From Chloroherpetonaceae bacterium (GTDB lineage Bacteria > Bacteroidota > Chlorobiia > Chlorobiales > Thermochlorobacteraceae): 64,000 bases of DNA. This document shows, one piece after another, positions 1 through 64,000 of this stretch; positions within the stretch are counted from its first letter, which is position 1; each line of letters begins with the position of its first letter. The notes under the pieces are model-generated. The model made no database searches. It was given only the letters and a program-made list of their open reading frames with translations, and was not told the DNA's origin. The stretch lies in assembly GCA_033763895.1 (NCBI GenBank), contig JANRJQ010000004.1, positions 1 to 64,000 of the forward strand, written 5' to 3'. A program made the translations under genes and the position numbers.

Positions 1-30
1 AGAGAGGGGGGTACCCTCTCTTTGATTTTA
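1..30. terminator. Rho-independent terminator-like hairpin at the window edge
   Basis: Positions 1-8 and 14-21 form a perfect 8-bp GC-rich stem with a 5-nt loop, and a T-rich stretch follows on the + strand. It lies just downstream of the aldehyde dehydrogenase gene that ends at 55 on the minus strand. It could end that gene, a + strand gene lying outside the window, or both. The 5' side is cut by the window edge. Confidence 0.5.
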
Positions 31-54
31 TGATCGTAAGTGCCTTATGTATGA

Positions 55-1635
55 TTAGTTGATTCGTTCTGTAATGGTTTTCGCCTGAACAAATAAAAGC
101 AAATAATCTTTTCCTCCGGTTTTTGAATCGGTGCCGCTCATATTAAATCCTCCAAAGGGATGAACACCTACCAATGCGCCAGTAATTTTTCGATTCAAGT
201 ACAAATTTCCCACCATCATTTCTTCTCGGACACGCTCAAGCTTTTTCTTATTTTTTGTAAATACGCCTCCAGTCAGTCCATACTCGGAACTATTGGCAAC
301 TTCAAGACCTTCATTTAAATCTTTCACTTTCACAATTGAAAGCACTGGACCAAAAATTTCTTCGCGTGCGATTCTGGCATCCTTCGGCACATCCGCAAAC
401 ACCGTAGGTTCAATAAAAAAACCATTTTCATTACGATACTGACCTCCCGTCAATAACCGAGCCTCTTGCTTTCCAATCTCGATGTATTCTGAGACTTTCT
501 TAAAAGCCTTTTCGCTTGAAACAGAAGTCATCACAGCATTTTGCTCGGCATCACCAATTTTAATGGTTTCAACTTTTGGAACGAGTTTTTCAAGAAACTT
601 GTCATACACCTTTTCATCAACCAAAACACGAGAGCACGCTGAGCATTTTTGACCAGAAAAGCCAAAGGCCGATTGTACCACTCCTTGCGCGGCCGCGTCG
701 AGATCGGCTTCGCGGTCAACAATGATGGCGTCTTTTCCACCTAACTCAGCGACAAGCCGCTTCATCCACCGCTGACCGGGCTGTGTTTTTGCTGCAACTT
801 CGTTGATTCGCAATCCTACATTTTTTGATCCGGTAAAAGATATAAACCGAGTAAGAGGGCTTGAAACCAACGCTTCACCCACCTCCGCACCGCCATAGAC
901 CAAATTCAAAACACCCTTTGGCAATTTCACTTCTTCCATCAACGCCATAAACATTGAGGCAATGAATGGTGCATCCGGTGAAGGTTTTAAGACCATTGTA
1001 TTCCCCATAACAATCGGTGCAAGGGTCATCCCGCCAAGAATCGCTAAGGGAAAATTCCACGGCGGAAGTGAGACACCTACACCTAATGGAATGTAAATCA
1101 TTTGATTTTCTTCTTTGCCCAACCATTTCGGCGATTTAACGACTGCCTGCGGGCCTTGATACTTAAATGCATCGCGCGCATAAAATTCAAGAAAATCAAT
1201 TGCTTCAGCTGTTTCCATATCAGCTTCGCCCCAATTCTTGCCTATCTCAAGGCCTAAAGCAGCGGAAAACTCGTGCTTGCGCTTTCGCATTAAGGCTGCC
1301 GCCTTAAAGAGATATTGCGCTCTTTTTTCGACCGGGACTTTTTGCCAGCTTTGAAATGCTTCTGTTGCAGCCATCAATGCCTTTTCTGCTTCAGATTCTG
1401 TATGATTAGGGAAAGTACCTAACACCTCTTTTTTATTACAAGGGTTAATTGATTGAAAATCGGTGTTTGCGCTGATTTTTTCTCCTGCAATTCTTCCAAA
1501 ATGCGTCCTTCCAAATTGAGCGCGTACTTTTTCGAAAGCCTTTTTCATAGCTGCGGCTTCCTTTGGATTTGAAAAATTCGTTGGCGCTTCATTGACAAAA
1601 GGCGAAAGCTTTACCTTTGTTGACTTCGATGGCAT
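55..1635 (-). CDS. pruA: L-glutamate gamma-semialdehyde (1-pyrroline-5-carboxylate) dehydrogenase
   Basis: This is an NAD-dependent aldehyde dehydrogenase of 526 residues that oxidises glutamate gamma-semialdehyde to glutamate, the second step of proline catabolism. The aldehyde dehydrogenase fold is clear: the PPWNFPLAI substrate-channel motif near residue 191, general base Glu297 in the ELGGK motif, and nucleophile Cys331 in the GQKC motif. The length and the N-terminal extension of about 50 residues match the stand-alone P5CDH (RocA/PruA) family rather than the PutA fusion. No proline dehydrogenase gene is adjacent, so the first enzyme must be encoded elsewhere. The ATG at 1633-1635 is the natural start. 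It is transcribed divergently from the deoxynucleoside kinase gene. A general aldehyde dehydrogenase is the alternative, but the sequence around the catalytic Cys favours P5CDH. Confidence 0.9.
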   Translation of the reverse strand: MPSKSTKVKLSPFVNEAPTNFSNPKEAAAMKKAFEKVRAQFGRTHFGRIAGEKISANTDFQSINPCNKKEVLGTFPNHTESEAEKALMAATEAFQSWQKVPVEKRAQYLFKAAALMRKRKHEFSAALGLEIGKNWGEADMETAEAIDFLEFYARDAFKYQGPQAVVKSPKWLGKEENQMIYIPLGVGVSLPPWNFPLAILGGMTLAPIVMGNTMVLKPSPDAPFIASMFMALMEEVKLPKGVLNLVYGGAEVGEALVSSPLTRFISFTGSKNVGLRINEVAAKTQPGQRWMKRLVAELGGKDAIIVDREADLDAAAQGVVQSAFGFSGQKCSACSRVLVDEKVYDKFLEKLVPKVETIKIGDAEQNAVMTSVSSEKAFKKVSEYIEIGKQEARLLTGGQYRNENGFFIEPTVFADVPKDARIAREEIFGPVLSIVKVKDLNEGLEVANSSEYGLTGGVFTKNKKKLERVREEMMVGNLYLNRKITGALVGVHPFGGFNMSGTDSKTGGKDYLLLFVQAKTITERIN

Positions 1636-1746
1636 ATTAATTTGATTTTTTAATTGTGTGAAATTGACTGACGCACGGCAAATTATACTTCCATTTTAAA
1701 TTTGTGCGAATAATTCACTTGACTTCAGTGGGGCAAAATTTTTCGT

Positions 1747-1754
1747 TACTTTTG
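1747..1754 (+). promoter_or_regulatory. Candidate Bacteroidota -7 element (TAnnTTTG) for the deoxynucleoside kinase
   Basis: The octamer TACTTTTG matches the TAnnTTTG consensus of the Bacteroidota primary sigma factor, and the ATG at 1791 lies 36 nt downstream. No well-spaced TTTG -33 box was found; the nearest TTG at 1719-1721 is about 25 nt upstream. The motif match is visible; promoter function is inferred. Confidence 0.3.
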
Positions 1755-1790
1755 GCGCTTCAAATCTTTGCCACACAGTTCGTTTGAATT

Positions 1791-2435
1791 ATGTCTGAAA
1801 AGCGTTACATCGCCATCGCTGGAAATATGGGTGTAGGAAAATCAACATTGACCGGTTTGCTTTCCGAGCGATTTGGATGGAAAGCGGTTTTTGAAAATGC
1901 TGATAAGAATCCTTACCTCCCTGATTTTTTTTCCGATATGAAACGATGGTCTTTTAATCATCAAACTTTTTTTCTTATTGAGCGATTTCGCCAACATAAA
2001 CACATTTTAACCGAATCCGATTCATGCATACAAGACCGTACGATTTATGAGGATGCTGAAATTTTTGCGCGTAACCTCTTTGATATGGGCATTTTGAGTG
2101 AACGGGATTACGAGACCTATCGTACGCTTTATCAACAGTTTGTGAGCCTTTTGACTCCACCCGATTTGGTAATCTATCTTAGGGCTTCAATCCCTAAAAT
2201 CGTTGCTCATGTTCAAAAGCGCGGCCGTGATTATGAATCAAAAGTTCAACTCGATTACTTACAACGCCTAAACGACTATTACGATCAATGGTACAATAAC
2301 TACAATCACGGTCGCAAATTAGTTATAGAAACTGAATCACTTGACTTTGTTGAAAATCCTTCCGATTACAACTTGGTGGTTCAACGGATTGAAAACGAAC
2401 TCTTTGGACTCTTTTCAAATGAACATTCAAATTAA
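1791..2435 (+). CDS. Deoxynucleoside kinase (dAK/dGK family)
   Basis: This cytosolic purine/pyrimidine deoxynucleoside kinase (214 residues) phosphorylates deoxynucleosides for nucleotide salvage. The Walker A motif GNMGVGKST lies at residues 11-19. The dNK-family signature with ERFRQHK and the DRTIYEDAEIFARNL segment follows near residues 67-97. An arginine-rich LID-like segment (KRGRDYE) sits near residue 144. The length fits bacterial dAK/dGK enzymes. Specificity (dA, dG or dC) cannot be read from sequence by eye. The next gene starts only 6 nt after the stop, so the two are probably co-transcribed. Confidence 0.9.
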   Translation: MSEKRYIAIAGNMGVGKSTLTGLLSERFGWKAVFENADKNPYLPDFFSDMKRWSFNHQTFFLIERFRQHKHILTESDSCIQDRTIYEDAEIFARNLFDMGILSERDYETYRTLYQQFVSLLTPPDLVIYLRASIPKIVAHVQKRGRDYESKVQLDYLQRLNDYYDQWYNNYNHGRKLVIETESLDFVENPSDYNLVVQRIENELFGLFSNEHSN

Positions 2436-2441
2436 AAACGA

Positions 2442-3377
2442 ATGAAAATTAAGCATCAACGATTACCGATTATCATCTTCATATTCGCTTTTCTGCTTAT
2501 GAGCTTCTCCTTTTTGCCAGTCGTATGGGGGTTTTGGGCTCACAAACAAATTCATCGACTGGCCATAAATCGATTAGAAAATGTGATGCCCGCTTCAGCT
2601 TTTAATTTTTTCAGGAAGCATGAAAAATTTTTGATTGAACACGCCGTCGACCCCGACGATCGCCGCCGAATTGATCCGACGGAAGGCCCGCAGCATTATA
2701 TCGATCTTGATCGCTTTGGGAAGTTTCCTTTTCCTGATTTACCGGTTCGGTGGGAAGATGCAAAACAAAAGTATGGAGAGGATTCATTAAGAGCGAACGG
2801 GCTTGTACCGTGGAGGATTTCAAATTTTACTGATAGCCTAACGCTTGCTTTTCAAAAAAAGGATCTCGAGCGAATCTTATTTTTTGCTGCGAATGTAGGT
2901 CATTATGTCGCTGATTGCAATGTTCCCCTTCATGCAACCGAGAATTATGACGGGCAACTAACGGGGCAAAACGGGATTCACGGTCGTTGGGAATCCGAAT
3001 ACCCGGAGCGATTTATGCGGCATTATGAAGCTCGCCCCTTACCTGATAGCCTTCTTCAATACACATCCTTCAAGGAAATTGAAAATATCACTGAAGAAAG
3101 TATGAAATGGGCTCGTGAAAGTTTTCTTCTTTGCTCACCGGTTCTTAAAGGTGATCTTGCGGCACAAAAGGGGCTTTCCGGCGATTCCCTAAAAAAAATT
3201 GTCACCGGCCGCGAAGGTCGAAAGCGAGAAATATACTCGCCCTTCTATTACGAGCATTTCAAGGGAGAAATGAATGGAATGGTTGAGTCTCGATTTGAAA
3301 TCAGTGCGGAGCGTGTTGCGATGATTTGGTTTACCGCGTGGGTTCGCGCGGGGAAGCCCGATTTAAGCAATTTATAA
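2442..3377 (+). CDS. Secreted zinc-dependent phospholipase C / S1-P1 nuclease-like protein
   Basis: This is an exported hydrolase of 311 residues with a signal peptide (hydrophobic residues 9-28). All ligand positions of the trinuclear-zinc phospholipase C/S1-P1 nuclease fold appear to be present: Trp29, which would become the mature N-terminus, His34, Asp70 or Asp72, His85, His154, Asp158, His164, His180 and Glu184. The H-x3-D and H-x3-E spacings equal those of Bacillus phospholipase C. Family knowledge says such proteins cleave phosphodiester bonds in phospholipids or single-stranded nucleic acid; which substrate is used here is unknown. It follows the kinase gene by 6 nt. A degrading nuclease feeding the salvage kinase is an attractive but unproven link. 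Confidence 0.8.
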   Translation: MKIKHQRLPIIIFIFAFLLMSFSFLPVVWGFWAHKQIHRLAINRLENVMPASAFNFFRKHEKFLIEHAVDPDDRRRIDPTEGPQHYIDLDRFGKFPFPDLPVRWEDAKQKYGEDSLRANGLVPWRISNFTDSLTLAFQKKDLERILFFAANVGHYVADCNVPLHATENYDGQLTGQNGIHGRWESEYPERFMRHYEARPLPDSLLQYTSFKEIENITEESMKWARESFLLCSPVLKGDLAAQKGLSGDSLKKIVTGREGRKREIYSPFYYEHFKGEMNGMVESRFEISAERVAMIWFTAWVRAGKPDLSNL

Positions 3378-3401
3378 CTTGCTTAATCATTACTAAATTC
3401 C

Positions 3402-4235
3402 TTAATCCAATTCGTTTAGAATATCATCCAAAGAAAGTTTTCTGGAGCTCGGCTTTGGCGGCTCCTCATTTTTTTCAGGTTTTGGTGAAAATTGCTCCAA
3501 TCGAACTTTCTCTTGGTTTATGATTGACGCAGTTGTCGCCCCAAATTCACCACTCTCGCTTGCGCCTTTTTTCTGTTCCGTTTGAGAAACAGGAATCGGT
3601 GTTTGAGTAGAAAAGAATGACGTCTCTTTCTTTTGTGAACTCGTTTCATACAATTGGTTTTCTACATTTGAAGTTGCGGGCAAGTTCTCTAAGTGTGAGG
3701 CAGTTGTAACTGGACCGTTTCCTTGCTCACTTTTTTCTCTAGGTTTAACTTTATGGGGAGAAGTCGCAAAAAGCTCTTCGTTATTTGAAAATGTTTGAAG
3801 CACTTCGAGTTCGCTTTGCAGAAAAATCTTCAACTTTGTTAGCGTTTCAAATTTCTTTTGGATCAGCTTTTCATTTTCAAGCGATAGTTTGAATACCTTT
3901 TGCTTAGCATCATCTTCTAATTCTTTTGATTTAAGGCTCGCCTCTTTAAGGATGTTTTCAGCTTCTTTTCTTGCGTTTTCGATAGTGGCTGCTGATGATT
4001 GCTGCGCTTGAAGCAAGGCTTGTTGAAGCATTTGTTCCACTTCACGATACCTTCTTATTTCGGCATCCTGTTGCGCATTTTTCTTTTTTTCATCCTCCAA
4101 TTCGATTAACAGCGATTCCCATTGCTTTGATAGGGTATCCAAAAAAGAGGAAACTTCAAGTGGGTCTATACCACCCATCATTGCCTTTCGAAATTCGTGC
4201 TTTTTGATTTCAATCGGTGTTAATCTTATCGCCAT
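3402..4235 (-). CDS. DivIVA domain protein
   Basis: This is a coiled-coil cell-pole/division-site or envelope-organising protein of 277 residues. The N-terminal DivIVA motif is clear: the family core with LTPIEIKKHEF and then GGIDPLEVSSFLD (residues 5-32). A long coiled coil follows to about residue 160, rich in Glu, Lys and Gln. The C-terminal 110 residues are low-complexity, Ser/Thr/Glu-rich and probably disordered. A short conserved-looking tail (SLDDILNELD) ends the protein. The yggS gene lies upstream on the same strand, the same neighbourhood as in many bacteria (yggS...divIVA). Its exact role in a Gram-negative FCB bacterium is not established. Confidence 0.85.
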   Translation of the reverse strand: MAIRLTPIEIKKHEFRKAMMGGIDPLEVSSFLDTLSKQWESLLIELEDEKKKNAQQDAEIRRYREVEQMLQQALLQAQQSSAATIENARKEAENILKEASLKSKELEDDAKQKVFKLSLENEKLIQKKFETLTKLKIFLQSELEVLQTFSNNEELFATSPHKVKPREKSEQGNGPVTTASHLENLPATSNVENQLYETSSQKKETSFFSTQTPIPVSQTEQKKGASESGEFGATTASIINQEKVRLEQFSPKPEKNEEPPKPSSRKLSLDDILNELD

Positions 4236-4449
4236 TTTGAAATTTGTTTAAATCATAGAACAAAAGTGATATTCAATCTGAGAAGCATCGTTAATTCAAT
4301 CGCCGGTAGAAGCTAAGATATTGAGACGAACGAGAGCAACTTGTTACAAATTTATATCTCACAATTCACATCGAATCTTAAGATACTGCTTTTGAGAACC
4401 TTTCTTCAAGTCTCATTGAATTGAGCATTATAAGGTCTTGTAAATATTA

Positions 4450-5151
4450 CTAAACTCTCTCGCCAAATATCGCTGTTCCTAACCTAACCTCAGTTGAACC
4501 AAATTGAATTGCATCTTCAAAATCATTGCTCATTCCCATCGAAAGACGAGCAAATTTGTGAGGTTCATTGAAAAGCGCTTTACCTCGTAGAAGAAGGTCG
4601 TGCATCATTTTAAAGTTACTGCGTGCCGATTCAATTTCCGGCGAAGCGATTGTCATAAGTCCTTCAATTTCTAAACCGTCATATTGCTTAAGGCTTTTCA
4701 GTAAACCGAGAAGATCTTCGGGTAAAACGCCACTCTTCGTCGTTTCTCGTGAACTGTTTACTTCAATCAATATTTTCATCGGTTTGTGGTTTCTCAGCGC
4801 GTACTTATTGATTTCTTTTGCAAGTGACTCGCGGTCAACCGTATGAATCGTATGAAGCTTTGAATAAATCGGTGTTTCAAAAAGCGCTTTCACTTTGTTG
4901 GACTGCAAGTGTCCGATAAAATGCCAACAAAGGTTTAATGACGCTATGTTTGGGTCTTGAGATTTTTTTTGAAGTTCTTGAACATAGTTTTCACCAAAAT
5001 GAAATTGACCTGATGTAAACGCCTCGCTGATTTCAGCGGCGGATTTGGTTTTAGAAACCGCAATAAGTTGCACCTCTTCTTGATGCCTTCCGAAGCGAAA
5101 CTCTGCGTCACGAATTCGATTTTTTATGGAACTCAAATTGTCTTTAATCAT
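4450..5151 (-). CDS. YggS/PLPBP family pyridoxal-phosphate homeostasis protein
   Basis: This is a cytosolic PLP-binding protein (233 residues) of the YggS/PROSC family, which buffers free pyridoxal phosphate and affects amino-acid pools; no enzymatic reaction is known for it. The PLP-binding lysine is Lys34 in the LIAVSKTK motif. The family signature FGENYVQEL follows near residue 52, the IHTVDRE segment near 104, and the phosphate-binding SMGMSNDFEDAI and GSTEVRLGTAIFG motifs lie near the C-terminus. About 200 nt of gene-free sequence separates it from divIVA downstream on the same strand. The product call is secure. Confidence 0.92.
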   Translation of the reverse strand: MIKDNLSSIKNRIRDAEFRFGRHQEEVQLIAVSKTKSAAEISEAFTSGQFHFGENYVQELQKKSQDPNIASLNLCWHFIGHLQSNKVKALFETPIYSKLHTIHTVDRESLAKEINKYALRNHKPMKILIEVNSSRETTKSGVLPEDLLGLLKSLKQYDGLEIEGLMTIASPEIESARSNFKMMHDLLLRGKALFNEPHKFARLSMGMSNDFEDAIQFGSTEVRLGTAIFGERV

Positions 5152-5228
5152 TGATTTACAACAGAGTAAATTGATTATTTATATAAGAACTCGTTTAATT
5201 CTCGAAATCTGCTTTTTGCCTTGTTTTT

Positions 5229-6773
5229 ATGCGCCGTGAAATAACACTCCTAAAAGATTCACTCTCAGAACTGACGCGCGAAGCGGTGCTGCTTTTGGGA
5301 GGAAGCATTAATTATACACTTGAAAACTTCAGTGAAAAAGAACTCCGCGATTTTTACAAGCATATATTCACAGAATTAATTGCTGATTTAGAAGAAGAAA
5401 CGAATCAATATCTAAAAAAGTGCCTCATCAAGAATCGTGATTTCTTGGAGGACTTACGAATCGATGAGCGAATTAAGTTGCTGCTTGTAGCGAAAAAAAC
5501 ACTTCTTCAAAAACTTTCCAGTGCACCTTTTTTTGCAGGGGCATCCGCTACACGCATTACCACGATGCTTGAGGAGAGCCTTGTAGAAATTGCGTATGAT
5601 TATGAGATTGAAATCATGAAATCTGAAACTGCAGATATGCTTGTGGCAGATGAAATTGCCGACGAGTTGTATAAAACTAGAAAAAAGCTCGAGCAACAGA
5701 AGCGATTCATCACCTCTTTACTTGAAAACTCCCCTGATGCCATTGCTCTGTTGGACTCAAAACGAAGGGTGCGATTGTGGAATGCTTCTGCCGCTGAGCT
5801 CATTGGCTACAAACCCGTGATGCTTCTTGGGAAATCACTTGAAAAGCTAACGGTTCATGACGGTGATTTTCGCGCGATGATGCGTGAAGCCGATAAAAAG
5901 GGAAAGCTTTTTGGCGTAGAACTCACCTTACGAAGAGCGGACGAATCGATAATTCCGGCGTCTCTATCAGTTTCAATTATTGACGCTGAAAGTGAGAAAG
6001 AACCCGCGTATGTGCTTGTGATTCGAGATGCCTCGGAGATTCGCCAAATGCGTGATCGAGTTATCGATGCCGAGCGGCTTTCAGCAATGGCCAAAATCGC
6101 TGGCGCGGTCGCACACGAAGTTCGAAACCCACTCAATTCTTTAACCCTTAATCTTGACTTACTTGAAGACAGTCTCCCTGAGCAACTGAATGATAAAGCA
6201 AAAAAGCAGCTATATATTTTTCGTGAAGAAATTGAGAAATTGAGTGCAATCGTCTCCAATTATCTCTCACTTTCAAAGCTCTCGAAGATTGAATTTAAGC
6301 CCACTTTGATTTTTCCATTCTTAAACCAAACGATACAGAAGTTTAATGAAGACCGCGAAATCGGGACTGGCCTTATCAAACTCATTTCAACTGAACCTCC
6401 CAAAAATCTTTACGCGAATCTTGACTTACACCAATTCACAAGAGCTTTAACCAATTTATTTCAAAATGCGCTTGAGGCGACTCATTATGAAACCGGAGTT
6501 TATGATGAGTTACATCCAATCGTACTATTTCGTGAAGAGGATGAAGGGCTTCGCATAGAAATTTCCGATACCGGTGATGGGATTCCAAGTGAATTTCAAG
6601 AAAAACTATTTACTCCCTTTTATTCAACCAAAACAGGTGGGACGGGACTAGGGTTATACATTGTTCGTGAAATCATTCAAGCTCATAGAGGTGAAATCGA
6701 AATCAAAAATAAAAGCAACGGTAAGGGAGCTATTGCATCAATTATAATTCCAAAAATGGATTTACTCTCTTAA
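5229..6773 (+). CDS. Cytosolic PAS-domain sensor histidine kinase (orphan)
   Basis: This is a signal-transduction kinase of 514 residues. Residues 1-155 form an alpha-helical domain without membrane segments that resembles the N-terminal sensory domains of RsbR-type stressosome proteins, but I cannot assign it firmly. A PAS domain spans about 160-275 (SPDAIALLDSKRRVRLWN onward). The HisKA helix carries phospho-acceptor His296 in AHEVRNPLNSL. The HATPase domain has the N-box (NLFQNALEAT), the G1 box (DTGDGIP) and the G2 box (GGTGLGLYIV). No transmembrane helix is predicted, so it senses a cytoplasmic cue. No response regulator gene is adjacent; its partner must be encoded elsewhere. Confidence 0.9.
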   Translation: MRREITLLKDSLSELTREAVLLLGGSINYTLENFSEKELRDFYKHIFTELIADLEEETNQYLKKCLIKNRDFLEDLRIDERIKLLLVAKKTLLQKLSSAPFFAGASATRITTMLEESLVEIAYDYEIEIMKSETADMLVADEIADELYKTRKKLEQQKRFITSLLENSPDAIALLDSKRRVRLWNASAAELIGYKPVMLLGKSLEKLTVHDGDFRAMMREADKKGKLFGVELTLRRADESIIPASLSVSIIDAESEKEPAYVLVIRDASEIRQMRDRVIDAERLSAMAKIAGAVAHEVRNPLNSLTLNLDLLEDSLPEQLNDKAKKQLYIFREEIEKLSAIVSNYLSLSKLSKIEFKPTLIFPFLNQTIQKFNEDREIGTGLIKLISTEPPKNLYANLDLHQFTRALTNLFQNALEATHYETGVYDELHPIVLFREEDEGLRIEISDTGDGIPSEFQEKLFTPFYSTKTGGTGLGLYIVREIIQAHRGEIEIKNKSNGKGAIASIIIPKMDLLS

Positions 6774-6894
6774 ACTCTCCCTTAAGTCTCCTACCTTCCA
6801 ATTCAACATCAGTAATTCGAATTCATTTTGTAAAAAACGACATACCGGTTTTGTAGAAATTAGTGAAATTCTTAAATTAGATTAAGTCTAAATA

Positions 6895-8115
6895 ATGCTT
6901 AATTTAATTTTATTCAAGATTATGCCTTCATCAAAATCGTTCTTGAGCCAAGCAATCATGCTTTTATTTGTTACGATGTTTCTTTCTTCGTGCAAAGAAG
7001 AAACGGGAGTAACTCCTGAATTAGAAATTCCGGCCGTCTATGACTCTACAGGTTACTCCGCATCAGTTACTGCGGAATCTTCAGTTCGAACCCAATTAGC
7101 AACTCTAACCAGTGCGATGCAAGTTGGAAGAAATATGGATAGCACAGTCACCGAATCTCGCTTATTAGGCCTTTGGAACGGAACGACGCTTCGTAGTGTA
7201 ACCGCCTCTGGATTTACTTCTGTGGTTGAAAATAGTATTCGCGAGTTAGCCGCTTCTTCCGGAAAAGCAGCTCGCCTTCCTTGGGAAAATGCCCCGGCTT
7301 CGGGTTCTACTGGTGGCGTGATTCCCACATCAAACGCACCAAATTTTAAAACCGGTTACCTTTACGATGAAAACGTGCTAGAGCATGAACAAATCGTCGA
7401 AAAGGGTCTTTTTTTTGGCGCAATGTATCAGCATGCTTTATCCGTAATGGCAGCAACAACGCTTACCAAATCGTCGATTGATCGATTAATTGAAATTTTC
7501 GGTGCAAAGCCCGGATTCCGTTCGAATGAAAAAAATAGCGATCCGCAGCGTGATCGTTTTAGTGCCGTTTATGCTGCTCGTCGGAGCGATACAACGAATG
7601 CAAATAGCCTTTACTCATCAATTCGCAGAAATTTAATTACAGCTCGCGCTGCCATCGAAGCGGGTAGAACAACGGAAAGAGATCAAGCTCTTGCCGATTT
7701 CCGACTGAATTGGGAAAAAGTTATCGCTGCAACAGTCATCAATTACTGCCATACCACACTATCAACATTGAACTCGGGAAACAGAACCGATAGTGCCATT
7801 ACAATTGCAATGCATGCTTATGGTGAATGTGTAGGATTTACCTATGGGCTTCGCGCAATTTCAGAAGGAAATAAAAGGATCACAAACGCTCAGTGCGATG
7901 AAATCCTCTCGCTCCTACGAGCACCTTACAACAGCACATCAACGGCATACCAATTATTGAGCGCTACACCAACGACAGCGCAACTTTATCGATTAGATGG
8001 AAGAAACGATCCCAATCTCGGCGTTATTGAACGCTTGCAAGAGATCTATGGTTTTACCAATTCTGAAATTGAATCGTTTAGAAGAAACTGGGTAGCCGAT
8101 CAAAATCGCCGATAA
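6895..8115 (+). CDS. DUF4856 lipoprotein of the imelysin iron-uptake locus
   Basis: This is an exported lipoprotein of 406 residues. The signal peptide ends in a lipobox (FLSSC, Cys33). An in-frame ATG at 6922 (residue 10) would give a more usual 23-residue signal and may be the true start. The body has the features of the Bacteroidota DUF4856 family: an N-terminal YDSTGYSASV-type segment and a helical domain. Its biochemical function is unknown. It is the first gene of a four-gene set with imelysin, HTTM and TonB-dependent receptor genes. That arrangement recurs in Bacteroidota and is associated with iron acquisition, which is the basis for the proposed role. A hairpin lies just after the stop. 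Confidence 0.75.
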   Translation: MLNLILFKIMPSSKSFLSQAIMLLFVTMFLSSCKEETGVTPELEIPAVYDSTGYSASVTAESSVRTQLATLTSAMQVGRNMDSTVTESRLLGLWNGTTLRSVTASGFTSVVENSIRELAASSGKAARLPWENAPASGSTGGVIPTSNAPNFKTGYLYDENVLEHEQIVEKGLFFGAMYQHALSVMAATTLTKSSIDRLIEIFGAKPGFRSNEKNSDPQRDRFSAVYAARRSDTTNANSLYSSIRRNLITARAAIEAGRTTERDQALADFRLNWEKVIAATVINYCHTTLSTLNSGNRTDSAITIAMHAYGECVGFTYGLRAISEGNKRITNAQCDEILSLLRAPYNSTSTAYQLLSATPTTAQLYRLDGRNDPNLGVIERLQEIYGFTNSEIESFRRNWVADQNRR

Positions 8116-8148
8116 AACGCATTGTAATTTTTCATTGATATAACCAAA

Positions 8149-8180
8149 GGGGCAAGAAATTATGCTTGCCCCGATTTTAT
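8149..8180 (+). terminator. Hairpin between the DUF4856 and imelysin genes
   Basis: A perfect 8-bp stem (ggggcaag at 8149-8156 pairing with cttgcccc at 8165-8172), with an 8-nt loop, is followed by a T-rich stretch. It looks like a rho-independent terminator or attenuator. It lies 33 nt after the DUF4856 stop and 18 nt before the imelysin start. It could tune the ratio of the two lipoproteins or block RNA decay. The hairpin is seen; the role is inferred. Confidence 0.5.
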
Positions 8181-8190
8181 AAGATTAAAC

Positions 8191-9309
8191 ATGTATCAAT
8201 TCAAAAATCTTATACTCTCTTTGAAACCTTATTACTCCCTCATTGTAATACTGGTTTTTGTTTCTTCCTGCTCGAGCAGCAGTAGTGAATCAAGCAAATT
8301 TGAGCGCGAAGCAATGCTCCGAAACTTCGCCGATAATTATATCCTTCCCGCTTATCAAGATCTTGATCGATTGACTCAAAATTTAGATACAACCACTTCT
8401 TCATTTCTGAATTCACCTACGAGTGAATCGCTTGTATCCGCCCAAACCGCTTGGATCAATGCGTATGATGCTTGGCAATATGCGCAGCATTTTGAGTTTG
8501 GGCCAGCTGAAACCTCATCAGGGACGCTTTTGCAAAACATTGGGACTTATCCGATAAACACAACTCAAACCGAAGCATATATTTCTTCAGGAGATTCCTC
8601 TCTCAATAATTTTAATCGTGATACACGGGGTTTTTTGGCAATCGAGTACTTGCTGTTTGGGAAACCCGGCAACACCGAATTGGTTAATTCCTTTACCGGA
8701 TCTGCAGGTGCAAATCGAAGAGCATATCTTAGAAGTATTGTGCGTGATTTACGTAACCGAATCAGCTCAACCCGAACCCAATGGGAAAACACTTACAGAA
8801 ATGAATTTATTATCAATACCGGAACGGATGTTGCGAGTTCGACGACGAAACTTTTCAACAGTTTTGTCGCGAGTTATGAAAATCTTAAAAACTTCAAATT
8901 TGGTGTGCCGCTTGGAAAACGTGCCGGTCAAGTTTCAACCGAACCTTCAAGGGTAGAAGCTTATTACAGCGGTCGCTCTACTGATTTTGCGAAATCACAT
9001 TTCACTTCGGTGGTTCAACTTTGGGAAGGAACAACGCTTTCCGGAGATGCGGGAATCGGCTTTGAAGAGTACCTTTCAACAGTTACAGGAGGTGAAGCAC
9101 TTATTTCAAGCACAAAAGCACAACTCGAAATCACTCGAACGGCGATAAATGCGCTTGGCACGTCGCCTCTTCAAACTCAAATTTCTTCCAATTTTAATTC
9201 AGTAAACACCGTTCATACGGAACTCCAAAGAATGACCCGCTATTTCAAATCGGATATGGCGTCACTCCTTGGACTAACAATTACATTCAGCAGTAACGAT
9301 GGGGATTAA
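8191..9309 (+). CDS. Imelysin family (EfeO/IrpA-like) iron-regulated lipoprotein
   Basis: This is an exported lipoprotein of 372 residues with a lipobox (VSSC, Cys27) followed by a serine-rich linker. The imelysin family includes EfeO-type iron-binding proteins and the iron-regulated protein IrpA. The domain is a two-lobe helical bundle. The family's GxHxxE metal motif appears here as GFLAIE (residues 147-152), so the usual histidine is replaced by Leu149 while Glu152 is kept. That suggests altered or lost metal binding at that site, as I believe is also seen in some other Bacteroidota members. It is the second gene of the DUF4856-imelysin-HTTM-receptor set, which supports a surface or periplasmic role in iron uptake. 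It is not a peptidase by family knowledge. Confidence 0.85.
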   Translation: MYQFKNLILSLKPYYSLIVILVFVSSCSSSSSESSKFEREAMLRNFADNYILPAYQDLDRLTQNLDTTTSSFLNSPTSESLVSAQTAWINAYDAWQYAQHFEFGPAETSSGTLLQNIGTYPINTTQTEAYISSGDSSLNNFNRDTRGFLAIEYLLFGKPGNTELVNSFTGSAGANRRAYLRSIVRDLRNRISSTRTQWENTYRNEFIINTGTDVASSTTKLFNSFVASYENLKNFKFGVPLGKRAGQVSTEPSRVEAYYSGRSTDFAKSHFTSVVQLWEGTTLSGDAGIGFEEYLSTVTGGEALISSTKAQLEITRTAINALGTSPLQTQISSNFNSVNTVHTELQRMTRYFKSDMASLLGLTITFSSNDGD

Positions 9310-9391
9310 ATTCATACCGTTTTTTTCTTGGGTTAATTGCTGTTACGATTTTATATGTTGATTGAATTCATTTTGACGGATATGATTTAGA

Positions 9392-10885
9392 ATGAAGAAA
9401 GTCAATCAAAAATTCCTTCGTTCTCAAGGTCTGACTGAACGCACGCAAAGCAAAATGCTCGGTGTGCGTTCAGTGTTTTCATTGATTCACTCATTTCATA
9501 GCCAAGTCCAACAACGAAATCAAAGCAAAGAATTGACTGCCCAAAGGAACTTGCTCGCTTGGTTAACCGTGCCTGTTTCATCAGCGCCTTTTGCTGTCTT
9601 CAGAGTACTCTTTGGGTTTGCCTTAGTCTTTAGTTCAATTCGGTTTATAATCTTAGGCTGGATTGACGATCAATACATTTCGCCGGTTTTTCATTTCAGC
9701 TATTATGGCTTTTCTTGGGTCAAGCCCCTACCACCAATTATGCTTTATGGTTTGTATGGATTGATGACGCTTGCTGCATTATTAATTCTCATTGGGTTTT
9801 ATTACAGAATTGCCACAGTTTGCTTTTTTATTCTCTTCAACTATTTCGAGCTTCTTGACAAAGCGTACTATCTGAATCACTATTATTTTGTAAGCCTAAC
9901 GGTATTTCTTTTGATTGTGATACCCACCCATTCACGGCTATCCATCGATTGTTATCTCAAACCGGAACGCTATAGAGTTCGGCTTCCTCGTTGGAACTTA
10001 ATTTTATTACAACTTCAAATCGGATGTGTTTACTTTTTTGCTGGGATTGCAAAAATGAATGCGGATTGGCTATTTGACGCGCTTCCACTACGCATTTGGT
10101 TACCGGCACATAACGATCTTCCGCTTGTTGGTTCGATCTTTTCTTATGTGGAAACTGCTTTTGTTTTTTCTTGGGCAGGGATGCTCTTTGATACATTGAT
10201 TGTATTTTTTCTTCTCTGGAAACGCACCCAATTTTTCGCCTATGCGACCGTTGTTCTTTTTCATTCCATTACAGGCCTTCTATTTCCGATTGGTTTATTT
10301 CCTTTGGTGATGATTTTTTCTACCCCGCTCTTTTTTCATCACCAATTTCACGACCGTCTTGTGTTTTGGATTGAATCAAAAAATTTTTTTATTTATACCT
10401 CAAAAAGTATCAATCATCCCTTACAACAAGGGTTTTCAGTCATTCATCAATTTTTCTTTTTCAGTTACATCACGCTTCAAATTCTCATCCCTCTCCGCAG
10501 CTTTTTGTATTCAGGAAATCTTTATTGGACAGAAAATGGTTATCGGTTTTCTTGGCGCGTGATGCTTATGGAAAAATCGGGTGAAGCCACTTTTTATGTG
10601 AAGGATTCAACCACCGGTCGAGAAGGAATGGTGATAAATCGTGAATTCTTGAATGCTACTCAAGAAAAGCAAATGTCTTTTCAACCGGATATGATTTTAG
10701 AATTTGCACATTTTCTTCATAATCATTATAGCCAAAAAGGAATGAAAAATCCTGAGGTTCGGGCGGAAGTTTATGTCACCTTAAACGGTCGGCCAAGTCA
10801 GCTCTTTATTGATTCTACACGAAATCTTGCCCTTGAAACTGAGAATTTTTTTGAAAAAAAGTGGGTACTCCCTTATCCATACTAA
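9392..10885 (+). CDS. HTTM domain membrane protein (vitamin K-dependent gamma-carboxylase-like)
   Basis: This is an integral inner-membrane protein of 497 residues of the horizontally transferred transmembrane (HTTM) family, related to vertebrate gamma-glutamyl carboxylase. A cytoplasmic N-terminus of about 60 residues is followed by several hydrophobic helices between about 60 and 375, then a hydrophilic beta-rich tail. The segment LDKAYYLNHYYFVSL near residue 150 is characteristic of the family. Bacterial members are of unproven activity; a carboxylase or epoxidase activity is inferred only from homology. Its place between imelysin and a TonB-dependent receptor is the recurring arrangement in Bacteroidota iron loci. 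Its stop codon lies 8 nt before the preferred start of the receptor gene. Confidence 0.85.
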   Translation: MKKVNQKFLRSQGLTERTQSKMLGVRSVFSLIHSFHSQVQQRNQSKELTAQRNLLAWLTVPVSSAPFAVFRVLFGFALVFSSIRFIILGWIDDQYISPVFHFSYYGFSWVKPLPPIMLYGLYGLMTLAALLILIGFYYRIATVCFFILFNYFELLDKAYYLNHYYFVSLTVFLLIVIPTHSRLSIDCYLKPERYRVRLPRWNLILLQLQIGCVYFFAGIAKMNADWLFDALPLRIWLPAHNDLPLVGSIFSYVETAFVFSWAGMLFDTLIVFFLLWKRTQFFAYATVVLFHSITGLLFPIGLFPLVMIFSTPLFFHHQFHDRLVFWIESKNFFIYTSKSINHPLQQGFSVIHQFFFFSYITLQILIPLRSFLYSGNLYWTENGYRFSWRVMLMEKSGEATFYVKDSTTGREGMVINREFLNATQEKQMSFQPDMILEFAHFLHNHYSQKGMKNPEVRAEVYVTLNGRPSQLFIDSTRNLALETENFFEKKWVLPYPY

Positions 10886-10895
10886 TGTTCTTTCA

Positions 10896-13418
10896 ATGCT
10901 ATTACGCTTTAAAACTTTAAGTGTGTTACGCTCGATACGAATTTTATTGAGTCTCGTATTTTTAATTCCATTTTCGTATTTGAGAGGAACTACTCAACAG
11001 GCGAATCCCGGTGATTTTACAACAAATGATAAAGTTGAATCGATCAGTGGGATAGTGATTGACCGAGATACAAATGAGCCAATTACCGGGGCGATACTCC
11101 GTTTGATTCTAAATAAAGAAACAAGCATTACAGATCTTTCCGGTCGATTCACCTTTTCAAAACCCATCGATCTCCCTGATTCACTTCGTATCAGTGCCAT
11201 TGGATATGAGGTAAGAACGATAGCGCTTCTCGATTTTTCTTCACTTCTTGAAACAAAAAAAGTTTTTCTGAATCCAAAAGCTGTTTCAGTGAAAGAGTTG
11301 TTGGTGCGAGGAAATCGAGGGGTTAAGTTTTCAACCAATCGTTTGGGTTCAGTGGAAGGCACTTCTATTTATGAAGCAAAAAAATCTGAAGTAATTAGCA
11401 TTGAAAATCTCACCGCCAATTTGGCAACCAATAACGCACGGCAAATTTACTCTCGAATATCGGGGTTGAATGTTTGGGAAAATGACGGCGCCGGAATTCA
11501 ATTGGCGATTGGTGCTCGCGGTCTCTCACCCAACCGCTCTTCGAATTTTAATGTGAGGCAAAATGGATACGATATTTCCGCCGATGCCTTGGGTTATCCT
11601 GAAAGTTACTACACACCTCCTGCGGAAGCATTAGATAAAATCGAAGTGATTCGCGGCGCTGCTTCGCTTCAATACGGAACACAATTTGGCGGAATGTTGA
11701 ACTTTATCTTTAAGCGAGGTCCTGAAGAAAAGGCATTTGAATTTACCTCAAGGATGAGCGGCGGGTCTTTTGGGTTTTTCAATACCTTTAACAGCATTGG
11801 TGGTTCGCTAGGTACACTCAATTATTATGGCTTCTATCAATTTAAGCGGGGAGATGGGTGGCGGCCGAATTCCGGCTTCGATGTTCACACCGCTTTTTCT
11901 TCATTCATTTTCACCCCGCTACCGGAATTGAAAGTTCAAGTTGACCTCACTTACATGACTTACCTTGCTCAGCAGCCGGGCGGGCTCACCGATTCGCAAT
12001 TTGAGCGGGATGCCCGTCAATCATTTCGACCCCGAAATTGGTTCAGCATCGATTGGAAAGTGGCATCGCTGTTGATGAATTATCGGTTTTCTGGCAGTAC
12101 GGAACTTGACAGCCGAACCTTTGGACTTCTTTCCTCAAGAAGTTCTTTGGGAAATTTAGATAATATTAACCGGCTTGATCTTGTTCCGCGTATCGATCGC
12201 TCTTTCAATCGCACACTGATTGAAGGACAATATGAAAATATCGGTAATGAAACCCGACTCATTCATAAATTTCCTCTCTTCGATCAAATCTCGGTTTCGC
12301 TTTTTGGCATTCGATTATACTCCGGAACTACTTTGCAAAGACAAGGCGATGCCGATTCTACCGGTGCACCAAACTTCACTTTCCTGAACCCCGATAACTT
12401 AGAAAATTCAGACTATCGTTTTCCAAATAAAAATGTCTCTCTTTTCACAGAGCAACTGTTTCGATTTTCACCTTCCATTTCAATTACCCTTGGTGCTCGT
12501 TATGAGTACATTAATACAGGGGCTCAAGGATATTTTCGCGAACGAGCGTTTGACTTTGCTGGCAATATCATCGCCGATAGAAGAACGAATGAAGTGTTTT
12601 CTCGCGAGCGCGACTTCGCTTTTTTTGGCGGTGGTATAAGCTATTCTTTGAGCAGCGATCTCGAAGTGTATGGAAATCTTTCTCAAAATTTTCGCTCGAT
12701 TACTTTCAGCGATTTGCGCATTGATAACCCTAACTTTCGAGTTGACCCTAACATTACCGATGAACGCGGGTTTAATGCCGAGCTTGGGTTTCGGGGAAAT
12801 CTTGATGATGTGCTCATTTTTGATGTCAGCATTTATCTCCTAAGGTATCAAGACCGAATCAATAATTTACTTCTTACCGATACGGTGCTTTTCAACGACT
12901 ACCGTTTCCGAACCAATGTTGGCGATACAAGAACCATCGGGCTGGAATCGCTTCTCGAAGCCGACCTCTTTCGACTCTTTGGAATCGGAAATAAAGACGA
13001 AAACCTTCTTGTGTTTTCCAATCTTTCGATTCAACAAGGCCAGTATGTCAGCGCCGTACTTTCGACGATTGTTGGAAATGAAGTGGAATTGATTCCTCCG
13101 CTTACACTGCGAAGCGGAATTACTTATCGGAACAGTGGCTTTCGGGCGAGCTTGCAATACAGTTTTGTGGATGAACACTTTACCGACGCGACCAATACAA
13201 GACGAGGAACCGGAAACGCCGTCAGCGGCTTAATCCCGAGCTATCAAGTATTGGATTTTTCATTTGGATATTCATTTGGAGACTTCACTTTTGAGGGAAG
13301 CGTGAATAATCTTACCGATGCATTTTACTACACCCGCCGTGCTGAGAGCTATCCGGGACCCGGAATTATCCCTGCCGACGGGCGAGCATTCTTCCTTACT
13401 TTTTCAGCCTCATTATAG
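10896..13418 (+). CDS. TonB-dependent outer-membrane receptor (FecA-like, putative iron siderophore/chelate)
   Basis: This is an outer-membrane 22-strand-type receptor of about 840 residues. I place the start at the ATG at 10896, because an upstream ATG at 10809 lies inside the HTTM gene and would bury the signal peptide. Order of domains: signal peptide, a carboxypeptidase-regulatory-like beta domain (SISGIVIDRDTNEPITGA onward), plug (RISGLNVWENDGAGIQLAIGARG, then VIRGAASLQYGTQFGGMLNF), and a beta-barrel ending in an aromatic-rich C-terminal strand (AFFLTFSASL). It is driven by proton-motive force through TonB/ExbB/ExbD; such an operon lies at 60-63 kb. The ligand is inferred to be an iron chelate from the imelysin neighbour. 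A cobalamin receptor is less likely, because the riboswitch-linked gene is convergent and not in this operon. Confidence 0.9.
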   Translation: MLLRFKTLSVLRSIRILLSLVFLIPFSYLRGTTQQANPGDFTTNDKVESISGIVIDRDTNEPITGAILRLILNKETSITDLSGRFTFSKPIDLPDSLRISAIGYEVRTIALLDFSSLLETKKVFLNPKAVSVKELLVRGNRGVKFSTNRLGSVEGTSIYEAKKSEVISIENLTANLATNNARQIYSRISGLNVWENDGAGIQLAIGARGLSPNRSSNFNVRQNGYDISADALGYPESYYTPPAEALDKIEVIRGAASLQYGTQFGGMLNFIFKRGPEEKAFEFTSRMSGGSFGFFNTFNSIGGSLGTLNYYGFYQFKRGDGWRPNSGFDVHTAFSSFIFTPLPELKVQVDLTYMTYLAQQPGGLTDSQFERDARQSFRPRNWFSIDWKVASLLMNYRFSGSTELDSRTFGLLSSRSSLGNLDNINRLDLVPRIDRSFNRTLIEGQYENIGNETRLIHKFPLFDQISVSLFGIRLYSGTTLQRQGDADSTGAPNFTFLNPDNLENSDYRFPNKNVSLFTEQLFRFSPSISITLGARYEYINTGAQGYFRERAFDFAGNIIADRRTNEVFSRERDFAFFGGGISYSLSSDLEVYGNLSQNFRSITFSDLRIDNPNFRVDPNITDERGFNAELGFRGNLDDVLIFDVSIYLLRYQDRINNLLLTDTVLFNDYRFRTNVGDTRTIGLESLLEADLFRLFGIGNKDENLLVFSNLSIQQGQYVSAVLSTIVGNEVELIPPLTLRSGITYRNSGFRASLQYSFVDEHFTDATNTRRGTGNAVSGLIPSYQVLDFSFGYSFGDFTFEGSVNNLTDAFYYTRRAESYPGPGIIPADGRAFFLTFSASL

Positions 13419-13446
13419 TTGCTGAAATAATTCTTTTCTAAGACAT

Positions 13447-14529
13447 TTACCTAAGAAATACAATGCCATCCGGCACTATTCCTGTTGCAAAAGTGGCTTC
13501 CTTTGTGCCTTGAGCAGAAAACCGTGTGACTTCCCCACTTACCACAAATGACTTTGCATCGCTGACATAAATCTTCCCATTTTGCTCATCTCTAGAGAAG
13601 TTATAGACATACCCAAATTGTGAGCCTGAAATAAAATTTTGCGTAAGGATTTGCTTTGTCGAAGCTCTTAGCAATCCAATATTTGAATTGCTATTGAAAA
13701 GAAGCGTATCCCCTGAAATTGCAATTTGAGAAATGTCGATATCAAATCGTTGTTTAATTGTATCGGCAGAGGTATTAATTACAAAGAGCCGAGGCGGAAT
13801 GTCGCCATAATTTCCCTGTGAAACCACATAAACATCACCCGATGCATCTCGTTGAACACCGATGAGATTAATTCGTACAGTGAGCGTTTTAAGTGTCGCA
13901 AGCGAAGTTGCTGATAGAATCGATAAGGTGCTGTCATAATTCGGGAAATTTAGCCCTCCTGAATTTGCGACATAGAGCTTTCCATTTACATAAGCGATTC
14001 CTTCAGGATTTGAACCCGCTCTTCCAATTGCCACCACCGAAAGAGACATTGTATCAATCTTTACCACGCTTCCATCATAGCAACTGATAAAAACAAATCC
14101 ATCGCCAAAAGCCATTTTTCTTGGTGACCTCGCACGCGGGGTTGTAAAAGAACTATCAAAAAGAGGCACTGTTTTAAGAGAAATACCCGTAAATGGATTA
14201 ATTACCTCTAAACGACTTGAGCCATTAACGACTACATACATTTTAGAACCATAAATTGCGATGTCATTGCCGGTATCACCAAGTTTTTTTCCATTCTTTT
14301 GCTCGTAAAAATCTGTTACGGCTTTATTGGAATCGATATCATAATAAGTGAGCGTTGCATTGTTTCCTTGAAAAAGCCCTTGATTCAAAACATAGACGCC
14401 CTTCGAGGGTCTAATTTCAGGAATTGGATCAAAATCAATCGTGTTTTTGCATGATGCTGCAAAGAAAAGAATAAAAAAAGATGCAGCAATCACGCGATAT
14501 AGCCGCGCGAATTGGATAGTATTCGTCAT
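13447..14529 (-). CDS. Surface beta-propeller lipoprotein, YncE/DUF5074 family, probable cobalamin-binding BtuG-like protein
   Basis: This is a lipoprotein of 360 residues with a lipobox (FAASC, Cys27). The mature part repeats the YncE/DUF5074 pattern of about 45-residue beta-propeller blades (VYVLNQGLFQGNNATLTYYD, GNDIAIYGSKMYVVVN, PEGIAYVNGKLYVANSGG and so on). In Bacteroides, BtuG proteins of this type sit on the BtuB transporter and capture cobalamin with very high affinity. The strongest evidence here is a cobalamin riboswitch 115 nt upstream on the same strand, which implies repression by B12. No btuB gene is adjacent, which is unusual for BtuG. A general surface propeller under B12 control is the alternative. 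Confidence 0.8.
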   Translation of the reverse strand: MTNTIQFARLYRVIAASFFILFFAASCKNTIDFDPIPEIRPSKGVYVLNQGLFQGNNATLTYYDIDSNKAVTDFYEQKNGKKLGDTGNDIAIYGSKMYVVVNGSSRLEVINPFTGISLKTVPLFDSSFTTPRARSPRKMAFGDGFVFISCYDGSVVKIDTMSLSVVAIGRAGSNPEGIAYVNGKLYVANSGGLNFPNYDSTLSILSATSLATLKTLTVRINLIGVQRDASGDVYVVSQGNYGDIPPRLFVINTSADTIKQRFDIDISQIAISGDTLLFNSNSNIGLLRASTKQILTQNFISGSQFGYVYNFSRDEQNGKIYVSDAKSFVVSGEVTRFSAQGTKEATFATGIVPDGIVFLR

Positions 14530-14644
14530 AGTTTCTCCTTAGTGAATTAAACGATTTGGATTGAAGTTATTTGAATTGTGCGATCCAGATTATCTTCCCG
14601 TAACCTTCCAACTTGTTTATAAAAACACGTGGCCGCAACGATTT

Positions 14645-14842
14645 GGCAGGTCTCCTGACTCATCGCTCAAAGATGCAAGTCATTTCTTCCCAAAAGTTTT
14701 TTGGTGAACTTTCAGTGAAATGCTTGCGATGCCTCTTTTTACCTTACGGGCGCAAGGTCTAAGAAAAACATCAAGCGAACTACAGTTGCGGGTACAGTTC
14801 CGTTCTTATAGGCAAAAAGCCAATATTTCGAATTCCCTTTTC
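14645..14842 (-). promoter_or_regulatory. Cobalamin (B12) riboswitch
   Basis: Read on the minus strand, this 198-nt leader shows the conserved blocks of the cobalamin riboswitch in order: a 5' AAAAGGGAA block near 14842, a GGAACTG...CCGCAACTGT core near 14782-14803, a TTCACTGAAAG (B12-box-like) block near 14710, and a 3' GAGTCAGGAGACCTGCC block at 14645-14661. Cobalamin binding normally shuts off the downstream gene. The downstream gene is the BtuG-like propeller lipoprotein starting at 14529. The element type is certain from the blocks; exact ends are approximate. Confidence 0.93.
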
Positions 14843-14972
14843 ACGCATGCATAAACATGCGACCAAATCATAAAGAACATGAAAAAAAGATTCAATCATT
14901 TTTCCTTCCAACTCAAATTTACGATAGTCATTTCAAAATGAAGGTTCTCACAGAAGACTTTTTGTAAATTCA

Positions 14973-16031
14973 TTGAAATTTAATTTTATGACTCAGCAGG
15001 AAGAAAAACGAATTCCAATCATCATTGTCACAGGTTTTTTGGGAAGCGGAAAAACAACGCTCTTAAAGGAGCTTTTGCAATCCAACGGCGGAACAAAGAA
15101 AATCGCCGTTATTATGAATGAAATCGGTGAAGTTTCGATTGATGCTAAAATTCTTTCCGGCTTTTCTGTGGAGATGTTTGAGCTGAATGACGGGTGCATT
15201 TGCTGCTCAGTGAATGAAAATTTTATCGAAGTTTTGGATGAAATTGCTCACAAACTTTCACCCGATTTGATTGTCATTGAAACCACCGGCGTCGCAAATC
15301 CTATATCACTCCTTTATTCCATTCTCAACCCGCGCTTTTGGGTGGATTCCGTGATAACGGTAGTGGATACCAAAAATTTCTTACGCTTATCAAAGGAAGT
15401 GGATGTTGCTGAAGAGCAAATTGAAGCCGCAAATATTCTGCTACTTACCAAAAATAACGAAGCATCCGAAGAATTGGTGGAAAATACACGAGTGTTGATT
15501 CATCAACTAAATCCAAAAGCACACATTTATTTGAAGGAAGAAGTTCCAATTTCAATTTTATTCGGCACAGAGAGCCCTATCTCCATAGAAACAGAATTAC
15601 CCAAAACGCAAATCGGGTTTAAAGAGAACGTTCATATTCATGATTCTAAAGAAGAGCACTTTGAAAATTCCCACAATCATTCTCATCATCACTTTGAGCT
15701 TGAAGGAATTGAGAATTTCACACTTCATCTCCCAATAAGTTTTGATTTAGAAAAACTGCAATTGTTTGTCGAATCTTTACCAAGCAATGTTTGGCGAGTG
15801 AAAGGAATCATTTCGCTTTGGTTGGAAGGAAAGGATTCAACAGTCATTTTAAACTCAGCTTTTGGCCGATATGCAATTGAAGACGCCCCTCGGGAAGGTA
15901 AATCGATTCCAAATCAATTGGTTTTTATCGGTAAGCATATCCATTCTCAAAAGGAATTGCTGACAGCATCACTTTTAAATTGCCGAAGCACCAAAGATTA
16001 TTCAACCTCATCTCTTTTGGCGCGTGATTGA
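14973..16031 (+). CDS. CobW/COG0523 family GTP-binding metallochaperone
   Basis: This is a G3E-family P-loop GTPase of 352 residues. The Walker A motif is TGFLGSGKTT (residues 20-29), the metal-binding CxCC motif is CICC (75-78), the switch region has ETTG (103-106), and the C-terminal CobW_C domain starts near 246. The family's NKxD guanine-specificity motif appears as TKNN (159-162), so base specificity may be altered. A histidine-rich insertion at residues 221-240 suggests zinc, cobalt or nickel handling. An in-frame ATG at 14988 is an alternative start. It lies 131 nt from the 5' end of the divergent B12 riboswitch, which makes a link to cobalt/cobalamin supply plausible, but zinc transfer is equally possible. 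Confidence 0.88.
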   Translation: MKFNFMTQQEEKRIPIIIVTGFLGSGKTTLLKELLQSNGGTKKIAVIMNEIGEVSIDAKILSGFSVEMFELNDGCICCSVNENFIEVLDEIAHKLSPDLIVIETTGVANPISLLYSILNPRFWVDSVITVVDTKNFLRLSKEVDVAEEQIEAANILLLTKNNEASEELVENTRVLIHQLNPKAHIYLKEEVPISILFGTESPISIETELPKTQIGFKENVHIHDSKEEHFENSHNHSHHHFELEGIENFTLHLPISFDLEKLQLFVESLPSNVWRVKGIISLWLEGKDSTVILNSAFGRYAIEDAPREGKSIPNQLVFIGKHIHSQKELLTASLLNCRSTKDYSTSSLLARD

Positions 16032-16845
16032 CTCATTAATTCAATTCATCGCCTTCTCCAATTGGTCAAGTATTAAAACCCCCGCTCAGTTCATTTCACT
16101 GTGTGAACATCGTAACGACGAGGGAGGTCATCAATCTAACCATCAAAATTTTTCGAAGAAAACACCTCCGCTCATTGTTTCTAGATTTAAGCGCTTTTCC
16201 CCTTTTTTGTTTTTTCTCTATTGCTTTCATCTCATCGTGATTTCACTTTTGCCGCTAAGCCTCACAGGATGCAGTTCGATTATTGAAAATTTAGACTCGT
16301 CAAAGCCACACGATACACAACGATTCAAAGTAGATACCGCGACGCTTCACCGTGCCGCAGTGCATTACCTCTTAAATGAAGGCTATTCGATTCTTGCCTC
16401 CGATCTTTCAGGAGGCATTTTATCAGCCGAAAAGAGTTCGCCAGAGCTTTTAGCGGAAGAGCAGGCGGAATCAGGACGTTTTGCGCCTTCGGTGGCAGAG
16501 GCGATTTTAGGGATACTTGGCATCATTTTAGCGATAGGTTTTTTATTCTTGGTTATAAAGGCTGTGCTTGAGCAGCAAAATCAAGTTGGCGAGCGAAGCA
16601 ACTATATGATGGATAATCGTGTGACGGGAGGAACAATGGCACAAGAAGAAACGCTGTTTTATTATCGGTATATTATTTCATTCAGTTATGAACCAATCGA
16701 AACAGGGCTTACTGAGCTTAAACTTTCCATTGTCCGAGAGCGATATGAAAAGGGTATTGTGGTAAAATCGGATAAACTTCAAGGCAAAAAGCTTTATTCC
16801 GCTTTCTTTCAAGGAATTTCAAAAGAGCTTCCCCATTTACGCTGA
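16024..16845 (+). CDS. Membrane-anchored lipoprotein of unknown function
   Basis: This is a hypothetical envelope protein of 273 residues. It opens with a GTG codon overlapping the CobW stop by 8 nt; no ATG exists before the lipobox, so the start is uncertain and the first 60 residues may not be translated. A hydrophobic segment (residues 59-81) ends in a lipobox-like LTGC. A second hydrophobic stretch of about 20 residues (SVAEAILGILGIILAIGFLFLVIKAV) crosses the middle. The last 60 residues, with FYYRYIISFSYEPIETGLTELKL, look like a beta domain. I do not recognise a family. The overlap suggests translational coupling to the GTPase, but a functional link is not shown. Confidence 0.65.
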   Translation: MIDSLIQFIAFSNWSSIKTPAQFISLCEHRNDEGGHQSNHQNFSKKTPPLIVSRFKRFSPFLFFLYCFHLIVISLLPLSLTGCSSIIENLDSSKPHDTQRFKVDTATLHRAAVHYLLNEGYSILASDLSGGILSAEKSSPELLAEEQAESGRFAPSVAEAILGILGIILAIGFLFLVIKAVLEQQNQVGERSNYMMDNRVTGGTMAQEETLFYYRYIISFSYEPIETGLTELKLSIVRERYEKGIVVKSDKLQGKKLYSAFFQGISKELPHLR

Positions 16846-16940
16846 CATTGGCCATCAGCAGTTACAATATGTTAATTTTCAATCTAGACAATAAGCCACT
16901 AACTTGCTTCACTTTTTTTTGACTCGAACAATCACAATTT

Positions 16941-19682
16941 ATGCGCAATTCATATAAGCTTGGCCTTTTTATCTTCATCATCCTCACTTTGACTTGCACC
17001 ATTTTCGCGCAAAGTGTTGTTATTAATAAAGTTTTTTATACCAATACAGCTAATGGTACAGGTGATGCCGTCGAACTCTTGGTTATTCAGAACAATTTGG
17101 ATATGAGAGGCATGATCATTAAAGATTATTCTTCGAATATGGCTAATGACGGTGGAGGAAAATTGATTTTCAATAACAACCCCGTATGGCAAAGTGTCCC
17201 TTCAGGAACTTTAATTATACTTCGAGCAAATTCAAATACAGCCGCCGATATCACAAGTTCCGATTACAGTTTAGATATTGGTCTTACCAATACGACCTAT
17301 TTTACAAATGATGGCGGAACAGCAACCTTTGACCTTTCCACAAACGATTTTGTACAAATTAAATCTTCAGGCAGCCCAACGGCCGGCGTAACAGGAAATA
17401 TTCATTCTTATGCTTTTGGAACCGCAGGGGCACAATTTACGAGCGTTACCGGGCCAAAATTAATTTCTTCTGCTGTGAGCAATTCCAATCCCTTTTCCGT
17501 TGCCACAAATCCCACTCAGTCGCTTGCCGATTTTAATGGGTCAAGCGCCGTCGTTGGAACAGGCTACACACTTGGGCAAGGCAACAATGCGAATAACACG
17601 GCTTATATCAATTCACTGCGAATAGACAACGGGGCTCGGCTTCGCGTGCGTGTCGCAAGCACGGAAGTTAATCCCAACGGCACTTACTCATTTGTTCCAC
17701 AAAACATTGGGCAAACCCTTCAAGCCACAATACAAGTTCGAAATACCGGATTTGATACACTCATTGTTTCATCAATCACGAATTCCAACACAACCGCTTT
17801 TTCAATTACCAAGACCTCGCTCGAGAAAATCGCCACGGGCTCAAGCGATAGCCTCGTGATTTCTTTTACGCCTACCGATAGTTCTCTCTTTCAAACGGTA
17901 GTGACCTTTTCAAGCAACGACAGCACAAATCAAAATTTTATTCTCAATGTTCAAGGCCAAATTTCAGCAATAAGACCTATCTCTTCACTTGCCGGATTGC
18001 CTTTAGGAACTGTTGTCACCATTGCAGGAAGAGTGACCGACGGCGGCAAACCCAGCAGCCCGGTCTATTTTCAAGATGGAACAGGCGGTTATGTCGCGTT
18101 TGAAACCCCGCTCAACACGCAATCTGCAGTTGGCGATTCATTAATTATCACAGGCCCAATTTCTGAATTCACCGGTGGCGGAGCGGCTGGTTCAGGTCTC
18201 CGACAAATATCCGGTGCTGGCATCACCTTTCAACTAATCAAAGACAATCCCCGTTTTATTGAACCAAAAACAGTAACAACCGCCCAAATTTCAGATGCCA
18301 TCACAGGCCAATTGGTTCGAATTCAGAATGGTACACTTTATGACCAAAACAACGTAAACATCTTTAATGGATCTTTCGGCGGTAATGCCAATTATACACT
18401 TAGAGATGCCTCAGGCAGTGTCGTTATTCGAATCAGCAATCAAACCAATTTGGTGAATGCCCCCACACCGGCGTGGCCAACGGATGTGATTGGAGTTGTT
18501 GGACGATTCAACAATGTTCTTCAAGTTCTTCCGCGTTCAACGGCTGATTTGGGAGTTGTTCCATTTGTAATTCCAAGAGAATCTCTTTCTCGCACCCAGA
18601 CTTTTGAAATCGTCACTTGGAACTTAAAATGGTTTGGGGTTCCCGCTCAAAGCGGCTACACCGATGGCGCTTTGCAAATCGCGAATGCGGCACGCGTGAT
18701 TCGAACCATCGATGCCGATGTTTACGCCTTGCAGGAAATCAGTGAAGCAGGCGCTTTTAATACGCTTCTTGATTCCGTCAGGTCGGCAGGCTATCGTGGC
18801 TTTATCGCCCCCATTTCACAACAACAAAAAACAGCCTATATATTCAAATCATCAACCATTGATTCAGTAAGTGCCGCTTTCACTTTTTCGACCGGCGATT
18901 GGGCAACCGGCCGTTGGCCCTATGAATTTACTTTCGATTATAATTTTGGTGGTTCAAAGTATCGTGTCAGAGCCGTCAATATTCATGCCAAAGCTTTAGA
19001 CGACGGCGATTCTTATGCCCGACGCGTTACGGATTATCAGCAACTCAAAAGTTGGGCAGATGCCAACCGCGCTTCTGATAATTTGATTATTCTCGGTGAC
19101 TATAACGATGAGATCCCGACATCCACATTCAATCAAAGCAATTCGCCTTTCCTAAACTTCTTCAACGACTCTGCGAACTATAGAATCGTAACCCGATTTT
19201 TGAGTGACCGCGGATTGAAGTCTTACAGCAGCCGCAGTTTCCTTGACCACATTACCATCACCAACGAACTCTTCTCACTTCATCTTGATAGCACTCAGCG
19301 TGTTGAGAATACCAACTATGTGGGCAATTATCTCTCGACTACAAGCGACCACTATCCTGTATGGACACGCTTTCAATTTGCCGCGCCACTCTCAGCGAAA
19401 AATGACGCTCTAAGTCCGCGCCAATTCGAACTCGCGCAAAATTATCCGAATCCGTTCAACCCAACCACCACCATCCGATATCAATTGCCTGAAGCAAGCG
19501 CAGTTCGCTTAACCATCTATGATGTGCTCGGCCGCGAAGTGGCAACACTTGTCAACGGCCGCCAAAATGCAGGAACTTACCGTGTTCCTTTTAACGCATC
19601 AGGCCTTTCGAGCGGAGTTTACTTCTATAAACTCACTGCAGGAAATTTCACCGGAAGCAAGAAAATGATTTTGGTGAAGTAA
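16941..19682 (+). CDS. T9SS-exported protein with lamin-tail, OB-fold and endonuclease/exonuclease/phosphatase domains
   Basis: This is a secreted protein of 913 residues. Order: signal peptide ending near AQS (24); a lamin-tail-like domain (25-200) opening with VVINKVFYTN; an Ig-like/ASPM-type domain (about 215-335) with the NTGFDTLIVSSI pattern; an OB-fold-like domain (about 340-460); an endonuclease/exonuclease/phosphatase domain (about 550-815) with TWNLKWFG, the ALQEIS glutamate, ILGDYND and the terminal SDHYP motif; and a T9SS type A sorting domain (about 830-913) with NYPNPFNPTT and the SSGVYFYKL ending. The metal and catalytic residues of the EEP fold are kept. Family knowledge says EEP proteins hydrolyse nucleic acid or phosphate esters; extracellular DNA degradation is the likely role. 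Confidence 0.88.
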   Translation: MRNSYKLGLFIFIILTLTCTIFAQSVVINKVFYTNTANGTGDAVELLVIQNNLDMRGMIIKDYSSNMANDGGGKLIFNNNPVWQSVPSGTLIILRANSNTAADITSSDYSLDIGLTNTTYFTNDGGTATFDLSTNDFVQIKSSGSPTAGVTGNIHSYAFGTAGAQFTSVTGPKLISSAVSNSNPFSVATNPTQSLADFNGSSAVVGTGYTLGQGNNANNTAYINSLRIDNGARLRVRVASTEVNPNGTYSFVPQNIGQTLQATIQVRNTGFDTLIVSSITNSNTTAFSITKTSLEKIATGSSDSLVISFTPTDSSLFQTVVTFSSNDSTNQNFILNVQGQISAIRPISSLAGLPLGTVVTIAGRVTDGGKPSSPVYFQDGTGGYVAFETPLNTQSAVGDSLIITGPISEFTGGGAAGSGLRQISGAGITFQLIKDNPRFIEPKTVTTAQISDAITGQLVRIQNGTLYDQNNVNIFNGSFGGNANYTLRDASGSVVIRISNQTNLVNAPTPAWPTDVIGVVGRFNNVLQVLPRSTADLGVVPFVIPRESLSRTQTFEIVTWNLKWFGVPAQSGYTDGALQIANAARVIRTIDADVYALQEISEAGAFNTLLDSVRSAGYRGFIAPISQQQKTAYIFKSSTIDSVSAAFTFSTGDWATGRWPYEFTFDYNFGGSKYRVRAVNIHAKALDDGDSYARRVTDYQQLKSWADANRASDNLIILGDYNDEIPTSTFNQSNSPFLNFFNDSANYRIVTRFLSDRGLKSYSSRSFLDHITITNELFSLHLDSTQRVENTNYVGNYLSTTSDHYPVWTRFQFAAPLSAKNDALSPRQFELAQNYPNPFNPTTTIRYQLPEASAVRLTIYDVLGREVATLVNGRQNAGTYRVPFNASGLSSGVYFYKLTAGNFTGSKKMILVK

Positions 19683-19710
19683 GAGCGAAACTCGATAATT
19701 ATTATGATGA

Positions 19711-19737
19711 AAGGCGCTTTCGGGCGCCTTTTTTTAA
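19711..19737. terminator. Bidirectional terminator between convergent genes
   Basis: The stem aaggcgc (19712-19718) pairs with gcgcctt (19725-19731) and a T run follows on the + strand. It ends the T9SS protein gene and, read in reverse, could also end the symporter gene whose stop is at 19738. Confidence 0.75.
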
Positions 19738-21210
19738 TTACTTTCTTGATTGGGTTTTGAAGGCTACGAAGTTCCATAGATATGTGGTAAAAACGGTCGT
19801 TGCGGATCCAATCACGGTATAAGTTGTCCAAGCAAGTGGGGTAAATTTGATGATATAAATCATCACGAGAATTGATGCCGCGAATCCGATTGCGACGGAA
19901 ATACTTGAAAACCGCTTTTTCATGACTGCCAATAAAAAAAGCCCCAAAAGCCCGCCGTAAGTAAAAGAGGCAATTGAAAGCGCCACTTCAACAACTGACT
20001 GTTGCATTCCAAGAAATGAAATGGCGGAAAGCGTAAGAATTGCTGTCCATATCAAACTCACCTTTTTCGATAAAGAAAGTTTTTCAGCTTCCGACTTCGT
20101 GCTTCCCCACTTGCTATTGGCATAAAGATCATACACAGTAGAACTTGAAATGGCGCTGATTGATCCTGAAAGGGTGGACATCGCCGCAGCCAAAAGCCCA
20201 GCAATAATAAGCCCCGCAAACCCGCTTGGCACATATTCAATGATAAACTTAGGGAAGATTTCATCGGTGCGAATCGTCAGATTGCCATAGAAGGCATAAA
20301 GGAGAGAGCCAATGAAAAGAAAGAGAGCAAATTGAACGGCAACCATAACACCGCTTGCAATCAAGGCTTTGCGGCTTTCGCTCAGCGTTCCCGTTGTAAA
20401 AAGCCGTTGAACAATAATGTAATCAGTGCCGTGCGAAGCCATCGCAAAAATTCCCCCGCCAATGAACGCTGAAAAAAAGTTATAGGGTGAAGTGAAAATG
20501 GAATTGAGTGAGAAATCGAAAATTGAAAACTTCCCCGCTTCATTGAGCAAATGAAGCGATTCCGTGGGGTTCGGGATTTTTTCGAAAAGAATCACAATCG
20601 CAACTGCGGCGCCAAGGAGGTAAATCACGAGTTGAATGATATCTGTCCAAATCACAGCACGAATTCCTCCCAACACGACATAGAAGAGTGTTACAAGCGC
20701 AGAAATGAGAATCGAGGCGATATAAATTTCTGAATCTGAAATGCCTTCAAAGAGTTTGTAACCTCTAAAAATCAGCGCGAGTGGAATCGCCGTGACAAAA
20801 AGCCTGACGCCGTCGGCAAACAAACGTGTAATAATGAAGGTTACAGCAGAGAGTTTTCGAACATCGACCCCAAAACGCTTTTCAATGAGGGCATAAGCGG
20901 TTGTTAATTCACCTTCAAAATATTTCGGCAAAAAGAGATATGACACTGCCACTCTACCCACGATGTATCCAAAAGCAAGTTGAAGGAAACTCCAATAGCC
21001 TTTGAAAGCAATACCCGGCACAGAGATGAAGGTAACGGCTGAAGTTTCAGTCGCCACAATGGCCATCGCGACTTTCAGCCACGAAATCTTTTCTTCCGAA
21101 AGGAAATAATCTTTTGCCGAGCGCTGCGCGCCACCCATCCAATAACCAAACACCGCGACACCGCCCAAGTACAGAAAAAGCACAAGCCAATCTAAGCCGG
21201 TAAATTGCAT
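19738..21210 (-). CDS. Sodium/solute symporter (SSS family)
   Basis: This is an inner-membrane Na+-coupled symporter of 490 residues with about 13 hydrophobic helices (LeuT fold). The start at the ATG 21210 (MQFTGLDWLV) is chosen because the frame is open to 21426 only by chance: that upstream part is Lys/Arg-rich and lies out of frame inside the STAS gene. The ATETSAVTFISVPGIAFKG motif in helix 2 and GGIRAVIWTDIIQ in helix 5 are typical of the SSS family. Substrate cannot be told; relatives move sugars, amino acids, vitamins or sialic acid. It follows the STAS gene on the same strand by 43 nt, so the two may be one operon. Confidence 0.88.
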   Translation of the reverse strand: MQFTGLDWLVLFLYLGGVAVFGYWMGGAQRSAKDYFLSEEKISWLKVAMAIVATETSAVTFISVPGIAFKGYWSFLQLAFGYIVGRVAVSYLFLPKYFEGELTTAYALIEKRFGVDVRKLSAVTFIITRLFADGVRLFVTAIPLALIFRGYKLFEGISDSEIYIASILISALVTLFYVVLGGIRAVIWTDIIQLVIYLLGAAVAIVILFEKIPNPTESLHLLNEAGKFSIFDFSLNSIFTSPYNFFSAFIGGGIFAMASHGTDYIIVQRLFTTGTLSESRKALIASGVMVAVQFALFLFIGSLLYAFYGNLTIRTDEIFPKFIIEYVPSGFAGLIIAGLLAAAMSTLSGSISAISSSTVYDLYANSKWGSTKSEAEKLSLSKKVSLIWTAILTLSAISFLGMQQSVVEVALSIASFTYGGLLGLFLLAVMKKRFSSISVAIGFAASILVMIYIIKFTPLAWTTYTVIGSATTVFTTYLWNFVAFKTQSRK

Positions 21211-21253
21211 ATTGATTCTTCTTGTTAATTGGAAATATGGGGGAAGGGATTCG

Positions 21254-21901
21254 TTATTTCTTTTTTGCTTTTGAAGCCGCTTTTTTTGGTGCTTTTTCTT
21301 TTTCAGCTTTTGCACCTTTTGCAGCCTTTGCGGGCTTCTTTCCTTTTTTCTTTCCACGCTTGGGCGAATCCTCGTCATCATCAGGGAATTCCGGAACCTC
21401 GACATCGTCAGCAACAGGAAGGGCATCTAAATCATCTCCGGCAAGGGCATCGTCCGGCAATTCCGGTAAACCTTCCAAAGTATCTTCTTCATCCTCAACC
21501 ACGACAGTTGATTTTTTTCTACCGCGAGTTTTTGGAATCGGATTGTCATCTTCGTCCACCGTTTCGATGTTGTTTAGAACTTCTTGAATGGAGTTGAAGA
21601 TATAAAGCTGCTTATCCAAATTGGTCATGTGCAAAAGATCATGCACGCGTTGACGAATGCCAATCAGTGCCGCAAATCCATCGTGCGAAATGGTTTGGCG
21701 GTGCGCCACCAAAAGCGCCCCGATTCCACTTGAATCGATGGCATCCACTTGTGCAAGATCGATGACGAGATAGGGGTGCATCCCGGTTTCGACGAGAGCA
21801 AGAATCTCAGTCTTAAATTCAATGTGATTGGTGGTATCTAACCGCTTTTCAAGAAGCTTGAAAATCGTAAGGTCCTTTTTGGTGTCTAATGAAAATTTCA
21901 T
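21254..21901 (-). CDS. STAS-domain anti-sigma-factor-antagonist-like protein with charged C-terminal tail
   Basis: Residues 1-112 form a STAS domain like SpoIIAA/RsbV, with the phosphorylatable DSSGIG motif at 56-61 (Ser57 or Ser58). Partner-switching proteins of this kind bind an anti-sigma kinase when dephosphorylated. Residues 113-180 are a very acidic linker containing a basic KTRGRKK patch (124-130). Residues 181-215 are almost entirely Lys, Ala and Gly, like histone H1 or bacterial histone-like tails. STAS proteins are normally about 110 residues, so the tail doubles the length. The tail may bind DNA, RNA or a membrane; this is inference. miaA ends 9 nt upstream and a symporter follows. 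Confidence 0.85.
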   Translation of the reverse strand: MKFSLDTKKDLTIFKLLEKRLDTTNHIEFKTEILALVETGMHPYLVIDLAQVDAIDSSGIGALLVAHRQTISHDGFAALIGIRQRVHDLLHMTNLDKQLYIFNSIQEVLNNIETVDEDDNPIPKTRGRKKSTVVVEDEEDTLEGLPELPDDALAGDDLDALPVADDVEVPEFPDDDEDSPKRGKKKGKKPAKAAKGAKAEKEKAPKKAASKAKKK

Positions 21902-21910
21902 TGTCGTAGG

Positions 21911-22903
21911 TTAATTGCTTACCGAAAAATTCGAAAGCTTTGTAAGACTTCCTGTTGAAAATATAGAAGAAACTTTTGTAACTGCAAGCATTCGTTCAGA
22001 TATCGGTTGCGCTGCATCAATCCTTGTGAATTCAAATTGGTTTCTGAAATAAGTCTCTTGCCGCTTGGCATAGTTTCTTGTATGCTGCTTCATCAGCATT
22101 ACTGCTTCCTCTTTTGAAAACGCTTCTCTAAAAAAGGAAAAAAATTCCTTATAGCCTACTGTTTCAAGTGCAGAGATTGAACTTTCATACCCGAATTGGT
22201 CGAATATTTTTTTTGCTTCCGCCTCAAAACCATTTTCAAGCATTTCATCAATTCGCAAATCGATTTTACGGTAAAGTTCCGATCGCACCAAAGAAAGCAA
22301 ATAAACATCAAAGCCGTAAGGGGAGATGAAGAACTTTTTTTTTGCTAATTCTGAAAAAGAAGTGCCGGTTTGAATCACCACTTCCAAACTGCGAATCACT
22401 CGATGTGGATTGCTGGGGTCAATTGATGCTGCACGCTGCGGGTCTTTTTCTTTCAATTCTTCATAAAGCGATGCCAAACTGCTCGAAGCCAAGCGCCGTT
22501 GAAGCTTTTCTCTTAACTCAAGGTCTGGCTTCGGAAATTCTGAAAACCCATTTATCAGGGCCTTGAGATAAAGTGTCGAACCCCCCGCGACAATGGGTAT
22601 TTTGCCGCGCTGAATACAATCTTGAATTCTCTCCCAAGCCTCTTGCGCAAAGGTCGCGGCATCGTAGGGTTCGGGAAGGGTACGCTCGTTAATGAAGTGA
22701 TGGGTGATGGTTTTGAGCATTTCGTTACTTGGTTTACCGGAGCCGATAGTGAGTTCACGGTATATCTGTCGTGAATCGGCACTGATAACTTCGCCCCCAA
22801 ATTCAACCGCCAAATGATATGCCAAATCCGTTTTTCCCGAAGCTGTGGGGCCGAGAAGAACTGGTATTTTTAGCTGATGCTTATATTCTAATTGTTGAGT
22901 CAA
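21911..22903 (-). CDS. miaA: tRNA dimethylallyltransferase
   Basis: This enzyme (330 residues) transfers dimethylallyl from DMAPP to the N6 of A37 in tRNAs that read codons starting with U. The N-terminal P-loop GPTASGKTDLA (18-28), the EVISADSRQIYREL motif (about 35-48) and the VAGGSTLYLKAL motif (about 105-116) are diagnostic. The length is within the usual 300-330. The stop lies 9 nt before the STAS gene, so the two are likely co-transcribed. About 324 nt without a gene lie upstream, before the divergently oriented esterase gene. Confidence 0.95.
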   Translation of the reverse strand: MTQQLEYKHQLKIPVLLGPTASGKTDLAYHLAVEFGGEVISADSRQIYRELTIGSGKPSNEMLKTITHHFINERTLPEPYDAATFAQEAWERIQDCIQRGKIPIVAGGSTLYLKALINGFSEFPKPDLELREKLQRRLASSSLASLYEELKEKDPQRAASIDPSNPHRVIRSLEVVIQTGTSFSELAKKKFFISPYGFDVYLLSLVRSELYRKIDLRIDEMLENGFEAEAKKIFDQFGYESSISALETVGYKEFFSFFREAFSKEEAVMLMKQHTRNYAKRQETYFRNQFEFTRIDAAQPISERMLAVTKVSSIFSTGSLTKLSNFSVSN

Positions 22904-23045
22904 GGTGTTTTTTTGGAATTGATTGTATCAAAATAATAACGCATCACTCATTTTTTTTCTTCTTTGTTTGAGATTCTTCACATCTCAATCAAGATTTTTA
23001 TTTGTTTCAATATTCATCATAAAAAAAGTAAAAGTCATTTGCTCA

Positions 23046-23068
23046 AGAAAAGAAGCAACTTCTTTTCT
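23046..23068. repeat. Perfect 10-bp inverted repeat in the miaA-esterase intergenic region
   Basis: agaaaagaag at 23046-23055 and its exact complement cttcttttct at 23059-23068 flank a 3-nt loop. It is an RNA hairpin or a repressor-binding palindrome. It lacks a strict T run, so terminator function is uncertain. It lies 143 nt upstream of miaA and 160 nt upstream of the esterase. Confidence 0.5.
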
Positions 23069-23183
23069 TTCCTAATTCGCGATCAACTATAAAATTCATT
23101 TTTGTTGATGCAATCTTATTGCCTTTCCCAAAATTAATGCGTATCTACTTCTTGAGTTATCGGCGGTGAATCTTTTATGACAA

Positions 23184-23191
23184 TATTTTTG
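23184..23191 (+). promoter_or_regulatory. Candidate -7 element (TAnnTTTG) for the esterase gene
   Basis: TATTTTTG matches the Bacteroidota -7 consensus and the start codon at 23228 lies 36 nt downstream, the same spacing as at the deoxynucleoside kinase. No clear TTTG -33 box at standard spacing was seen. Confidence 0.25.
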
Positions 23192-23227
23192 CGCTTTCAC
23201 GATTTCTCTTCAAGCATGTAACAGTTT

Positions 23228-24346
23228 ATGCCCGATTTCTGTGGAGTTAAAGGAAAACTTCGGTTTTTTAACAGCTGTTTCTTCCGGGCGACATTTCTCA
23301 TTCTATTCATGTCCACTTTTATTTTTGACTTTTACCATCGACTTCAAGCCAAAGAACATTCAGCCCGGCCAATCACTTCGACTGTCCTTTCCCTTCATAC
23401 ATCCTCTAAAACAAACAGCCGTGTTGAACTTCGCGAATTTTATTCACCCGCTTTAGGCATAAAAAAGCAATTTCACATTTACCTTCCGCCCAACTACGAT
23501 TCAGATACTGCCCGATACCCTGTGGTGTACCTTTTTCGTGGCCATAACCGTGAATGGTTTAACCCAAGCGAAGACCCAAGCCGCAATGGCCGAACCGTTC
23601 AAGATGTTATGGATTCACTCATTGCTGAAGGCCGCGTTGGTACAATGATCTTGGTTGGCCCTAGCACCGCAAGCGATGATAATTCCACGCCCTGCCTTGG
23701 CGTCAATATGCTTCGCCCCGATTTAGGAACCGGCGGTGGAATCGGAACCGGAAAATTTGAGGATTATTTGATCAAGGATTTAATTCCTCACATCGATTCA
23801 ACCTTTCGAACTTTGGCGAACCGGGAGTCGCGCGGGGTGGACGGATTTTCATTAGGCGGTTACACAGCCATTATGCTCGCGGTGAAACATCCGGAGCTTT
23901 TTTCATCAGCCGGCAGTTACGATGGCACGCACATGTGGCGGAATTTTCACGATACACGCAAAACCACCGCGCAGCCTAACGATTTTACTTGGTGTGAAGT
24001 GGGCTTCTTCAATGCAGCTTTTGGCGTTGCCCCACGAAAAAAACGAGAAATTCTTTCGGTTATGAAAAAATATAACCCTCTTAATATTTTAGCTTCATCG
24101 AAAAAGAAGCACCTTGAGAAAATCAAAGCGATAAAATTTCATATTCTTTCAGGAGCTTATGATGGCGACCTCGGTAACATCGAACGCGCCGAGCACCTCA
24201 TCTTGCATCTGGCGGAGTTTGGCATTTTCAATAGCTTTACCGATGTCCGCTTAACCCCAACTGCCTTGCACGATTGGTATCACTGCAATCTCTATGCAGA
24301 GAAAGTTTTACCGAAACATTGGCAGACGTTTCAGAGCGGGAGATAA
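23228..24346 (+). CDS. Exported esterase of the alpha/beta-hydrolase (esterase D/Fes-like) family
   Basis: This is a predicted exported or membrane-anchored esterase of 372 residues. A hydrophobic signal segment spans residues 18-36. The domain begins near 70 with FYSPALGIKKQFHIYLPPNYD, typical of the esterase PF00756 family. The nucleophile is Ser208 in GFSLGGY. The acid is probably the Asp in SGAYDGD near residue 311, and the base is one of the histidines in ALHDWYH near 351. Substrates in the family include siderophore esters, feruloyl esters and S-formylglutathione; none can be chosen. A decayed copy of its 3' end lies 823 nt downstream beyond a toxin-antitoxin pair. Confidence 0.82.
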   Translation: MPDFCGVKGKLRFFNSCFFRATFLILFMSTFIFDFYHRLQAKEHSARPITSTVLSLHTSSKTNSRVELREFYSPALGIKKQFHIYLPPNYDSDTARYPVVYLFRGHNREWFNPSEDPSRNGRTVQDVMDSLIAEGRVGTMILVGPSTASDDNSTPCLGVNMLRPDLGTGGGIGTGKFEDYLIKDLIPHIDSTFRTLANRESRGVDGFSLGGYTAIMLAVKHPELFSSAGSYDGTHMWRNFHDTRKTTAQPNDFTWCEVGFFNAAFGVAPRKKREILSVMKKYNPLNILASSKKKHLEKIKAIKFHILSGAYDGDLGNIERAEHLILHLAEFGIFNSFTDVRLTPTALHDWYHCNLYAEKVLPKHWQTFQSGR

Positions 24347-24364
24347 TTAAGGAAGTTGGAGAGT

Positions 24365-24787
24365 TTATTTACGCAGTATGGAAAATCCAGCTTGTTCAAA
24401 GTCAGCATCAACAACTAAAGCCTCTTGAATCCCTCGTTCTTTCATAACGACGAATGAAATGCAATCGCACAGACTCGATTTCTTGTCTTTTCTTTCTGAA
24501 AATAGAGTTAACCCATTCAAAAATAACTCTTTAGAGATTTCAATGATTTCTATATCACTTGAGTTTTCAAATGATGAAATGACTTGCGCTGCTGCCAACC
24601 GATAAAGTGGTTTTGAAAGTCTTGCGCCGAGTTCTAATAAAACTGCTCTTGTAGTCAGAAAGCGACTTTGCTTCAGCTTTAACTCTCGATTCATTACTTG
24701 ACTTTGAGCGAGTGCTTTACTGTGATAACTATCGTTTTCAGAAATTAACGCGATGAGAAATCCAGAATCAATAAATACGGTTTTCAT
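24365..24787 (-). CDS. PIN-domain toxin (VapC-like) of a type II toxin-antitoxin pair
   Basis: This is a putative endoribonuclease of 140 residues. The PIN domain acidic residues are present in order: Asp7 in FIDSGFL, Glu52 in LLELGARL, Asp108 in SLCDCISF, and an Asp in VVDADF near 127. Known PIN toxins cleave tRNA or rRNA and are held inactive by their antitoxin. The start overlaps the antitoxin stop by 4 nt (ATGA), which is translational coupling usual for such pairs. The pair lies between an intact esterase gene and a degenerate copy of that gene's 3' end, indicating insertion or local duplication. Confidence 0.82.
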   Translation of the reverse strand: MKTVFIDSGFLIALISENDSYHSKALAQSQVMNRELKLKQSRFLTTRAVLLELGARLSKPLYRLAAAQVISSFENSSDIEIIEISKELFLNGLTLFSERKDKKSSLCDCISFVVMKERGIQEALVVDADFEQAGFSILRK

Positions 24788-25002
24788 TCGGTCTGTTCTT
24801 TTGGCTTATGCATCACCGAAAAATCATTTGGCAGACCTCTCAGCCTAATTTCTTCCAGTTGCTCAAAAATCGTTTGGGTTTGATTTGGTGCCGTTGATTC
24901 CTGAACCTTTATTTCTACGGGTGTACCGTCAGCTAAATCAGGAGTCTCAATTCGAATCGTGCCGTTACGAACCACAGCCCGATAGGTTTTGGTTGTAATC
25001 AT
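24784..25002 (-). CDS. Small antitoxin-like protein paired with the PIN toxin
   Basis: This is a protein of 72 residues. The first 30 residues (KTYRAVVRNGTIRI, then LADGTPVEIKV) form a swapped-hairpin-like beta pattern resembling AF2212/DUF104-type antitoxins of PIN toxins. The second half (IFEQLEEIRLRG onward) is probably the helix that wraps the toxin. Antitoxins of this kind also repress their own promoter. The assignment rests on size, fold pattern and the 4-nt overlap with the toxin gene rather than on a firm family match. Confidence 0.7.
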   Translation of the reverse strand: MITTKTYRAVVRNGTIRIETPDLADGTPVEIKVQESTAPNQTQTIFEQLEEIRLRGLPNDFSVMHKPKEQTE

Positions 25003-25072
25003 ATTTTATCTCAATTGTGTTAGAGCAAACTATTTTCACCGTTACTTTAATCGATAAATATAGTGCTAAGGC

Positions 25073-25172
25073 TTCTAACCCCAACCGCTTTAACGATAGG
25101 TATCACTATAATCTTTATGCTATAAAAGTGTTACCAATGAATAAGATGATGTTTCTGAGCGGGAGAGATTAA
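25073..25172 (+). pseudogene. Degenerate copy of the 3' end of the esterase gene
   Basis: This 100-nt stretch aligns by eye with 24250-24350, the end of the esterase gene; roughly three quarters of positions match, including runs such as ggtatcact and gagcggga. Allowing one frameshift, it still reads NDRYHYNLYAIKVLP...FLSGRD, against HDWYHCNLYAEKVLP...FQSGR in the intact protein. No upstream part of the gene is recognisable, apart from a weak similarity in the preceding 40 nt. It is a remnant of a duplicated or replaced esterase gene. Confidence 0.8.
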
Positions 25173-25203
25173 AGATTTTTTTGTGAGGAATCAGAGGGAT
25201 TTG

Positions 25204-25277
25204 TAGGCTCTGAGGGATTCGAACCCCCGACCTTCTCGGTGTAAACGAGACGCTCTAACCAGCTGAGCTAAAAGCCC
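25204..25277 (-). tRNA. tRNA-Val (anticodon UAC)
   Basis: Read on the minus strand, the 74-nt sequence folds as a full cloverleaf. The acceptor stem begins GGGCUUU and pairs with AGAGCCU (first pair G-U). The D arm is AGCUCAGCUGGUUAGAGC. The anticodon stem CUCG/CGAG holds the loop UUUACAC with anticodon UAC. The T arm has GGGGG-UUCGAAU-CCCUC. The discriminator is A. The 3' CCA is not encoded. It decodes GUA and related valine codons. Confidence 0.97.
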
Positions 25278-25404
25278 ATTGTGATTTAAACACGGGATGC
25301 AAAAGTAAAGGTTTCTTTGGAATTATCAAACTAACTCTTACAAAAACTATCACGCCATTCTTCATTTTTTTTAGTTGGGCCATTATCCTCATTGAAATGC
25401 GTGC

Positions 25405-25430
25405 AGGATTCCGGACAAGCCGGAATGACA
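25405..25430. repeat. REP-like palindrome
   Basis: A 7-bp palindrome (attccgg / ccggaat with a short loop) sits in the context gcaggattccgg...ccggaatgaca. This pattern resembles short dispersed palindromic repeats found in intergenic regions of many bacterial genomes. Only one copy is present in this window, so its repetitive nature is inferred. It lies between tRNA-Val and the end of the rhodanese gene, and could also act as its terminator. Confidence 0.4.
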
Positions 25431-25455
25431 TATCAGGTAAGTTTCACTCTTCACT

Positions 25456-25788
25456 CTAACTTCTCACCTCGTCCGAAATCGCCATACCCCGCCACTGCGA
25501 CATTCCACCCATCATATTAAAAACATCCTCAAACCCAACCCGTTGAAGAATTCCCGCTGCCGTTTGGCTTCGAAAGCCGTGCTCGCAAATCGTAACAATC
25601 ATCTTCTCTTTTGGAATCTCTCCGGTCCGATGAACCAATTCATCAAGAGGAATATTCACTGCCGTTTTGATTCGGCGGCGAGCAAATTCGCCTTTCGTCC
25701 GTACATCCAAGAGATAAAATGAATTCGGTGCAGAGGTATCCTTCTTTTCAATCAAATCCTGAACTTGCAAAGCAGAGAGATGTTTCAT
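25456..25788 (-). CDS. Rhodanese-like domain protein
   Basis: This is a small cytosolic single-domain rhodanese. I place the start at the ATG 25788 because the upstream ATG at 25815 overlaps the lipB stop by 26 nt; the gene then has about 110 residues. The fold is complete: LLDVRTKGEFARRRI near the N-terminus, the active-site loop with catalytic Cys in CEHGFRS, and the GGMSQWRG C-terminal motif. Such proteins carry persulfide sulfur. Its tight linkage to lipB (2 nt apart) suggests a link to sulfur supply for lipoate, but the lipB product itself moves octanoate, so this is only a suggestion. Confidence 0.88.
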   Translation of the reverse strand: MKHLSALQVQDLIEKKDTSAPNSFYLLDVRTKGEFARRRIKTAVNIPLDELVHRTGEIPKEKMIVTICEHGFRSQTAAGILQRVGFEDVFNMMGGMSQWRGMAISDEVRS

Positions 25789-25789
25789 C

Positions 25790-26485
25790 TTATCCAAATG
25801 TAAATAGTGATTCATTGGTGACTATCGCTGTTTCAAAAATCTCACTATACGATTTCAAAAACGCTTTCGTTACTACTTCCAACGAAAGAGACTGCCCAAT
25901 AATTTCATGCATCGAGGTCACCGGATACTCACTAATCCCGCAAGGCACAATATGCCGAAAGTACTGCATATTGGTCGTGACATTAAGCGCAAGCCCGTGC
26001 ATTGTGGTAAAGCGAGAGTAACGAATTCCCATCGCGCAAATTTTTTGATTGCCGACCCAAACGCCGGTGTAATTTTGAGATTTATCGGGATGAGATTTTC
26101 GGTAAGCACGAATTCCGAACGCATCAAGGGTGAGAATAACACATTCTTCCAAGTCGCGCAGAAACACATGAATATCTGGTTTACGCCGCTTCAAATTCAC
26201 AATCGGGTAAACCACCAATTGTCCAATGCCGTGAAAGGTAATGTCTCCGCCGCGGTCAACATTAAGAATCTCAATTCCCTCTGCTTTGAGCAAATCTTCA
26301 TCAATGAGCAAGTGCTCGTGCTTTGCCGTTTTGCCTAGCGTAAAAACAGGCAGATGTTCAACACTAAGCAACACATCACTTGATTCATCTTTTGATACCT
26401 CATTAAAAAAATGCCGCTGCAATGCCCACGCTTCTCGGTAAGGCATTCTGCCTAAGGGAAAGTGATTCGTTTGCTTTTTTTCCAT
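25790..26485 (-). CDS. lipB: Octanoyl-[acyl-carrier-protein]-protein N-octanoyltransferase (lipoate biosynthesis)
   Basis: This enzyme (231 residues) moves octanoyl from ACP to lipoyl domains of dehydrogenase complexes and the glycine cleavage H protein, the first committed step of lipoate synthesis. The signature RGGDITFHGIGQ lies at 78-89; the usual Pro of HGPGQ is Ile here. The catalytic dyad is Lys148 (NQKICAMGIR) and Cys182 (HIVPCGI). The length is typical. It is co-directional with the rhodanese gene, which starts directly after its stop. A toxin-antitoxin pair lies upstream on the same strand, 22 nt away. Confidence 0.95.
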   Translation of the reverse strand: MEKKQTNHFPLGRMPYREAWALQRHFFNEVSKDESSDVLLSVEHLPVFTLGKTAKHEHLLIDEDLLKAEGIEILNVDRGGDITFHGIGQLVVYPIVNLKRRKPDIHVFLRDLEECVILTLDAFGIRAYRKSHPDKSQNYTGVWVGNQKICAMGIRYSRFTTMHGLALNVTTNMQYFRHIVPCGISEYPVTSMHEIIGQSLSLEVVTKAFLKSYSEIFETAIVTNESLFTFG

Positions 26486-26507
26486 TTGAATGACTTGAGG
26501 CGTTTAA

Positions 26508-26903
26508 TCACCAAACTCGAGATAAAGAGGTTCCCCTTAGATATTCATCAAATATTTTATCACCGCTAACGATGTTACAGTTTCTTACAAGTGCTTGAGA
26601 AACGATTAATCGATCAAAGGGGTCGTGGTGAAAAAAAGAAAGCTGATTTAAGTGTATTAACTCTGAAAATTCAATCGGTATGATTTTAAATCCATTGTTA
26701 TTTAAATCGTCGTAAAGTGATTCAAATGGACCTAAAATTTGAAGTTTCCCAAGTGAATGTTTTATTGAAATCTCCAATATACTTGAAACACTTACTAAAT
26801 TTTTAGCACCTCTTGTTTCAATTTCAGCTCTTGCCACTCTTGTAAGCTGAGTGTTTCCACTTAAGTACCAAAGAAATGCGTGGGTATCAATCAATACACT
26901 CAT
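26508..26903 (-). CDS. VapC family PIN-domain toxin
   Basis: This is a type II toxin of 131 residues, probably a site-specific RNase. The PIN acidic residues are in place: Asp6 in LIDTHAFLW, Glu43 in SSILEISIKHSLGKL, Asp95 in HDPFDRLIV, and an Asp in SGDKIFDEY near 114. The DTHAFLW opening is classic for VapC. The antitoxin gene overlaps it by 4 nt upstream. It is a different PIN subfamily from the toxin at 24365-24787, so the two pairs are not a recent duplication. Confidence 0.9.
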   Translation of the reverse strand: MSVLIDTHAFLWYLSGNTQLTRVARAEIETRGAKNLVSVSSILEISIKHSLGKLQILGPFESLYDDLNNNGFKIIPIEFSELIHLNQLSFFHHDPFDRLIVSQALVRNCNIVSGDKIFDEYLRGTSLSRVW

Positions 26904-27142
26904 TTCACATAATCATTAAAGTCTTGTAATGGTGCATCAAAATCATCCGACAAAATATATTTATCTTTTGCACTTCCAAATTCAGGTTCGCCCTTAACTT
27001 TGGTTAGCAGCTTTTTAGAGATAGAATCATTCGATTCCATTTTTTCAACAAATTCAATCACTGAAGCCAATTTCTTTGGGTCTAAATGACTGAGTTTTTG
27101 AACAAGTTTATTGAATAATTGATTTGCCATATTCTTCATCAT
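26900..27142 (-). CDS. DUF2281-type antitoxin partner of VapC
   Basis: This is an antitoxin-like protein of 80 residues. The N-terminal amphipathic part (KLSHLDPKKLASVIEFVEKME) matches the DUF2281 pattern 'LPPEKLxEVLDFVExL'. The C-terminal FGSAKDKYILSDDFDAPLQDF is the toxin-binding tail typical of this family. The stop overlaps the VapC start by 4 nt. An in-frame ATG at 27127 (residue 6) is an alternative start. It begins 9 nt after the end of the large outer-membrane protein gene upstream, so read-through transcription from that gene is possible. Confidence 0.85.
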   Translation of the reverse strand: MMKNMANQLFNKLVQKLSHLDPKKLASVIEFVEKMESNDSISKKLLTKVKGEPEFGSAKDKYILSDDFDAPLQDFNDYVK

Positions 27143-27151
27143 TTTTTCAAG

Positions 27152-30100
27152 TTAAAAAACTGCCCTCACTTCTGCACGCGCTGTGTGAAGCGTTCTTCCA
27201 GTGGGAAGGGCGCGGGCATCATAACTCACTGTAGCCGTAATAAAGCTGCTGATTCGGTAGTCGCCATCCACACGCCATTGATAAGTTGTGCCTTCTAAAA
27301 ATCCCCCGGTCAATTCATAAATCGCGCCGGCATCGGAAGTGTTTGTAAAACGTGTATCGGTTCGCTCAAGCAAGGCCGAAACTCGACCTTTGCCGCGGAA
27401 GGAATAAGTCGCGCGAAGTTGCTGTGCATTATAAAAAACTTCTTCAGGTGGGTTTCCATTTTGTGTCGGAAAATCATTTTGCCTGAAATCCACATTAAGC
27501 CGCAATCCGAATTCTAAATCCTGAATCGGGCGATAAGATAAATCAGGTAAAAGGCTGAAAATTGTCAAATCAAATTGTCTTCCTTGTGCTCCGGTAAACC
27601 CGCTTCCAATTGTCTCTGTTGATGCGCTAGACCGATTGGTTTGCCACTGCCCCGTTACATCAATCCCAAGTTCATAACCGACGCGTGTTACAAATCGAAA
27701 GCTTCGCTCACGAAAAATTCGCCTCTCAATTCCCAAACTAAATTGGTTCTGAGACTTCCGCTCTTGAAAGCGAAACCGAAGGTTTGTGATATCATTTTCA
27801 AAAAGAAACACATCTTGCTGAATGGTGATGGAGCCAAAAATGGTTGTTGAGTCATTTTGAAATCGGGAGAAATCAAAAAAATAGATTCGGCTTAATTCTC
27901 GTTCAAGGCTACGCTCCTCCACACGAAATAGGGTTTCGGAAGATAGCGCGGCAATGACTTTTTCAATCAAGTTTTCTCCTCTTCCCAAAAGGCGTGTCGG
28001 GCGTAAGCGAATTCGAAAGCTTGACTTTAAATCAATCGTAGGAAAGAGATCATCGGAGGGGAAAGTTCGAAGCACATACTGTAACGAATCCGTTCCAACA
28101 TCCCCCAACCTGAAGGGAATAAACTCGTCAAATTCGCGCAACCGGTTTTGATTTCGATCGACCCAAATGAATGACCCAAAGCCTCGTGGGACAGGAAAAA
28201 ATTGACGTTCTAATCGCGCGGTTTTTTCTGTTCCGACATCATAGAGAAATTCCGATTCCAACGCCCCCCGAAGCGGGGTGTATTTCGTTTGCAAACGCAC
28301 CAAAAATGTTTCATTATCGGCGTTGCCGCGCTGCCGAAAAACCTCCGTGAATTCCCGTAAGCGGCTTGTTAGGGTGAGCTGAGCCAAGAATACCCCATCG
28401 GGGAAATAGCGCCAATCGGCTGTGATTGTTTTTGCCGCTGAAGCACGAAAAAGTTCTAAAGGAGCAGAATCATTCACTCGAACCGGCAATTCATCCGTGC
28501 GATACCCAAAGCCAAGCGTGAGGCTTTGCCCAAAAAGCCCTGTGAGTTTCAACCCTGTATTCAAATCAATGATATGATGACTATCATTTCGAAGCGAATC
28601 GAGCAAGGCATCGCGTGTATCTTTATCGCTGAGATCAATTGTAAAAAAAGGCTCCAGCCCAAAGGTGAAAATGGAAGGCAAGGCTTCACGCAATAAGATT
28701 GCCCCTTTAACGGTTTGCCGAAGCCACGTGGCACGCTCACGACTTTCTTGATTTTCGCTCTGCATATAAGACCCAACATAACTTCCGCTTCCAAGAGAAT
28801 CGCCGCTAAAGGTCGCACGCAATTCATGACGTGTTGCCTCAAAGAGTCTATCACGTTTCAACCCTCCGAAAGCATAATTCAAGTTCAGTCGATTTCCTTT
28901 CGGCAAAAACGGTGAAAACCCAATGCTTGCATTGCGAATGTTTTCAGCGCTTGGCAAAGAAAAAAGCGAACGCCCATCAAAATCAATCAGGTTGAAATCG
29001 CGATTCAAATCCACCGGCAATGTGCGATCGATAAAAGCAAAGCTTCGTGAAGTATTTCTTTCAGAGAAAGCAAATTGAAGGCTTCCAAGCTTTGTAGCGC
29101 CGAGCGATATCTCTGTCGGTAAAAGGCTCGCCCCAATTTTATATGCATTTCCTGCTTTGAGCGAATCTTCAATAATTGAAAATTTATTGACATCATTTTG
29201 TGAAAGGGCACCTTCCGCTTCAATTCGAAAGCCCGAGAAAGGCCGAAGTAAAAGTGCAAAATCCATCAAATTTTGCGCGTTGGCAATTGGTAAAAGCCGG
29301 CTCGCCACATAACTTCCACCACCTTCACCGGCGTATTCGAAAATACCGATTGAAAGCCGTCGATAATTGCCAATGCCATCACCGGCAAAACTGAATATCG
29401 GACTCCAAATTGCTCCCGTAGCGCCTTGACCGAGATAGCGATACACCTTTTGAACAACTCCATTTACCACTGTATCCACTTGCTCGTAACTCCCGGCAGG
29501 AAAGCCTTGTGCATCGAAGCCTCGAAAGAAACCGCTTGTGTCGCTCGCTTTAAATCGGTCTCCACCGGCAGCAGCAAGGATTCGTTTTGCGTCATCGCTG
29601 AGCAAGAAATCGATGGGAGAATTTTCATCGTCCGATTCATTGATGTAAGTGGCTTGCAAGGTGAGGAGTGAATCAAATAAGGAAGCGTTTGTTTTGCCTG
29701 AAATGTAATTTCTTGGGTAAAGCCGATCGGTATATTGAAAGTCTGCCGTGATTCGGGATTGCTGCGTGATTAGTCGTCGAGGTTGAAAAAGAATTTCTCC
29801 CGTTCCATATTCGATAACGTAATCATTGTTTTGCCCGCGCACCTGCAAAACCCCATCAACATAAATGCGTTCGGTTCCGGCAAGCACAACAATGAAAGGT
29901 TCGTTATTGACCCCACGAAGTCGATACGGCCCTTGAACCCCATCCTGACCGTTAAACTGATTGAACGCAAACCGCCCTCGCGAAACGGCAAAAGCTGCGG
30001 TGCTTTTAAGCGAGAATGCCGATTGGCCAAAATCCGTTGCCCCACCTACTTCAGCGCCTTGAAGCCTACGACTTAAATTAGCAAATTCCGTTCCTTGAAA

Positions 30101-31000
30101 TTCACTTACGAAATCGCCGATGACTGCTTTCGCTGCCTTCGATTTAATTTCAACATAAACACGATCGAATTCAGAAAGCGTTTGCGTGTTTCCCTCTGGC
30201 TGAATCGGTGTGTTTTCATCTGTCAATGCCGCCGACACCGTTACCCCGTCAGCGATTTCACCGTCCAATTGCAATCGCAAGCCGGAAGTCACATTTAAAT
30301 CTTGATTTGACCCTACATTAATTCCGCGAATAATCGACCCTGATTTCCGAAGCTTGGTATTTCCAAATAAATCATCGATTGCAGGTTTTGGAGCGGTCTT
30401 CACTTTTAATGTATCACGGCGTTTTTTTTCTTCTTGATATTGGGCTGTTTTCGCTGGCGTTATCTCCAGTTCCTTTTTGTAAAACTCTGTTTTCAAGCGG
30501 ATTGGCAAAGCACGGTAGCGAATATCAATTTGGTGAGTTGAAGTGTCGAATGGGGTGCGAATAAAAAATATCATTCCTTTAGAAGCATCAAGTCGGTACT
30601 TCGAACGGTCCAATGCCAATTGATCAATGGCGATTTTAATCGATGATTGAAAAATGAAAGTATTGGGAAGTTGAATGGAATCTGGGATTGGCCCTTGATA
30701 ACTTGCCACGAATTCGCCCGACTTTGATGCCTTTGCTTTTAAGGTATCACTTCGGTTTTGTGTGCTTTTTTCTTGCAAATCAATAGAGGATTTTGGCTGA
30801 TTTTTCTTCTTTATTTTAGCGTGGAGATTTCGTTGCGAAGGGGATTTAGGCTTTTTTTCGTGACTTTTTGCAAAAACTGAAGTATTGTTAAACAAACAAA
30901 AAGTGAGTAGCAATACGAACACAATTCCGCGTCGAAAGGAACACTTGCGAATTTTTATGCAAGTAAATTTGCGTGAGGATTCCGGTTTTCGTTTGTTCAT
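27152..31000 (-). CDS. Large putative outer-membrane beta-barrel protein
   Basis: This is an exported protein of 1282 residues. The signal peptide covers about 24-44 (cleavage near VFA-KS). A Lys/Ser-rich linker leads to a small beta domain (about 95-180). The SIIRGINVGSNQDLNV and TDENTPIQPEGNTQTLSEFDRVYVEI motifs near 230-285 are shared with large uncharacterised outer-membrane proteins of Bacteroidota. The remaining 1000 residues alternate hydrophobic and polar residues in the pattern of long beta strands with Arg/Asp-rich turns, ending RAEVRAVF, a plausible barrel C-terminal strand. Function is unknown; a translocation or surface-assembly role is possible. The secreted gene at 31007-32053 precedes it by 6 nt. 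Confidence 0.75.
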   Translation of the reverse strand: MNKRKPESSRKFTCIKIRKCSFRRGIVFVLLLTFCLFNNTSVFAKSHEKKPKSPSQRNLHAKIKKKNQPKSSIDLQEKSTQNRSDTLKAKASKSGEFVASYQGPIPDSIQLPNTFIFQSSIKIAIDQLALDRSKYRLDASKGMIFFIRTPFDTSTHQIDIRYRALPIRLKTEFYKKELEITPAKTAQYQEEKKRRDTLKVKTAPKPAIDDLFGNTKLRKSGSIIRGINVGSNQDLNVTSGLRLQLDGEIADGVTVSAALTDENTPIQPEGNTQTLSEFDRVYVEIKSKAAKAVIGDFVSEFQGTEFANLSRRLQGAEVGGATDFGQSAFSLKSTAAFAVSRGRFAFNQFNGQDGVQGPYRLRGVNNEPFIVVLAGTERIYVDGVLQVRGQNNDYVIEYGTGEILFQPRRLITQQSRITADFQYTDRLYPRNYISGKTNASLFDSLLTLQATYINESDDENSPIDFLLSDDAKRILAAAGGDRFKASDTSGFFRGFDAQGFPAGSYEQVDTVVNGVVQKVYRYLGQGATGAIWSPIFSFAGDGIGNYRRLSIGIFEYAGEGGGSYVASRLLPIANAQNLMDFALLLRPFSGFRIEAEGALSQNDVNKFSIIEDSLKAGNAYKIGASLLPTEISLGATKLGSLQFAFSERNTSRSFAFIDRTLPVDLNRDFNLIDFDGRSLFSLPSAENIRNASIGFSPFLPKGNRLNLNYAFGGLKRDRLFEATRHELRATFSGDSLGSGSYVGSYMQSENQESRERATWLRQTVKGAILLREALPSIFTFGLEPFFTIDLSDKDTRDALLDSLRNDSHHIIDLNTGLKLTGLFGQSLTLGFGYRTDELPVRVNDSAPLELFRASAAKTITADWRYFPDGVFLAQLTLTSRLREFTEVFRQRGNADNETFLVRLQTKYTPLRGALESEFLYDVGTEKTARLERQFFPVPRGFGSFIWVDRNQNRLREFDEFIPFRLGDVGTDSLQYVLRTFPSDDLFPTIDLKSSFRIRLRPTRLLGRGENLIEKVIAALSSETLFRVEERSLERELSRIYFFDFSRFQNDSTTIFGSITIQQDVFLFENDITNLRFRFQERKSQNQFSLGIERRIFRERSFRFVTRVGYELGIDVTGQWQTNRSSASTETIGSGFTGAQGRQFDLTIFSLLPDLSYRPIQDLEFGLRLNVDFRQNDFPTQNGNPPEEVFYNAQQLRATYSFRGKGRVSALLERTDTRFTNTSDAGAIYELTGGFLEGTTYQWRVDGDYRISSFITATVSYDARALPTGRTLHTARAEVRAVF

Positions 31001-31006
31001 TCCGTT

Positions 31007-32053
31007 CTATTCAGGAAGGGCAGTTTTTTCTCGCTTCAATGCCTCTTTTGCAAGTTCAGTGCTTTCACCTTTCGCGTAGAGTAAAGCTAGAAGTCGCCAA
31101 AGCTGTTTTTTATTCTCGCGTTCCGCAAAATTTCGTAAGGGTGCCGCGCCTTCATTGGCAATCCATAACTTCATTTCCTTCGTGATCGGGGTTCCTTTTC
31201 CTTGTACCTTCGCCCTTTTTTCTTTGATTCCGCTATCAATCAATCTGGTCGCAGAAAGCGCAAAATTATAAATCGTATTTCGAATAAGTTTTTTTTCGTC
31301 CGCACTTCGCTCTTCGTCTTTGTGACGCTCGATTTGAAGGGCCGAGATGATAAATTTAAAATCGACGTAAGATTCTAGCGTTTCTTGTTGATTGAGTTTT
31401 CGATATGCCTTTGCATATTTTTTTGAAAGTTCCTTCTTACAGTATTGATGAAAGTTGAACTCACCGTTTTCAAAAACAGAAAGAAAGGATTGATTTACCA
31501 ATGAATCACTTCTTAAATCAGTAATGGCAAAGGCTTTTATTGCTTCAAATGGTGCCCAATACACCAAGTAGGTTCTGAAGTAAAGCGAATCAGCATCGTA
31601 AATGGTATGAGACAGAAACGGTTCGCCGTTTTTCTCTAAAAATTTTCGGGTGCTCTCTTGAACACGCGTGAAGATTGAATCATCCAAAATTAAATTTCCA
31701 ATTGAGTCGGTTTTTCTTTCGCTTGAGATTTTAAGAAGCTTTTCGGAGTAATATCGTTTCATCACAGTTAAAGCCAATTGTTTAGAGGAATCGGCTGTCG
31801 ATGAAGTTGCTTGCCCAAATACGGTTACAACACCTAAATCACTCAAAGTTCGGTGAGCTTCGGAGAGGAGAAAGAAGACTTTAATCTCTTCTGCGGTTTG
31901 AGCATACGCCAAATGCAATTTACCACTTAAAGAAAAAACAAGCAGCAAAACATAAAATGGCTTTAATCGATGCTTTAATGAGCCAATAAACGACATGAAA
32001 AAAAGAAATGACTTACGAGGAAAGACTTCCTTCAATAAATAATACGCCTTCAA
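31007..32053 (-). CDS. Secreted hypothetical protein linked to the large outer-membrane protein
   Basis: This protein has 348 residues from the first ATG; an ATG at 31996 (residue 20) would place the signal peptide (hydrophobic stretch ending near AYA-QT at 51) in the usual position. The mature protein is largely helical, Lys/Glu-rich and without cysteine-rich or catalytic motifs I recognise. It may be periplasmic. It ends 6 nt before the outer-membrane protein gene, so the two form an operon and probably act together. No function is assigned. Confidence 0.7.
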   Translation of the reverse strand: MKAYYLLKEVFPRKSFLFFMSFIGSLKHRLKPFYVLLLVFSLSGKLHLAYAQTAEEIKVFFLLSEAHRTLSDLGVVTVFGQATSSTADSSKQLALTVMKRYYSEKLLKISSERKTDSIGNLILDDSIFTRVQESTRKFLEKNGEPFLSHTIYDADSLYFRTYLVYWAPFEAIKAFAITDLRSDSLVNQSFLSVFENGEFNFHQYCKKELSKKYAKAYRKLNQQETLESYVDFKFIISALQIERHKDEERSADEKKLIRNTIYNFALSATRLIDSGIKEKRAKVQGKGTPITKEMKLWIANEGAAPLRNFAERENKKQLWRLLALLYAKGESTELAKEALKREKTALPE

Positions 32054-32086
32054 ACCGCTTTTTGAAAAGTGGATTTTAAGATAAAC

Positions 32087-32115
32087 GCAAAAGCCCCGAA
32101 AAACGGGGCTTTTGC
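32087..32115 (-). terminator. Terminator after rpsO
   Basis: A perfect 12-bp stem (32087-32098 with 32104-32115) with a 5-nt A-rich loop. It lies 16 nt past the rpsO stop on the minus strand and 33 nt before the start of the secreted hypothetical gene. It therefore separates the truB-ribF-rpsO unit from the outer-membrane unit. Confidence 0.7.
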
Positions 32116-32131
32116 TTTACCACAATAAAGT

Positions 32132-32401
32132 TTACTTGCGGATTTCAAGCTCAGCAATAATCTTACGATATCGGATAACATCAACCTTAGTAAGGTAGCT
32201 GAGTAATCGTTTGCGCTTTCCGACCAGCTTAAAAAGCCCATACCGTGAATGGTTATCATTCGGGTTGGCTGTGACATGCTTGGTGAGGTCATTAATGTGC
32301 TCTGTTAAAAGAGCAATCTGTGCCTCCGAAGAGCCTGTATTTTCTGGCTTTCCGCCGTGTTTCGTAATCAATTCGGTTTTCTTTGTTTTCGTGACCGCCA
32401 T
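32132..32401 (-). CDS. rpsO: 30S ribosomal protein S15
   Basis: This is a small-subunit ribosomal protein of 89 residues that binds the central domain of 16S rRNA. The family signature LTEHINDLTKHVTANPNDNHSRYGLFKLVGKRKRLLSYL covers residues 30-68. The length is exactly that of the family. It is the last gene of the truB-ribF-rpsO unit, an arrangement conserved across bacteria. S15 is known in several species to repress its own mRNA; no leader structure was tested here. Confidence 0.97.
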   Translation of the reverse strand: MAVTKTKKTELITKHGGKPENTGSSEAQIALLTEHINDLTKHVTANPNDNHSRYGLFKLVGKRKRLLSYLTKVDVIRYRKIIAELEIRK

Positions 32402-32434
32402 TGTAATAAAAGATAGTTGTTAGTAAAAAATACT

Positions 32435-33448
32435 TTATTGAATGATGTGATACTCGTCTGAATATTCGAGAATTGCTTTTATATCTTTTTGAATTTGATC
32501 TTTCAAAGCATCAATTGTTGGAAATTTCTGTTCATCACGAATTCGCTCCAACAAGTTAAAACTTAATTCCTTTCCGTATAAATCTCCCTCATATCCAATC
32601 ATATGCGCTTCTACCCTTAATTCCGAAACACTTGTTACAGAAGGTCGAAATCCGATGTTCATCGCTGCCGCATACTTCTTTCCTAAAACCGTTGTTTCGG
32701 CAAAATAAACCCCAGTTTTCGGAATCAATTTTTCCGGCAAAAGACTTAGGTTTGCCGTAGGAAAGCCAATCCTTCGACCTAACTTATTTCCCTCAATCAC
32801 CAAACCGCTTAAGCAATAGGGCGATTTCAGCATTCGATTCGCAATCCTTAAATCTCCCGATTCCAATGCTTTTCGAATTGACGAACTTGAAACATGCTCT
32901 CCATCCAAGTTTTGCTCCTCAACCATCGAGACAAAAAAACCGTGCTCCAAAGAGAGTTTTTTCAAGGTTTCAATAGTACCCATTCGGTCTTTGCCAAACC
33001 CGTGGTCATAACCAATAACCACACCTGCAATCTGCAATTCGTCAATTAAAACCTTCCGAACAAATTCATCTGCACGCATCCTTGAAAATTCTCGCGTGAA
33101 CCGAATTACGACAATTTCATCAAGACCCAACGATTCAAAATGCGCTAGTTTTTCGCTTAAGGTAGTGAGTATCTTAGGCCTACTTTCCGGAGCTAAAACC
33201 AGCCGGGGATGAGGGTCAAAGGTAATTAAGACACTCTTTAAGCTTTTCTCCCGTGCTTCGCGAATAACTTCTTCTATGATTTCGCGATGCCCCAAATGAA
33301 CCCCATCATAAGAACCCAAAGTCAATACACACTTTGACTTTTTCTGCAAGGTATGTCTTAAACCTTTTTGATTGTTTAGGTCAAATGATTCAAAGTGAAA
33401 AGGAACATCTGAATCATCATTATTGTAAGAAAGCCTAAAAACTTGCAT
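32435..33448 (-). CDS. ribF: Bifunctional riboflavin kinase / FAD synthetase
   Basis: This enzyme (337 residues) makes FMN from riboflavin and then FAD. The N-terminal nucleotidyltransferase has LTLGSYDGVHLGHREII near 42-58 and the SSSIRKALESGD motif near 188. The C-terminal flavokinase has the GFPTANL motif near 229 and NIGFRPSV near 268. The start overlaps the truB stop by 14 nt. An N-terminal extension of about 40 residues precedes the first domain, slightly longer than usual. The order truB-ribF-rpsO is widely conserved. Confidence 0.95.
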   Translation of the reverse strand: MQVFRLSYNNDDSDVPFHFESFDLNNQKGLRHTLQKKSKCVLTLGSYDGVHLGHREIIEEVIREAREKSLKSVLITFDPHPRLVLAPESRPKILTTLSEKLAHFESLGLDEIVVIRFTREFSRMRADEFVRKVLIDELQIAGVVIGYDHGFGKDRMGTIETLKKLSLEHGFFVSMVEEQNLDGEHVSSSSIRKALESGDLRIANRMLKSPYCLSGLVIEGNKLGRRIGFPTANLSLLPEKLIPKTGVYFAETTVLGKKYAAAMNIGFRPSVTSVSELRVEAHMIGYEGDLYGKELSFNLLERIRDEQKFPTIDALKDQIQKDIKAILEYSDEYHIIQ

Positions 33449-34310
33449 CGATTTCGTTTACTCCACCCATAGATTCTTCAATTTTACCGTTAGCCATTTT
33501 ATTCTCCCGATTCATTTGATTCGTATCCAATTTGGGTTCATTTTCTTCACCTTTTTCTTCTCCCTTACGAATCATTTTCCCGCTTAAGCCATTGTTCAGG
33601 ATTTCTTCACAATGCTTTTCGATAGGCTTTGAATCGGTAATTACAAAATCGCCGACTTTTGTTCTTCTTAATTCTCTTAAATAAGCGCCAACCCCAAGTT
33701 TTTCTCCAATATCATTTGCAAGAGCACGAATGTAAGTTCCTTTCGACACTCGAACTCGAATCACTACTTCAGGAGCTTGATAAGAAAGCAATTCAATAGC
33801 AAAAATTTCGATTGGCTTTGGTTTTCGTTCAACACTTCTTCCCGCTCGGGCGATTTCATAAAGTCTTTTTCCTTGATGCCACGTCGCTGAAAACATCGGT
33901 GGCATTTGTTCCTGACGCCCTTCAAAGGACCGAATCACCTCTTCGATTAATTCTTGACGAAGCGAGGAAATGTCACGATGATCATACTCTTCACTTTCCC
34001 CATCAAAACTTGGTGTCTTAACACCTAAGCGAATCACGGCTTCGTATTCTTTATCCAAATGCTCAAGCGCGGCGATTTTTTTCGTTTGCTTTCCACTTGC
34101 AACAATAAGCACTCCGGTTGCAAGAGGATCAAGCGTTCCTGCATGACCAACCCTCACTTTACCTACACCCGCACGCGAATACGCGTTACGAATTTTCGCT
34201 ACCGCATCGAAGGAAGTCCATCCCAAAGGCTTGTCAATATTGCGAATTTCGCCTTCCGGTTGAGGCAGTCCCTCTTTTTTTACTTTTCTGCTTTTAACCA
34301 CGCGTTTCAA
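33435..34310 (-). CDS. truB: tRNA pseudouridine(55) synthase
   Basis: This enzyme (291 residues) isomerises U55 in the T loop of tRNAs. The catalytic aspartate is Asp61 in GHAGTLDPLATGVL. The N-terminal NIDKPLGWTSFDAV motif and SKGTYIRALANDIGEKLG motif are typical. The C-terminal 60 residues (from about 232) are Lys/Glu/Asn-rich and not part of the core fold; they could be a disordered tail. It is the first gene of the unit truB-ribF-rpsO; a TAnnTTTG-like octamer lies upstream at 34384-34391. Confidence 0.95.
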   Translation of the reverse strand: MKRVVKSRKVKKEGLPQPEGEIRNIDKPLGWTSFDAVAKIRNAYSRAGVGKVRVGHAGTLDPLATGVLIVASGKQTKKIAALEHLDKEYEAVIRLGVKTPSFDGESEEYDHRDISSLRQELIEEVIRSFEGRQEQMPPMFSATWHQGKRLYEIARAGRSVERKPKPIEIFAIELLSYQAPEVVIRVRVSKGTYIRALANDIGEKLGVGAYLRELRRTKVGDFVITDSKPIEKHCEEILNNGLSGKMIRKGEEKGEENEPKLDTNQMNRENKMANGKIEESMGGVNEIDASF

Positions 34311-34383
34311 TCATCGCTAAAAAAATCAGAATGCTCTTTATGCGAAAAACCGGCATTTCGCCGGCTCGGTTGGGTAAAGCCTA

Positions 34384-34391
34384 CAAATATA
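34384..34391 (-). promoter_or_regulatory. Candidate -7 element (TAnnTTTG) for truB
   Basis: Read on the minus strand the octamer is TATATTTG. It lies 73 nt upstream of the truB start. No -33 element at standard spacing was found. A small hairpin (ccggc/gccgg, 34350-34364) sits in the predicted leader. Confidence 0.2.
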
Positions 34392-34488
34392 ATGCACAGC
34401 AAAGGAAACTCCATATTTCTTTAGGATTCTTTTTTGTTGATAAATATTTATTGACGTCTTAAAATTATCAACTTAATCCCCTTCAAAA

Positions 34489-34520
34489 TTTGAGAATGAA
34501 ACTGAATGGGCTTACATTTG
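34489..34520 (+). promoter_or_regulatory. Candidate Bacteroidota-type promoter for nuoABCD
   Basis: TTTG at 34489-34492 and TACATTTG at 34513-34520 are separated by 20 nt, close to the known TTTG-N19-TAnnTTTG Bacteroidota consensus. The preferred nuoA start at 34642 lies about 120 nt downstream. This is the only candidate in the window with both elements correctly spaced. Confidence 0.4.
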
Positions 34521-34641
34521 CACCGATGTTTTCATTTAAAAAATTCACAGTTATTGGAATCACATTTGTTGAAAGTGTGAAAATCCCGTCTCCAATATTT
34601 CTTTTGTGAAAATTATTTTTTTAAGTATCAAAGGGGTTAAA

Positions 34642-35013
34642 ATGGAAGTTTCTCCGATTATCGAATCCTATCTGCCGGTTTTCATCATTATTTCTCTTGC
34701 AGTTGTTCTTGGAGCAATTCTCTCTTTTCTTGGAATTATCATTGGCCCTAAACGCAAATCAGCTGTAAAACTTTCTGTTTATGAATCCGGCGTCGAACCC
34801 GTTGGAAACGCAAAAAACCGTGTTTCGGTTAAGTATTACTTAGTTGCAATGCTCTTTATCATTTTTGATATCGAAGTTGTCTTTATGTATCCGTGGGCTG
34901 TCAGCTTTCGTGAAATGGGAATTGCTGGTTTTTTGCCGATGCTAACCTTTGTGATTCTATTGTTTGCAGGATACTACTATGTGCTACGAAAAGGCGGATT
35001 AAAATGGGATTAA
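34642..35013 (+). CDS. nuoA: NADH-quinone oxidoreductase subunit A
   Basis: This is a membrane-arm subunit of complex I, about 123 residues with three transmembrane helices. I place the start at the ATG 34642, preceded by an aggggttaaa ribosome-binding site; an ATG at 34606 would add 12 atypical residues. The YESGVEPVGNAKNRVSVKYYLVAMLFIIFDIEVVF motif is the family signature, with the conserved Glu and Asp in the second helix. It heads nuoABCD. Confidence 0.95.
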   Translation: MEVSPIIESYLPVFIIISLAVVLGAILSFLGIIIGPKRKSAVKLSVYESGVEPVGNAKNRVSVKYYLVAMLFIIFDIEVVFMYPWAVSFREMGIAGFLPMLTFVILLFAGYYYVLRKGGLKWD

Positions 35014-35074
35014 TTAGTTTTTCGAATAAATAAACACTCCCAATTCGTTTACATCTAACAATCGATTCAAATTT

Positions 35075-35626
35075 ATGTCAAATCAAAATCCGTTTGGTGA
35101 TGGTTTTGTAACAACCACTCTCGATGCACTCACAAATTGGGCGCGAGCCAATTCTCTTTGGCCGATGCCGATGGGACTTTCTTGCTGTGCAATTGAAATG
35201 ATGGCTATGGCCGGTCCGAAGTATGATGTTTCGCGATTCGGCTCAGAGGTGTTCCGCTTTTCCCCTCGCCAAAGCGATTTGATGATTGTTGCTGGAACGG
35301 TGACTTATAAAATGGCTCATGTTGTCAAAAAAATTTGGGATCAAATGCCTGAGCCAAAATGGTGCATTGCAATGGGGGCTTGCAGTTCTACTGGCGGAAT
35401 GTTTCGCTCTTATCCGGTTCTTCAAGGGGTTGATCAAATTATTCCTGTTGATGTTTACGTACCCGGATGCCCACCACGCCCTGATGCCGTGATTCACGCG
35501 CTTATGGAAATCCAAGAAAAAGTAAAACGGGAGAGACACTCCTTTCAAAATGCGCTTCTTTCTGATACCGCTTATACCAAGATTCTTCAAGCAGAAGAAA
35601 AAAATACACTCGTTTTGCAAAAGTAA
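35075..35626 (+). CDS. nuoB: NADH-quinone oxidoreductase subunit B
   Basis: This is the complex I peripheral-arm subunit that carries iron-sulfur cluster N2, the last cluster before quinone. The four ligands are Cys37 and Cys38 (SCCAIEMM), Cys103 ([11 protein letters not shown]) and Cys132 (PGCPPRPD). The length (183) is normal. The gene follows nuoA by 61 nt and precedes nuoC by 38 nt. Confidence 0.97.
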
Positions 35627-35664
35627 TTTGATTATGCTTTCGGCCAATTTGAAAAAATAGTTTT

Positions 35665-36195
35665 ATGAGTATCTCATTCGATGAATTTTCAGCGCACTTT
35701 TCAAACGAAATTCGCGAAAAAACAACTTTCCGAGGTGAAACCACCTTTCTTATCAACCCGTTGGAAATCGAACGTGTTTGTATCTTTTTAAAATCCAAAC
35801 TTGGCTTTACCTACCTTACTGATATTTGCGGTGCTGACCGGTTTACACCGGAAGATCGATTTGAAGTTGTCTATAATCTTTTCAATCCTGAATCGAAATT
35901 CCGCTTACGGCTCAAGGTTTGGGTTAATGAAGAAAATCCGGTAGTTCAAACTGTTACTAGCGTATGGCAATCGGCCAATTGGTATGAACGCGAAACTTAC
36001 GATATGTATGGGGTCATCTTCAAAGGCCATCCCGATTTGAGACGAATGTACATGACGGAAGATTTCGAATATTTTCCACTTCGAAAGGAATATCCTTTAG
36101 TCGGTGTTGCAGGAAGCATTCCACTTCCAGAAATTGACCCAAAAGCCAATAATCGAGAAGCGGCCGAGCGTTATAACCGCGGCGAAACCGTATAA
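35665..36195 (+). CDS. nuoC: NADH-quinone oxidoreductase subunit C
   Basis: This is the 30-kDa-type peripheral subunit of complex I (176 residues). The diagnostic segment WYERETYDMYGVIFKGHPDLRRMYM lies near 112-136, followed by FPLRKEYPLVG. It sits between nuoB and nuoD, with the nuoD start 17 nt after its stop. It is a separate gene, not a NuoCD fusion. Confidence 0.96.
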   Translation: MSISFDEFSAHFSNEIREKTTFRGETTFLINPLEIERVCIFLKSKLGFTYLTDICGADRFTPEDRFEVVYNLFNPESKFRLRLKVWVNEENPVVQTVTSVWQSANWYERETYDMYGVIFKGHPDLRRMYMTEDFEYFPLRKEYPLVGVAGSIPLPEIDPKANNREAAERYNRGETV

Positions 36196-36212
36196 CCCAA
36201 TCATTCATTTCT

Positions 36213-37529
36213 ATGTCGTTACACCAAGTATCAGAAATCGCAAGTGGGTACGAACAGTTGCCAAAGCCCCGTGCCACATTTGATAATCGCTTTGGCGAAA
36301 GAAAAAAAATTTATGAGGTTCTTGAAGATCGTGATACCACTATCGTCTTACAAGATGACCCGTTAGAATCAACGATGGTTTTGAATATGGGGCCACAGCA
36401 CCCCGCAACTCACGGCGTACTTCGCGTAGTGCTTAAGCTTGATGGTGAAACTGTGCTTTCTGCTGTTCCAGAACTTGGCTACTTACATCGGGCGATGGAA
36501 AAACTCGCGGAAAACAAAACCTATCACGAATTCATGCCCTATACCGATCGGCTTGATTACATGTCGCCTTATTCCAATAATACGGCATTATGCTTAGCGG
36601 TCGAAAAACTTGGAGATATCAAAGTTCCCCCACGCGCTGTTTACATCCGAACCATTATGTGCGAACTCGCACGGATATCATCACATCTCTTGTGGCTTGG
36701 TACAATGGTTATGGATACCGGAGCTGTATCGATGTTCCTCTGGACTTTTGAAGAGCGTGAGCACATTTATAACATGTTCGATATGCTCACAGGTGCTCGA
36801 TTCACGATTTCACACTGCCGTGTTGGAGGCGTCGCGTCCGATTTCTCATCTGAAATGGTGAACTACATGACCGGATGGCTTAAGGAATTCAAAAAGCGGA
36901 TTCCGGAGTGGCGAATGATGCTTGACCGCAACCGCATTTTTATCGAAAGAATGGAAGGCATTGGCGTTATTTCTAAAGCAGACGCATTGGATTTGGGTCT
37001 CACCGGCCCAAATCTTCGTGCAAGCGGTGTTGCGATGGATGTTCGAAAAGATGAACCTTACTTGGCATATCCCGAACTCAACTTTAAGGTGCCTATTTTT
37101 GAAAATGGTGATTGCTACGCTCGGTACTTGGTTCGAATGGAAGAAATGGAGGAAAGTGTCAAACTCTTAGAGCAAGCTTTGAAAAAATTACCCAAAGGCG
37201 ATGTACGTACCGATAACGCGAAAGTTTCTTACCCTTGGAAATCTGAAATCTATCACTCGATGGAAGCACTCATTCATGATTTTATGATGACCCACGAAGG
37301 GATTCAGATGCCCAAAGGTGAAATTTATCATGCCATTGAAGCGCCTAAAGGTGAACTTGGATTCTATTTGCAATCTGACGGCAGTGGTTATCCTTGGCGT
37401 TTGAAGATTCGAAGTCCTTCTTTTTGTAACCTTCAAGCCTTACCACATTTGGTAGAAGGCGGAATGATCGCTGATGTGGTGGTGAGTATAGGCAGCTTAG
37501 ACCCGGTAATGGGAGAAGCAGATAAGTAA
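36213..37529 (+). CDS. nuoD: NADH-quinone oxidoreductase subunit D
   Basis: This is the 49-kDa-type subunit (438 residues) forming the quinone-binding site together with NuoB. The NMGPQHPATHGVLR motif lies near residue 58, and the PKGELGFYLQSDG segment lies near 388. An N-terminal extension of about 55 residues precedes the core and is of unknown use. No nuoE-N genes follow; a possible weak terminator is at 37583-37619 and the next gene is on the other strand. The remaining complex I genes must be elsewhere. Confidence 0.97.
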   Translation: MSLHQVSEIASGYEQLPKPRATFDNRFGERKKIYEVLEDRDTTIVLQDDPLESTMVLNMGPQHPATHGVLRVVLKLDGETVLSAVPELGYLHRAMEKLAENKTYHEFMPYTDRLDYMSPYSNNTALCLAVEKLGDIKVPPRAVYIRTIMCELARISSHLLWLGTMVMDTGAVSMFLWTFEEREHIYNMFDMLTGARFTISHCRVGGVASDFSSEMVNYMTGWLKEFKKRIPEWRMMLDRNRIFIERMEGIGVISKADALDLGLTGPNLRASGVAMDVRKDEPYLAYPELNFKVPIFENGDCYARYLVRMEEMEESVKLLEQALKKLPKGDVRTDNAKVSYPWKSEIYHSMEALIHDFMMTHEGIQMPKGEIYHAIEAPKGELGFYLQSDGSGYPWRLKIRSPSFCNLQALPHLVEGGMIADVVVSIGSLDPVMGEADK

Positions 37530-37582
37530 AAATAAAAATGTGACTAATATCTTAAGTGATATTCGTTTTAATTTTAAATAGT

Positions 37583-37619
37583 TTGAATCTGTGCTTAATT
37601 CAACGCTACTTTTTTTTTT
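37583..37619 (+). terminator. Candidate terminator after nuoD
   Basis: An inverted repeat ttgaat (37583-37588) / attcaa (37598-37603) with a 9-nt loop is followed closely by a run of eleven T at 37609-37619. A second small AT hairpin (aatatc / gatatt) lies at 37546-37563. The stems are short, so efficiency is uncertain. Confidence 0.4.
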
Positions 37620-37626
37620 ATTGAAT

Positions 37627-38358
37627 TCACTTTGCTGAACTGACTTTTTTATCTCGCAATCGGATATTCAACATTTCAACAGCAAATGAAAAAGCCATTG
37701 CAAAATAAACATACCCTTTAGGCACGTGGAATTTAAATCCTTCAGCTACAAGCAACATTCCAATCATCATCAAAAAAGAGAGCGCAAGAATTTTCATAGT
37801 GGGGTGGTGATGTATAAAATTCGAAACCGATTCTGAAAAAATGAGCATAACTCCCAATGACAAAAGTACCGCGATAATCATAATTGACACCTGCTGAACA
37901 AGCCCAATTGCGGTGATAATCGAATCGATTGAAAAAACCACATCAAGTACAATAATCTGAAAAATAACCGCAACAAATGTTGAGCCAACGCTTGAATTGG
38001 CTTTTTCATCTTCATTTTCAAATTTATTATGAATTTCCACTGTAGCCTTGGCGAGTAAAAACAGCCCTCCCATAAGGAGAATCAAATCCCTCCCACTGAC
38101 ATCTTGACCCATTACATGAAATAGTGGTGCTGTTAACGTAGCAAGCCACGAAATTGCAAATAACAGGCCGATTCGAAAGACCAATGCAAGCAGTAATCCG
38201 ATTGTTCTTGCTTTACCTTGTTGGACTTTGGGGAGTTTTCCAACAATAATGGCGATAAAGATGATGTTATCGATACCCAACACAATTTCCATTACTGTCA
38301 GGCTTAATAAGCTAATCCAAGTATCAGGAAAAGAGAAAAGGGTTAATAAATCTCCCAT
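37627..38358 (-). CDS. TerC family membrane protein
   Basis: This is an integral inner-membrane protein of 243 residues with about seven helices. The motif TVMEIVLGIDNIIFIAII (residues 20-37), the VVFSIDSIITAIGL motif (139-152) and the MLNIRLR C-terminal segment are typical of TerC. Family members are implicated in metal (manganese) efflux and in metalation of exported proteins. Tellurite resistance is the historical name only. It is separated from glyA by a strong terminator, so it is probably transcribed alone. Confidence 0.92.
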   Translation of the reverse strand: MGDLLTLFSFPDTWISLLSLTVMEIVLGIDNIIFIAIIVGKLPKVQQGKARTIGLLLALVFRIGLLFAISWLATLTAPLFHVMGQDVSGRDLILLMGGLFLLAKATVEIHNKFENEDEKANSSVGSTFVAVIFQIIVLDVVFSIDSIITAIGLVQQVSIMIIAVLLSLGVMLIFSESVSNFIHHHPTMKILALSFLMMIGMLLVAEGFKFHVPKGYVYFAMAFSFAVEMLNIRLRDKKVSSAK

Positions 38359-38393
38359 AAATTTCTATTGATGCTCTCAATAGTTAAGTGAAT

Positions 38394-38424
38394 AAAAAAA
38401 CCCTATTCGAATGAATAGGGTTTT
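38394..38424 (-). terminator. Terminator after glyA
   Basis: A perfect 12-bp stem (38397-38408 with 38413-38424) with a 4-nt loop; on the minus strand it is followed by a run of T (38400-38394). It closes the mlaEFD-glyA unit. Confidence 0.85.
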
Positions 38425-38439
38425 GAAATAAATCAAACG

Positions 38440-39777
38440 TTACACAGGAATTAAATCATAAAGTGGAAATTTTGAAGTTAGGGTTTTCACTTCTTCTTTT
38501 ACCTCAGTGCACACTTTATGAATATTTGGACTTGAAGCCTCTGAAACCACACGGTGAATAAAATCAGCAACCTGTTCAGCTTCATTTTCTCTCATACCAC
38601 GCGTCGTCATCGCAGCTGTTCCGAAACGAATCCCACTTGTAACAAATGCAGATTTATCGTCATACGGAACCATATTTTTATTGGCTGTAATACCGGCTTC
38701 ATGTAAAAGATTTTCGGCATCCTTACCGCTGACGTTTTTATTTCTCAGGTCAATCAACATCAAGTGGTTATCTGTACCGCCTGAAACTATGGTGAATCCG
38801 TGTTGATTGAACCGAGCGGCCATTGCTGCTGCATTTGCCTTAACTTGAAGGATATATGTCTTAAAGTCGTCTTTCAATGCCTCACCAAATGCCACCGCTT
38901 TTGCCGCAATAATATGCATTAAAGGCCCGCCCTGAACACCGGGCATGACTTCAGTATCAAGTACTTCCGACATCAATTTGAGCCTTTCTCCGGTTTTTGT
39001 TTTTAATTTCAAACCCATCGGGTTTTCAAAATCCTGCCCCATCAAAATCATTCCGCCGCGAGGACCGCGCAGTGTTTTGTGTGTTGTGGTGGTTACAAAA
39101 TGACAATATTGCATTGGATTATTCAGCAGCCCTTTTGCAATGAGCCCGGCAGGGTGGGCAATATCGGCCATCAGTAAGGCTCCTACTGAATCTGCAATTT
39201 CTCGAAATGCTTTATAATCCCAATCGCGAGAGTAGGCACTTGCACCACAAATCAGCAGTTTTGGTTTTACTTCCTTCGCCTTTTCAGCCACTTTATTCAT
39301 ATCGATTCTCCCTGCTAAAGCTCCGTCTTTTTCAACCCCATAAAAATTAGCTTGATAGAGCTTTCCCGAGAAATTAACCGGGCTGCCGTGAGTAAGATGC
39401 CCTCCGTGAGCAAGATCAAATCCTAAAATTTTGTCCCCCGGTTTTAAGACTGCAAAAAACACCGCCATATTCGCGTTCGAACCTGAGTGAGGTTGGACAT
39501 TCGCGTATGCAGCACCGAAAAGCATTTTGGCACGGTCTCGAGCAAGATTTTCAGCGATATCCACGAACTCGCATCCACCATAGTATCGCTTGCCCGGATA
39601 ACCCTCGGCATATTTATTGGTCATTACTGAACCGCAGGCTTCCATTACCGCTTTGCTGGTAAAATTTTCGGAAGCGATAAGCTCTATGGTATCGGTTTGG
39701 CGCTCTAATTCACTTTGTATTGACGCATAAAGTTCAGGATCTTTTAAGCGAAGTTCAAGATTGCGATCGTTTTCCAT
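38440..39777 (-). CDS. glyA: Serine hydroxymethyltransferase
   Basis: This PLP enzyme (445 residues) interconverts serine and glycine and supplies methylene-tetrahydrofolate. The PLP lysine is Lys234 in [15 protein letters not shown]. The N-terminal ELIASENF and [16 protein letters not shown] motifs are exact. The length is slightly above the usual 415-430. It starts 18 nt after mlaD on the same strand, so the biosynthetic gene appears to ride on the lipid-transport operon; a private promoter in mlaD cannot be excluded. Confidence 0.97.
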
Positions 39778-39795
39778 TGTTCTCTCCCGTTGTCT

Positions 39796-40728
39796 TTAGA
39801 AAAATTTGAATTGAACATACTTTGAGGGGTTTCTCTTTAAATCGACTAACAAAGAATCAAGTGAAGTGACTGTTTGAGTAAGATTGTCATATAACTTAGG
39901 GTCTTTTAATAGCTTACCGACAGTTCCGTTTGGATTTTGAATCTCCGCCATTAAAGAATCAAGTCTTTTAAGAGATGAGTTAAGATTATTGTAAAGCGCT
40001 TCATCTTTAATGAGTTTGCCGGCTGTTCCGTTTCCGTTTTTCAATGATTCTGCAATCTCTTTCAATGACGCGGTGGTTTCCTTAATATTTTGTGCCATTT
40101 CAGCATCGGTCATCAGCATACGAAGCGGCCCCTTTCCATAAGCAAGGTCGCTCGATAGTTTTTCGATGTTATTCAGCGTTCGATTCAGTCGTACAAGCGG
40201 GTCGTTTGTTATCAGCAATTGTCCGATTGTTCCTTCTCCGCGGTTTATTTTTCCAAATGTCATTCGAAGTGAATCGATCATAAAGCGTGCACTATTCATC
40301 AAATCCGGTAATCCGGGTTCAGAAAACACAAGCAATTCTTCTCCTTCATTCAATAGTTTTCCGTTTCCGGGGATAATATCAACATACTTATCTCCCAAAA
40401 CCCCTTGAGATTTAATGATTGCCAAAGCATCATCTGTGATTAGATAAGCGTAATCGGTAACAATCTCCAATTCAATTTTCACCCCAATGGCGCCATCTCT
40501 TCTTTCGAAATCCATTTTAGAGACTACACCCACCTTTTTACCGGCAACAGCAACAAGATTAGCCACTGCAAGCCCTTGAATATCTTTCGAAAACATCGTG
40601 TAATGGCTTTTCGTGCTTGTAAAGCTGGTATTTTTTCCAATAACCAAAGCCAATAGACCGGTAAAAAAAAGACCAATGGTAAATATGATTCCGGTTTGGA
40701 GATTTTTCCATTTAACCTGTTCTGTCAT
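39796..40728 (-). CDS. MlaD/MCE-domain lipid-transport protein
   Basis: This is a periplasmic substrate-binding component (310 residues) with one N-terminal membrane anchor (about 13-33). The MCE domain follows (about 36-120, with YTMFSKDIQGLAVANLVAVAGKKVG). The C-terminal 180 residues contain repeats of 'NGxGTxGKLL/NDxxLYxxLN', typical of helical MCE proteins that form a tube or hexamer. It belongs with the ABC ATPase and MlaE permease encoded just upstream. The system moves phospholipids between inner and outer membrane. Confidence 0.92.
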   Translation of the reverse strand: MTEQVKWKNLQTGIIFTIGLFFTGLLALVIGKNTSFTSTKSHYTMFSKDIQGLAVANLVAVAGKKVGVVSKMDFERRDGAIGVKIELEIVTDYAYLITDDALAIIKSQGVLGDKYVDIIPGNGKLLNEGEELLVFSEPGLPDLMNSARFMIDSLRMTFGKINRGEGTIGQLLITNDPLVRLNRTLNNIEKLSSDLAYGKGPLRMLMTDAEMAQNIKETTASLKEIAESLKNGNGTAGKLIKDEALYNNLNSSLKRLDSLMAEIQNPNGTVGKLLKDPKLYDNLTQTVTSLDSLLVDLKRNPSKYVQFKFF

Positions 40729-40772
40729 TCTCTGCTAATTCGATATTATATTTCTTACCCCTGAATCAATCC

Positions 40773-41510
40773 TCAAAGCTCGCCGCTTTCTTCGTTGGTT
40801 AAAAACGACTGAATAAACGGATGTTTAGAATGATGCAACTGTTCAGGCGTATCATTAAAGACAATTTCGCCACCGTAAAGAACGGCCACTTTACCTGCAA
40901 CGCCAAAAACATCCGTTACAATGTGTGTTATCATTACGGCACCCAAGCCGATTTCCGCGCGAAGTCGCTTTATAACTTCTAATATTTTTTTTGCGCTAAT
41001 TGGATCAAGACCGGCTGTAGGCTCATCAAGCAAAATCATACCGGGTTGAAAAATAAGTGCGCGCCCGATTGCGACGCGCTTTTTCATTCCACCAGAAAGG
41101 CTTTCTGGTAAAAGGTTCTCGTACCCTTCAAGTCCTGCAAATTTGATTTGCTCTCGCACTCTTTTTGAAATTTCATCTTCAGAGAGCTTTAAATTTTCCC
41201 GAAGAAAAAATCCCATATTCTCACTGATCGTCATTGAGTCGAAGAGAGCATTACCTTGAAATACAATTCCCATTTTCTGACGAAATGGAAAGAGTTCCTC
41301 CTCTTCCAAAGGCGTTATATCAACACCATTGATAAATACCTGCCCACTTGATGGTTTTATTAATCCAAGCATCAATTTAATAATCGTGCTTTTGCCAACT
41401 CCAGATGGCCCTAGGATGACAAAGATTTCACCTTTTTCGAAGGAGAGGTTTATGTTTCTTAAAATCTCCCGCTTCCCATAGCGAAGACTGACATTTCGAA
41501 GTTCAATCAT
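40773..41510 (-). CDS. ABC transporter ATP-binding protein (MlaF-like)
   Basis: This is an ATPase of 245 residues. Walker A is GPSGVGKST (34-42), the signature motif is LSGGMKKR (about 139-146), and Walker B is MILLDEPTAGLDP (about 159-171). It energises the MlaE permease encoded 5 nt upstream. The GMKKRVAIGRA segment is typical of MlaF. The gene order permease-ATPase-MlaD matches Mla/Mce-type lipid transporters. Confidence 0.94.
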   Translation of the reverse strand: MIELRNVSLRYGKREILRNINLSFEKGEIFVILGPSGVGKSTIIKLMLGLIKPSSGQVFINGVDITPLEEEELFPFRQKMGIVFQGNALFDSMTISENMGFFLRENLKLSEDEISKRVREQIKFAGLEGYENLLPESLSGGMKKRVAIGRALIFQPGMILLDEPTAGLDPISAKKILEVIKRLRAEIGLGAVMITHIVTDVFGVAGKVAVLYGGEIVFNDTPEQLHHSKHPFIQSFLTNEESGEL

Positions 41511-41515
41511 ATCGC

Positions 41516-42316
41516 CTAATTCTTATCGATGAAATCGTGGACGATTTTTGAAAGGTAAAAATTCAGAACCATCACAAGCCCCGATGAAACCACAATTCCT
41601 TTAATGGTTGATTCCCCTACGCCAACCGTTCCACCTTTTGCAGAAAAGCCATTATAGCAGCTCACCAATGTAATCATCACGGCAAAAACAGGCGGCTTAA
41701 TTGAAAAAGTGATAAAATCGCGGTAATTCAGATAGCGAATACTGGAATTCCAATAAATGCCGGGATCGAGATGCAAATAATTTTCCGCGATGTATGAACC
41801 GCCAATCAGTCCGATAGCAATAGAAAAGGCCGTTAGCGGTAAAAACATTATCAATGAAGCCACAAGCCTTGGCACGACTAATTTTGCAATTGGATCAGTG
41901 CCAAAAGCACGAAGCGCATCAATTTGTTCGGAAATTTTCATTGCACCGAGTTCGGATCCGTTTCTTGCGCCAACCCTTGCCGAGAGCATTAATCCCGTGA
42001 CCATTGGTCCTAGCTCTCGAATCACAGAAAAGGCTGTGGTTCTCCCAGTCAGCCCCTTCGCCCCAAAATCGGTTAAAATATTTCCTACCTCCATCACGAG
42101 AAGCGATCCAATTGAAACGGAACTCACAAAAACAATCGGAAGAGATTCCGTTCCACTAATAAACGCCTGATTCATTGTGTCTTTCCAGTAGCGTTTTGTA
42201 GAACCGAGCATTCGGAAGGCATGCAAAGAAAAGCCAAAAAAATCTTGCATCATTTCAAAAAAGCTTTTGAAACGATCGTTAATTTTCTCAGTGTATCGAA
42301 GGGCAGATTGCAACAT
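41516..42316 (-). CDS. MlaE family ABC transporter permease
   Basis: This is an inner-membrane permease of 266 residues with about five helices. The family signature RELGPMVTGLMLSARVGARNGSELGAMKISEQIDALRAFGTDP spans about residues 104-146. It is the first gene of the mlaE-mlaF-mlaD-glyA unit. A TAnnTTTG-like octamer lies at 42347-42354, 30 nt upstream. The transporter keeps outer-membrane lipid asymmetry or supplies lipid outward; direction is not decided by sequence. Confidence 0.95.
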   Translation of the reverse strand: MLQSALRYTEKINDRFKSFFEMMQDFFGFSLHAFRMLGSTKRYWKDTMNQAFISGTESLPIVFVSSVSIGSLLVMEVGNILTDFGAKGLTGRTTAFSVIRELGPMVTGLMLSARVGARNGSELGAMKISEQIDALRAFGTDPIAKLVVPRLVASLIMFLPLTAFSIAIGLIGGSYIAENYLHLDPGIYWNSSIRYLNYRDFITFSIKPPVFAVMITLVSCYNGFSAKGGTVGVGESTIKGIVVSSGLVMVLNFYLSKIVHDFIDKN

Positions 42317-42346
42317 GAATTGGTGTCAAAATGTAAATTTAAGGCG

Positions 42347-42354
42347 CAAAATTA
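42347..42354 (-). promoter_or_regulatory. Candidate -7 element (TAnnTTTG) for mlaE
   Basis: On the minus strand the octamer is TAATTTTG and lies 30 nt before the mlaE start. Its distance to the start is close to that seen at the kinase and esterase genes. No clear -33 box. Confidence 0.3.
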
Positions 42355-42411
42355 AGGAAATCCAACGCCATATTGAATAAATATTTACTTCGGTAAAACG
42401 GGGAAAAAACG

Positions 42412-42797
42412 AAAGCAGCAGGTGTAAGCCGAATTCTGTTCACTTCCAATTCTGGAAATGGACGACCATTGATCTTTGCGACTCACCCAAGTTTACCCGA
42501 TTGCTCGGCACTTGCGGGCAACAAGTGAATGCATTTCTGCATTATAAACCTATACATAGTCTTGCATCGGGGAGGTTTGCCGTGCGCGGCTTTTACAAGC
42601 TCGCCGGTGGTCTCTTACACCGCCATTTCACCCTTACCTCAAAGAGGCGGTTTATTTTCTGTTGCACTATCTGTCGCGAATTTCTTTCGAAAAACGCGCC
42701 CTGACTTGCGCCGAAGCCTTGTCAGGCACCCTGCCCTATGATGTTCGGACTTTCCTCAGTTTTCACCGCGGCCGTCGCCCTGCTGCTTAGGGCGTCA
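42412..42797 (-). ncRNA. rnpB: RNase P RNA (bacterial type A)
   Basis: Read on the minus strand, this 386-nt region shows the conserved core of RNase P RNA: the 5' GAGGAAAGTCCGAACAT block (about 42742-42758), the GCAGGGTGCC region next to it, a central GGTAAGGGTGAAA block, and the 3' ACAGAATTCGGCTTAC block (42424-42439) that pairs with the 5' side. It is the catalytic part of the enzyme that trims tRNA 5' ends. Ends are approximate. It follows the zinc-ribbon gene on the same strand, and short open frames inside it are not genes. Confidence 0.95.
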
Positions 42798-42835
42798 ATT
42801 TAAAGAAAAAACGGGATTAGAATGTTAAATCGCGC

Positions 42836-43651
42836 CTAATTCGTAGTTGAAAGTTCCTTTTCAACTTCATTGAAAATACTCGGGCTTATTACCATCCGGC
42901 CGCAGCTTTCGCAGATATAAAAATTTCCGCGGCTGATGGTTCCGTGACTTTCTTTTGGGACGATGTAATTGCAACCGGTACATGAATTGCGTTCAAACCG
43001 AACAATAGGATCTTCAATTTCCCGTCTGCGAAGATTATCGTAGCGAAACAAGGCCGTATTCCCGAATTGTATAATAGCTGAGCGTTTGGCCTCAATTTTC
43101 TCGCGCAAAACTTTAACTTCCTCTTCAGTTTCCGCACTGATTTTAGAGAGGTCTTGAGATTTTTTTTCAGATTCCTCAGAAGCCTTGTTGAAGAGATTTT
43201 GGAGGAATTCGGTGGGTAAATCGCGTTCATCAATTTCATCGGCACGATTATCCGAAATTAACGATTTGCTTTTCTCTTCAATTTCCATTCGATTCATGAC
43301 TTCTTGATCAATGGTTTGAATTTGAAATTCATACTTCTTGATCTCGTAATCTTCGTGGTCAATTTGCTTCGAAAACGCATCGTATTCACGATTGTTTCGA
43401 GCGCTTTTCTGCTGCTCTTTGTACTTTTCGATTTTTTCTTGCGAACTTTTTATTTCTAATCGAAGCAAATCCTTTTTTACTGTAGCTTCCTTTTCAATTT
43501 TCTCTCGATCTTGAAGAATGGCATAAATTCTATTTGCTTTATTTTTGAGACCTTCGATAACCTCCGGAAGCTCTTCTTGCTCGCTCAAAATATCACGCAA
43601 GTCATTGTCAAGATGTTGTAATTCTAGTAGGGCTTTTAATTCTTCGCGCAC
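42836..43651 (-). CDS. C4-type zinc-ribbon coiled-coil protein
   Basis: This is a cytosolic protein of 271 residues. Residues 1-200 form a long coiled coil rich in Glu and Lys. The C-terminal zinc ribbon has two CxxC pairs (SCTGC and ICESC) joined by the IVPKESHGTISRGNFY loop. This matches the DUF164/zf-RING_7 family often found beside rnpB or RNase-H genes; related proteins include CdsZ of Chlamydia. Nucleic-acid or regulatory binding is proposed but not established. It ends 38 nt before rnpB on the same strand. Confidence 0.9.
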   Translation of the reverse strand: MREELKALLELQHLDNDLRDILSEQEELPEVIEGLKNKANRIYAILQDREKIEKEATVKKDLLRLEIKSSQEKIEKYKEQQKSARNNREYDAFSKQIDHEDYEIKKYEFQIQTIDQEVMNRMEIEEKSKSLISDNRADEIDERDLPTEFLQNLFNKASEESEKKSQDLSKISAETEEEVKVLREKIEAKRSAIIQFGNTALFRYDNLRRREIEDPIVRFERNSCTGCNYIVPKESHGTISRGNFYICESCGRMVISPSIFNEVEKELSTTN

Positions 43652-43696
43652 GGTGTTTGTAAGTTTAGTTTAAGCAAAGTGAAATTCTTAGAGGCA

Positions 43697-43740
43697 AAAA
43701 AAAAGCGCCTAACATTTTGCTTGACAAAATGAAAGGCGCT
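43697..43740 (-). terminator. Terminator after tRNA-Leu
   Basis: A two-part stem, agcgcct/aggcgct (43704-43710 with 43734-43740) and cattttg/caaaatg (43713-43719 with 43725-43731), is separated by a symmetric 2-nt internal loop. On the minus strand it is followed by a T run. It ends tRNA-Leu transcription before the zinc-ribbon gene. Confidence 0.8.
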
Positions 43741-43815
43741 CGAAAAACCGTCAGGGTTCTGAACTAGACTATTTTCAAGGTACAATTTTGACCGTTTCAA
43801 CATAACCACTAAAGT

Positions 43816-43900
43816 TGGTGCCGAGGAGGAGACTCGAACTCCTATGCCTCGCGGCGCTCGCACCTGAAACGAGTGCGTCTACCAATTCCGCCACCTCGGC
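43816..43900 (-). tRNA. tRNA-Leu (anticodon CAG)
   Basis: The 85-nt minus-strand sequence folds as a class II tRNA. It opens GCCGAGGUGGCGGAAUUGGUAGACGC. The anticodon stem CUCGU/GCGAG holds loop UUCAGGU (anticodon CAG). A variable arm (GCCGCGAGGC) follows. The T arm has the UUCGAGU loop. The 3' CCA is encoded, unlike in the tRNA-Val of this window. Confidence 0.97.
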
Positions 43901-44054
43901 AAAAATAATGGTTAAGATACAACAGATTTCTAAATTATTAAATATTCATTTAGCTAAATCAACACCATTTTTTTCAAAAAACTGAACTTGCCTTTCACTT
44001 GTTTTCAATTTGCTATTTTAATGTTTGAGATTTAAAGAATATTTCGAAACACTT

Positions 44055-45314
44055 ATGAATAATACAGCTTTTGACACCATTGAAGACGCTCTCGAAGACC
44101 TAAAAAATGGAAAGTTAATAATTGTCGTTGATGATGAAGACCGTGAAAATGAGGGTGATCTTGTCGGTGTGGCTGAAACCATAACCCCAGAACAGGTTAA
44201 TTTTATCACCAAAGAAGCGCGCGGCTTACTTTGCGCACCGATGACCCGTTTAAGAGCACAAGAGCTTGAACTGGACATGATGGTCAGTAACAACACTTCA
44301 CTACACGAAACCGCGTTCACCATTTCTGTGGATAGCAAGTTGCCCGGAACTTCAACCGGAATTTCCGCACACGACCGTGCTGTTACCATCCGCCAGCTTG
44401 CTGATCCACTCACCAAACCATCGGACTTGGCTCGTCCGGGTCATATTTTCCCCCTTCGTTCAATGGAAGGCGGAGTTCTTCGCCGAGTAGGTCATACCGA
44501 GGCTTCTGTCGATTTAGCACGCTTGGCAGGATTTCGACCTGTTGGGGTCATTTGCGAAATTTTAGCCGAAGATGGAACAATGGCGCGGTTACCCGAGCTT
44601 ATCCAAATGAAGAAAAAATTTGGATTAAAACTCGTAACAATCAAAGATCTTGTTGCTTACCGTATGCAACGCGAAAAGCTTGTCAAAAGGGCAGTTGAAG
44701 TGAATCTGCCTACGCATTTAGGAACATTTAGGCTCATCGCTTACGAAACTTGTGTTGATGATAAAAATCATCTTGCTTTGGTTAAGGGCGATGTTTCGAA
44801 CGGAGAACCCGTGCTTTTGAGAATGCACTCCTCTTGTGCCACCGGCGATCTCTTTGGCTCAATGCGTTGCGATTGCGGTGAACAGCTCGCAACTGCAATG
44901 ATGATGATTGAGCGTGAAGGTCGAGGCGTTGTGGTTTACATTATGCAAGAAGGGCGTGGAATCGGTCTGATCAACAAACTGAAGGCTTACAATTTGCAAG
45001 ATGAGGGCTATGACACCGTAGAAGCCAATGAAAAACTTGGCTTTAAAGCTGACCTACGTGATTATGGTATTGGCGCACAAATTCTATTGGATCTTGGAGT
45101 AAAAAAAATGAAATTGATGACCAACAATCCGAAAAAAGTTGTAGGGCTTCAAGGTTACGGGTTAGAAGTCACGGAGCGTGTTGCCCTTGAAATTCCAACC
45201 AATGAAATCAACAAAGGGTATATGGAGACCAAACGCGAAAAAATGGGTCACATCATTTCAGGAGAAAAGGCCGCAACGGAACTTCTTGCACAGAAAATTT
45301 TTGGTCATCATTAA
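44055..45314 (+). CDS. ribBA: Bifunctional 3,4-dihydroxy-2-butanone-4-phosphate synthase / GTP cyclohydrolase II
   Basis: This enzyme makes both precursors of riboflavin from ribulose 5-phosphate and GTP. I start at the ATG 44055; a TTG at 44025 would add 10 unlikely residues. The N-terminal RibB domain has [14 protein letters not shown] near 26 and RPGHIFPLR near 132. The C-terminal RibA domain has the zinc ligands in [20 protein letters not shown] and the [12 protein letters not shown] motif. Length (about 419) is normal. It is a single gene here; no rib operon is attached. The related ribF gene lies at 32.4 kb. Confidence 0.97.
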
Positions 45315-45340
45315 TCAAAATAACTAATAGCTGATTTCTC

Positions 45341-45393
45341 AGAAAGGCTTTTACTCCATTGATAGCCATTATCCTTTTTGTAAAAGCCTTTCT
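45341..45393. terminator. Long inverted repeat between ribBA and the PhoD-like gene
   Basis: agaaaggcttttac (45341-45354) and its perfect complement gtaaaagcctttct (45380-45393) flank a 25-nt spacer. The arms include A/T-rich ends, so it can act as a bidirectional terminator for the convergent genes. The large loop is unusual for a simple terminator. Confidence 0.6.
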
Positions 45394-45432
45394 TAGTCAA
45401 GAAATCTCAATCACCCGTTTTAATTAAGATGA

Positions 45433-46824
45433 TTATTTCAAATCCTTCGCTAAGATTTCTTTTACCCAAGCTTTTTTTCCATCCCAAGTAAATACCTCAA
45501 TCACCAATTTTCGCTCAGTCCCTTTTCCTTCAAGTTTCAGCAATCCAAAGTTTCGTTCGGAGAGATATGTTTCTGGAATGAGAAAGTCATTTACTTCGTC
45601 ACGCATTTGATATGTACCCGATGTTAAAGGAGAAACGGTTAAATCATAAAGTGGATAAGTCCCTTCACGATTCATTTTGCTTAATGAAGTGTAGTGACGG
45701 TCTCCGGTTAAAAAGATTACACCGGAGATTTTTTCTGCTAAAATTGCATCAAGTAATTTTTTTCGTTCCTCAGGGTAAGTTGAAAAATTCTCGTGAATTG
45801 CCGCGCTATTTAACACTTGCCCTCCAATTACAATAAATTTGAAAGTCGCTTGGCTCGAACTTAGTGAATTGATGAGCCATTCGAATTGGCTTTCGCCAAT
45901 GATTTCTCGTTTTCCGGTTCTTCGTTTATTAGGAGATTTGAACCATCGATCATCCAAAAGAAAGAATTCCGCGTCAGACCATCGAAATGAAGTTGTTATC
46001 CCATTTTTTCCATCCATTCCGTAAGTTGGATTTCCCCAAAAAAGGGTGAAGGCCTCTCGTGTCAATTGTTTGCCAATAAAACTATTATCGGCATCGTTTG
46101 AGCCATAGTCATGATCATCCCAAATTGCGTAGTGATGAACAGAGGCAAGAAGGGGTTGTAATTCTTTTAATTCTCGCGTATGTGAATAGCGATACAATAT
46201 TCCGCTTCGGGAGCCCCAATCAGGATCTCTTAAATAGGTGTTATCACCTAACCAAACCATAAAGTCGGGCGATTTTCCTGCGATTGTAGAAAAAATATCA
46301 TAGTGCTCACCATACGGTTTTCCCGAACGATCAAACCGCTCTTCATTGATATAAGCGCAACTTCCAATAGCAAAAGTGACATTAGGAGCGTCTTTTCGCC
46401 ATTGCCAAAGAGAAAGTGTTTGAAATACTTGAGGGTATTGAGCGGGTTGGCGTTTTCCATTGATAACAATCCAATAGACATATCTTTTCCCCGGCTCCAG
46501 ATCAGCCGCAATGAGTTTGGCAGTAAAAGCTTTTTCCCTTTCCGTCTTCACACGGTTGGTGGAGCCAATTGCTTCATTTTTAATCCCTTCTTCAATGTAC
46601 TCAGCCCAAACCTCGCACTCTGCAAGTGTTTGTACCCAAATGAGAACTTCACGCATTTCAGAGTAGCCGAGCATTGGGCCGGAGCGAATTGAATTGTTTC
46701 TAGAAATTTTTCGGGTTTGTGCAGGTAATTCTTGTAAAAGAAGTGAAAAAAACAGTAAAACAAAAATGAATTGGAGAATTGGAATGATGAAATGTTTTTT
46801 GCTTAAGGTTGGGCGAAATTGCAT
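45433..46824 (-). CDS. PhoD-like metallophosphatase (alkaline phosphatase D family), exported
   Basis: This is a phosphatase or phosphodiesterase of 463 residues with an N-terminal signal peptide (hydrophobic 12-34, cleaved near LPA-QT). The PhoD fold has an N-terminal Fn3-like domain (about 45-135) and a metallophosphatase domain: AIGSCAYI, the metal ligand site WLGDNTYLRDPDWGSR, the YAIWDDHDYGSNDAD motif, and FLTGDRHYTSL. Metal ions are calcium and iron in characterised PhoD. It likely releases phosphate from organic esters outside the cytoplasm. An 8-bp inverted repeat lies in the promoter region (46869-46887). Confidence 0.88.
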   Translation of the reverse strand: MQFRPTLSKKHFIIPILQFIFVLLFFSLLLQELPAQTRKISRNNSIRSGPMLGYSEMREVLIWVQTLAECEVWAEYIEEGIKNEAIGSTNRVKTEREKAFTAKLIAADLEPGKRYVYWIVINGKRQPAQYPQVFQTLSLWQWRKDAPNVTFAIGSCAYINEERFDRSGKPYGEHYDIFSTIAGKSPDFMVWLGDNTYLRDPDWGSRSGILYRYSHTRELKELQPLLASVHHYAIWDDHDYGSNDADNSFIGKQLTREAFTLFWGNPTYGMDGKNGITTSFRWSDAEFFLLDDRWFKSPNKRRTGKREIIGESQFEWLINSLSSSQATFKFIVIGGQVLNSAAIHENFSTYPEERKKLLDAILAEKISGVIFLTGDRHYTSLSKMNREGTYPLYDLTVSPLTSGTYQMRDEVNDFLIPETYLSERNFGLLKLEGKGTERKLVIEVFTWDGKKAWVKEILAKDLK

Positions 46825-46868
46825 TGTCCTCTTTGAATTTGAATTGAATTATATGGTTTTACTTCGTT

Positions 46869-46887
46869 AACTTAACTTAGTTAAGTT
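46869..46887. promoter_or_regulatory. Palindromic operator-like site
   Basis: aacttaac (46869-46876) and its perfect complement gttaagtt (46880-46887) with 3-nt spacer lie between the divergent PhoD-like and TfoX-like genes. The size and symmetry fit a dimeric repressor site; the owner is unknown. No pho-box sequence was identified. Confidence 0.4.
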
Positions 46888-46946
46888 TGTGTTTTAGTTC
46901 AAATTTTTAAGGTATTTATTACAAAACTTTAAAGCCTATCCTGAGG

Positions 46947-47399
46947 GTGAAAGTCATTCATCAAGAATTGGTTAAGCCAAAAAAAGATTACTCGTTGGAT
47001 TTTGCAATTCGTACATTTTCTTCTCTTTACGGGTCAATTGTGAAACCAATGTTTGGTGGTGTTACAGTTTACCAAATGCGTGGTGAAAATCGAATGATGC
47101 TAATTTATTCGGGTGGAACCGAAGAAAGCGGAAGTTGGTCGAAGGGAAAAGGGTTGATTGATGAGTGGAGAGGATGTTCGTTTATGACATCACAAGAGCA
47201 TCATCGTGAATTAATCAGTCGATTTCCCTCCTTAAAGCCACAACAAACTCTCCCAAAGTGGCTTCACATTAGTGATTTAAATCCTCAGTATGAAACAGTA
47301 GTAAAGTCGCTTTTTCATTTGGCTGCAAATGAAAGTCCCTTAATTGGAATTATTTCAAACCCCAAGCCAAAGAAAAAAAGGAAAACCGTACTCAACTAA
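46947..47399 (+). CDS. TfoX-N-terminal-like small protein
   Basis: This is a protein of 150 residues that starts with GTG at 46947. The segment FSSLYGSIVKPMFGGVTVYQM...RMMLIYSG resembles the N-terminal domain of TfoX/Sxy proteins (the KxMFGG pattern), which in some bacteria influence competence. The remaining segment, ending in a lysine-rich tail (KPKKKRK), is not recognised. The membership is tentative. The next gene starts 35 nt later on the same strand. Confidence 0.55.
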   Translation: MKVIHQELVKPKKDYSLDFAIRTFSSLYGSIVKPMFGGVTVYQMRGENRMMLIYSGGTEESGSWSKGKGLIDEWRGCSFMTSQEHHRELISRFPSLKPQQTLPKWLHISDLNPQYETVVKSLFHLAANESPLIGIISNPKPKKKRKTVLN

Positions 47400-47434
47400 G
47401 TAAAAATATTTTTTCATTCGAATCATTATTTTCC

Positions 47435-49441
47435 GTGACAGACGCTTCACATCAATCATCATCTAAAAAAAAGTTTTATTTCTTCGGGACACTCGGCTTG
47501 GTTATCATTCTTGTCCTATTGATTCGTTCTTACATTGTCCATAACGCTTTTGAAAAAACGTCAAAAGGTCTTGAAAGAAAGTATCACATCAAACTCTCGG
47601 CGGAATCAATTTCTGCGTCTGCGTTACGCTCGGTATCACTTGAAAATGTTACAATAACCCCGCTTGATGCACCCGAAGACACCCTTCTATTCATTGAAAC
47701 TCTTGATGCATCGGTAAGACTCTTACCTTTAATGAACGGTGATTTGCGTTTAAAGACACTTGAGGCAAAGAGGCTTTCATTAAAACTGCAAGAATACAAT
47801 GATTCTCTTTCAAATTTCGGAGCCATTTTAGAGGCATTTCAACACTCTCAAACCCTTGATACTCTTAGAAAAATAAAATCGGAGAATTTGGGTTGGAATA
47901 TTCGATCAAAAAATCTGCTTCGTTTATTGTACTCTCAAATTCCCGATGCTATTCGAATTGATAATTTATCAGTCTTTTATTCGAGCATTACAGATTCTGT
48001 TTCGCTTGCTCTTGAAATTCCTCAGTTCGTGATGCAGGATAATTTTTTTAGAGCGAGTGTCTCTCTTTCAGAAAGGAATATTCTTCCATACTCGGTTCAA
48101 GAGGAAACACAGCGGTTTATCGTTTCAGGATTACTTAATCGAAAACGTGAATCTGCGGAAGTGAATCTTTATGGCGCTCCGTTTATTTCACTCCCATATT
48201 TTAAAAATAAATTTGGCCTAGTAGCTAAAGCAAAAGATCTGACGTTCAAAGTTGATCCGGCAGAAACTGAGGATTCATATTTGAAGGTGGGATCGCTGTT
48301 TAGTGTCAATCAGATTCAATTATATCATCCGAAAATTTCTACTGATACTCTTTCGCTTGAAAAAGGGTCGTTGAACGCCATTTTTCGAATCGATTCTAAA
48401 GCGATAGTCGTTGAACCCGAAACGCAACTCTCATTTTCAACAGAAGGCGTTGATTCAATGAATGTTCTGCTTTCATTATGGTTTGATCGTTCCGATTCAC
48501 TTCAAGTTGGATTGCAATTAAAAACCGATACACTTTCTGCGACTCGCTTTTTCGAATCGCTTCCTTTAGCAATGCGAAAAGATTTAGGTGAAATGCGATT
48601 TAAAGGCAAACTGGCATATTCGCTTTACCTCAACATTGATTGGAGAAAATTAGATGAAGTCATCTTAGAATCCTCTGTTTATACGGATTCATTTAAGGTG
48701 TTAGATTATGGGAATATTGATTTCCAAAAGCTTACAGGGAAATTCTCACATGAAGCTAAGGAAAAGGATTCAAGAACCGCGCGGGTCATCGAACTCAATC
48801 CTTCAAATCAAAGTTTTACCCCGTTAGTTCAAATTCCAAAACATCTTATCGGCGCCGTTCTTACCAATGAAGATGGCGGATTTTTCCTTCATCGCGGATT
48901 TAATGAAGCCTCATTCGCAACGGCTATTGCTGATAATATTCGTCGTTCAGAATTTGTCAGAGGGGGAAGTACCATTTCGATGCAGTTGGTAAAAAACATT
49001 TATCTCAATCGAAAGAAAACTCTTGCGAGGAAGTTTGAAGAGATTTGGATTGTTTGGCTTTTGGAAAGAAGCGGTTTTGTGAGTAAAGAAAGGTTACTTG
49101 AAATTTATCTTAACATCATTGAATGGGGGCCGAATGTCTATGGTATTGCAGAGGCATCACAATTTTATTTTTCAAAACGCCCTTCTCAACTTACGCTTGA
49201 AGAATCATTGTTTTTAGGAAGTATTATCCCATCTCCGAAACGATTTTTTTGGGCATTTAAGGAGGGAAAGCTTCGTGAGGAACGTGTTGAACAAATGAGT
49301 TTTGTACTGCAAAAAATGAAAGAGCGTCAATACACAAAAGACTCAACGCTTTCGGGGAACCTTAGGTTAACAGGTAAGGCCGCTTCGATGCTTAAGTTCT
49401 CTATGCCTCTTTCAGACACGCTTCAAATGAATGATGAATAA
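47435..49441 (+). CDS. AsmA-like / GT51 transglycosylase fusion protein
   Basis: This is an inner-membrane protein of 668 residues, starting with GTG. It has one membrane anchor (residues 14-34), then a periplasmic beta-rich region (about 40-440) of the AsmA/DUF748 type, and a GT51 peptidoglycan glycosyltransferase domain (about 460-640). The GT51 catalytic residue is Glu479 in TNEDGGFFLHRG, with RGGSTISMQLVKNIYL at 509-524 and a second Glu563 in EIYLNIIEWG. There is no transpeptidase domain, so it is monofunctional. It would polymerise lipid II. The unusual N-terminal half could tie it to envelope lipid transport or outer-membrane assembly. The J-domain gene follows. Confidence 0.88.
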   Translation: MTDASHQSSSKKKFYFFGTLGLVIILVLLIRSYIVHNAFEKTSKGLERKYHIKLSAESISASALRSVSLENVTITPLDAPEDTLLFIETLDASVRLLPLMNGDLRLKTLEAKRLSLKLQEYNDSLSNFGAILEAFQHSQTLDTLRKIKSENLGWNIRSKNLLRLLYSQIPDAIRIDNLSVFYSSITDSVSLALEIPQFVMQDNFFRASVSLSERNILPYSVQEETQRFIVSGLLNRKRESAEVNLYGAPFISLPYFKNKFGLVAKAKDLTFKVDPAETEDSYLKVGSLFSVNQIQLYHPKISTDTLSLEKGSLNAIFRIDSKAIVVEPETQLSFSTEGVDSMNVLLSLWFDRSDSLQVGLQLKTDTLSATRFFESLPLAMRKDLGEMRFKGKLAYSLYLNIDWRKLDEVILESSVYTDSFKVLDYGNIDFQKLTGKFSHEAKEKDSRTARVIELNPSNQSFTPLVQIPKHLIGAVLTNEDGGFFLHRGFNEASFATAIADNIRRSEFVRGGSTISMQLVKNIYLNRKKTLARKFEEIWIVWLLERSGFVSKERLLEIYLNIIEWGPNVYGIAEASQFYFSKRPSQLTLEESLFLGSIIPSPKRFFWAFKEGKLREERVEQMSFVLQKMKERQYTKDSTLSGNLRLTGKAASMLKFSMPLSDTLQMNDE

Positions 49442-49489
49442 AGGACTTATTACTTGAACAAGGTTATTTAGCATCAATTGACCGACGGA

Positions 49490-49996
49490 ATGAGCTTATT
49501 TTCACGATTATCAAAAATCTTAAAGGCTGAACTTCGCACAAGGCTTCATTACTTGCAAGATGAGGAGTTCAGAAAGTTTTACATCGAATACCTTAAGAAG
49601 AAAAAATCGCAGGGGAATTACTCAGGCTCTTTTGGTTCAAAACGAAGCGAAACTTTTTTTGAATCTGAACAAGAATGGTTTTATGACCGCTACAACCGGT
49701 TTTATTCTTCCGAGGGCAATCCAAAAACGGAAAGCGGCAATTATCGACAAAAAAGTTACAGCACCCCGAGAGAACCAGATAAAGATCCTATCCTTGCTGC
49801 TTACTATGCAAATTTAGAACTTCCATACGGCTCGGATTCCGAAACCGTTCGTAAGGCTTGGCTTAACCTTGTCCGAAAGTATCATCCTGATAAATTCAAT
49901 GGCGATCCAGAAAAACAGAAACTTGCAACCGAGATTACCAAAGGGATTAATACAGCTTATCAAGAACTGACACGATATCTTAAAGGTAAGAAATAG
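49490..49996 (+). CDS. J-domain (DnaJ-like) protein
   Basis: This is a cytosolic co-chaperone-type protein of about 168 residues. The start at ATG 49490 is preferred over the TTG at 49478. The J domain is at the C-terminus (about 100-165) with the essential HPD tripeptide in RKYHPDKF. The N-terminal 95 residues are basic and Ser/Tyr/Asn-rich and contain no recognised domain. J-domain proteins stimulate the DnaK ATPase. Client specificity is unknown. It follows the GT51 gene on the same strand. Confidence 0.85.
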   Translation: MSLFSRLSKILKAELRTRLHYLQDEEFRKFYIEYLKKKKSQGNYSGSFGSKRSETFFESEQEWFYDRYNRFYSSEGNPKTESGNYRQKSYSTPREPDKDPILAAYYANLELPYGSDSETVRKAWLNLVRKYHPDKFNGDPEKQKLATEITKGINTAYQELTRYLKGKK

Positions 49997-50105
49997 CCTT
50001 TGATTGAACCCTTTTCGACGTCATTATATGAACTTTTTTGAAGTAACTTATCTTAGCTAAAAAAGTATAATCAAACCGTCTTTACACCTAAAAACTTCTA
50101 CTTTT

Positions 50106-50525
50106 ATGCCACAAAACCAAACAGTACCATCGGAAAAATTCCAGCAAATAAAAGCTTTGCTACTTGAAATGGAAATGAAGATCATTCAAGAGGACACCAA
50201 TGAAGAACTCTTTGTTGTCGATGATGAAGAAAATGGGATAAAAAATCTTATCATCGATCTTGAACCGCCGCTTGTGGTTCTTGAACAACTCATTATGCCA
50301 ATCAAAGGTGAGCGAGGGGAATTGTACAAAAGACTTCTTCAAATGAATGAAACACTGGTTCACGGCGCTTTTGCAATTGATGCAAAAGAGCGATTTGTGT
50401 TTTTCCGAGATACCCTTCAAATTGAAAACCTTGACTCGAATGAACTTCAAGGAAGTATTCGCGCACTCTCATTAGCAATGGCTGAACATAGCAGCGAATT
50501 GCTCAAATATGCTCATCAATCTTAA
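50106..50525 (+). CDS. YbjN / CesT-like protein upstream of PspA
   Basis: This is a cytosolic protein of 139 residues with an alpha/beta pattern (QIKALLLEMEMKIIQEDTNEELFVVDDEENG...NLIIDLEPPLVVLEQLIMPI) typical of the YbjN/type III secretion chaperone-like (CesT) fold. YbjN proteins are linked to stress and translation. The adjacent PspA gene, starting 22 nt after its stop, mirrors YbjN-PspA pairings known in other phyla. It may aid or modulate PspA. Assignment rests on fold pattern and context. Confidence 0.65.
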   Translation: MPQNQTVPSEKFQQIKALLLEMEMKIIQEDTNEELFVVDDEENGIKNLIIDLEPPLVVLEQLIMPIKGERGELYKRLLQMNETLVHGAFAIDAKERFVFFRDTLQIENLDSNELQGSIRALSLAMAEHSSELLKYAHQS

Positions 50526-50547
50526 ACATCAATCATTCGGAGGAAAT

Positions 50548-51261
50548 ATGAATCTCTTTAAACGCATTTTTAAAGTTACTCAGTCGGAAGCACATTCGAT
50601 TGTCGATAAACTTGAAGACCCGATAAAGCTCACCGAACAAGGAATCCGTGATTTAAAAAACGATCTTCAGCAATCGATGATGGCCCTTGCCCAAGTAAAA
50701 GCCAGTGCTGTAAGATTGAGAAAAGACGGTGAAGATCAGCAGCGAATTTCTGATGAAATGGAACGAAAAGCGATGCTGCTTCTTCAACGCGCACAAAAGG
50801 GAGAAATCAATACAGCAGAAGCAGAGAAACTTGCACTTGAAGCGATGAATCGTAAAAACGACGCTTCACAGCGTGCAGTTACTTTAATTACTGATGGGCA
50901 AAAACAGCAAGCAATGGCTGACCAACTTCAATCAAAGATTGAAAAGCTGAAAAACACCATCACTAAATATGAGAATGAATTAATTACGCTTCGAGCTCGC
51001 GCACAAACCGCACAAGCAACACGAAAAATCAATCAACAACTTTCAAATGTTGACTCAGGTGGAACTGTCGCGATGCTTGAAAAAATGAAAACCAAGGTGA
51101 TTGAAGAAGAGTCGCTGGCGGAAGCTTACGGTCAACTTGCTGATGTGAATGTTTCATTAGACGAAAAAATCGAAAAGGCACTTGCAGAACCGTCACCCTC
51201 TCAAGCCAACGATACCTTAGCAGAGCTCAAGCGAAAAATGGGAATCTTACCTCCCGCATAA
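50548..51261 (+). CDS. PspA/IM30 (Vipp1) family membrane-stress protein
   Basis: This peripheral membrane protein (about 237 residues) polymerises on membranes to maintain integrity (ESCRT-III-like fold). The start at ATG 50548 has a strong ggagga ribosome-binding site 6 nt upstream; the ATG-like start at 50509 overlaps the previous gene. The NLFKRIFKVTQSEAHSIVDKLEDPIKLTEQGIRDLKNDL opening is the family signature. Long coiled coils fill 25-200. The C-terminal tail (ALAEPS...LAELKRKMGI) is of the type seen in PspA/Vipp1. No pspF/pspBC genes are nearby. Confidence 0.93.
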   Translation: MNLFKRIFKVTQSEAHSIVDKLEDPIKLTEQGIRDLKNDLQQSMMALAQVKASAVRLRKDGEDQQRISDEMERKAMLLLQRAQKGEINTAEAEKLALEAMNRKNDASQRAVTLITDGQKQQAMADQLQSKIEKLKNTITKYENELITLRARAQTAQATRKINQQLSNVDSGGTVAMLEKMKTKVIEEESLAEAYGQLADVNVSLDEKIEKALAEPSPSQANDTLAELKRKMGILPPA

Positions 51262-51282
51262 TTCTTTCATCGGATCATTGGC

Positions 51283-51311
51283 AAAAAACGAGGCAGTTTG
51301 CCTCGTTTTTT
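51283..51311. terminator. Bidirectional terminator after pspA and ccmB
   Basis: A perfect 13-bp stem (51283-51295 with 51299-51311) with 3-nt loop, flanked by A and T runs at the two ends, serves the convergent pspA and ccmB genes. Confidence 0.85.
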
Positions 51312-51998
51312 TTATTCCTCCCAAACAAACTCAAAAAGGAAGATTGAAAGCACCATCATGATGATATCGTAAGCAGTTAGGAGTTTAAGAAAATTCTCAG
51401 CACGGAAAAACGGTGCATCTGGTTCCGTCGCGACTTCAGTTGCTTTAACCACCAAAATGATTACCGGAAGTATTGGTACAAACGATAAAGCGGCAAATAA
51501 TCCGCTCTTTCCGTTGGTCATAGAAACAATAGCACTGATTAATGTAAGAACGATGGCAGTCCCTATCGCCCCTAAAAACATCGTAACGGAAAATATTAGC
51601 GTGTTTTCAATTTGCAGTTGAAGAAAGGCTGAATAAAGAAGTGCAATAAGAAGATTGATAAATAAAGAGAAAATTAAATTGACAAAGAACTTTGCCCCAA
51701 AAATGACATCCGTGGAATAAGATAACTTTAATAATAAAGAAGTTCCTCTCTCCCCTTCGCTAATAAAGCCTCTTTGAAGCGCCGTCATAGCCGCAAAGAA
51801 AATCGTGTTCCACATCAAGGTAGCAACAACATCATTTCTTAAGCGGGAGTCACCAACTGAAAAAAGAACCAGAGATACTGAGATCAAAACAAAAAGTAAA
51901 ATGGCATTAAACCCGTACTTATTTCTAGACTCCAAAAGCACATCTTTTGAAATCAATCGAAAAATATCTTTGGCTTCGTTAATCACTTTTTTCATCAT
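51312..51998 (-). CDS. ccmB: Heme exporter protein B (CcmB)
   Basis: This is an inner-membrane permease of 228 residues with about six helices. It works with CcmA in the ABC-type complex that delivers heme to CcmE for cytochrome c maturation (System I). The FRLISKDVLLESRNKYGFNAILLFVLISVSL opening and the RGFISEGERGTSLLLKLSYS motif are typical. No ccmA, ccmC or ccmE lies next to it; upstream is lpxK on the same strand, 82 nt away. The start is one of two consecutive Met codons. Confidence 0.9.
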   Translation of the reverse strand: MMKKVINEAKDIFRLISKDVLLESRNKYGFNAILLFVLISVSLVLFSVGDSRLRNDVVATLMWNTIFFAAMTALQRGFISEGERGTSLLLKLSYSTDVIFGAKFFVNLIFSLFINLLIALLYSAFLQLQIENTLIFSVTMFLGAIGTAIVLTLISAIVSMTNGKSGLFAALSFVPILPVIILVVKATEVATEPDAPFFRAENFLKLLTAYDIIMMVLSIFLFEFVWEE

Positions 51999-52080
51999 TC
52001 ACTGTCTCATTAAGAGAAATTCGCTAATGAGAAGGCTCGCATGTTTTACTTAGAAAAAATTTAACCCTTTTTGTTTCATC

Positions 52081-53157
52081 TCAATTCGCATGCATGTTCA
52101 ATACACTTATCAATTTTGAAGCAAGTAAATCATTCTCGTTTTTAGAATCAACACCAAATTCCACCCCGATTTCTAAATAGAAACAAGCATCTTTTGCCAG
52201 CCTTCCAAAAATTTGTTCATTTGCCTTTAATCGAAAGTAATCTTTTTCGGTTGTTACAATAAGGTTAATCCCCTTTCTCAATCTTCTTAAAAGAATATCT
52301 TCAATATCCCTTTCTTGAAAAATGTAATGATCAGGGAATACTTTGAATTCGTCAACCAAGAGTCCTGCATATTCAAGTGTCTCCCGAAAACTATTTGGGT
52401 CGCCTATGCCGCAAAAAGCAAACACCGAAGTGTAATTGAAATTATTCTTTCCTAAGTCGATCAATTCTCCGGTTGCAAAACTTCTTAAGCCTTTAATCAC
52501 CATAGTTGTTTTCACGATAGGTTTGTGGTATGGTGCAATTTCTTTTGTTATTTGTTTAATGGGTGAATAACGATCAACTTTTGAAAGTAGAATAAAGTCT
52601 GCCCGTTTAATCCCATCAACACTCTCTCGTAATCTTCCGAGAGGAATCAAGAAATCTTCAAATGGAGAACGCAGGGGATTAATCACTAAAAGATCCAAAT
52701 CTCGACGAATTGATTGATGTTGAAATCCATCATCTAAAAGAATGACATCAGGAAGGTGGTTTCCAAAATCTCGTAAGATTAATTCGACACCTTCGGAACG
52801 AACTTCTGCGACAACAACAATCGTTTTCGGATTTCGCCTTGCAAGCATTAAAGGCTCATCACCTGCTTCGCTTGCACTAAGCCTTACTAAATTTCCATCG
52901 CAAACCGTAAGCGTACCTTTGGTTTTTCTGCCGTATCCCCTAGATATTACGGCCACTCGCACATTTTGAGATAAATAAAATTGAATCAACCAATCGACAA
53001 TCGGCGTCTTCCCTTCGCCACCAACCGAGAGATTCCCAACCGAGACTACTGGAATTGGCGAATTGTAAACCTTTAAAAACCCCTTTTCAAATGCCTTATT
53101 TCTTAGCGTAGTTATGAATTCATAAAATAAAGCAAGTGCCTTTAAGGCTAATTTCAT
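52081..53157 (-). CDS. lpxK: Tetraacyldisaccharide 4'-kinase
   Basis: This enzyme phosphorylates the 4' position of the lipid A precursor, a late cytoplasmic-face step. I choose the ATG at 53157 (MKLALKALALFYEFITTL), because the longer frame to 53217 runs through the terminator of the ferritin gene. The Walker A region SVGNLSVGGEGKTP near residue 40 and the RGYGRKTKG motif are the family signature. The N-terminal segment is the usual hydrophobic membrane anchor. It shows that the organism makes lipid A-type LPS or LOS. The last step, acylation, is not encoded here. Confidence 0.93.
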   Translation of the reverse strand: MKLALKALALFYEFITTLRNKAFEKGFLKVYNSPIPVVSVGNLSVGGEGKTPIVDWLIQFYLSQNVRVAVISRGYGRKTKGTLTVCDGNLVRLSASEAGDEPLMLARRNPKTIVVVAEVRSEGVELILRDFGNHLPDVILLDDGFQHQSIRRDLDLLVINPLRSPFEDFLIPLGRLRESVDGIKRADFILLSKVDRYSPIKQITKEIAPYHKPIVKTTMVIKGLRSFATGELIDLGKNNFNYTSVFAFCGIGDPNSFRETLEYAGLLVDEFKVFPDHYIFQERDIEDILLRRLRKGINLIVTTEKDYFRLKANEQIFGRLAKDACFYLEIGVEFGVDSKNENDLLASKLISVLNMHAN

Positions 53158-53186
53158 AACCGATTCATTGAATTGAAAAGATTTAA

Positions 53187-53222
53187 AATAAAAAAGCATT
53201 GGCAAGATTCTTACCAATGCTT
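53187..53222 (-). terminator. Terminator after the ferritin-like gene
   Basis: aagcattgg (53194-53202) pairs with ccaatgctt (53214-53222) with an 11-nt loop, followed on the minus strand by a T-rich run (rc of 53186-53195). It lies 17 nt after the ferritin-like stop and before lpxK, which supports the shorter lpxK start. Confidence 0.65.
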
Positions 53223-53238
53223 CTGATGAAAGGTAAAT

Positions 53239-53751
53239 TTATTTCTTTCGGAAGGGTTCAATGTCTCCGGGGTTTCTCAGCATTTTATTGACTTCCATAA
53301 TATGAAGCTCTTCATCATGTATCATTTGACGAGCATACTCTTCCAAAAGCACCGATTTGCCTTCAACACAGTCAAGCAGATCTTTGTATAGTGAAAGACC
53401 CATTTCTTCATGCTCAAGGGATTCACGAAGTATCGCACCGATATCATGATTTTCAGTTTCTAGCAATTGACCAATTCCAAGTGAAGGATGCTCACCCAAT
53501 CCCGTAATCAATTCGCCCGCCTGATGAGCATGTGTGAGCGATTCACTCGCTTGAGTTCTAAGCCAAGAGACGATTGGAATTCGATTATACCCGTATATCA
53601 TAAATGAATAATGGGTGTAGCGAACAACACCTGCAAGTTCAGCTTCTAAAATCTTGTTCAAAATTTTAACAGCTTCTTTCAAAATCGAAGAATCTGCCGC
53701 TGAATGCTCTTGATGCTTCATTTGTGATTTTTTGTTCTTTTTATCTGACAT
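53239..53751 (-). CDS. Bacterioferritin-like (ferritin superfamily) protein
   Basis: This is a ferritin-like four-helix-bundle protein of about 170 residues. The start at ATG 53751 is preferred; an upstream ATG at 53784 adds 11 atypical residues. Metal-ligand-like residues appear in the first helix (LEAELAGVVRYTHY), the second (ASESLTHAHQAGE) and the later LEHEEMGLSLYKDLL and RQMIHDEELHI. The second motif is ESLTH rather than the strict ExxH of bacterioferritin. It likely stores or detoxifies iron. A bacterioferritin or Dps-type role is possible; true heme-binding is not shown. Confidence 0.82.
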   Translation of the reverse strand: MSDKKNKKSQMKHQEHSAADSSILKEAVKILNKILEAELAGVVRYTHYSFMIYGYNRIPIVSWLRTQASESLTHAHQAGELITGLGEHPSLGIGQLLETENHDIGAILRESLEHEEMGLSLYKDLLDCVEGKSVLLEEYARQMIHDEELHIMEVNKMLRNPGDIEPFRKK

Positions 53752-53874
53752 GCGAAAATCTAAAGTATTTATTAATGAAAACATGAATAAACATACATTT
53801 TTTTATCTGTACATTTCGTAGATGATTCTTAAAATCAATCTGTTTGTACTTCGTCTAATTTTGATTCTGTTGTT

Positions 53875-55146
53875 ATGGCGGATTTAAATAACCTTAGCTC
53901 TCTTCCACAAAACACACTTTTGCTTCTCAAAAAAGCGAAGTCTTCTTCATCTTCCCTTTTACGGCTCACAACAAAAGAAGCAGAGGACGCACTTTCTAAA
54001 ATTGCAATCGAGTTAGAAAAATATTCTCAACGGATACTTGAAGCCAATTCGCGAGACTTGAAGAAAATGGACCCCAATAATCCTAAGTATGATCGTCTTC
54101 TCCTTTCTCCTTCAAGGCTTGAATCAATTCTAAAGGATATGAGGCGCGTTTCTTTGCTACCATCGCCAATTGGTACTGTGTTGGAGAGAAAAAAGCTTGA
54201 GAATGGTTTAACTCTTGAAAAGATTCGCGTTCCTTTAGGCTCTGTGGGTGTCATCTATGAAGCCCGCCCCAATGTTACTTTTGACGTTTTTGCGCTTTGC
54301 TTCAAATCTGGAAATGTTTGCATACTCAAAGGCGGAAGTGATGCTGAAGAAACCAATCGAGCAGCGGTTCAAGCCATTCAAGAGATTCTTACATCCTTAG
54401 GGCTGAATCCTTCAATCATTACACTTCTTCCAATTGAACGAGCAGCAACAGATATTTTGCTTTCTGCAAGAGAGTATGTTGATGTTCTCATCCCAAGAGG
54501 AAGTCAAGAATTGATTCAATTCGTAAGAGAAAAATCCCTTGTAGCGGTAATTGAAACCGGCGCAGGAATCGTTCATACTTATTTCGACCAATCAGGCGAT
54601 TTAGAAAAAGGAAAAGAAATAATATATAATGCAAAAACTCGCCGCCCCAGTGTTTGTAATAGTCTTGATACCCTAATTATTCATCGAAGCCGTCTAAACG
54701 ACCTGATTCCATTAGTTCGTCCATTACTTGAAAAGCGTGTTCTGATTTACGCCGATGAACTTTCGTTCAAAACCCTTGATGGTAATTATCCGTATTTAGA
54801 AAAAGCAACTGAGGAACATTTTGGAATCGAATTTTTATCTCTCACATTATCAGTTAAAACCGTTGATACTTTCGAGCACGCCTTAGCTCACATAGCTCAA
54901 TTCAGCTCAAAACATAGTGAAGCCATAATCTCTGAAGATGCGGGAGTTATTGAAGACTTTCTCAATTTGGTAGATGCTGCCGCAGTCTATGCCAATGCTT
55001 CAACTGCTTTTACAGATGGCGGTGAATTCGGAATGGGGGCAGAAATCGGAATTAGCACACAAAAGCTCCACGCCCGTGGCCCAATGGCACTTCCTGAGCT
55101 TTGTACTTATAAATGGAAAATTCGTGGAGATGGACAGGTTCGATAA
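53875..55146 (+). CDS. proA: Glutamate-5-semialdehyde dehydrogenase (gamma-glutamyl phosphate reductase)
   Basis: This enzyme (423 residues) reduces gamma-glutamyl phosphate to glutamate semialdehyde in proline synthesis. The [25 protein letters not shown] motif near 123-147 and [13 protein letters not shown] near 149-161 are typical. The catalytic Cys is in [13 protein letters not shown] near 262. No proB is adjacent. A strong terminator follows directly. The window also encodes the catabolic enzyme pruA. Confidence 0.97.
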
Positions 55147-55175
55147 AAAAGAGCGCCTTCTTGGCGCTCTTTTTC
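55145..55175 (+). terminator. Terminator after proA
   Basis: aaaaagagcgcc pairs with ggcgctcttttt across a 5-nt loop, starting at the proA stop codon. It probably also ends the convergent sucC transcript (stop at 55197). Confidence 0.85.
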
Positions 55176-55196
55176 TTAACAAGGTTGTTTGAAGCT

Positions 55197-56375
55197 TTAA
55201 TTCATTGAAACCACACTCGTTATCTTTTGAGCGGCATCGCCCAATCCCTCCGCGCCAATGAGATTAAGACCGGATTCATCTAACATTTGTCGTGCAATAT
55301 CGGCATTGGTTCCAGCCAAGCGAACAATAACAGGCACTTGAATATTTATCCCTTTTGCAGCTTCAATAATTCCGGCGGCAACACGGTCACATCGAACAAT
55401 CCCTCCAAAAATGTTAACAAAAATGGCTTTGACATTTTTATCTCCCAAGATAATCCGAAATCCCTCCTGTACGGTCTTTGCACTTGCCCCACCGCCTACA
55501 TCCAAAAAGTTAGCCGGTTTTGCCCCTGCAAGTTTTATCACATCCATCGTTGCCATAGCAAGTCCGGCACCATTTACCATACAGCCAACATTTCCATCCA
55601 AGCGAACATAGTTTAAGTTTGAACGAGAGGCTTCTACTTCAAGCGGATCCTCCTCTGTTTCATCACGTAATGCCGCATATTCTTTGTGTCGAAATAGCGC
55701 GTTCTCATCCAAGTTAATCTTCGCGTCCAAAGCAAGAACGCGTCCCTCCTTAGTCACCACCAATGGATTAATCTCTGCAATTGAGGCATCTGATTTCAGA
55801 AAAGCATCATAAAGAGCATGAATAAATTGCACAGCGTTTTTGTATTGATCTCCTGAAAGACCTAAGAATAACGCTGCTTCCCGTGCTTGAAATGCTTGAA
55901 GACCAAGAGTCGGATGAATGTGAATCTTTAATAATTTTTCAGGTGCTTCCTCAGCCACTTTTTCAATTTCCATTCCACCTTCAGTTGAAACCATCAAAAC
56001 ATTCATTGATACAGCACGGTCAAGCGTAATTCCAAGGTAAAACTCCTTTTCGATTGCCATTCCCTCTTCAACAATTAACCGTCGAACGATCTTCCCCTCA
56101 GGTCCTGTTTGGTGGGTGACAAGTTTAGCACCGATTAAGCGACTTGCCACTTGAAACGCTTCTTCCGCCGAACCAACAACCTTTACTCCGCCTGCCTTAC
56201 CTCTTCCGCCTGCATGAATCTGTGCCTTTACAACCACTTTTCCTCCCCCTTGTGCAGAAAGCATTTTTTCAGCTTCAACTTTTGCGTCTTCTGCGTTGTA
56301 AACAACAACATTTTTTGGGACAGAAACGCCATATTGCTTTAACAAATCTTTTGCTTGATGCTCGTGAATATTCAT
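55197..56375 (-). CDS. sucC: Succinate-CoA ligase (ADP-forming) subunit beta
   Basis: This TCA-cycle enzyme subunit (392 residues) has an N-terminal ATP-grasp domain (MNIHEHQAKDLLKQYGV opening, KAQIHAGGRGKAGGVK near 51-66) and a C-terminal CoA-ligase domain with GNVGCMVNGAGLAMATMD and NIFGGIVRCD. The length is normal. No sucD follows; the alpha subunit must be encoded elsewhere. Confidence 0.97.
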   Translation of the reverse strand: MNIHEHQAKDLLKQYGVSVPKNVVVYNAEDAKVEAEKMLSAQGGGKVVVKAQIHAGGRGKAGGVKVVGSAEEAFQVASRLIGAKLVTHQTGPEGKIVRRLIVEEGMAIEKEFYLGITLDRAVSMNVLMVSTEGGMEIEKVAEEAPEKLLKIHIHPTLGLQAFQAREAALFLGLSGDQYKNAVQFIHALYDAFLKSDASIAEINPLVVTKEGRVLALDAKINLDENALFRHKEYAALRDETEEDPLEVEASRSNLNYVRLDGNVGCMVNGAGLAMATMDVIKLAGAKPANFLDVGGGASAKTVQEGFRIILGDKNVKAIFVNIFGGIVRCDRVAAGIIEAAKGINIQVPVIVRLAGTNADIARQMLDESGLNLIGAEGLGDAAQKITSVVSMN

Positions 56376-56439
56376 TGATTTACAGAATAGATTTAAAAAT
56401 TATTTTCTTTTAATGTTTACAAAATGTTTTATGAAGTTT

Positions 56440-57630
56440 TTAACTGCGATACTTTGAAACTATCATTTCAGCCTCTTCTTCAACTGAGCGCATGATTTCA
56501 TTAAATGGCACCTCGCCCAATTCCATCCGAATTCCTTCAAAATTTCGACGATGTAATTCAGCTTCCTCTTCTTCCAAAGAACTTGAAAGCAAATGTGAAA
56601 CATAAAGATACTTAACCGCTTCAAAGTCACTTTTTGTATGATGCAAAAAAATTCCAAGTTGAGAAGCAGCCGCAGCGACTCCGGAAATATTTTTCAATTG
56701 ATCTTGCGTTTCAAAAATTTCTAAAAATTTCGCTCGTGCTTTTTTCATTTGACCATTCGAAGCATAAATCGCCGCTAATTGATTTCTGGTAGCCATTGCA
56801 CCCATCATGTTTTCTAATTCATCTAATTCACCAATAGCCTTCTCCATCGCCTCTGTTGCTTCCAACATTCGGTTAAGAACCAAACAAACTGATGCGAATT
56901 GAAGACGAATCATCACCGTTAACCTCAGTTCAGATTCTGATACTTCCAACGCCATTTTCAGTAAATCATATGCATCCGGAAACATTTTTTTTTCAATCAA
57001 CTCTGGAAGAAGTGACAATGTCATTTGAACGGATTGCATGTCAAGCCCGGCACTCATCAAATGAAATTGAATCGCTTTTGCTCGATTTCCTTCATTAAAA
57101 TTGACATCGCAAACTTTTTTTGTATAAAAGTTCGCAAGGGCTATGTGTGCATTTCGGTTATCTTCCTGTGAGACATGAAGCTTTCTTTTTACTATTTCTG
57201 AAACAGAAAAATAGTTGATCTCTTTGAGAATTTCTGCTGATAAGAAACCGCTGTTAGCCAAACTAAGAAAGGCATCTTCAGGGGAATGGTTAAATGCTTC
57301 GGTCAATTGAAGCTCACGCCAAACAAGTTGAATATCGTCATAGGTTAACGGGGATAATAGTCTTGAAAGCACAACGAAAAGAGCAAGTTCATTCGGTAAT
57401 TTCCCATTTTGCAAAGTTTTAATTGCCAATTCCGCCAATTTGATTTCGATGCTTCCACCAGTAGGTTGATTTGAGCTGAGAGCGTTTATGAGATTATTAC
57501 CGGATTCGTCTTGTCGGAGAAGAAAGTTAAGCATCGACTTATGCTGGGGCTTATTTAATTGCGGATATTTTTCAATAGCCTGTGAGATGATTGACTCAGG
57601 TTTTGTTAATTCCTGTTCCGTATAAATCAT
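56440..57630 (-). CDS. TPR-repeat protein resembling the C-terminal half of a STAND/MalT-type regulator
   Basis: This is a cytosolic protein of 396 residues. Residues 80-165 (LPNELALFVVLSRLLSPLTYDDIQLVW onward) resemble the winged-helix domain that follows the NTPase of STAND proteins. Residues 165-380 form helical TPR-like repeats (NRAKAIQFHLMSAGLDM, MLEATEAMEKAIGELDELE, NGQMKKARAKFLEIFETQDQL, and so on). There is no Walker motif, so the NTPase is missing, either lost or supplied by another protein. A protein-protein scaffold or regulatory role is likely. It stands between dus and sucC on the same strand. Confidence 0.6.
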   Translation of the reverse strand: MIYTEQELTKPESIISQAIEKYPQLNKPQHKSMLNFLLRQDESGNNLINALSSNQPTGGSIEIKLAELAIKTLQNGKLPNELALFVVLSRLLSPLTYDDIQLVWRELQLTEAFNHSPEDAFLSLANSGFLSAEILKEINYFSVSEIVKRKLHVSQEDNRNAHIALANFYTKKVCDVNFNEGNRAKAIQFHLMSAGLDMQSVQMTLSLLPELIEKKMFPDAYDLLKMALEVSESELRLTVMIRLQFASVCLVLNRMLEATEAMEKAIGELDELENMMGAMATRNQLAAIYASNGQMKKARAKFLEIFETQDQLKNISGVAAAASQLGIFLHHTKSDFEAVKYLYVSHLLSSSLEEEEAELHRRNFEGIRMELGEVPFNEIMRSVEEEAEMIVSKYRS

Positions 57631-57676
57631 TGAGACCTCCGTTTTTTATTCTAAGAAACAACTTACTTGCGGATGA

Positions 57677-58735
57677 TTAATTTTCTATGATTGCAGGTTC
57701 TAAAATTAATTTCTTGGAGTGATCATTCAGATATTCAGCATCTCTATGAAATGTTCCATCTCGTAAGTGGCGTTCACATTCAAATTTAAATTCCTCCAAT
57801 CTTTCGAGAATTTTTCGCCAATCGTTTTCTCTCACTAAAAAATCTCTTACTTTCGATACGCTTGGAAGACCTTTCAAATAGGTTGAGTAATGACGTCGCA
57901 TTTCAAGAACGCCATATTTTTCACCTTTCCATTCCAAAGACATTTTTAGGTGTTCAGCAGCAACATCAATTCGCTCTTCATAACTCGGCGGGAATGGAAG
58001 CCCCCCGGTTTTCATTAGGATTTTCGAGTCTCGAAAAATAAAGGGATTGCCAATTGCACCTCGGCCAATCATTACCCCATCAACTTCACTTTCCTTAAAT
58101 CGCTTTGGCACATCTTCGGCATTCCAAATATCACCGTTACCAATTATTGGAATTGAAGCGATTTCTTTCGCCCGCCGAATCCACTCCCAATCTGCCACAC
58201 CCTTAAACATTTGCTTTTTTGTTCGCCCGTGGATAGTTAATGCTGCAATTCCGCAACCTTCAAGACGCTTTAAGGTATCTAAAATTGAAATTGAATTTTC
58301 ATCCCAGCCAATTCTCGTTTTACAAGTCACCGGAAGTTTTACCGCCTTTACTACCGCCGAAGTAATTTCCTCCATTAACCAAGGAGTACAGAGCAAACCG
58401 GATCCTGCACCTCTTCCAGCCACTTGCTTTGCAGGACATCCGTAATTAATATCTATAAAATCAGGATTTGCAGATTCTGCAATCAATGCCGCCTCAACCA
58501 TTGCTTCGACTTGATTGCCAAATATTTGAATTGATACCGGACGCTCATCATCAAATACGGTAATTTTGCGAAGCGACTTTGCAGCGCCTCTCACCAAACC
58601 CTCAGAACTTACAAATTCAGTATAGACGATATCAGCTCCAAATTTTTTACAAAGTCTGCGAAATGAAGGATCTGTAACATCCTCCATAGGTGCTAAAACA
58701 ATCGGTTTATCGATATCAATATTTCCAATCTTCAT
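57677..58735 (-). CDS. dusB: tRNA-dihydrouridine synthase
   Basis: This FMN enzyme (352 residues) reduces uridines in the D loop of tRNAs. The N-terminal VLAPMEDVTDPSFRRLCKKFGADIVYTEFVSSEGL is the family signature. The catalytic Cys is in DINYGCPAKQVAGRGAGSGLL near 97-117. The C-terminal helical recruitment domain has the MRRHYSTYLKG segment. The Dus subtype (DusB-like) is the most likely call but cannot be proven by eye. Confidence 0.92.
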   Translation of the reverse strand: MKIGNIDIDKPIVLAPMEDVTDPSFRRLCKKFGADIVYTEFVSSEGLVRGAAKSLRKITVFDDERPVSIQIFGNQVEAMVEAALIAESANPDFIDINYGCPAKQVAGRGAGSGLLCTPWLMEEITSAVVKAVKLPVTCKTRIGWDENSISILDTLKRLEGCGIAALTIHGRTKKQMFKGVADWEWIRRAKEIASIPIIGNGDIWNAEDVPKRFKESEVDGVMIGRGAIGNPFIFRDSKILMKTGGLPFPPSYEERIDVAAEHLKMSLEWKGEKYGVLEMRRHYSTYLKGLPSVSKVRDFLVRENDWRKILERLEEFKFECERHLRDGTFHRDAEYLNDHSKKLILEPAIIEN

Positions 58736-58797
58736 AAATTATCGTCACTTTCAAGAACATTTCATTTCTAAATAATAAAGATAAGCATTCCAATAAA

Positions 58798-59271
58798 ATG
58801 GCCGACATCGAATTCTCAGGAAAATTATCTCAAAATCACTTGACCGGGGTATGGGAAATTCTTTCATATGAAGTAACTGCATTAAACGGAGAGAAATTGT
58901 ATCCTTACTCACTTTCTCCAAAAGGATACTTAATCTACACGAAGGAATCTATAATGGCTGTTCAAATTATGCATCCAGAGCGACCGAAGCACCAAACGCC
59001 GGGCGTTGAAAATAACGATGAACTGAAGCGGCTTTATAACGGCTATATCGCTTACTTTGGAAGATATGCATTTGATGAAAAGCAACAGGAAGTCACACAC
59101 TTTGTAGAGGGAAGTTTACAGACTTGGATTATTGATACCAATCAAAAACGAGCGGCAAGTTTTCATATTAACAGCTTTACGGATACGCGCCTTATTTTGA
59201 GCGCCCATCTCTCAAGCGGCAGAAATACACGTTTTCATGAAATCACTTGGCGTCGAATCCGTGAGAAGTAA
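58798..59271 (+). CDS. Lipocalin-like domain protein
   Basis: This is a small cytosolic beta-barrel protein of 157 residues. The segment LTGVWEILSYEVTALNGEKLYPYSLSPKGYLIYTKESIMAVQI fits the lipocalin-like PF13924 family (GTWxLVSYE...GxLIYTxDGxMS). Binding of a small hydrophobic ligand is the fold's typical role; no ligand is known. It is single, convergent with the DUF429 gene 2 nt away. Confidence 0.8.
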   Translation: MADIEFSGKLSQNHLTGVWEILSYEVTALNGEKLYPYSLSPKGYLIYTKESIMAVQIMHPERPKHQTPGVENNDELKRLYNGYIAYFGRYAFDEKQQEVTHFVEGSLQTWIIDTNQKRAASFHINSFTDTRLILSAHLSSGRNTRFHEITWRRIREK

Positions 59272-59273
59272 CA

Positions 59274-59930
59274 TTATTCTCCTTTTCCATTGAGTTCAGC
59301 AATTTGAGCAACTTTCTTTTGTGAATCTGGAAGCGGAATGTGAATTAAGCCTTCGGAGGGGTCACCGCATCCTTCAGTTAGTTTGTACTGATAAAGAAAC
59401 GCTGTATAGGCTGAAAGAATCGCATCAAGCTCATCATCAGTTAGTAAAATGTTAGACGGTCTTGGCATATTCTTGATGATGCGAGCCAGTCTTGTTTGGG
59501 TAAATTCCCTTACCTCTTCAGAAGATTTTTTTCCGGCGACACTCAGTGCCAAACGTACCTTTGTGGCTTGTGGGTAAACTTCGATTAATTCATATCGCTG
59601 AGGCAAGGTTTTCCGGATTGCGATAGCTCGGAATGTGAGTTGAGCAAGCATAGATGTCGCAAACGCAGGTATTCCAAGTGAAGTAATGTCGCGATCACAC
59701 TTACGACTTGCGTAAGTTCCATATTTGCCACAGGGCAAAGTGATTGGTGCATCAACAGCCACGATTGACGGCCGATGATAATCGATGTAATTTCTTATGG
59801 CGATATCTGGCTTCACTTGGTTGACAAACACCAATTCGCGATTCGAATTGATTGCGGCCACACCTGTGATTTCATCAACTTTTGCTGATAAATCGACTCC
59901 AAAAAAAGTCTTTGTACGAATAGTAGGCAT
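59274..59930 (-). CDS. DUF429 domain protein
   Basis: This is a cytosolic protein of 218 residues with an RNase H-like fold. The TFFGVDLSAKVDEITGVAAI opening, VAVDAPITLPCG motif, RKCDRDITSLGIPAFATS and the PQATKVRLAL...DDELDAILSAYTAFLY motifs match DUF429. The function is unknown; the conserved Asp residues hint at a nuclease-like active site. Confidence 0.85.
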   Translation of the reverse strand: MPTIRTKTFFGVDLSAKVDEITGVAAINSNRELVFVNQVKPDIAIRNYIDYHRPSIVAVDAPITLPCGKYGTYASRKCDRDITSLGIPAFATSMLAQLTFRAIAIRKTLPQRYELIEVYPQATKVRLALSVAGKKSSEEVREFTQTRLARIIKNMPRPSNILLTDDELDAILSAYTAFLYQYKLTEGCGDPSEGLIHIPLPDSQKKVAQIAELNGKGE

Positions 59931-60080
59931 GATTTTACTAATGTACTACGGGGATCATTTTGATAACATGTTTAAATATAACCATTCCGATTCATTGAAA
60001 ACAAAATTGACTTGTCTTATAAAAAGTTTTTTTAAATAATTTAAATTATTCAAAAAGAATTAACCCAAAATAAGAAAGTA

Positions 60081-60109
60081 AAAAAAAGGCGGAAGTTAAC
60101 TTCCGCCTT
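60081..60109 (-). terminator. Terminator of the exbB-exbD-tonB operon
   Basis: A perfect 24-nt palindrome (60086-60109, aaggcggaagtt / aacttccgcctt) is followed on the minus strand by a T run (rc of 60081-60087). It lies 22 nt past the tonB stop. Confidence 0.85.
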
Positions 60110-60131
60110 AAGGTACCCCGTGAGTAAAATA

Positions 60132-61004
60132 TTATCGTTGGTTAAGTTTAAATCGGATTGGGACAGTCATCCAAACCTTGACCGCCTTGCCATTTTGGAT
60201 AGCAGGTGTATAAGTTGCTTTCATCACATTATCAATTGCCGCTTGATCGAAAATATCCGTACCGGGATTTTTCATAATCTGCGCTTTCTTTGGCCTTCCA
60301 TCCTTTTCAATGAGAACACGAACAACTACAAGACCTTCCATACCTGCGCGTTTTGCAACTTCCGGATAAGCAATAGCGGGCCGATCGACAAACTCAGGTT
60401 CTTTTTCTACTGCAACAAAATCTTCCGGATCGGCGTCGTCAAGTTGAACCGGCTCTTGTACCGGAACATAAGCCACCACATTTGGATCGCTTAGTCCTGT
60501 TGTATCGCCTTCACCAAAAGCATTTTTTTCAATCGCCTTTTTCACCACTTCCTGAGTCGCTAAGGTTTTCTGACGAGGCGCTTCCTCATCTTTGACCTTT
60601 TTAATTTGACCGACATCAGGTGCAGCTGGAGGCTTAATCATAGGCTTCGGTGGTGGTGGCGGCTGATCTTGATTCATAGGAGGGGGTGGTGCAAGTTCAT
60701 TTACACTTGTAATTACACGCTGCCTCACTTGCATTGCATCTTCATCGCCCTCTGCCAAAAGATCTTTCACAAAATGATAGGCATAAAAAGTGATGAAACT
60801 TGCAACGATTGCGCTAATAGTAAAAAATAGAGCACGACCCATATACGTATGGATCTCGTGACGAATGACAAGCCCACCGTAGCTAAGACGTCGAAATTTT
60901 TCCGTCTCTAAGTAATCTGGTTTCACAAACCAGTGCTTCATGTCTGCGGGGGCAACCGGCTTCGATGCAATCTCTTGCTGCATCATTTCGGGAGTGTTTT
61001 CCAT
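60132..61004 (-). CDS. TonB family energy transducer
   Basis: This is an inner-membrane-anchored periplasmic protein of 290 residues. A cytoplasmic start of about 50 residues is followed by one helix (about 53-75) and a proline-rich linker (APPPPMNQDQPPPPPKPMIKPP). The TonB C-terminal domain (about 208-290) contains YPEVAKRAGMEGLVVVRVLIEKDG. It transmits proton-motive energy to TonB-dependent receptors. It shares 1 nt with the upstream ExbD gene. The long cytoplasmic start is common in the FCB group. Confidence 0.93.
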   Translation of the reverse strand: MENTPEMMQQEIASKPVAPADMKHWFVKPDYLETEKFRRLSYGGLVIRHEIHTYMGRALFFTISAIVASFITFYAYHFVKDLLAEGDEDAMQVRQRVITSVNELAPPPPMNQDQPPPPPKPMIKPPAAPDVGQIKKVKDEEAPRQKTLATQEVVKKAIEKNAFGEGDTTGLSDPNVVAYVPVQEPVQLDDADPEDFVAVEKEPEFVDRPAIAYPEVAKRAGMEGLVVVRVLIEKDGRPKKAQIMKNPGTDIFDQAAIDNVMKATYTPAIQNGKAVKVWMTVPIRFKLNQR

Positions 61005-61594
61005 TATTTTTTTCCTCCTTTTGTTGGTGGTTCTGGTGTTAACGGGGTACCTGATTCAAAAGCAGTTACTAAAGCTCGATCTTCATCCAGCATTGGAGCA
61101 ATACTGAATCGATTCATTTTCATAAGGTTTAACTCATCAATAACATCAACGATATTTTTATACTTGGCTTTCTTATCTAATTTCAAAACCAGAGCTAAAA
61201 CATCTTGACCTACTTCTTGTTTTACTTCGGCAATTTGACCTTCGACGGTTGCCTTAAAATTTTTGGAGATTCCGGGCTTTCCACCGGTGGTATCATAAAG
61301 AGAAAAAAATTGAATTGGATTTTCTCCTCGTTGCCAATAAACTTTATTGCCTTCCATAATTTTTAAAGTCAACACGTTTGATTGCGCAACCACGACATCA
61401 AATTCCTTTGCAGGGAGATTGATTTCCATTGTTTGCGGTTTCGAAAATGTTGTTGTGAGCATAAAGAAGGTCAAAAGCAAAAAGGCAACATCCACCATCG
61501 GTGTCATATCCAAAGAGAATCCGCCTCTTCGCTTTTTGCGCTTCTTGCCTTTTTTCTTCCCTCCGCCTCCTTGCGGTGAGCCTACAGCACCCAT
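61004..61594 (-). CDS. ExbD/TolR family biopolymer transport protein (second copy)
   Basis: This is a membrane protein of 196 residues. A Gly/Lys-rich cytoplasmic head leads to one helix with the essential Asp in SLDMTPMVDVAFLLLTFFMLT. The periplasmic domain (about 60-190) is longer than in ExbD of E. coli. It forms a proton-driven motor with ExbB. It follows another, distinct ExbD gene and overlaps tonB by 1 nt, so the two ExbD may form a heteromer. Confidence 0.93.
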   Translation of the reverse strand: MGAVGSPQGGGGKKKGKKRKKRRGGFSLDMTPMVDVAFLLLTFFMLTTTFSKPQTMEINLPAKEFDVVVAQSNVLTLKIMEGNKVYWQRGENPIQFFSLYDTTGGKPGISKNFKATVEGQIAEVKQEVGQDVLALVLKLDKKAKYKNIVDVIDELNLMKMNRFSIAPMLDEDRALVTAFESGTPLTPEPPTKGGKK

Positions 61595-61617
61595 AGTTTA
61601 TAAATTAGTAGTTAATA

Positions 61618-62166
61618 TTATTGTTTTTGAACCGCTTGCATATCCGCTTCCAATCCTGTGATAAGATTGAATGTGGGCATTCCGGTTTTCTTAAAAGTAT
61701 TCATCACTAGCTCAATGACTTCGAAATCCGCATCGATATCTCCACGAATTACCGGTCGAATTACGGGATTCGCTAAGCGTGCGGCGATAATCATTCTTTC
61801 AAGATTATTGGTATAAACCATAAAACCATCAGCAAGCCTAAATTTATTTGCAGAATCTGCAATTACCGCTTCACTTAGCCCCGCATTTTCCATTAGCTTT
61901 CGAATCTCACGATCAAAAATGCGTTCTCTTGTCGGTTGTGCATCAACCCCCATAAAGAGTTCGTTATTCTTTCCAATCGTGATTGTAAGAATGTCTTTAT
62001 CGGGCAGTTTAATTGCAGAATGAGATGACGGTATTGTCGTTTGAACCATTTCCGGTGGTTTGAACTGCGTTGTTAACATAAAGAAGGTGAGCAGCAAAAA
62101 GGCTGCATCAACCATCGGCGTCATGTCCAACGAAAATCCGACTCTTTTCTTTTTTATTTTAGCCAT
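61618..62166 (-). CDS. ExbD/TolR family biopolymer transport protein (first copy)
   Basis: This is a protein of 182 residues with a short basic head, one helix (SLDMTPMVDAAFLLLTFFML, essential Asp kept) and a periplasmic domain that differs clearly from the copy encoded just downstream. Paired exbD genes are common in the Bacteroidota. It is co-transcribed with the exbB, exbD and tonB genes of this operon. Confidence 0.93.
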   Translation of the reverse strand: MAKIKKKRVGFSLDMTPMVDAAFLLLTFFMLTTQFKPPEMVQTTIPSSHSAIKLPDKDILTITIGKNNELFMGVDAQPTRERIFDREIRKLMENAGLSEAVIADSANKFRLADGFMVYTNNLERMIIAARLANPVIRPVIRGDIDADFEVIELVMNTFKKTGMPTFNLITGLEADMQAVQKQ

Positions 62167-62215
62167 TTATTTCTCCAATCGTTCACTTAAGGTTTAACCC
62201 AAGTGTAGGGTTTAC

Positions 62216-62971
62216 TTAAGAAGCTTGTTCGTCTTTAACCGAAAGCGTTTGAACAACATAATATGCGGATTCGTCAATTTGATATGTGAATCCGTCAATT
62301 TTAGTCGTAAAGAAGTTATAAGCCATAATTGCTAAAATAGCTGCTAAGATTCCACCGGCTGTATTAAACAATGCCTCCGAAATTCCGCGTGAAAGACCAA
62401 CGGCGTCTGGCGCACCACCAGTTGCAAGTGCGCTAAAAGCACGAATCATTCCGATAACCGTACCAAGCAACCCTACCATTGTTGAAATCGATGCAATTGT
62501 TGAAATAGCGACAAGATTTTGCTCCAAAATGGGCATTTCCATTGAAGTGGCTTCTTCGATAGCTTTTTGAAGCTCAGCTCTCTTCTTATCGGGGTCAGTG
62601 ACTTTTCGTGCACTTAAGGTTTTGTATTTATCCAAACCGGCACGGATAACAGCAGCTAAAGAACTTTGATGAGCATCGCAACGCTCAATCGCGGCATCAA
62701 TTCGGCCCGCTTCAATTTCTTCTTCAAGTTCCTTAACAAAAGCAGTCATCAACCCTTTACCTTCAGCTTTCTTCAAAGCAATATTTCTTTCAATCACATA
62801 GGCGACAACCATTATGAGTAATGAAATCAAAACAGCGACTAGCGGTCCGCCATCGTACATATCATGCCAAATGGTACCTTTTGGCTGGTTGCCCATATAA
62901 AAGAAATAAAATAAAAACGAGAATGTGAGTGCTGAGACAAGCAACACAATATTGAAAGTGCTCTGCTTCAT
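62216..62971 (-). CDS. MotA/TolQ/ExbB family proton channel protein
   Basis: This is an inner-membrane motor protein (about 251 residues) with four hydrophobic helices. I choose the ATG 62971 (MKQSTFNIVLLVSAL); an upstream ATG at 63016 adds 15 residues. The signature LVAISTIASISTMVGLLGTVIGMIRAF, typical of ExbB/TolQ, lies near 150-176. It is the first gene of the operon exbB-exbD-exbD-tonB, which energises outer-membrane receptors such as the one at 10.9 kb. Confidence 0.94.
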   Translation of the reverse strand: MKQSTFNIVLLVSALTFSFLFYFFYMGNQPKGTIWHDMYDGGPLVAVLISLLIMVVAYVIERNIALKKAEGKGLMTAFVKELEEEIEAGRIDAAIERCDAHQSSLAAVIRAGLDKYKTLSARKVTDPDKKRAELQKAIEEATSMEMPILEQNLVAISTIASISTMVGLLGTVIGMIRAFSALATGGAPDAVGLSRGISEALFNTAGGILAAILAIMAYNFFTTKIDGFTYQIDESAYYVVQTLSVKDEQAS

Positions 62972-63275
62972 AACTTGCGGTATTGAATGATAGATTTGAA
63001 TAAAATGAAACTGCAATTAACTTTTTTCAGAAACAACATGCGAAGGGTTTCGATTAAGTACCAATCACTGCGACAAAAGGAAAGGAATTGAACCATATCC
63101 AGATTGATGCATTGCTGTTTGCTGATGTGTCAAGTATAAGAAAAAAAAAGTGAAAGCAAAATGTTTTTACTGCCCCAACCTATGTTTTAATGGTATTTTG
63201 ACAAAACTTTGACAACTCTATGATTCAATGGGCGTACACAGACGCTCTTTCGTTACAAAAATTCAATCTTAAATT
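62972..63275. other. Gene-free divergent region before the DUF4139 gene
   Basis: About 300 nt without a reading frame of note. A TTGACA-like hexamer at 63198-63203 and TATGAT at 63219-63224 (15-nt spacing) precede the + strand gene by about 50 nt; the spacing is short of the ideal 17. Nothing else is recognisable. Confidence 0.4.
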
Positions 63276-64000
63276 ATGAAAAAGTTAAATCCTCATTTAG
63301 CGATAAAAATAAAGCTGTCCGCGGTTTTCTTATTCACATTTACTTTTTTGGCTAACGCTCAAGAGGGTAAGCGAGAAAGCTTAAGTCTTACTATTTATAA
63401 CGATAACTTAGCATTAGTACGGGAATCAAGAAAAGTACAGCTCCCTTCCGGTAATACCTCCTATTCACTGACAGATATTCCGGAGCGAATTGATCCAACA
63501 TCGGTTCGAGTAAAGTTTAATGGATCGGTTTTTGAACAGAACTATCAATACGACCTTGTCAGTGCAGATAAAATTCTTCAGCGATACATTGATAAACCGG
63601 TAACACTCAAAAATTCTAAGGGTGACTTTATCTCGGGTTTACTTCTTTCCTCAAATGCAATGAATGCTGTGATACAAACAGAAAACAATGGGAAGAAAGG
63701 AATTACGATGATCCAAAATCTTCAAGATTATCAAGTTGTTGTTACTGAGCTTCCTTCGGGGTTTGTTACAAAACCAACACTTCAATGGCTTTTGAATTCT
63801 CAAAAAGCGGGTGAACAAACACTCGATGTTTCTTATCAAACAAGAGGGATGAGCTGGCATGCAGAATATGTCGCAACACTCAATAAAGATGAAACGATGC
63901 TTGATCTCGCGGCGTGGGTGAGCATCGAAAACAATTCAGGAACAACTTACCCCAATGCAAAAATCAAATTGATTGCCGGGGATATTAATCGTATCAAATC
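63276..64000 (+). CDS. DUF4139 domain protein, exported, cut by the window end
   Basis: This gene runs off the window; 241 codons are visible. The signal peptide (about residues 9-28, cleaved near ANA-QE) is followed by a DUF4140-like N-terminal part (SLSLTIYNDNLALVRESRKVQLPSG). A DUF4139 region begins near 200 (QTRGMSWHAEYVATLNKDETMLDLAAWVSIENNSG). The family is exported and of unknown function. The frame is open to position 64000 with no stop, so the true length is not known. Confidence 0.85.
   Translation, partial: MKKLNPHLAIKIKLSAVFLFTFTFLANAQEGKRESLSLTIYNDNLALVRESRKVQLPSGNTSYSLTDIPERIDPTSVRVKFNGSVFEQNYQYDLVSADKILQRYIDKPVTLKNSKGDFISGLLLSSNAMNAVIQTENNGKKGITMIQNLQDYQVVVTELPSGFVTKPTLQWLLNSQKAGEQTLDVSYQTRGMSWHAEYVATLNKDETMLDLAAWVSIENNSGTTYPNAKIKLIAGDINRIK

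Follow-up and report, generated by a model that had tools for sequence, protein, structure and literature searches.

How does a toxin-antitoxin pair come to lie between an intact gene and a decayed copy of the end of the same gene? Chromosomal toxin-antitoxin pairs move between genomes, yet most of them are not accompanied by mobility genes, and the locus described here, in a stretch of 64,000 nucleotides of a Chloroherpetonaceae genome (hereafter, the window), poses this question in a compact form. The gene concerned is an intact esterase gene (23228-24346, plus strand) that was recognized by the Pfam domain PF00756 and by its orthologs. Its 3' end is the part that appears twice, once in place and once on the far side of a pair of small genes.

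The best local alignment of the segment 25003-25202 with the esterase gene matches 24252-24343 to 25076-25166 at 75% identity, with a single-base deletion at 24264 and a score of 70, whereas 1000 dinucleotide-preserving shuffles gave a mean score of 20.2 (standard deviation 2.3) and a maximum of 32, so that none of the 1000 reached the observed value. The match extends past the stop codon, to 24252-24353 and 25076-25175, with 78 of the 99 aligned positions identical and a score of 73. The proximal target copy thus delimited (24252-24353, plus strand; 102 nt) consists of the last ~92 nt of the esterase gene, the stop codon and ~7 nt beyond it; the distal copy (25076-25175, plus strand; 100 nt) is decayed and carries one frameshift. 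When the distal copy was compared with the remainder of the window on both strands, the top score was 27, and an independent repeat search ranked the esterase-end repeat first in 3.5 kb. A BLAST search of the remnant against its own genome did not detect the esterase copy, probably for want of an exact run longer than 10 nt. The repeat at the esterase end that flanks the pair is real. The original prediction of a degenerate, singly frameshifted repeat of the esterase end, direct and in the same orientation as the gene, was therefore correct apart from a start 2-3 nt away from the predicted one, and the comparison with shuffled sequence that it proposed is the one given above.

The junctions defined by the ends of the direct repeat enclose a unit of 722 nt (24354-25075, minus strand) that contains the toxin-antitoxin pair and nothing else of note. 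The presence of a PIN toxin-antitoxin pair between the copies had been predicted as well, and the search results agree: the toxin gene (24365-24787, minus strand) encodes a VapC20-like PIN-domain protein (PF01850, E 9.5e-11), and the upstream open reading frame (24784-25002, minus strand), which overlaps the toxin gene by 4 nt, encodes a 72-amino-acid antitoxin. The pair is oriented against the esterase gene and fills the unit almost completely, with margins of ~12 nt behind the toxin stop codon and 73 nt before the antitoxin. The acidic PIN positions D7, E52, D108 and D127 are invariant in the family alignment, and the closest relatives of the toxin in the PDB are VapC20 structures (5wzf and 5wz4). 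The pair shares with VapBC systems the PIN domain with the acidic positions kept and the small, upstream, overlapping antitoxin, but the similarity of the toxin to VapC20 is weak at the sequence level (E 3.6e-6), the antitoxin is unlike the named VapB families, with a likeness to AF2212-like antitoxins that falls below the threshold, and the function is, in this case, predicted. Presumably, the pair works as an ordinary VapC ribonuclease restrained by its antitoxin.

Within 24354-25075, no recombinase, integrase or insertion sequence was found, and the unit has no terminal inverted repeat (the end-to-end inverted score is 6, within the range of 4-8 over all units). A possible second gene relic at 25026-25078, which matches positions 1219-1271 of contig C21 of genome G005 (E 0.003 per genome), was treated as chance because the part of genome G003 that should correspond to it gave chance-level scores. 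A second, unrelated pair of the PIN/DUF2281 type is located nearby in the window, at 26508-27142, and has no flanking repeats. Relatives of the toxin are encoded on five plasmids, at 35-38% identity, and none were detected in viral contigs, so viral carriage of the pair was rejected. The nearest related pair, that of G003, consists of a toxin and an antitoxin that were kept together but are found at another place, beside other genes; the lack of a flanking repeat at this closest homologous pair counts against the explanation that we favor below.

The history of the distal copy can be traced with the help of the esterase orthologs, which are present in six genomes of the same order, at 53-63% identity and always divergent from miaA. 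Among the differences between the two copies of the esterase end, 16 can be polarized with these orthologs, and 14 of the 16 arose on the distal copy; the differences are spread over the first, second and third codon positions as 6, 7 and 9. This concentration of changes on one copy, together with their even spread, indicates decay in the absence of coding constraint. Against its own esterase gene, the remnant reaches a score of 70, compared with at most 31 against the orthologs, and it shares with the own gene the ending GAGCGGGAGA, which is absent from the orthologs, so the remnant came from this lineage. By the same evidence, an esterase end brought from another genus is unlikely, whereas a donor of the same lineage is conceivable. 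Hence, the original suggestion of an insertion beside the esterase end has to be divided: an insertion with a duplicated gene end is supported by the other loci described below, whereas the foreign-genus source is disfavored by the scores. None of the six relatives with an ortholog has a second esterase tail. The genes downstream of the esterase differ in all relatives, which again counts against our preferred explanation.

Sites with and without a pair can be compared directly at two other genes, which provide equivalents of the empty site originally predicted, an esterase gene followed directly by tRNA-Val. In genome G314, a PIN pair is flanked on either side by a 67-nt copy of the 3' end of a nitrogenase-like gene (PF00148), the two copies being about 90% identical, and in three relatives (G034, G035 and G022) the target is present as a single 67-nt copy directly joined to what is the far flank in G314, the same terminator-like hairpin included. 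In genome G211, a pair of the same family as the window toxin separates the end of a DUF1848 gene from a ~60-nt copy of this end, which adjoins an ATPase gene; in G231, G284 and G027, the distance from the DUF1848 gene to the ATPase gene is 70-110 nt, and the end is present once. Both are insertions with a long target duplication. Some of the relatives are represented by draft assemblies; the window locus and the G314 site lie within contigs of 959 kb and 59.6 kb, respectively. A further genome, G025 (contig C1, near 4394; locus L253), has the pair and the proximal target copy in common with G314, but the similarity ends at the expected start of the distal copy, so a rearrangement of the far side may have followed the insertion.

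The same anatomy recurs at other PIN loci, where the left and right flanks of each locus were aligned to each other; for comparison, 3 of 480 random intervals of the window genome score at least 70. A survey of 395 genomes of the phylum yielded 26 further loci with a toxin of the window family, and strong repeats flank several of these. The clearest example, in G010, has a homologous pair (44% identity) enclosed by the 3' end of a purine-nucleoside phosphorylase gene and its copy; this unit is 692 nt long, the toxin stop codon is 11 nt from the junction, and the orientation relative to the target gene is opposite to that in the window. Other targets, at PIN loci of the same order, include genes for an ABC permease (target copy of 236 nt), a histidine kinase (42 nt), a flavin oxidoreductase, in this case at the 5' end (204 nt), and another PIN protein (292 nt). 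Thus, units of about 0.6-1 kb with the pair as their sole content are found repeatedly at genes unrelated to one another, facing either way, and the target copies measure 42 to 292 nt.

In 60 regions around PIN genes from the same order, a flank score of at least 60 was obtained for 16 of 63 PIN loci compared with 14 of the 329 control intervals taken from these regions (p 8e-7). When the spacing was required to be tight (at most 1.2 kb, a cut-off picked after the data had been seen), the counts are 9 of 63 and 1 of 329 (p 4e-7), where three of the nine tight PIN loci are tandem copies of the pair or low-complexity sequence, L290 and L291 still being counted among the nine. When counted by region, the excess is not significant, with a PIN-gene match in 14 of 60 regions and a control match in 8 of 60 (p 0.24), each region having several control intervals against about one PIN locus. 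Most PIN loci have no flanking repeat, an observation that counts against the preferred explanation; at these loci, either the repeat has decayed or the pair arrived by another route.

Several flanking repeats were not accepted as target duplications. At L290 (contig C16 of G002), PIN genes at 4001 and 4608 stand in tandem, and the repeats span the pair, which amounts to a tandemly duplicated toxin-antitoxin unit, whereas L291 is of low complexity. Also left out were L266, with TPR repeats, L205, a possible dispersed repeat, and L050 (contig C51 of G006, a genome with 13% contamination), a gapped tandem duplication, with an assembly gap, that takes in a helicase-like gene together with a PIN gene and the 5' portion of a third gene. 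At site L193 of G219, a 56-nt repeat within variable DNA between groEL and queC was not interpretable. The flanking repeats at L080, L083, L085, L087 and L088 make up a separate class, which looks like copies of Rhs/YD-repeat cores on a reading of the translations, and were not included in the count: in G000, the genome of the window, five PIN toxin genes (on contigs C12, C9, C7, with two, and C8) are located between apparent core copies, with repeats of 100-275 nt, as if toxin-antitoxin pairs gather in Rhs core arrays. At L269 (contig C62 of G207), the 3' end of a HipA gene is found at 3660-3774 and again at 5325-5439, with a VapC gene and others between the two copies.

The window locus is built like the loci with empty sites and has an older, decayed distal copy, which leads us to the explanation that we consider likely, namely, that a VapBC-type pair entered at the esterase 3' end with a target duplication of ~100 nt, and the distal copy then decayed. 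We infer that the pair was once absent from the window site and that a single event produced both the duplication and the insertion. Under this scenario, ~100 nt of the target would be duplicated in the course of the insertion, one copy staying with the gene, which would remain intact, and the other ending up beyond the pair, where it would afterwards decay free of coding constraint; the addiction module would then be selected for retention. The route would probably be recombination anchored by homology at one end, either as homology-facilitated illegitimate recombination or via a circular intermediate that contains part of the target gene. Illegitimate joining combined with homology on one side is known from transformation studies; this process and a single crossover with such a circle would each produce the scar observed.

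Among the alternatives, the one that fares best, although we regard it as improbable, is that a circle or fragment carrying the pair and an esterase piece from a close relative was integrated by a single crossover, so that the incoming segment brought its own esterase end. Such an event would give direct repeats of variable length without a recombinase, and the two copies in G314, which differ at about 7 of 67 positions, agree with it; however, the donor must already have carried the pair beside the same gene, and the changes in the window remnant resemble neutral decay at the site rather than a functional donor allele. Close behind, and in our estimate a shade less probable, is an initial tandem duplication of the esterase gene, with the pair later replacing most of the second copy and leaving its last 100 nt. 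The final layout would be identical, and the distal copy is indeed a pseudogene-like remnant, but no other esterase fragment is found between the pair and the first copy, and the same coincidence would be required at many unrelated genes, at two of which the relatives possess one copy and lack a second gene.

Integrase-driven islands typically have direct repeats of gene 3' ends, and the tRNA-Val (TAC) gene (25203-25277, minus strand), a neighbor outside the unit that lies 27 nt beyond the remnant, was originally taken as the mark of an integration spot. The locus could, accordingly, be a relic of such an island that has lost its integrase and the greater part of its length, the repeat being an att core situated in the tRNA or at the 3' end of the esterase gene. 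We consider this very unlikely: there is no integrase between the copies, and the tRNA gene does not support this role, given that the best matches to it in the window score 21-26, the chance level, and no part of it is repeated nearby. Integration at the tRNA was rejected on account of this lack of a repeat of the tRNA end, and the gene is probably incidental. Furthermore, a fixed att site does not fit target copies that range from 42 to 292 nt at unrelated genes, next to small units with the pair alone in either orientation. Finally, chance similarity or an assembly artefact, conceivable for a genome in 14 contigs, is a negligible prospect in view of the shuffling results, the position of the locus within a long contig and the divergence of the copies, which is untypical of misassembly.

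The preferred explanation, insertion with target duplication, has a precedent in another class of addiction modules. For some restriction-modification systems, insertion is accompanied by duplication of a long target stretch of variable length, of the order of 100 bp (Nobusato et al. 2000; Furuta et al. 2010; both as cited in the review PMC3874152), and the same work is cited in PMC2654758 in a comparison of these systems with toxin-antitoxin systems. As presented in these sources, the restriction-modification insertions resemble the window unit in comprising an addiction-type gene pair with variable duplications of ~100 bp and no linked mobile element, deduced from related genomes; the cargo here, however, is a type II toxin-antitoxin pair of 0.6-1 kb, in Chlorobiales, and the units are often placed such that the 3' end of the target gene is duplicated. 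In type VI effector and Rhs arrays, an incoming module also leaves a displaced 3' end of a resident gene, for which homology-facilitated illegitimate recombination has been proposed, but there the resident end is replaced and orphaned, whereas at the window locus the resident gene is intact and its end duplicated (PMC5361080). Flanking direct repeats have been read as recombination scars for a Mycoplasma AAA-ATPase/protease toxin-antitoxin module, which belongs to a different toxin family and for which neither a duplicated target gene end nor an empty site is described in passages of that paper (PMC8562856). Beyond this note on Mycoplasma, no earlier report of a long target duplication for toxin-antitoxin pairs was found in the open-access literature; the novelty is provisional because the search covered open-access papers.

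The window locus illustrates how insertion can occur at a gene end without harm to the gene. A recognizable scar, in combination with empty sites, offers a direct and scalable test of how chromosomal toxin-antitoxin pairs arrive, and connects these pairs with the other addiction modules in which such a scar has been described, the restriction-modification systems. Tentatively, and with more doubt than confidence, one could extend this to VapBC pairs in general, as minimal mobile units that insert at the ends of genes, duplicate 40 to 300 nt of the target and leave the gene itself intact, through the process that has been put forward for restriction-modification systems. If true, chromosomal toxin-antitoxin pairs would commonly spread in this way.
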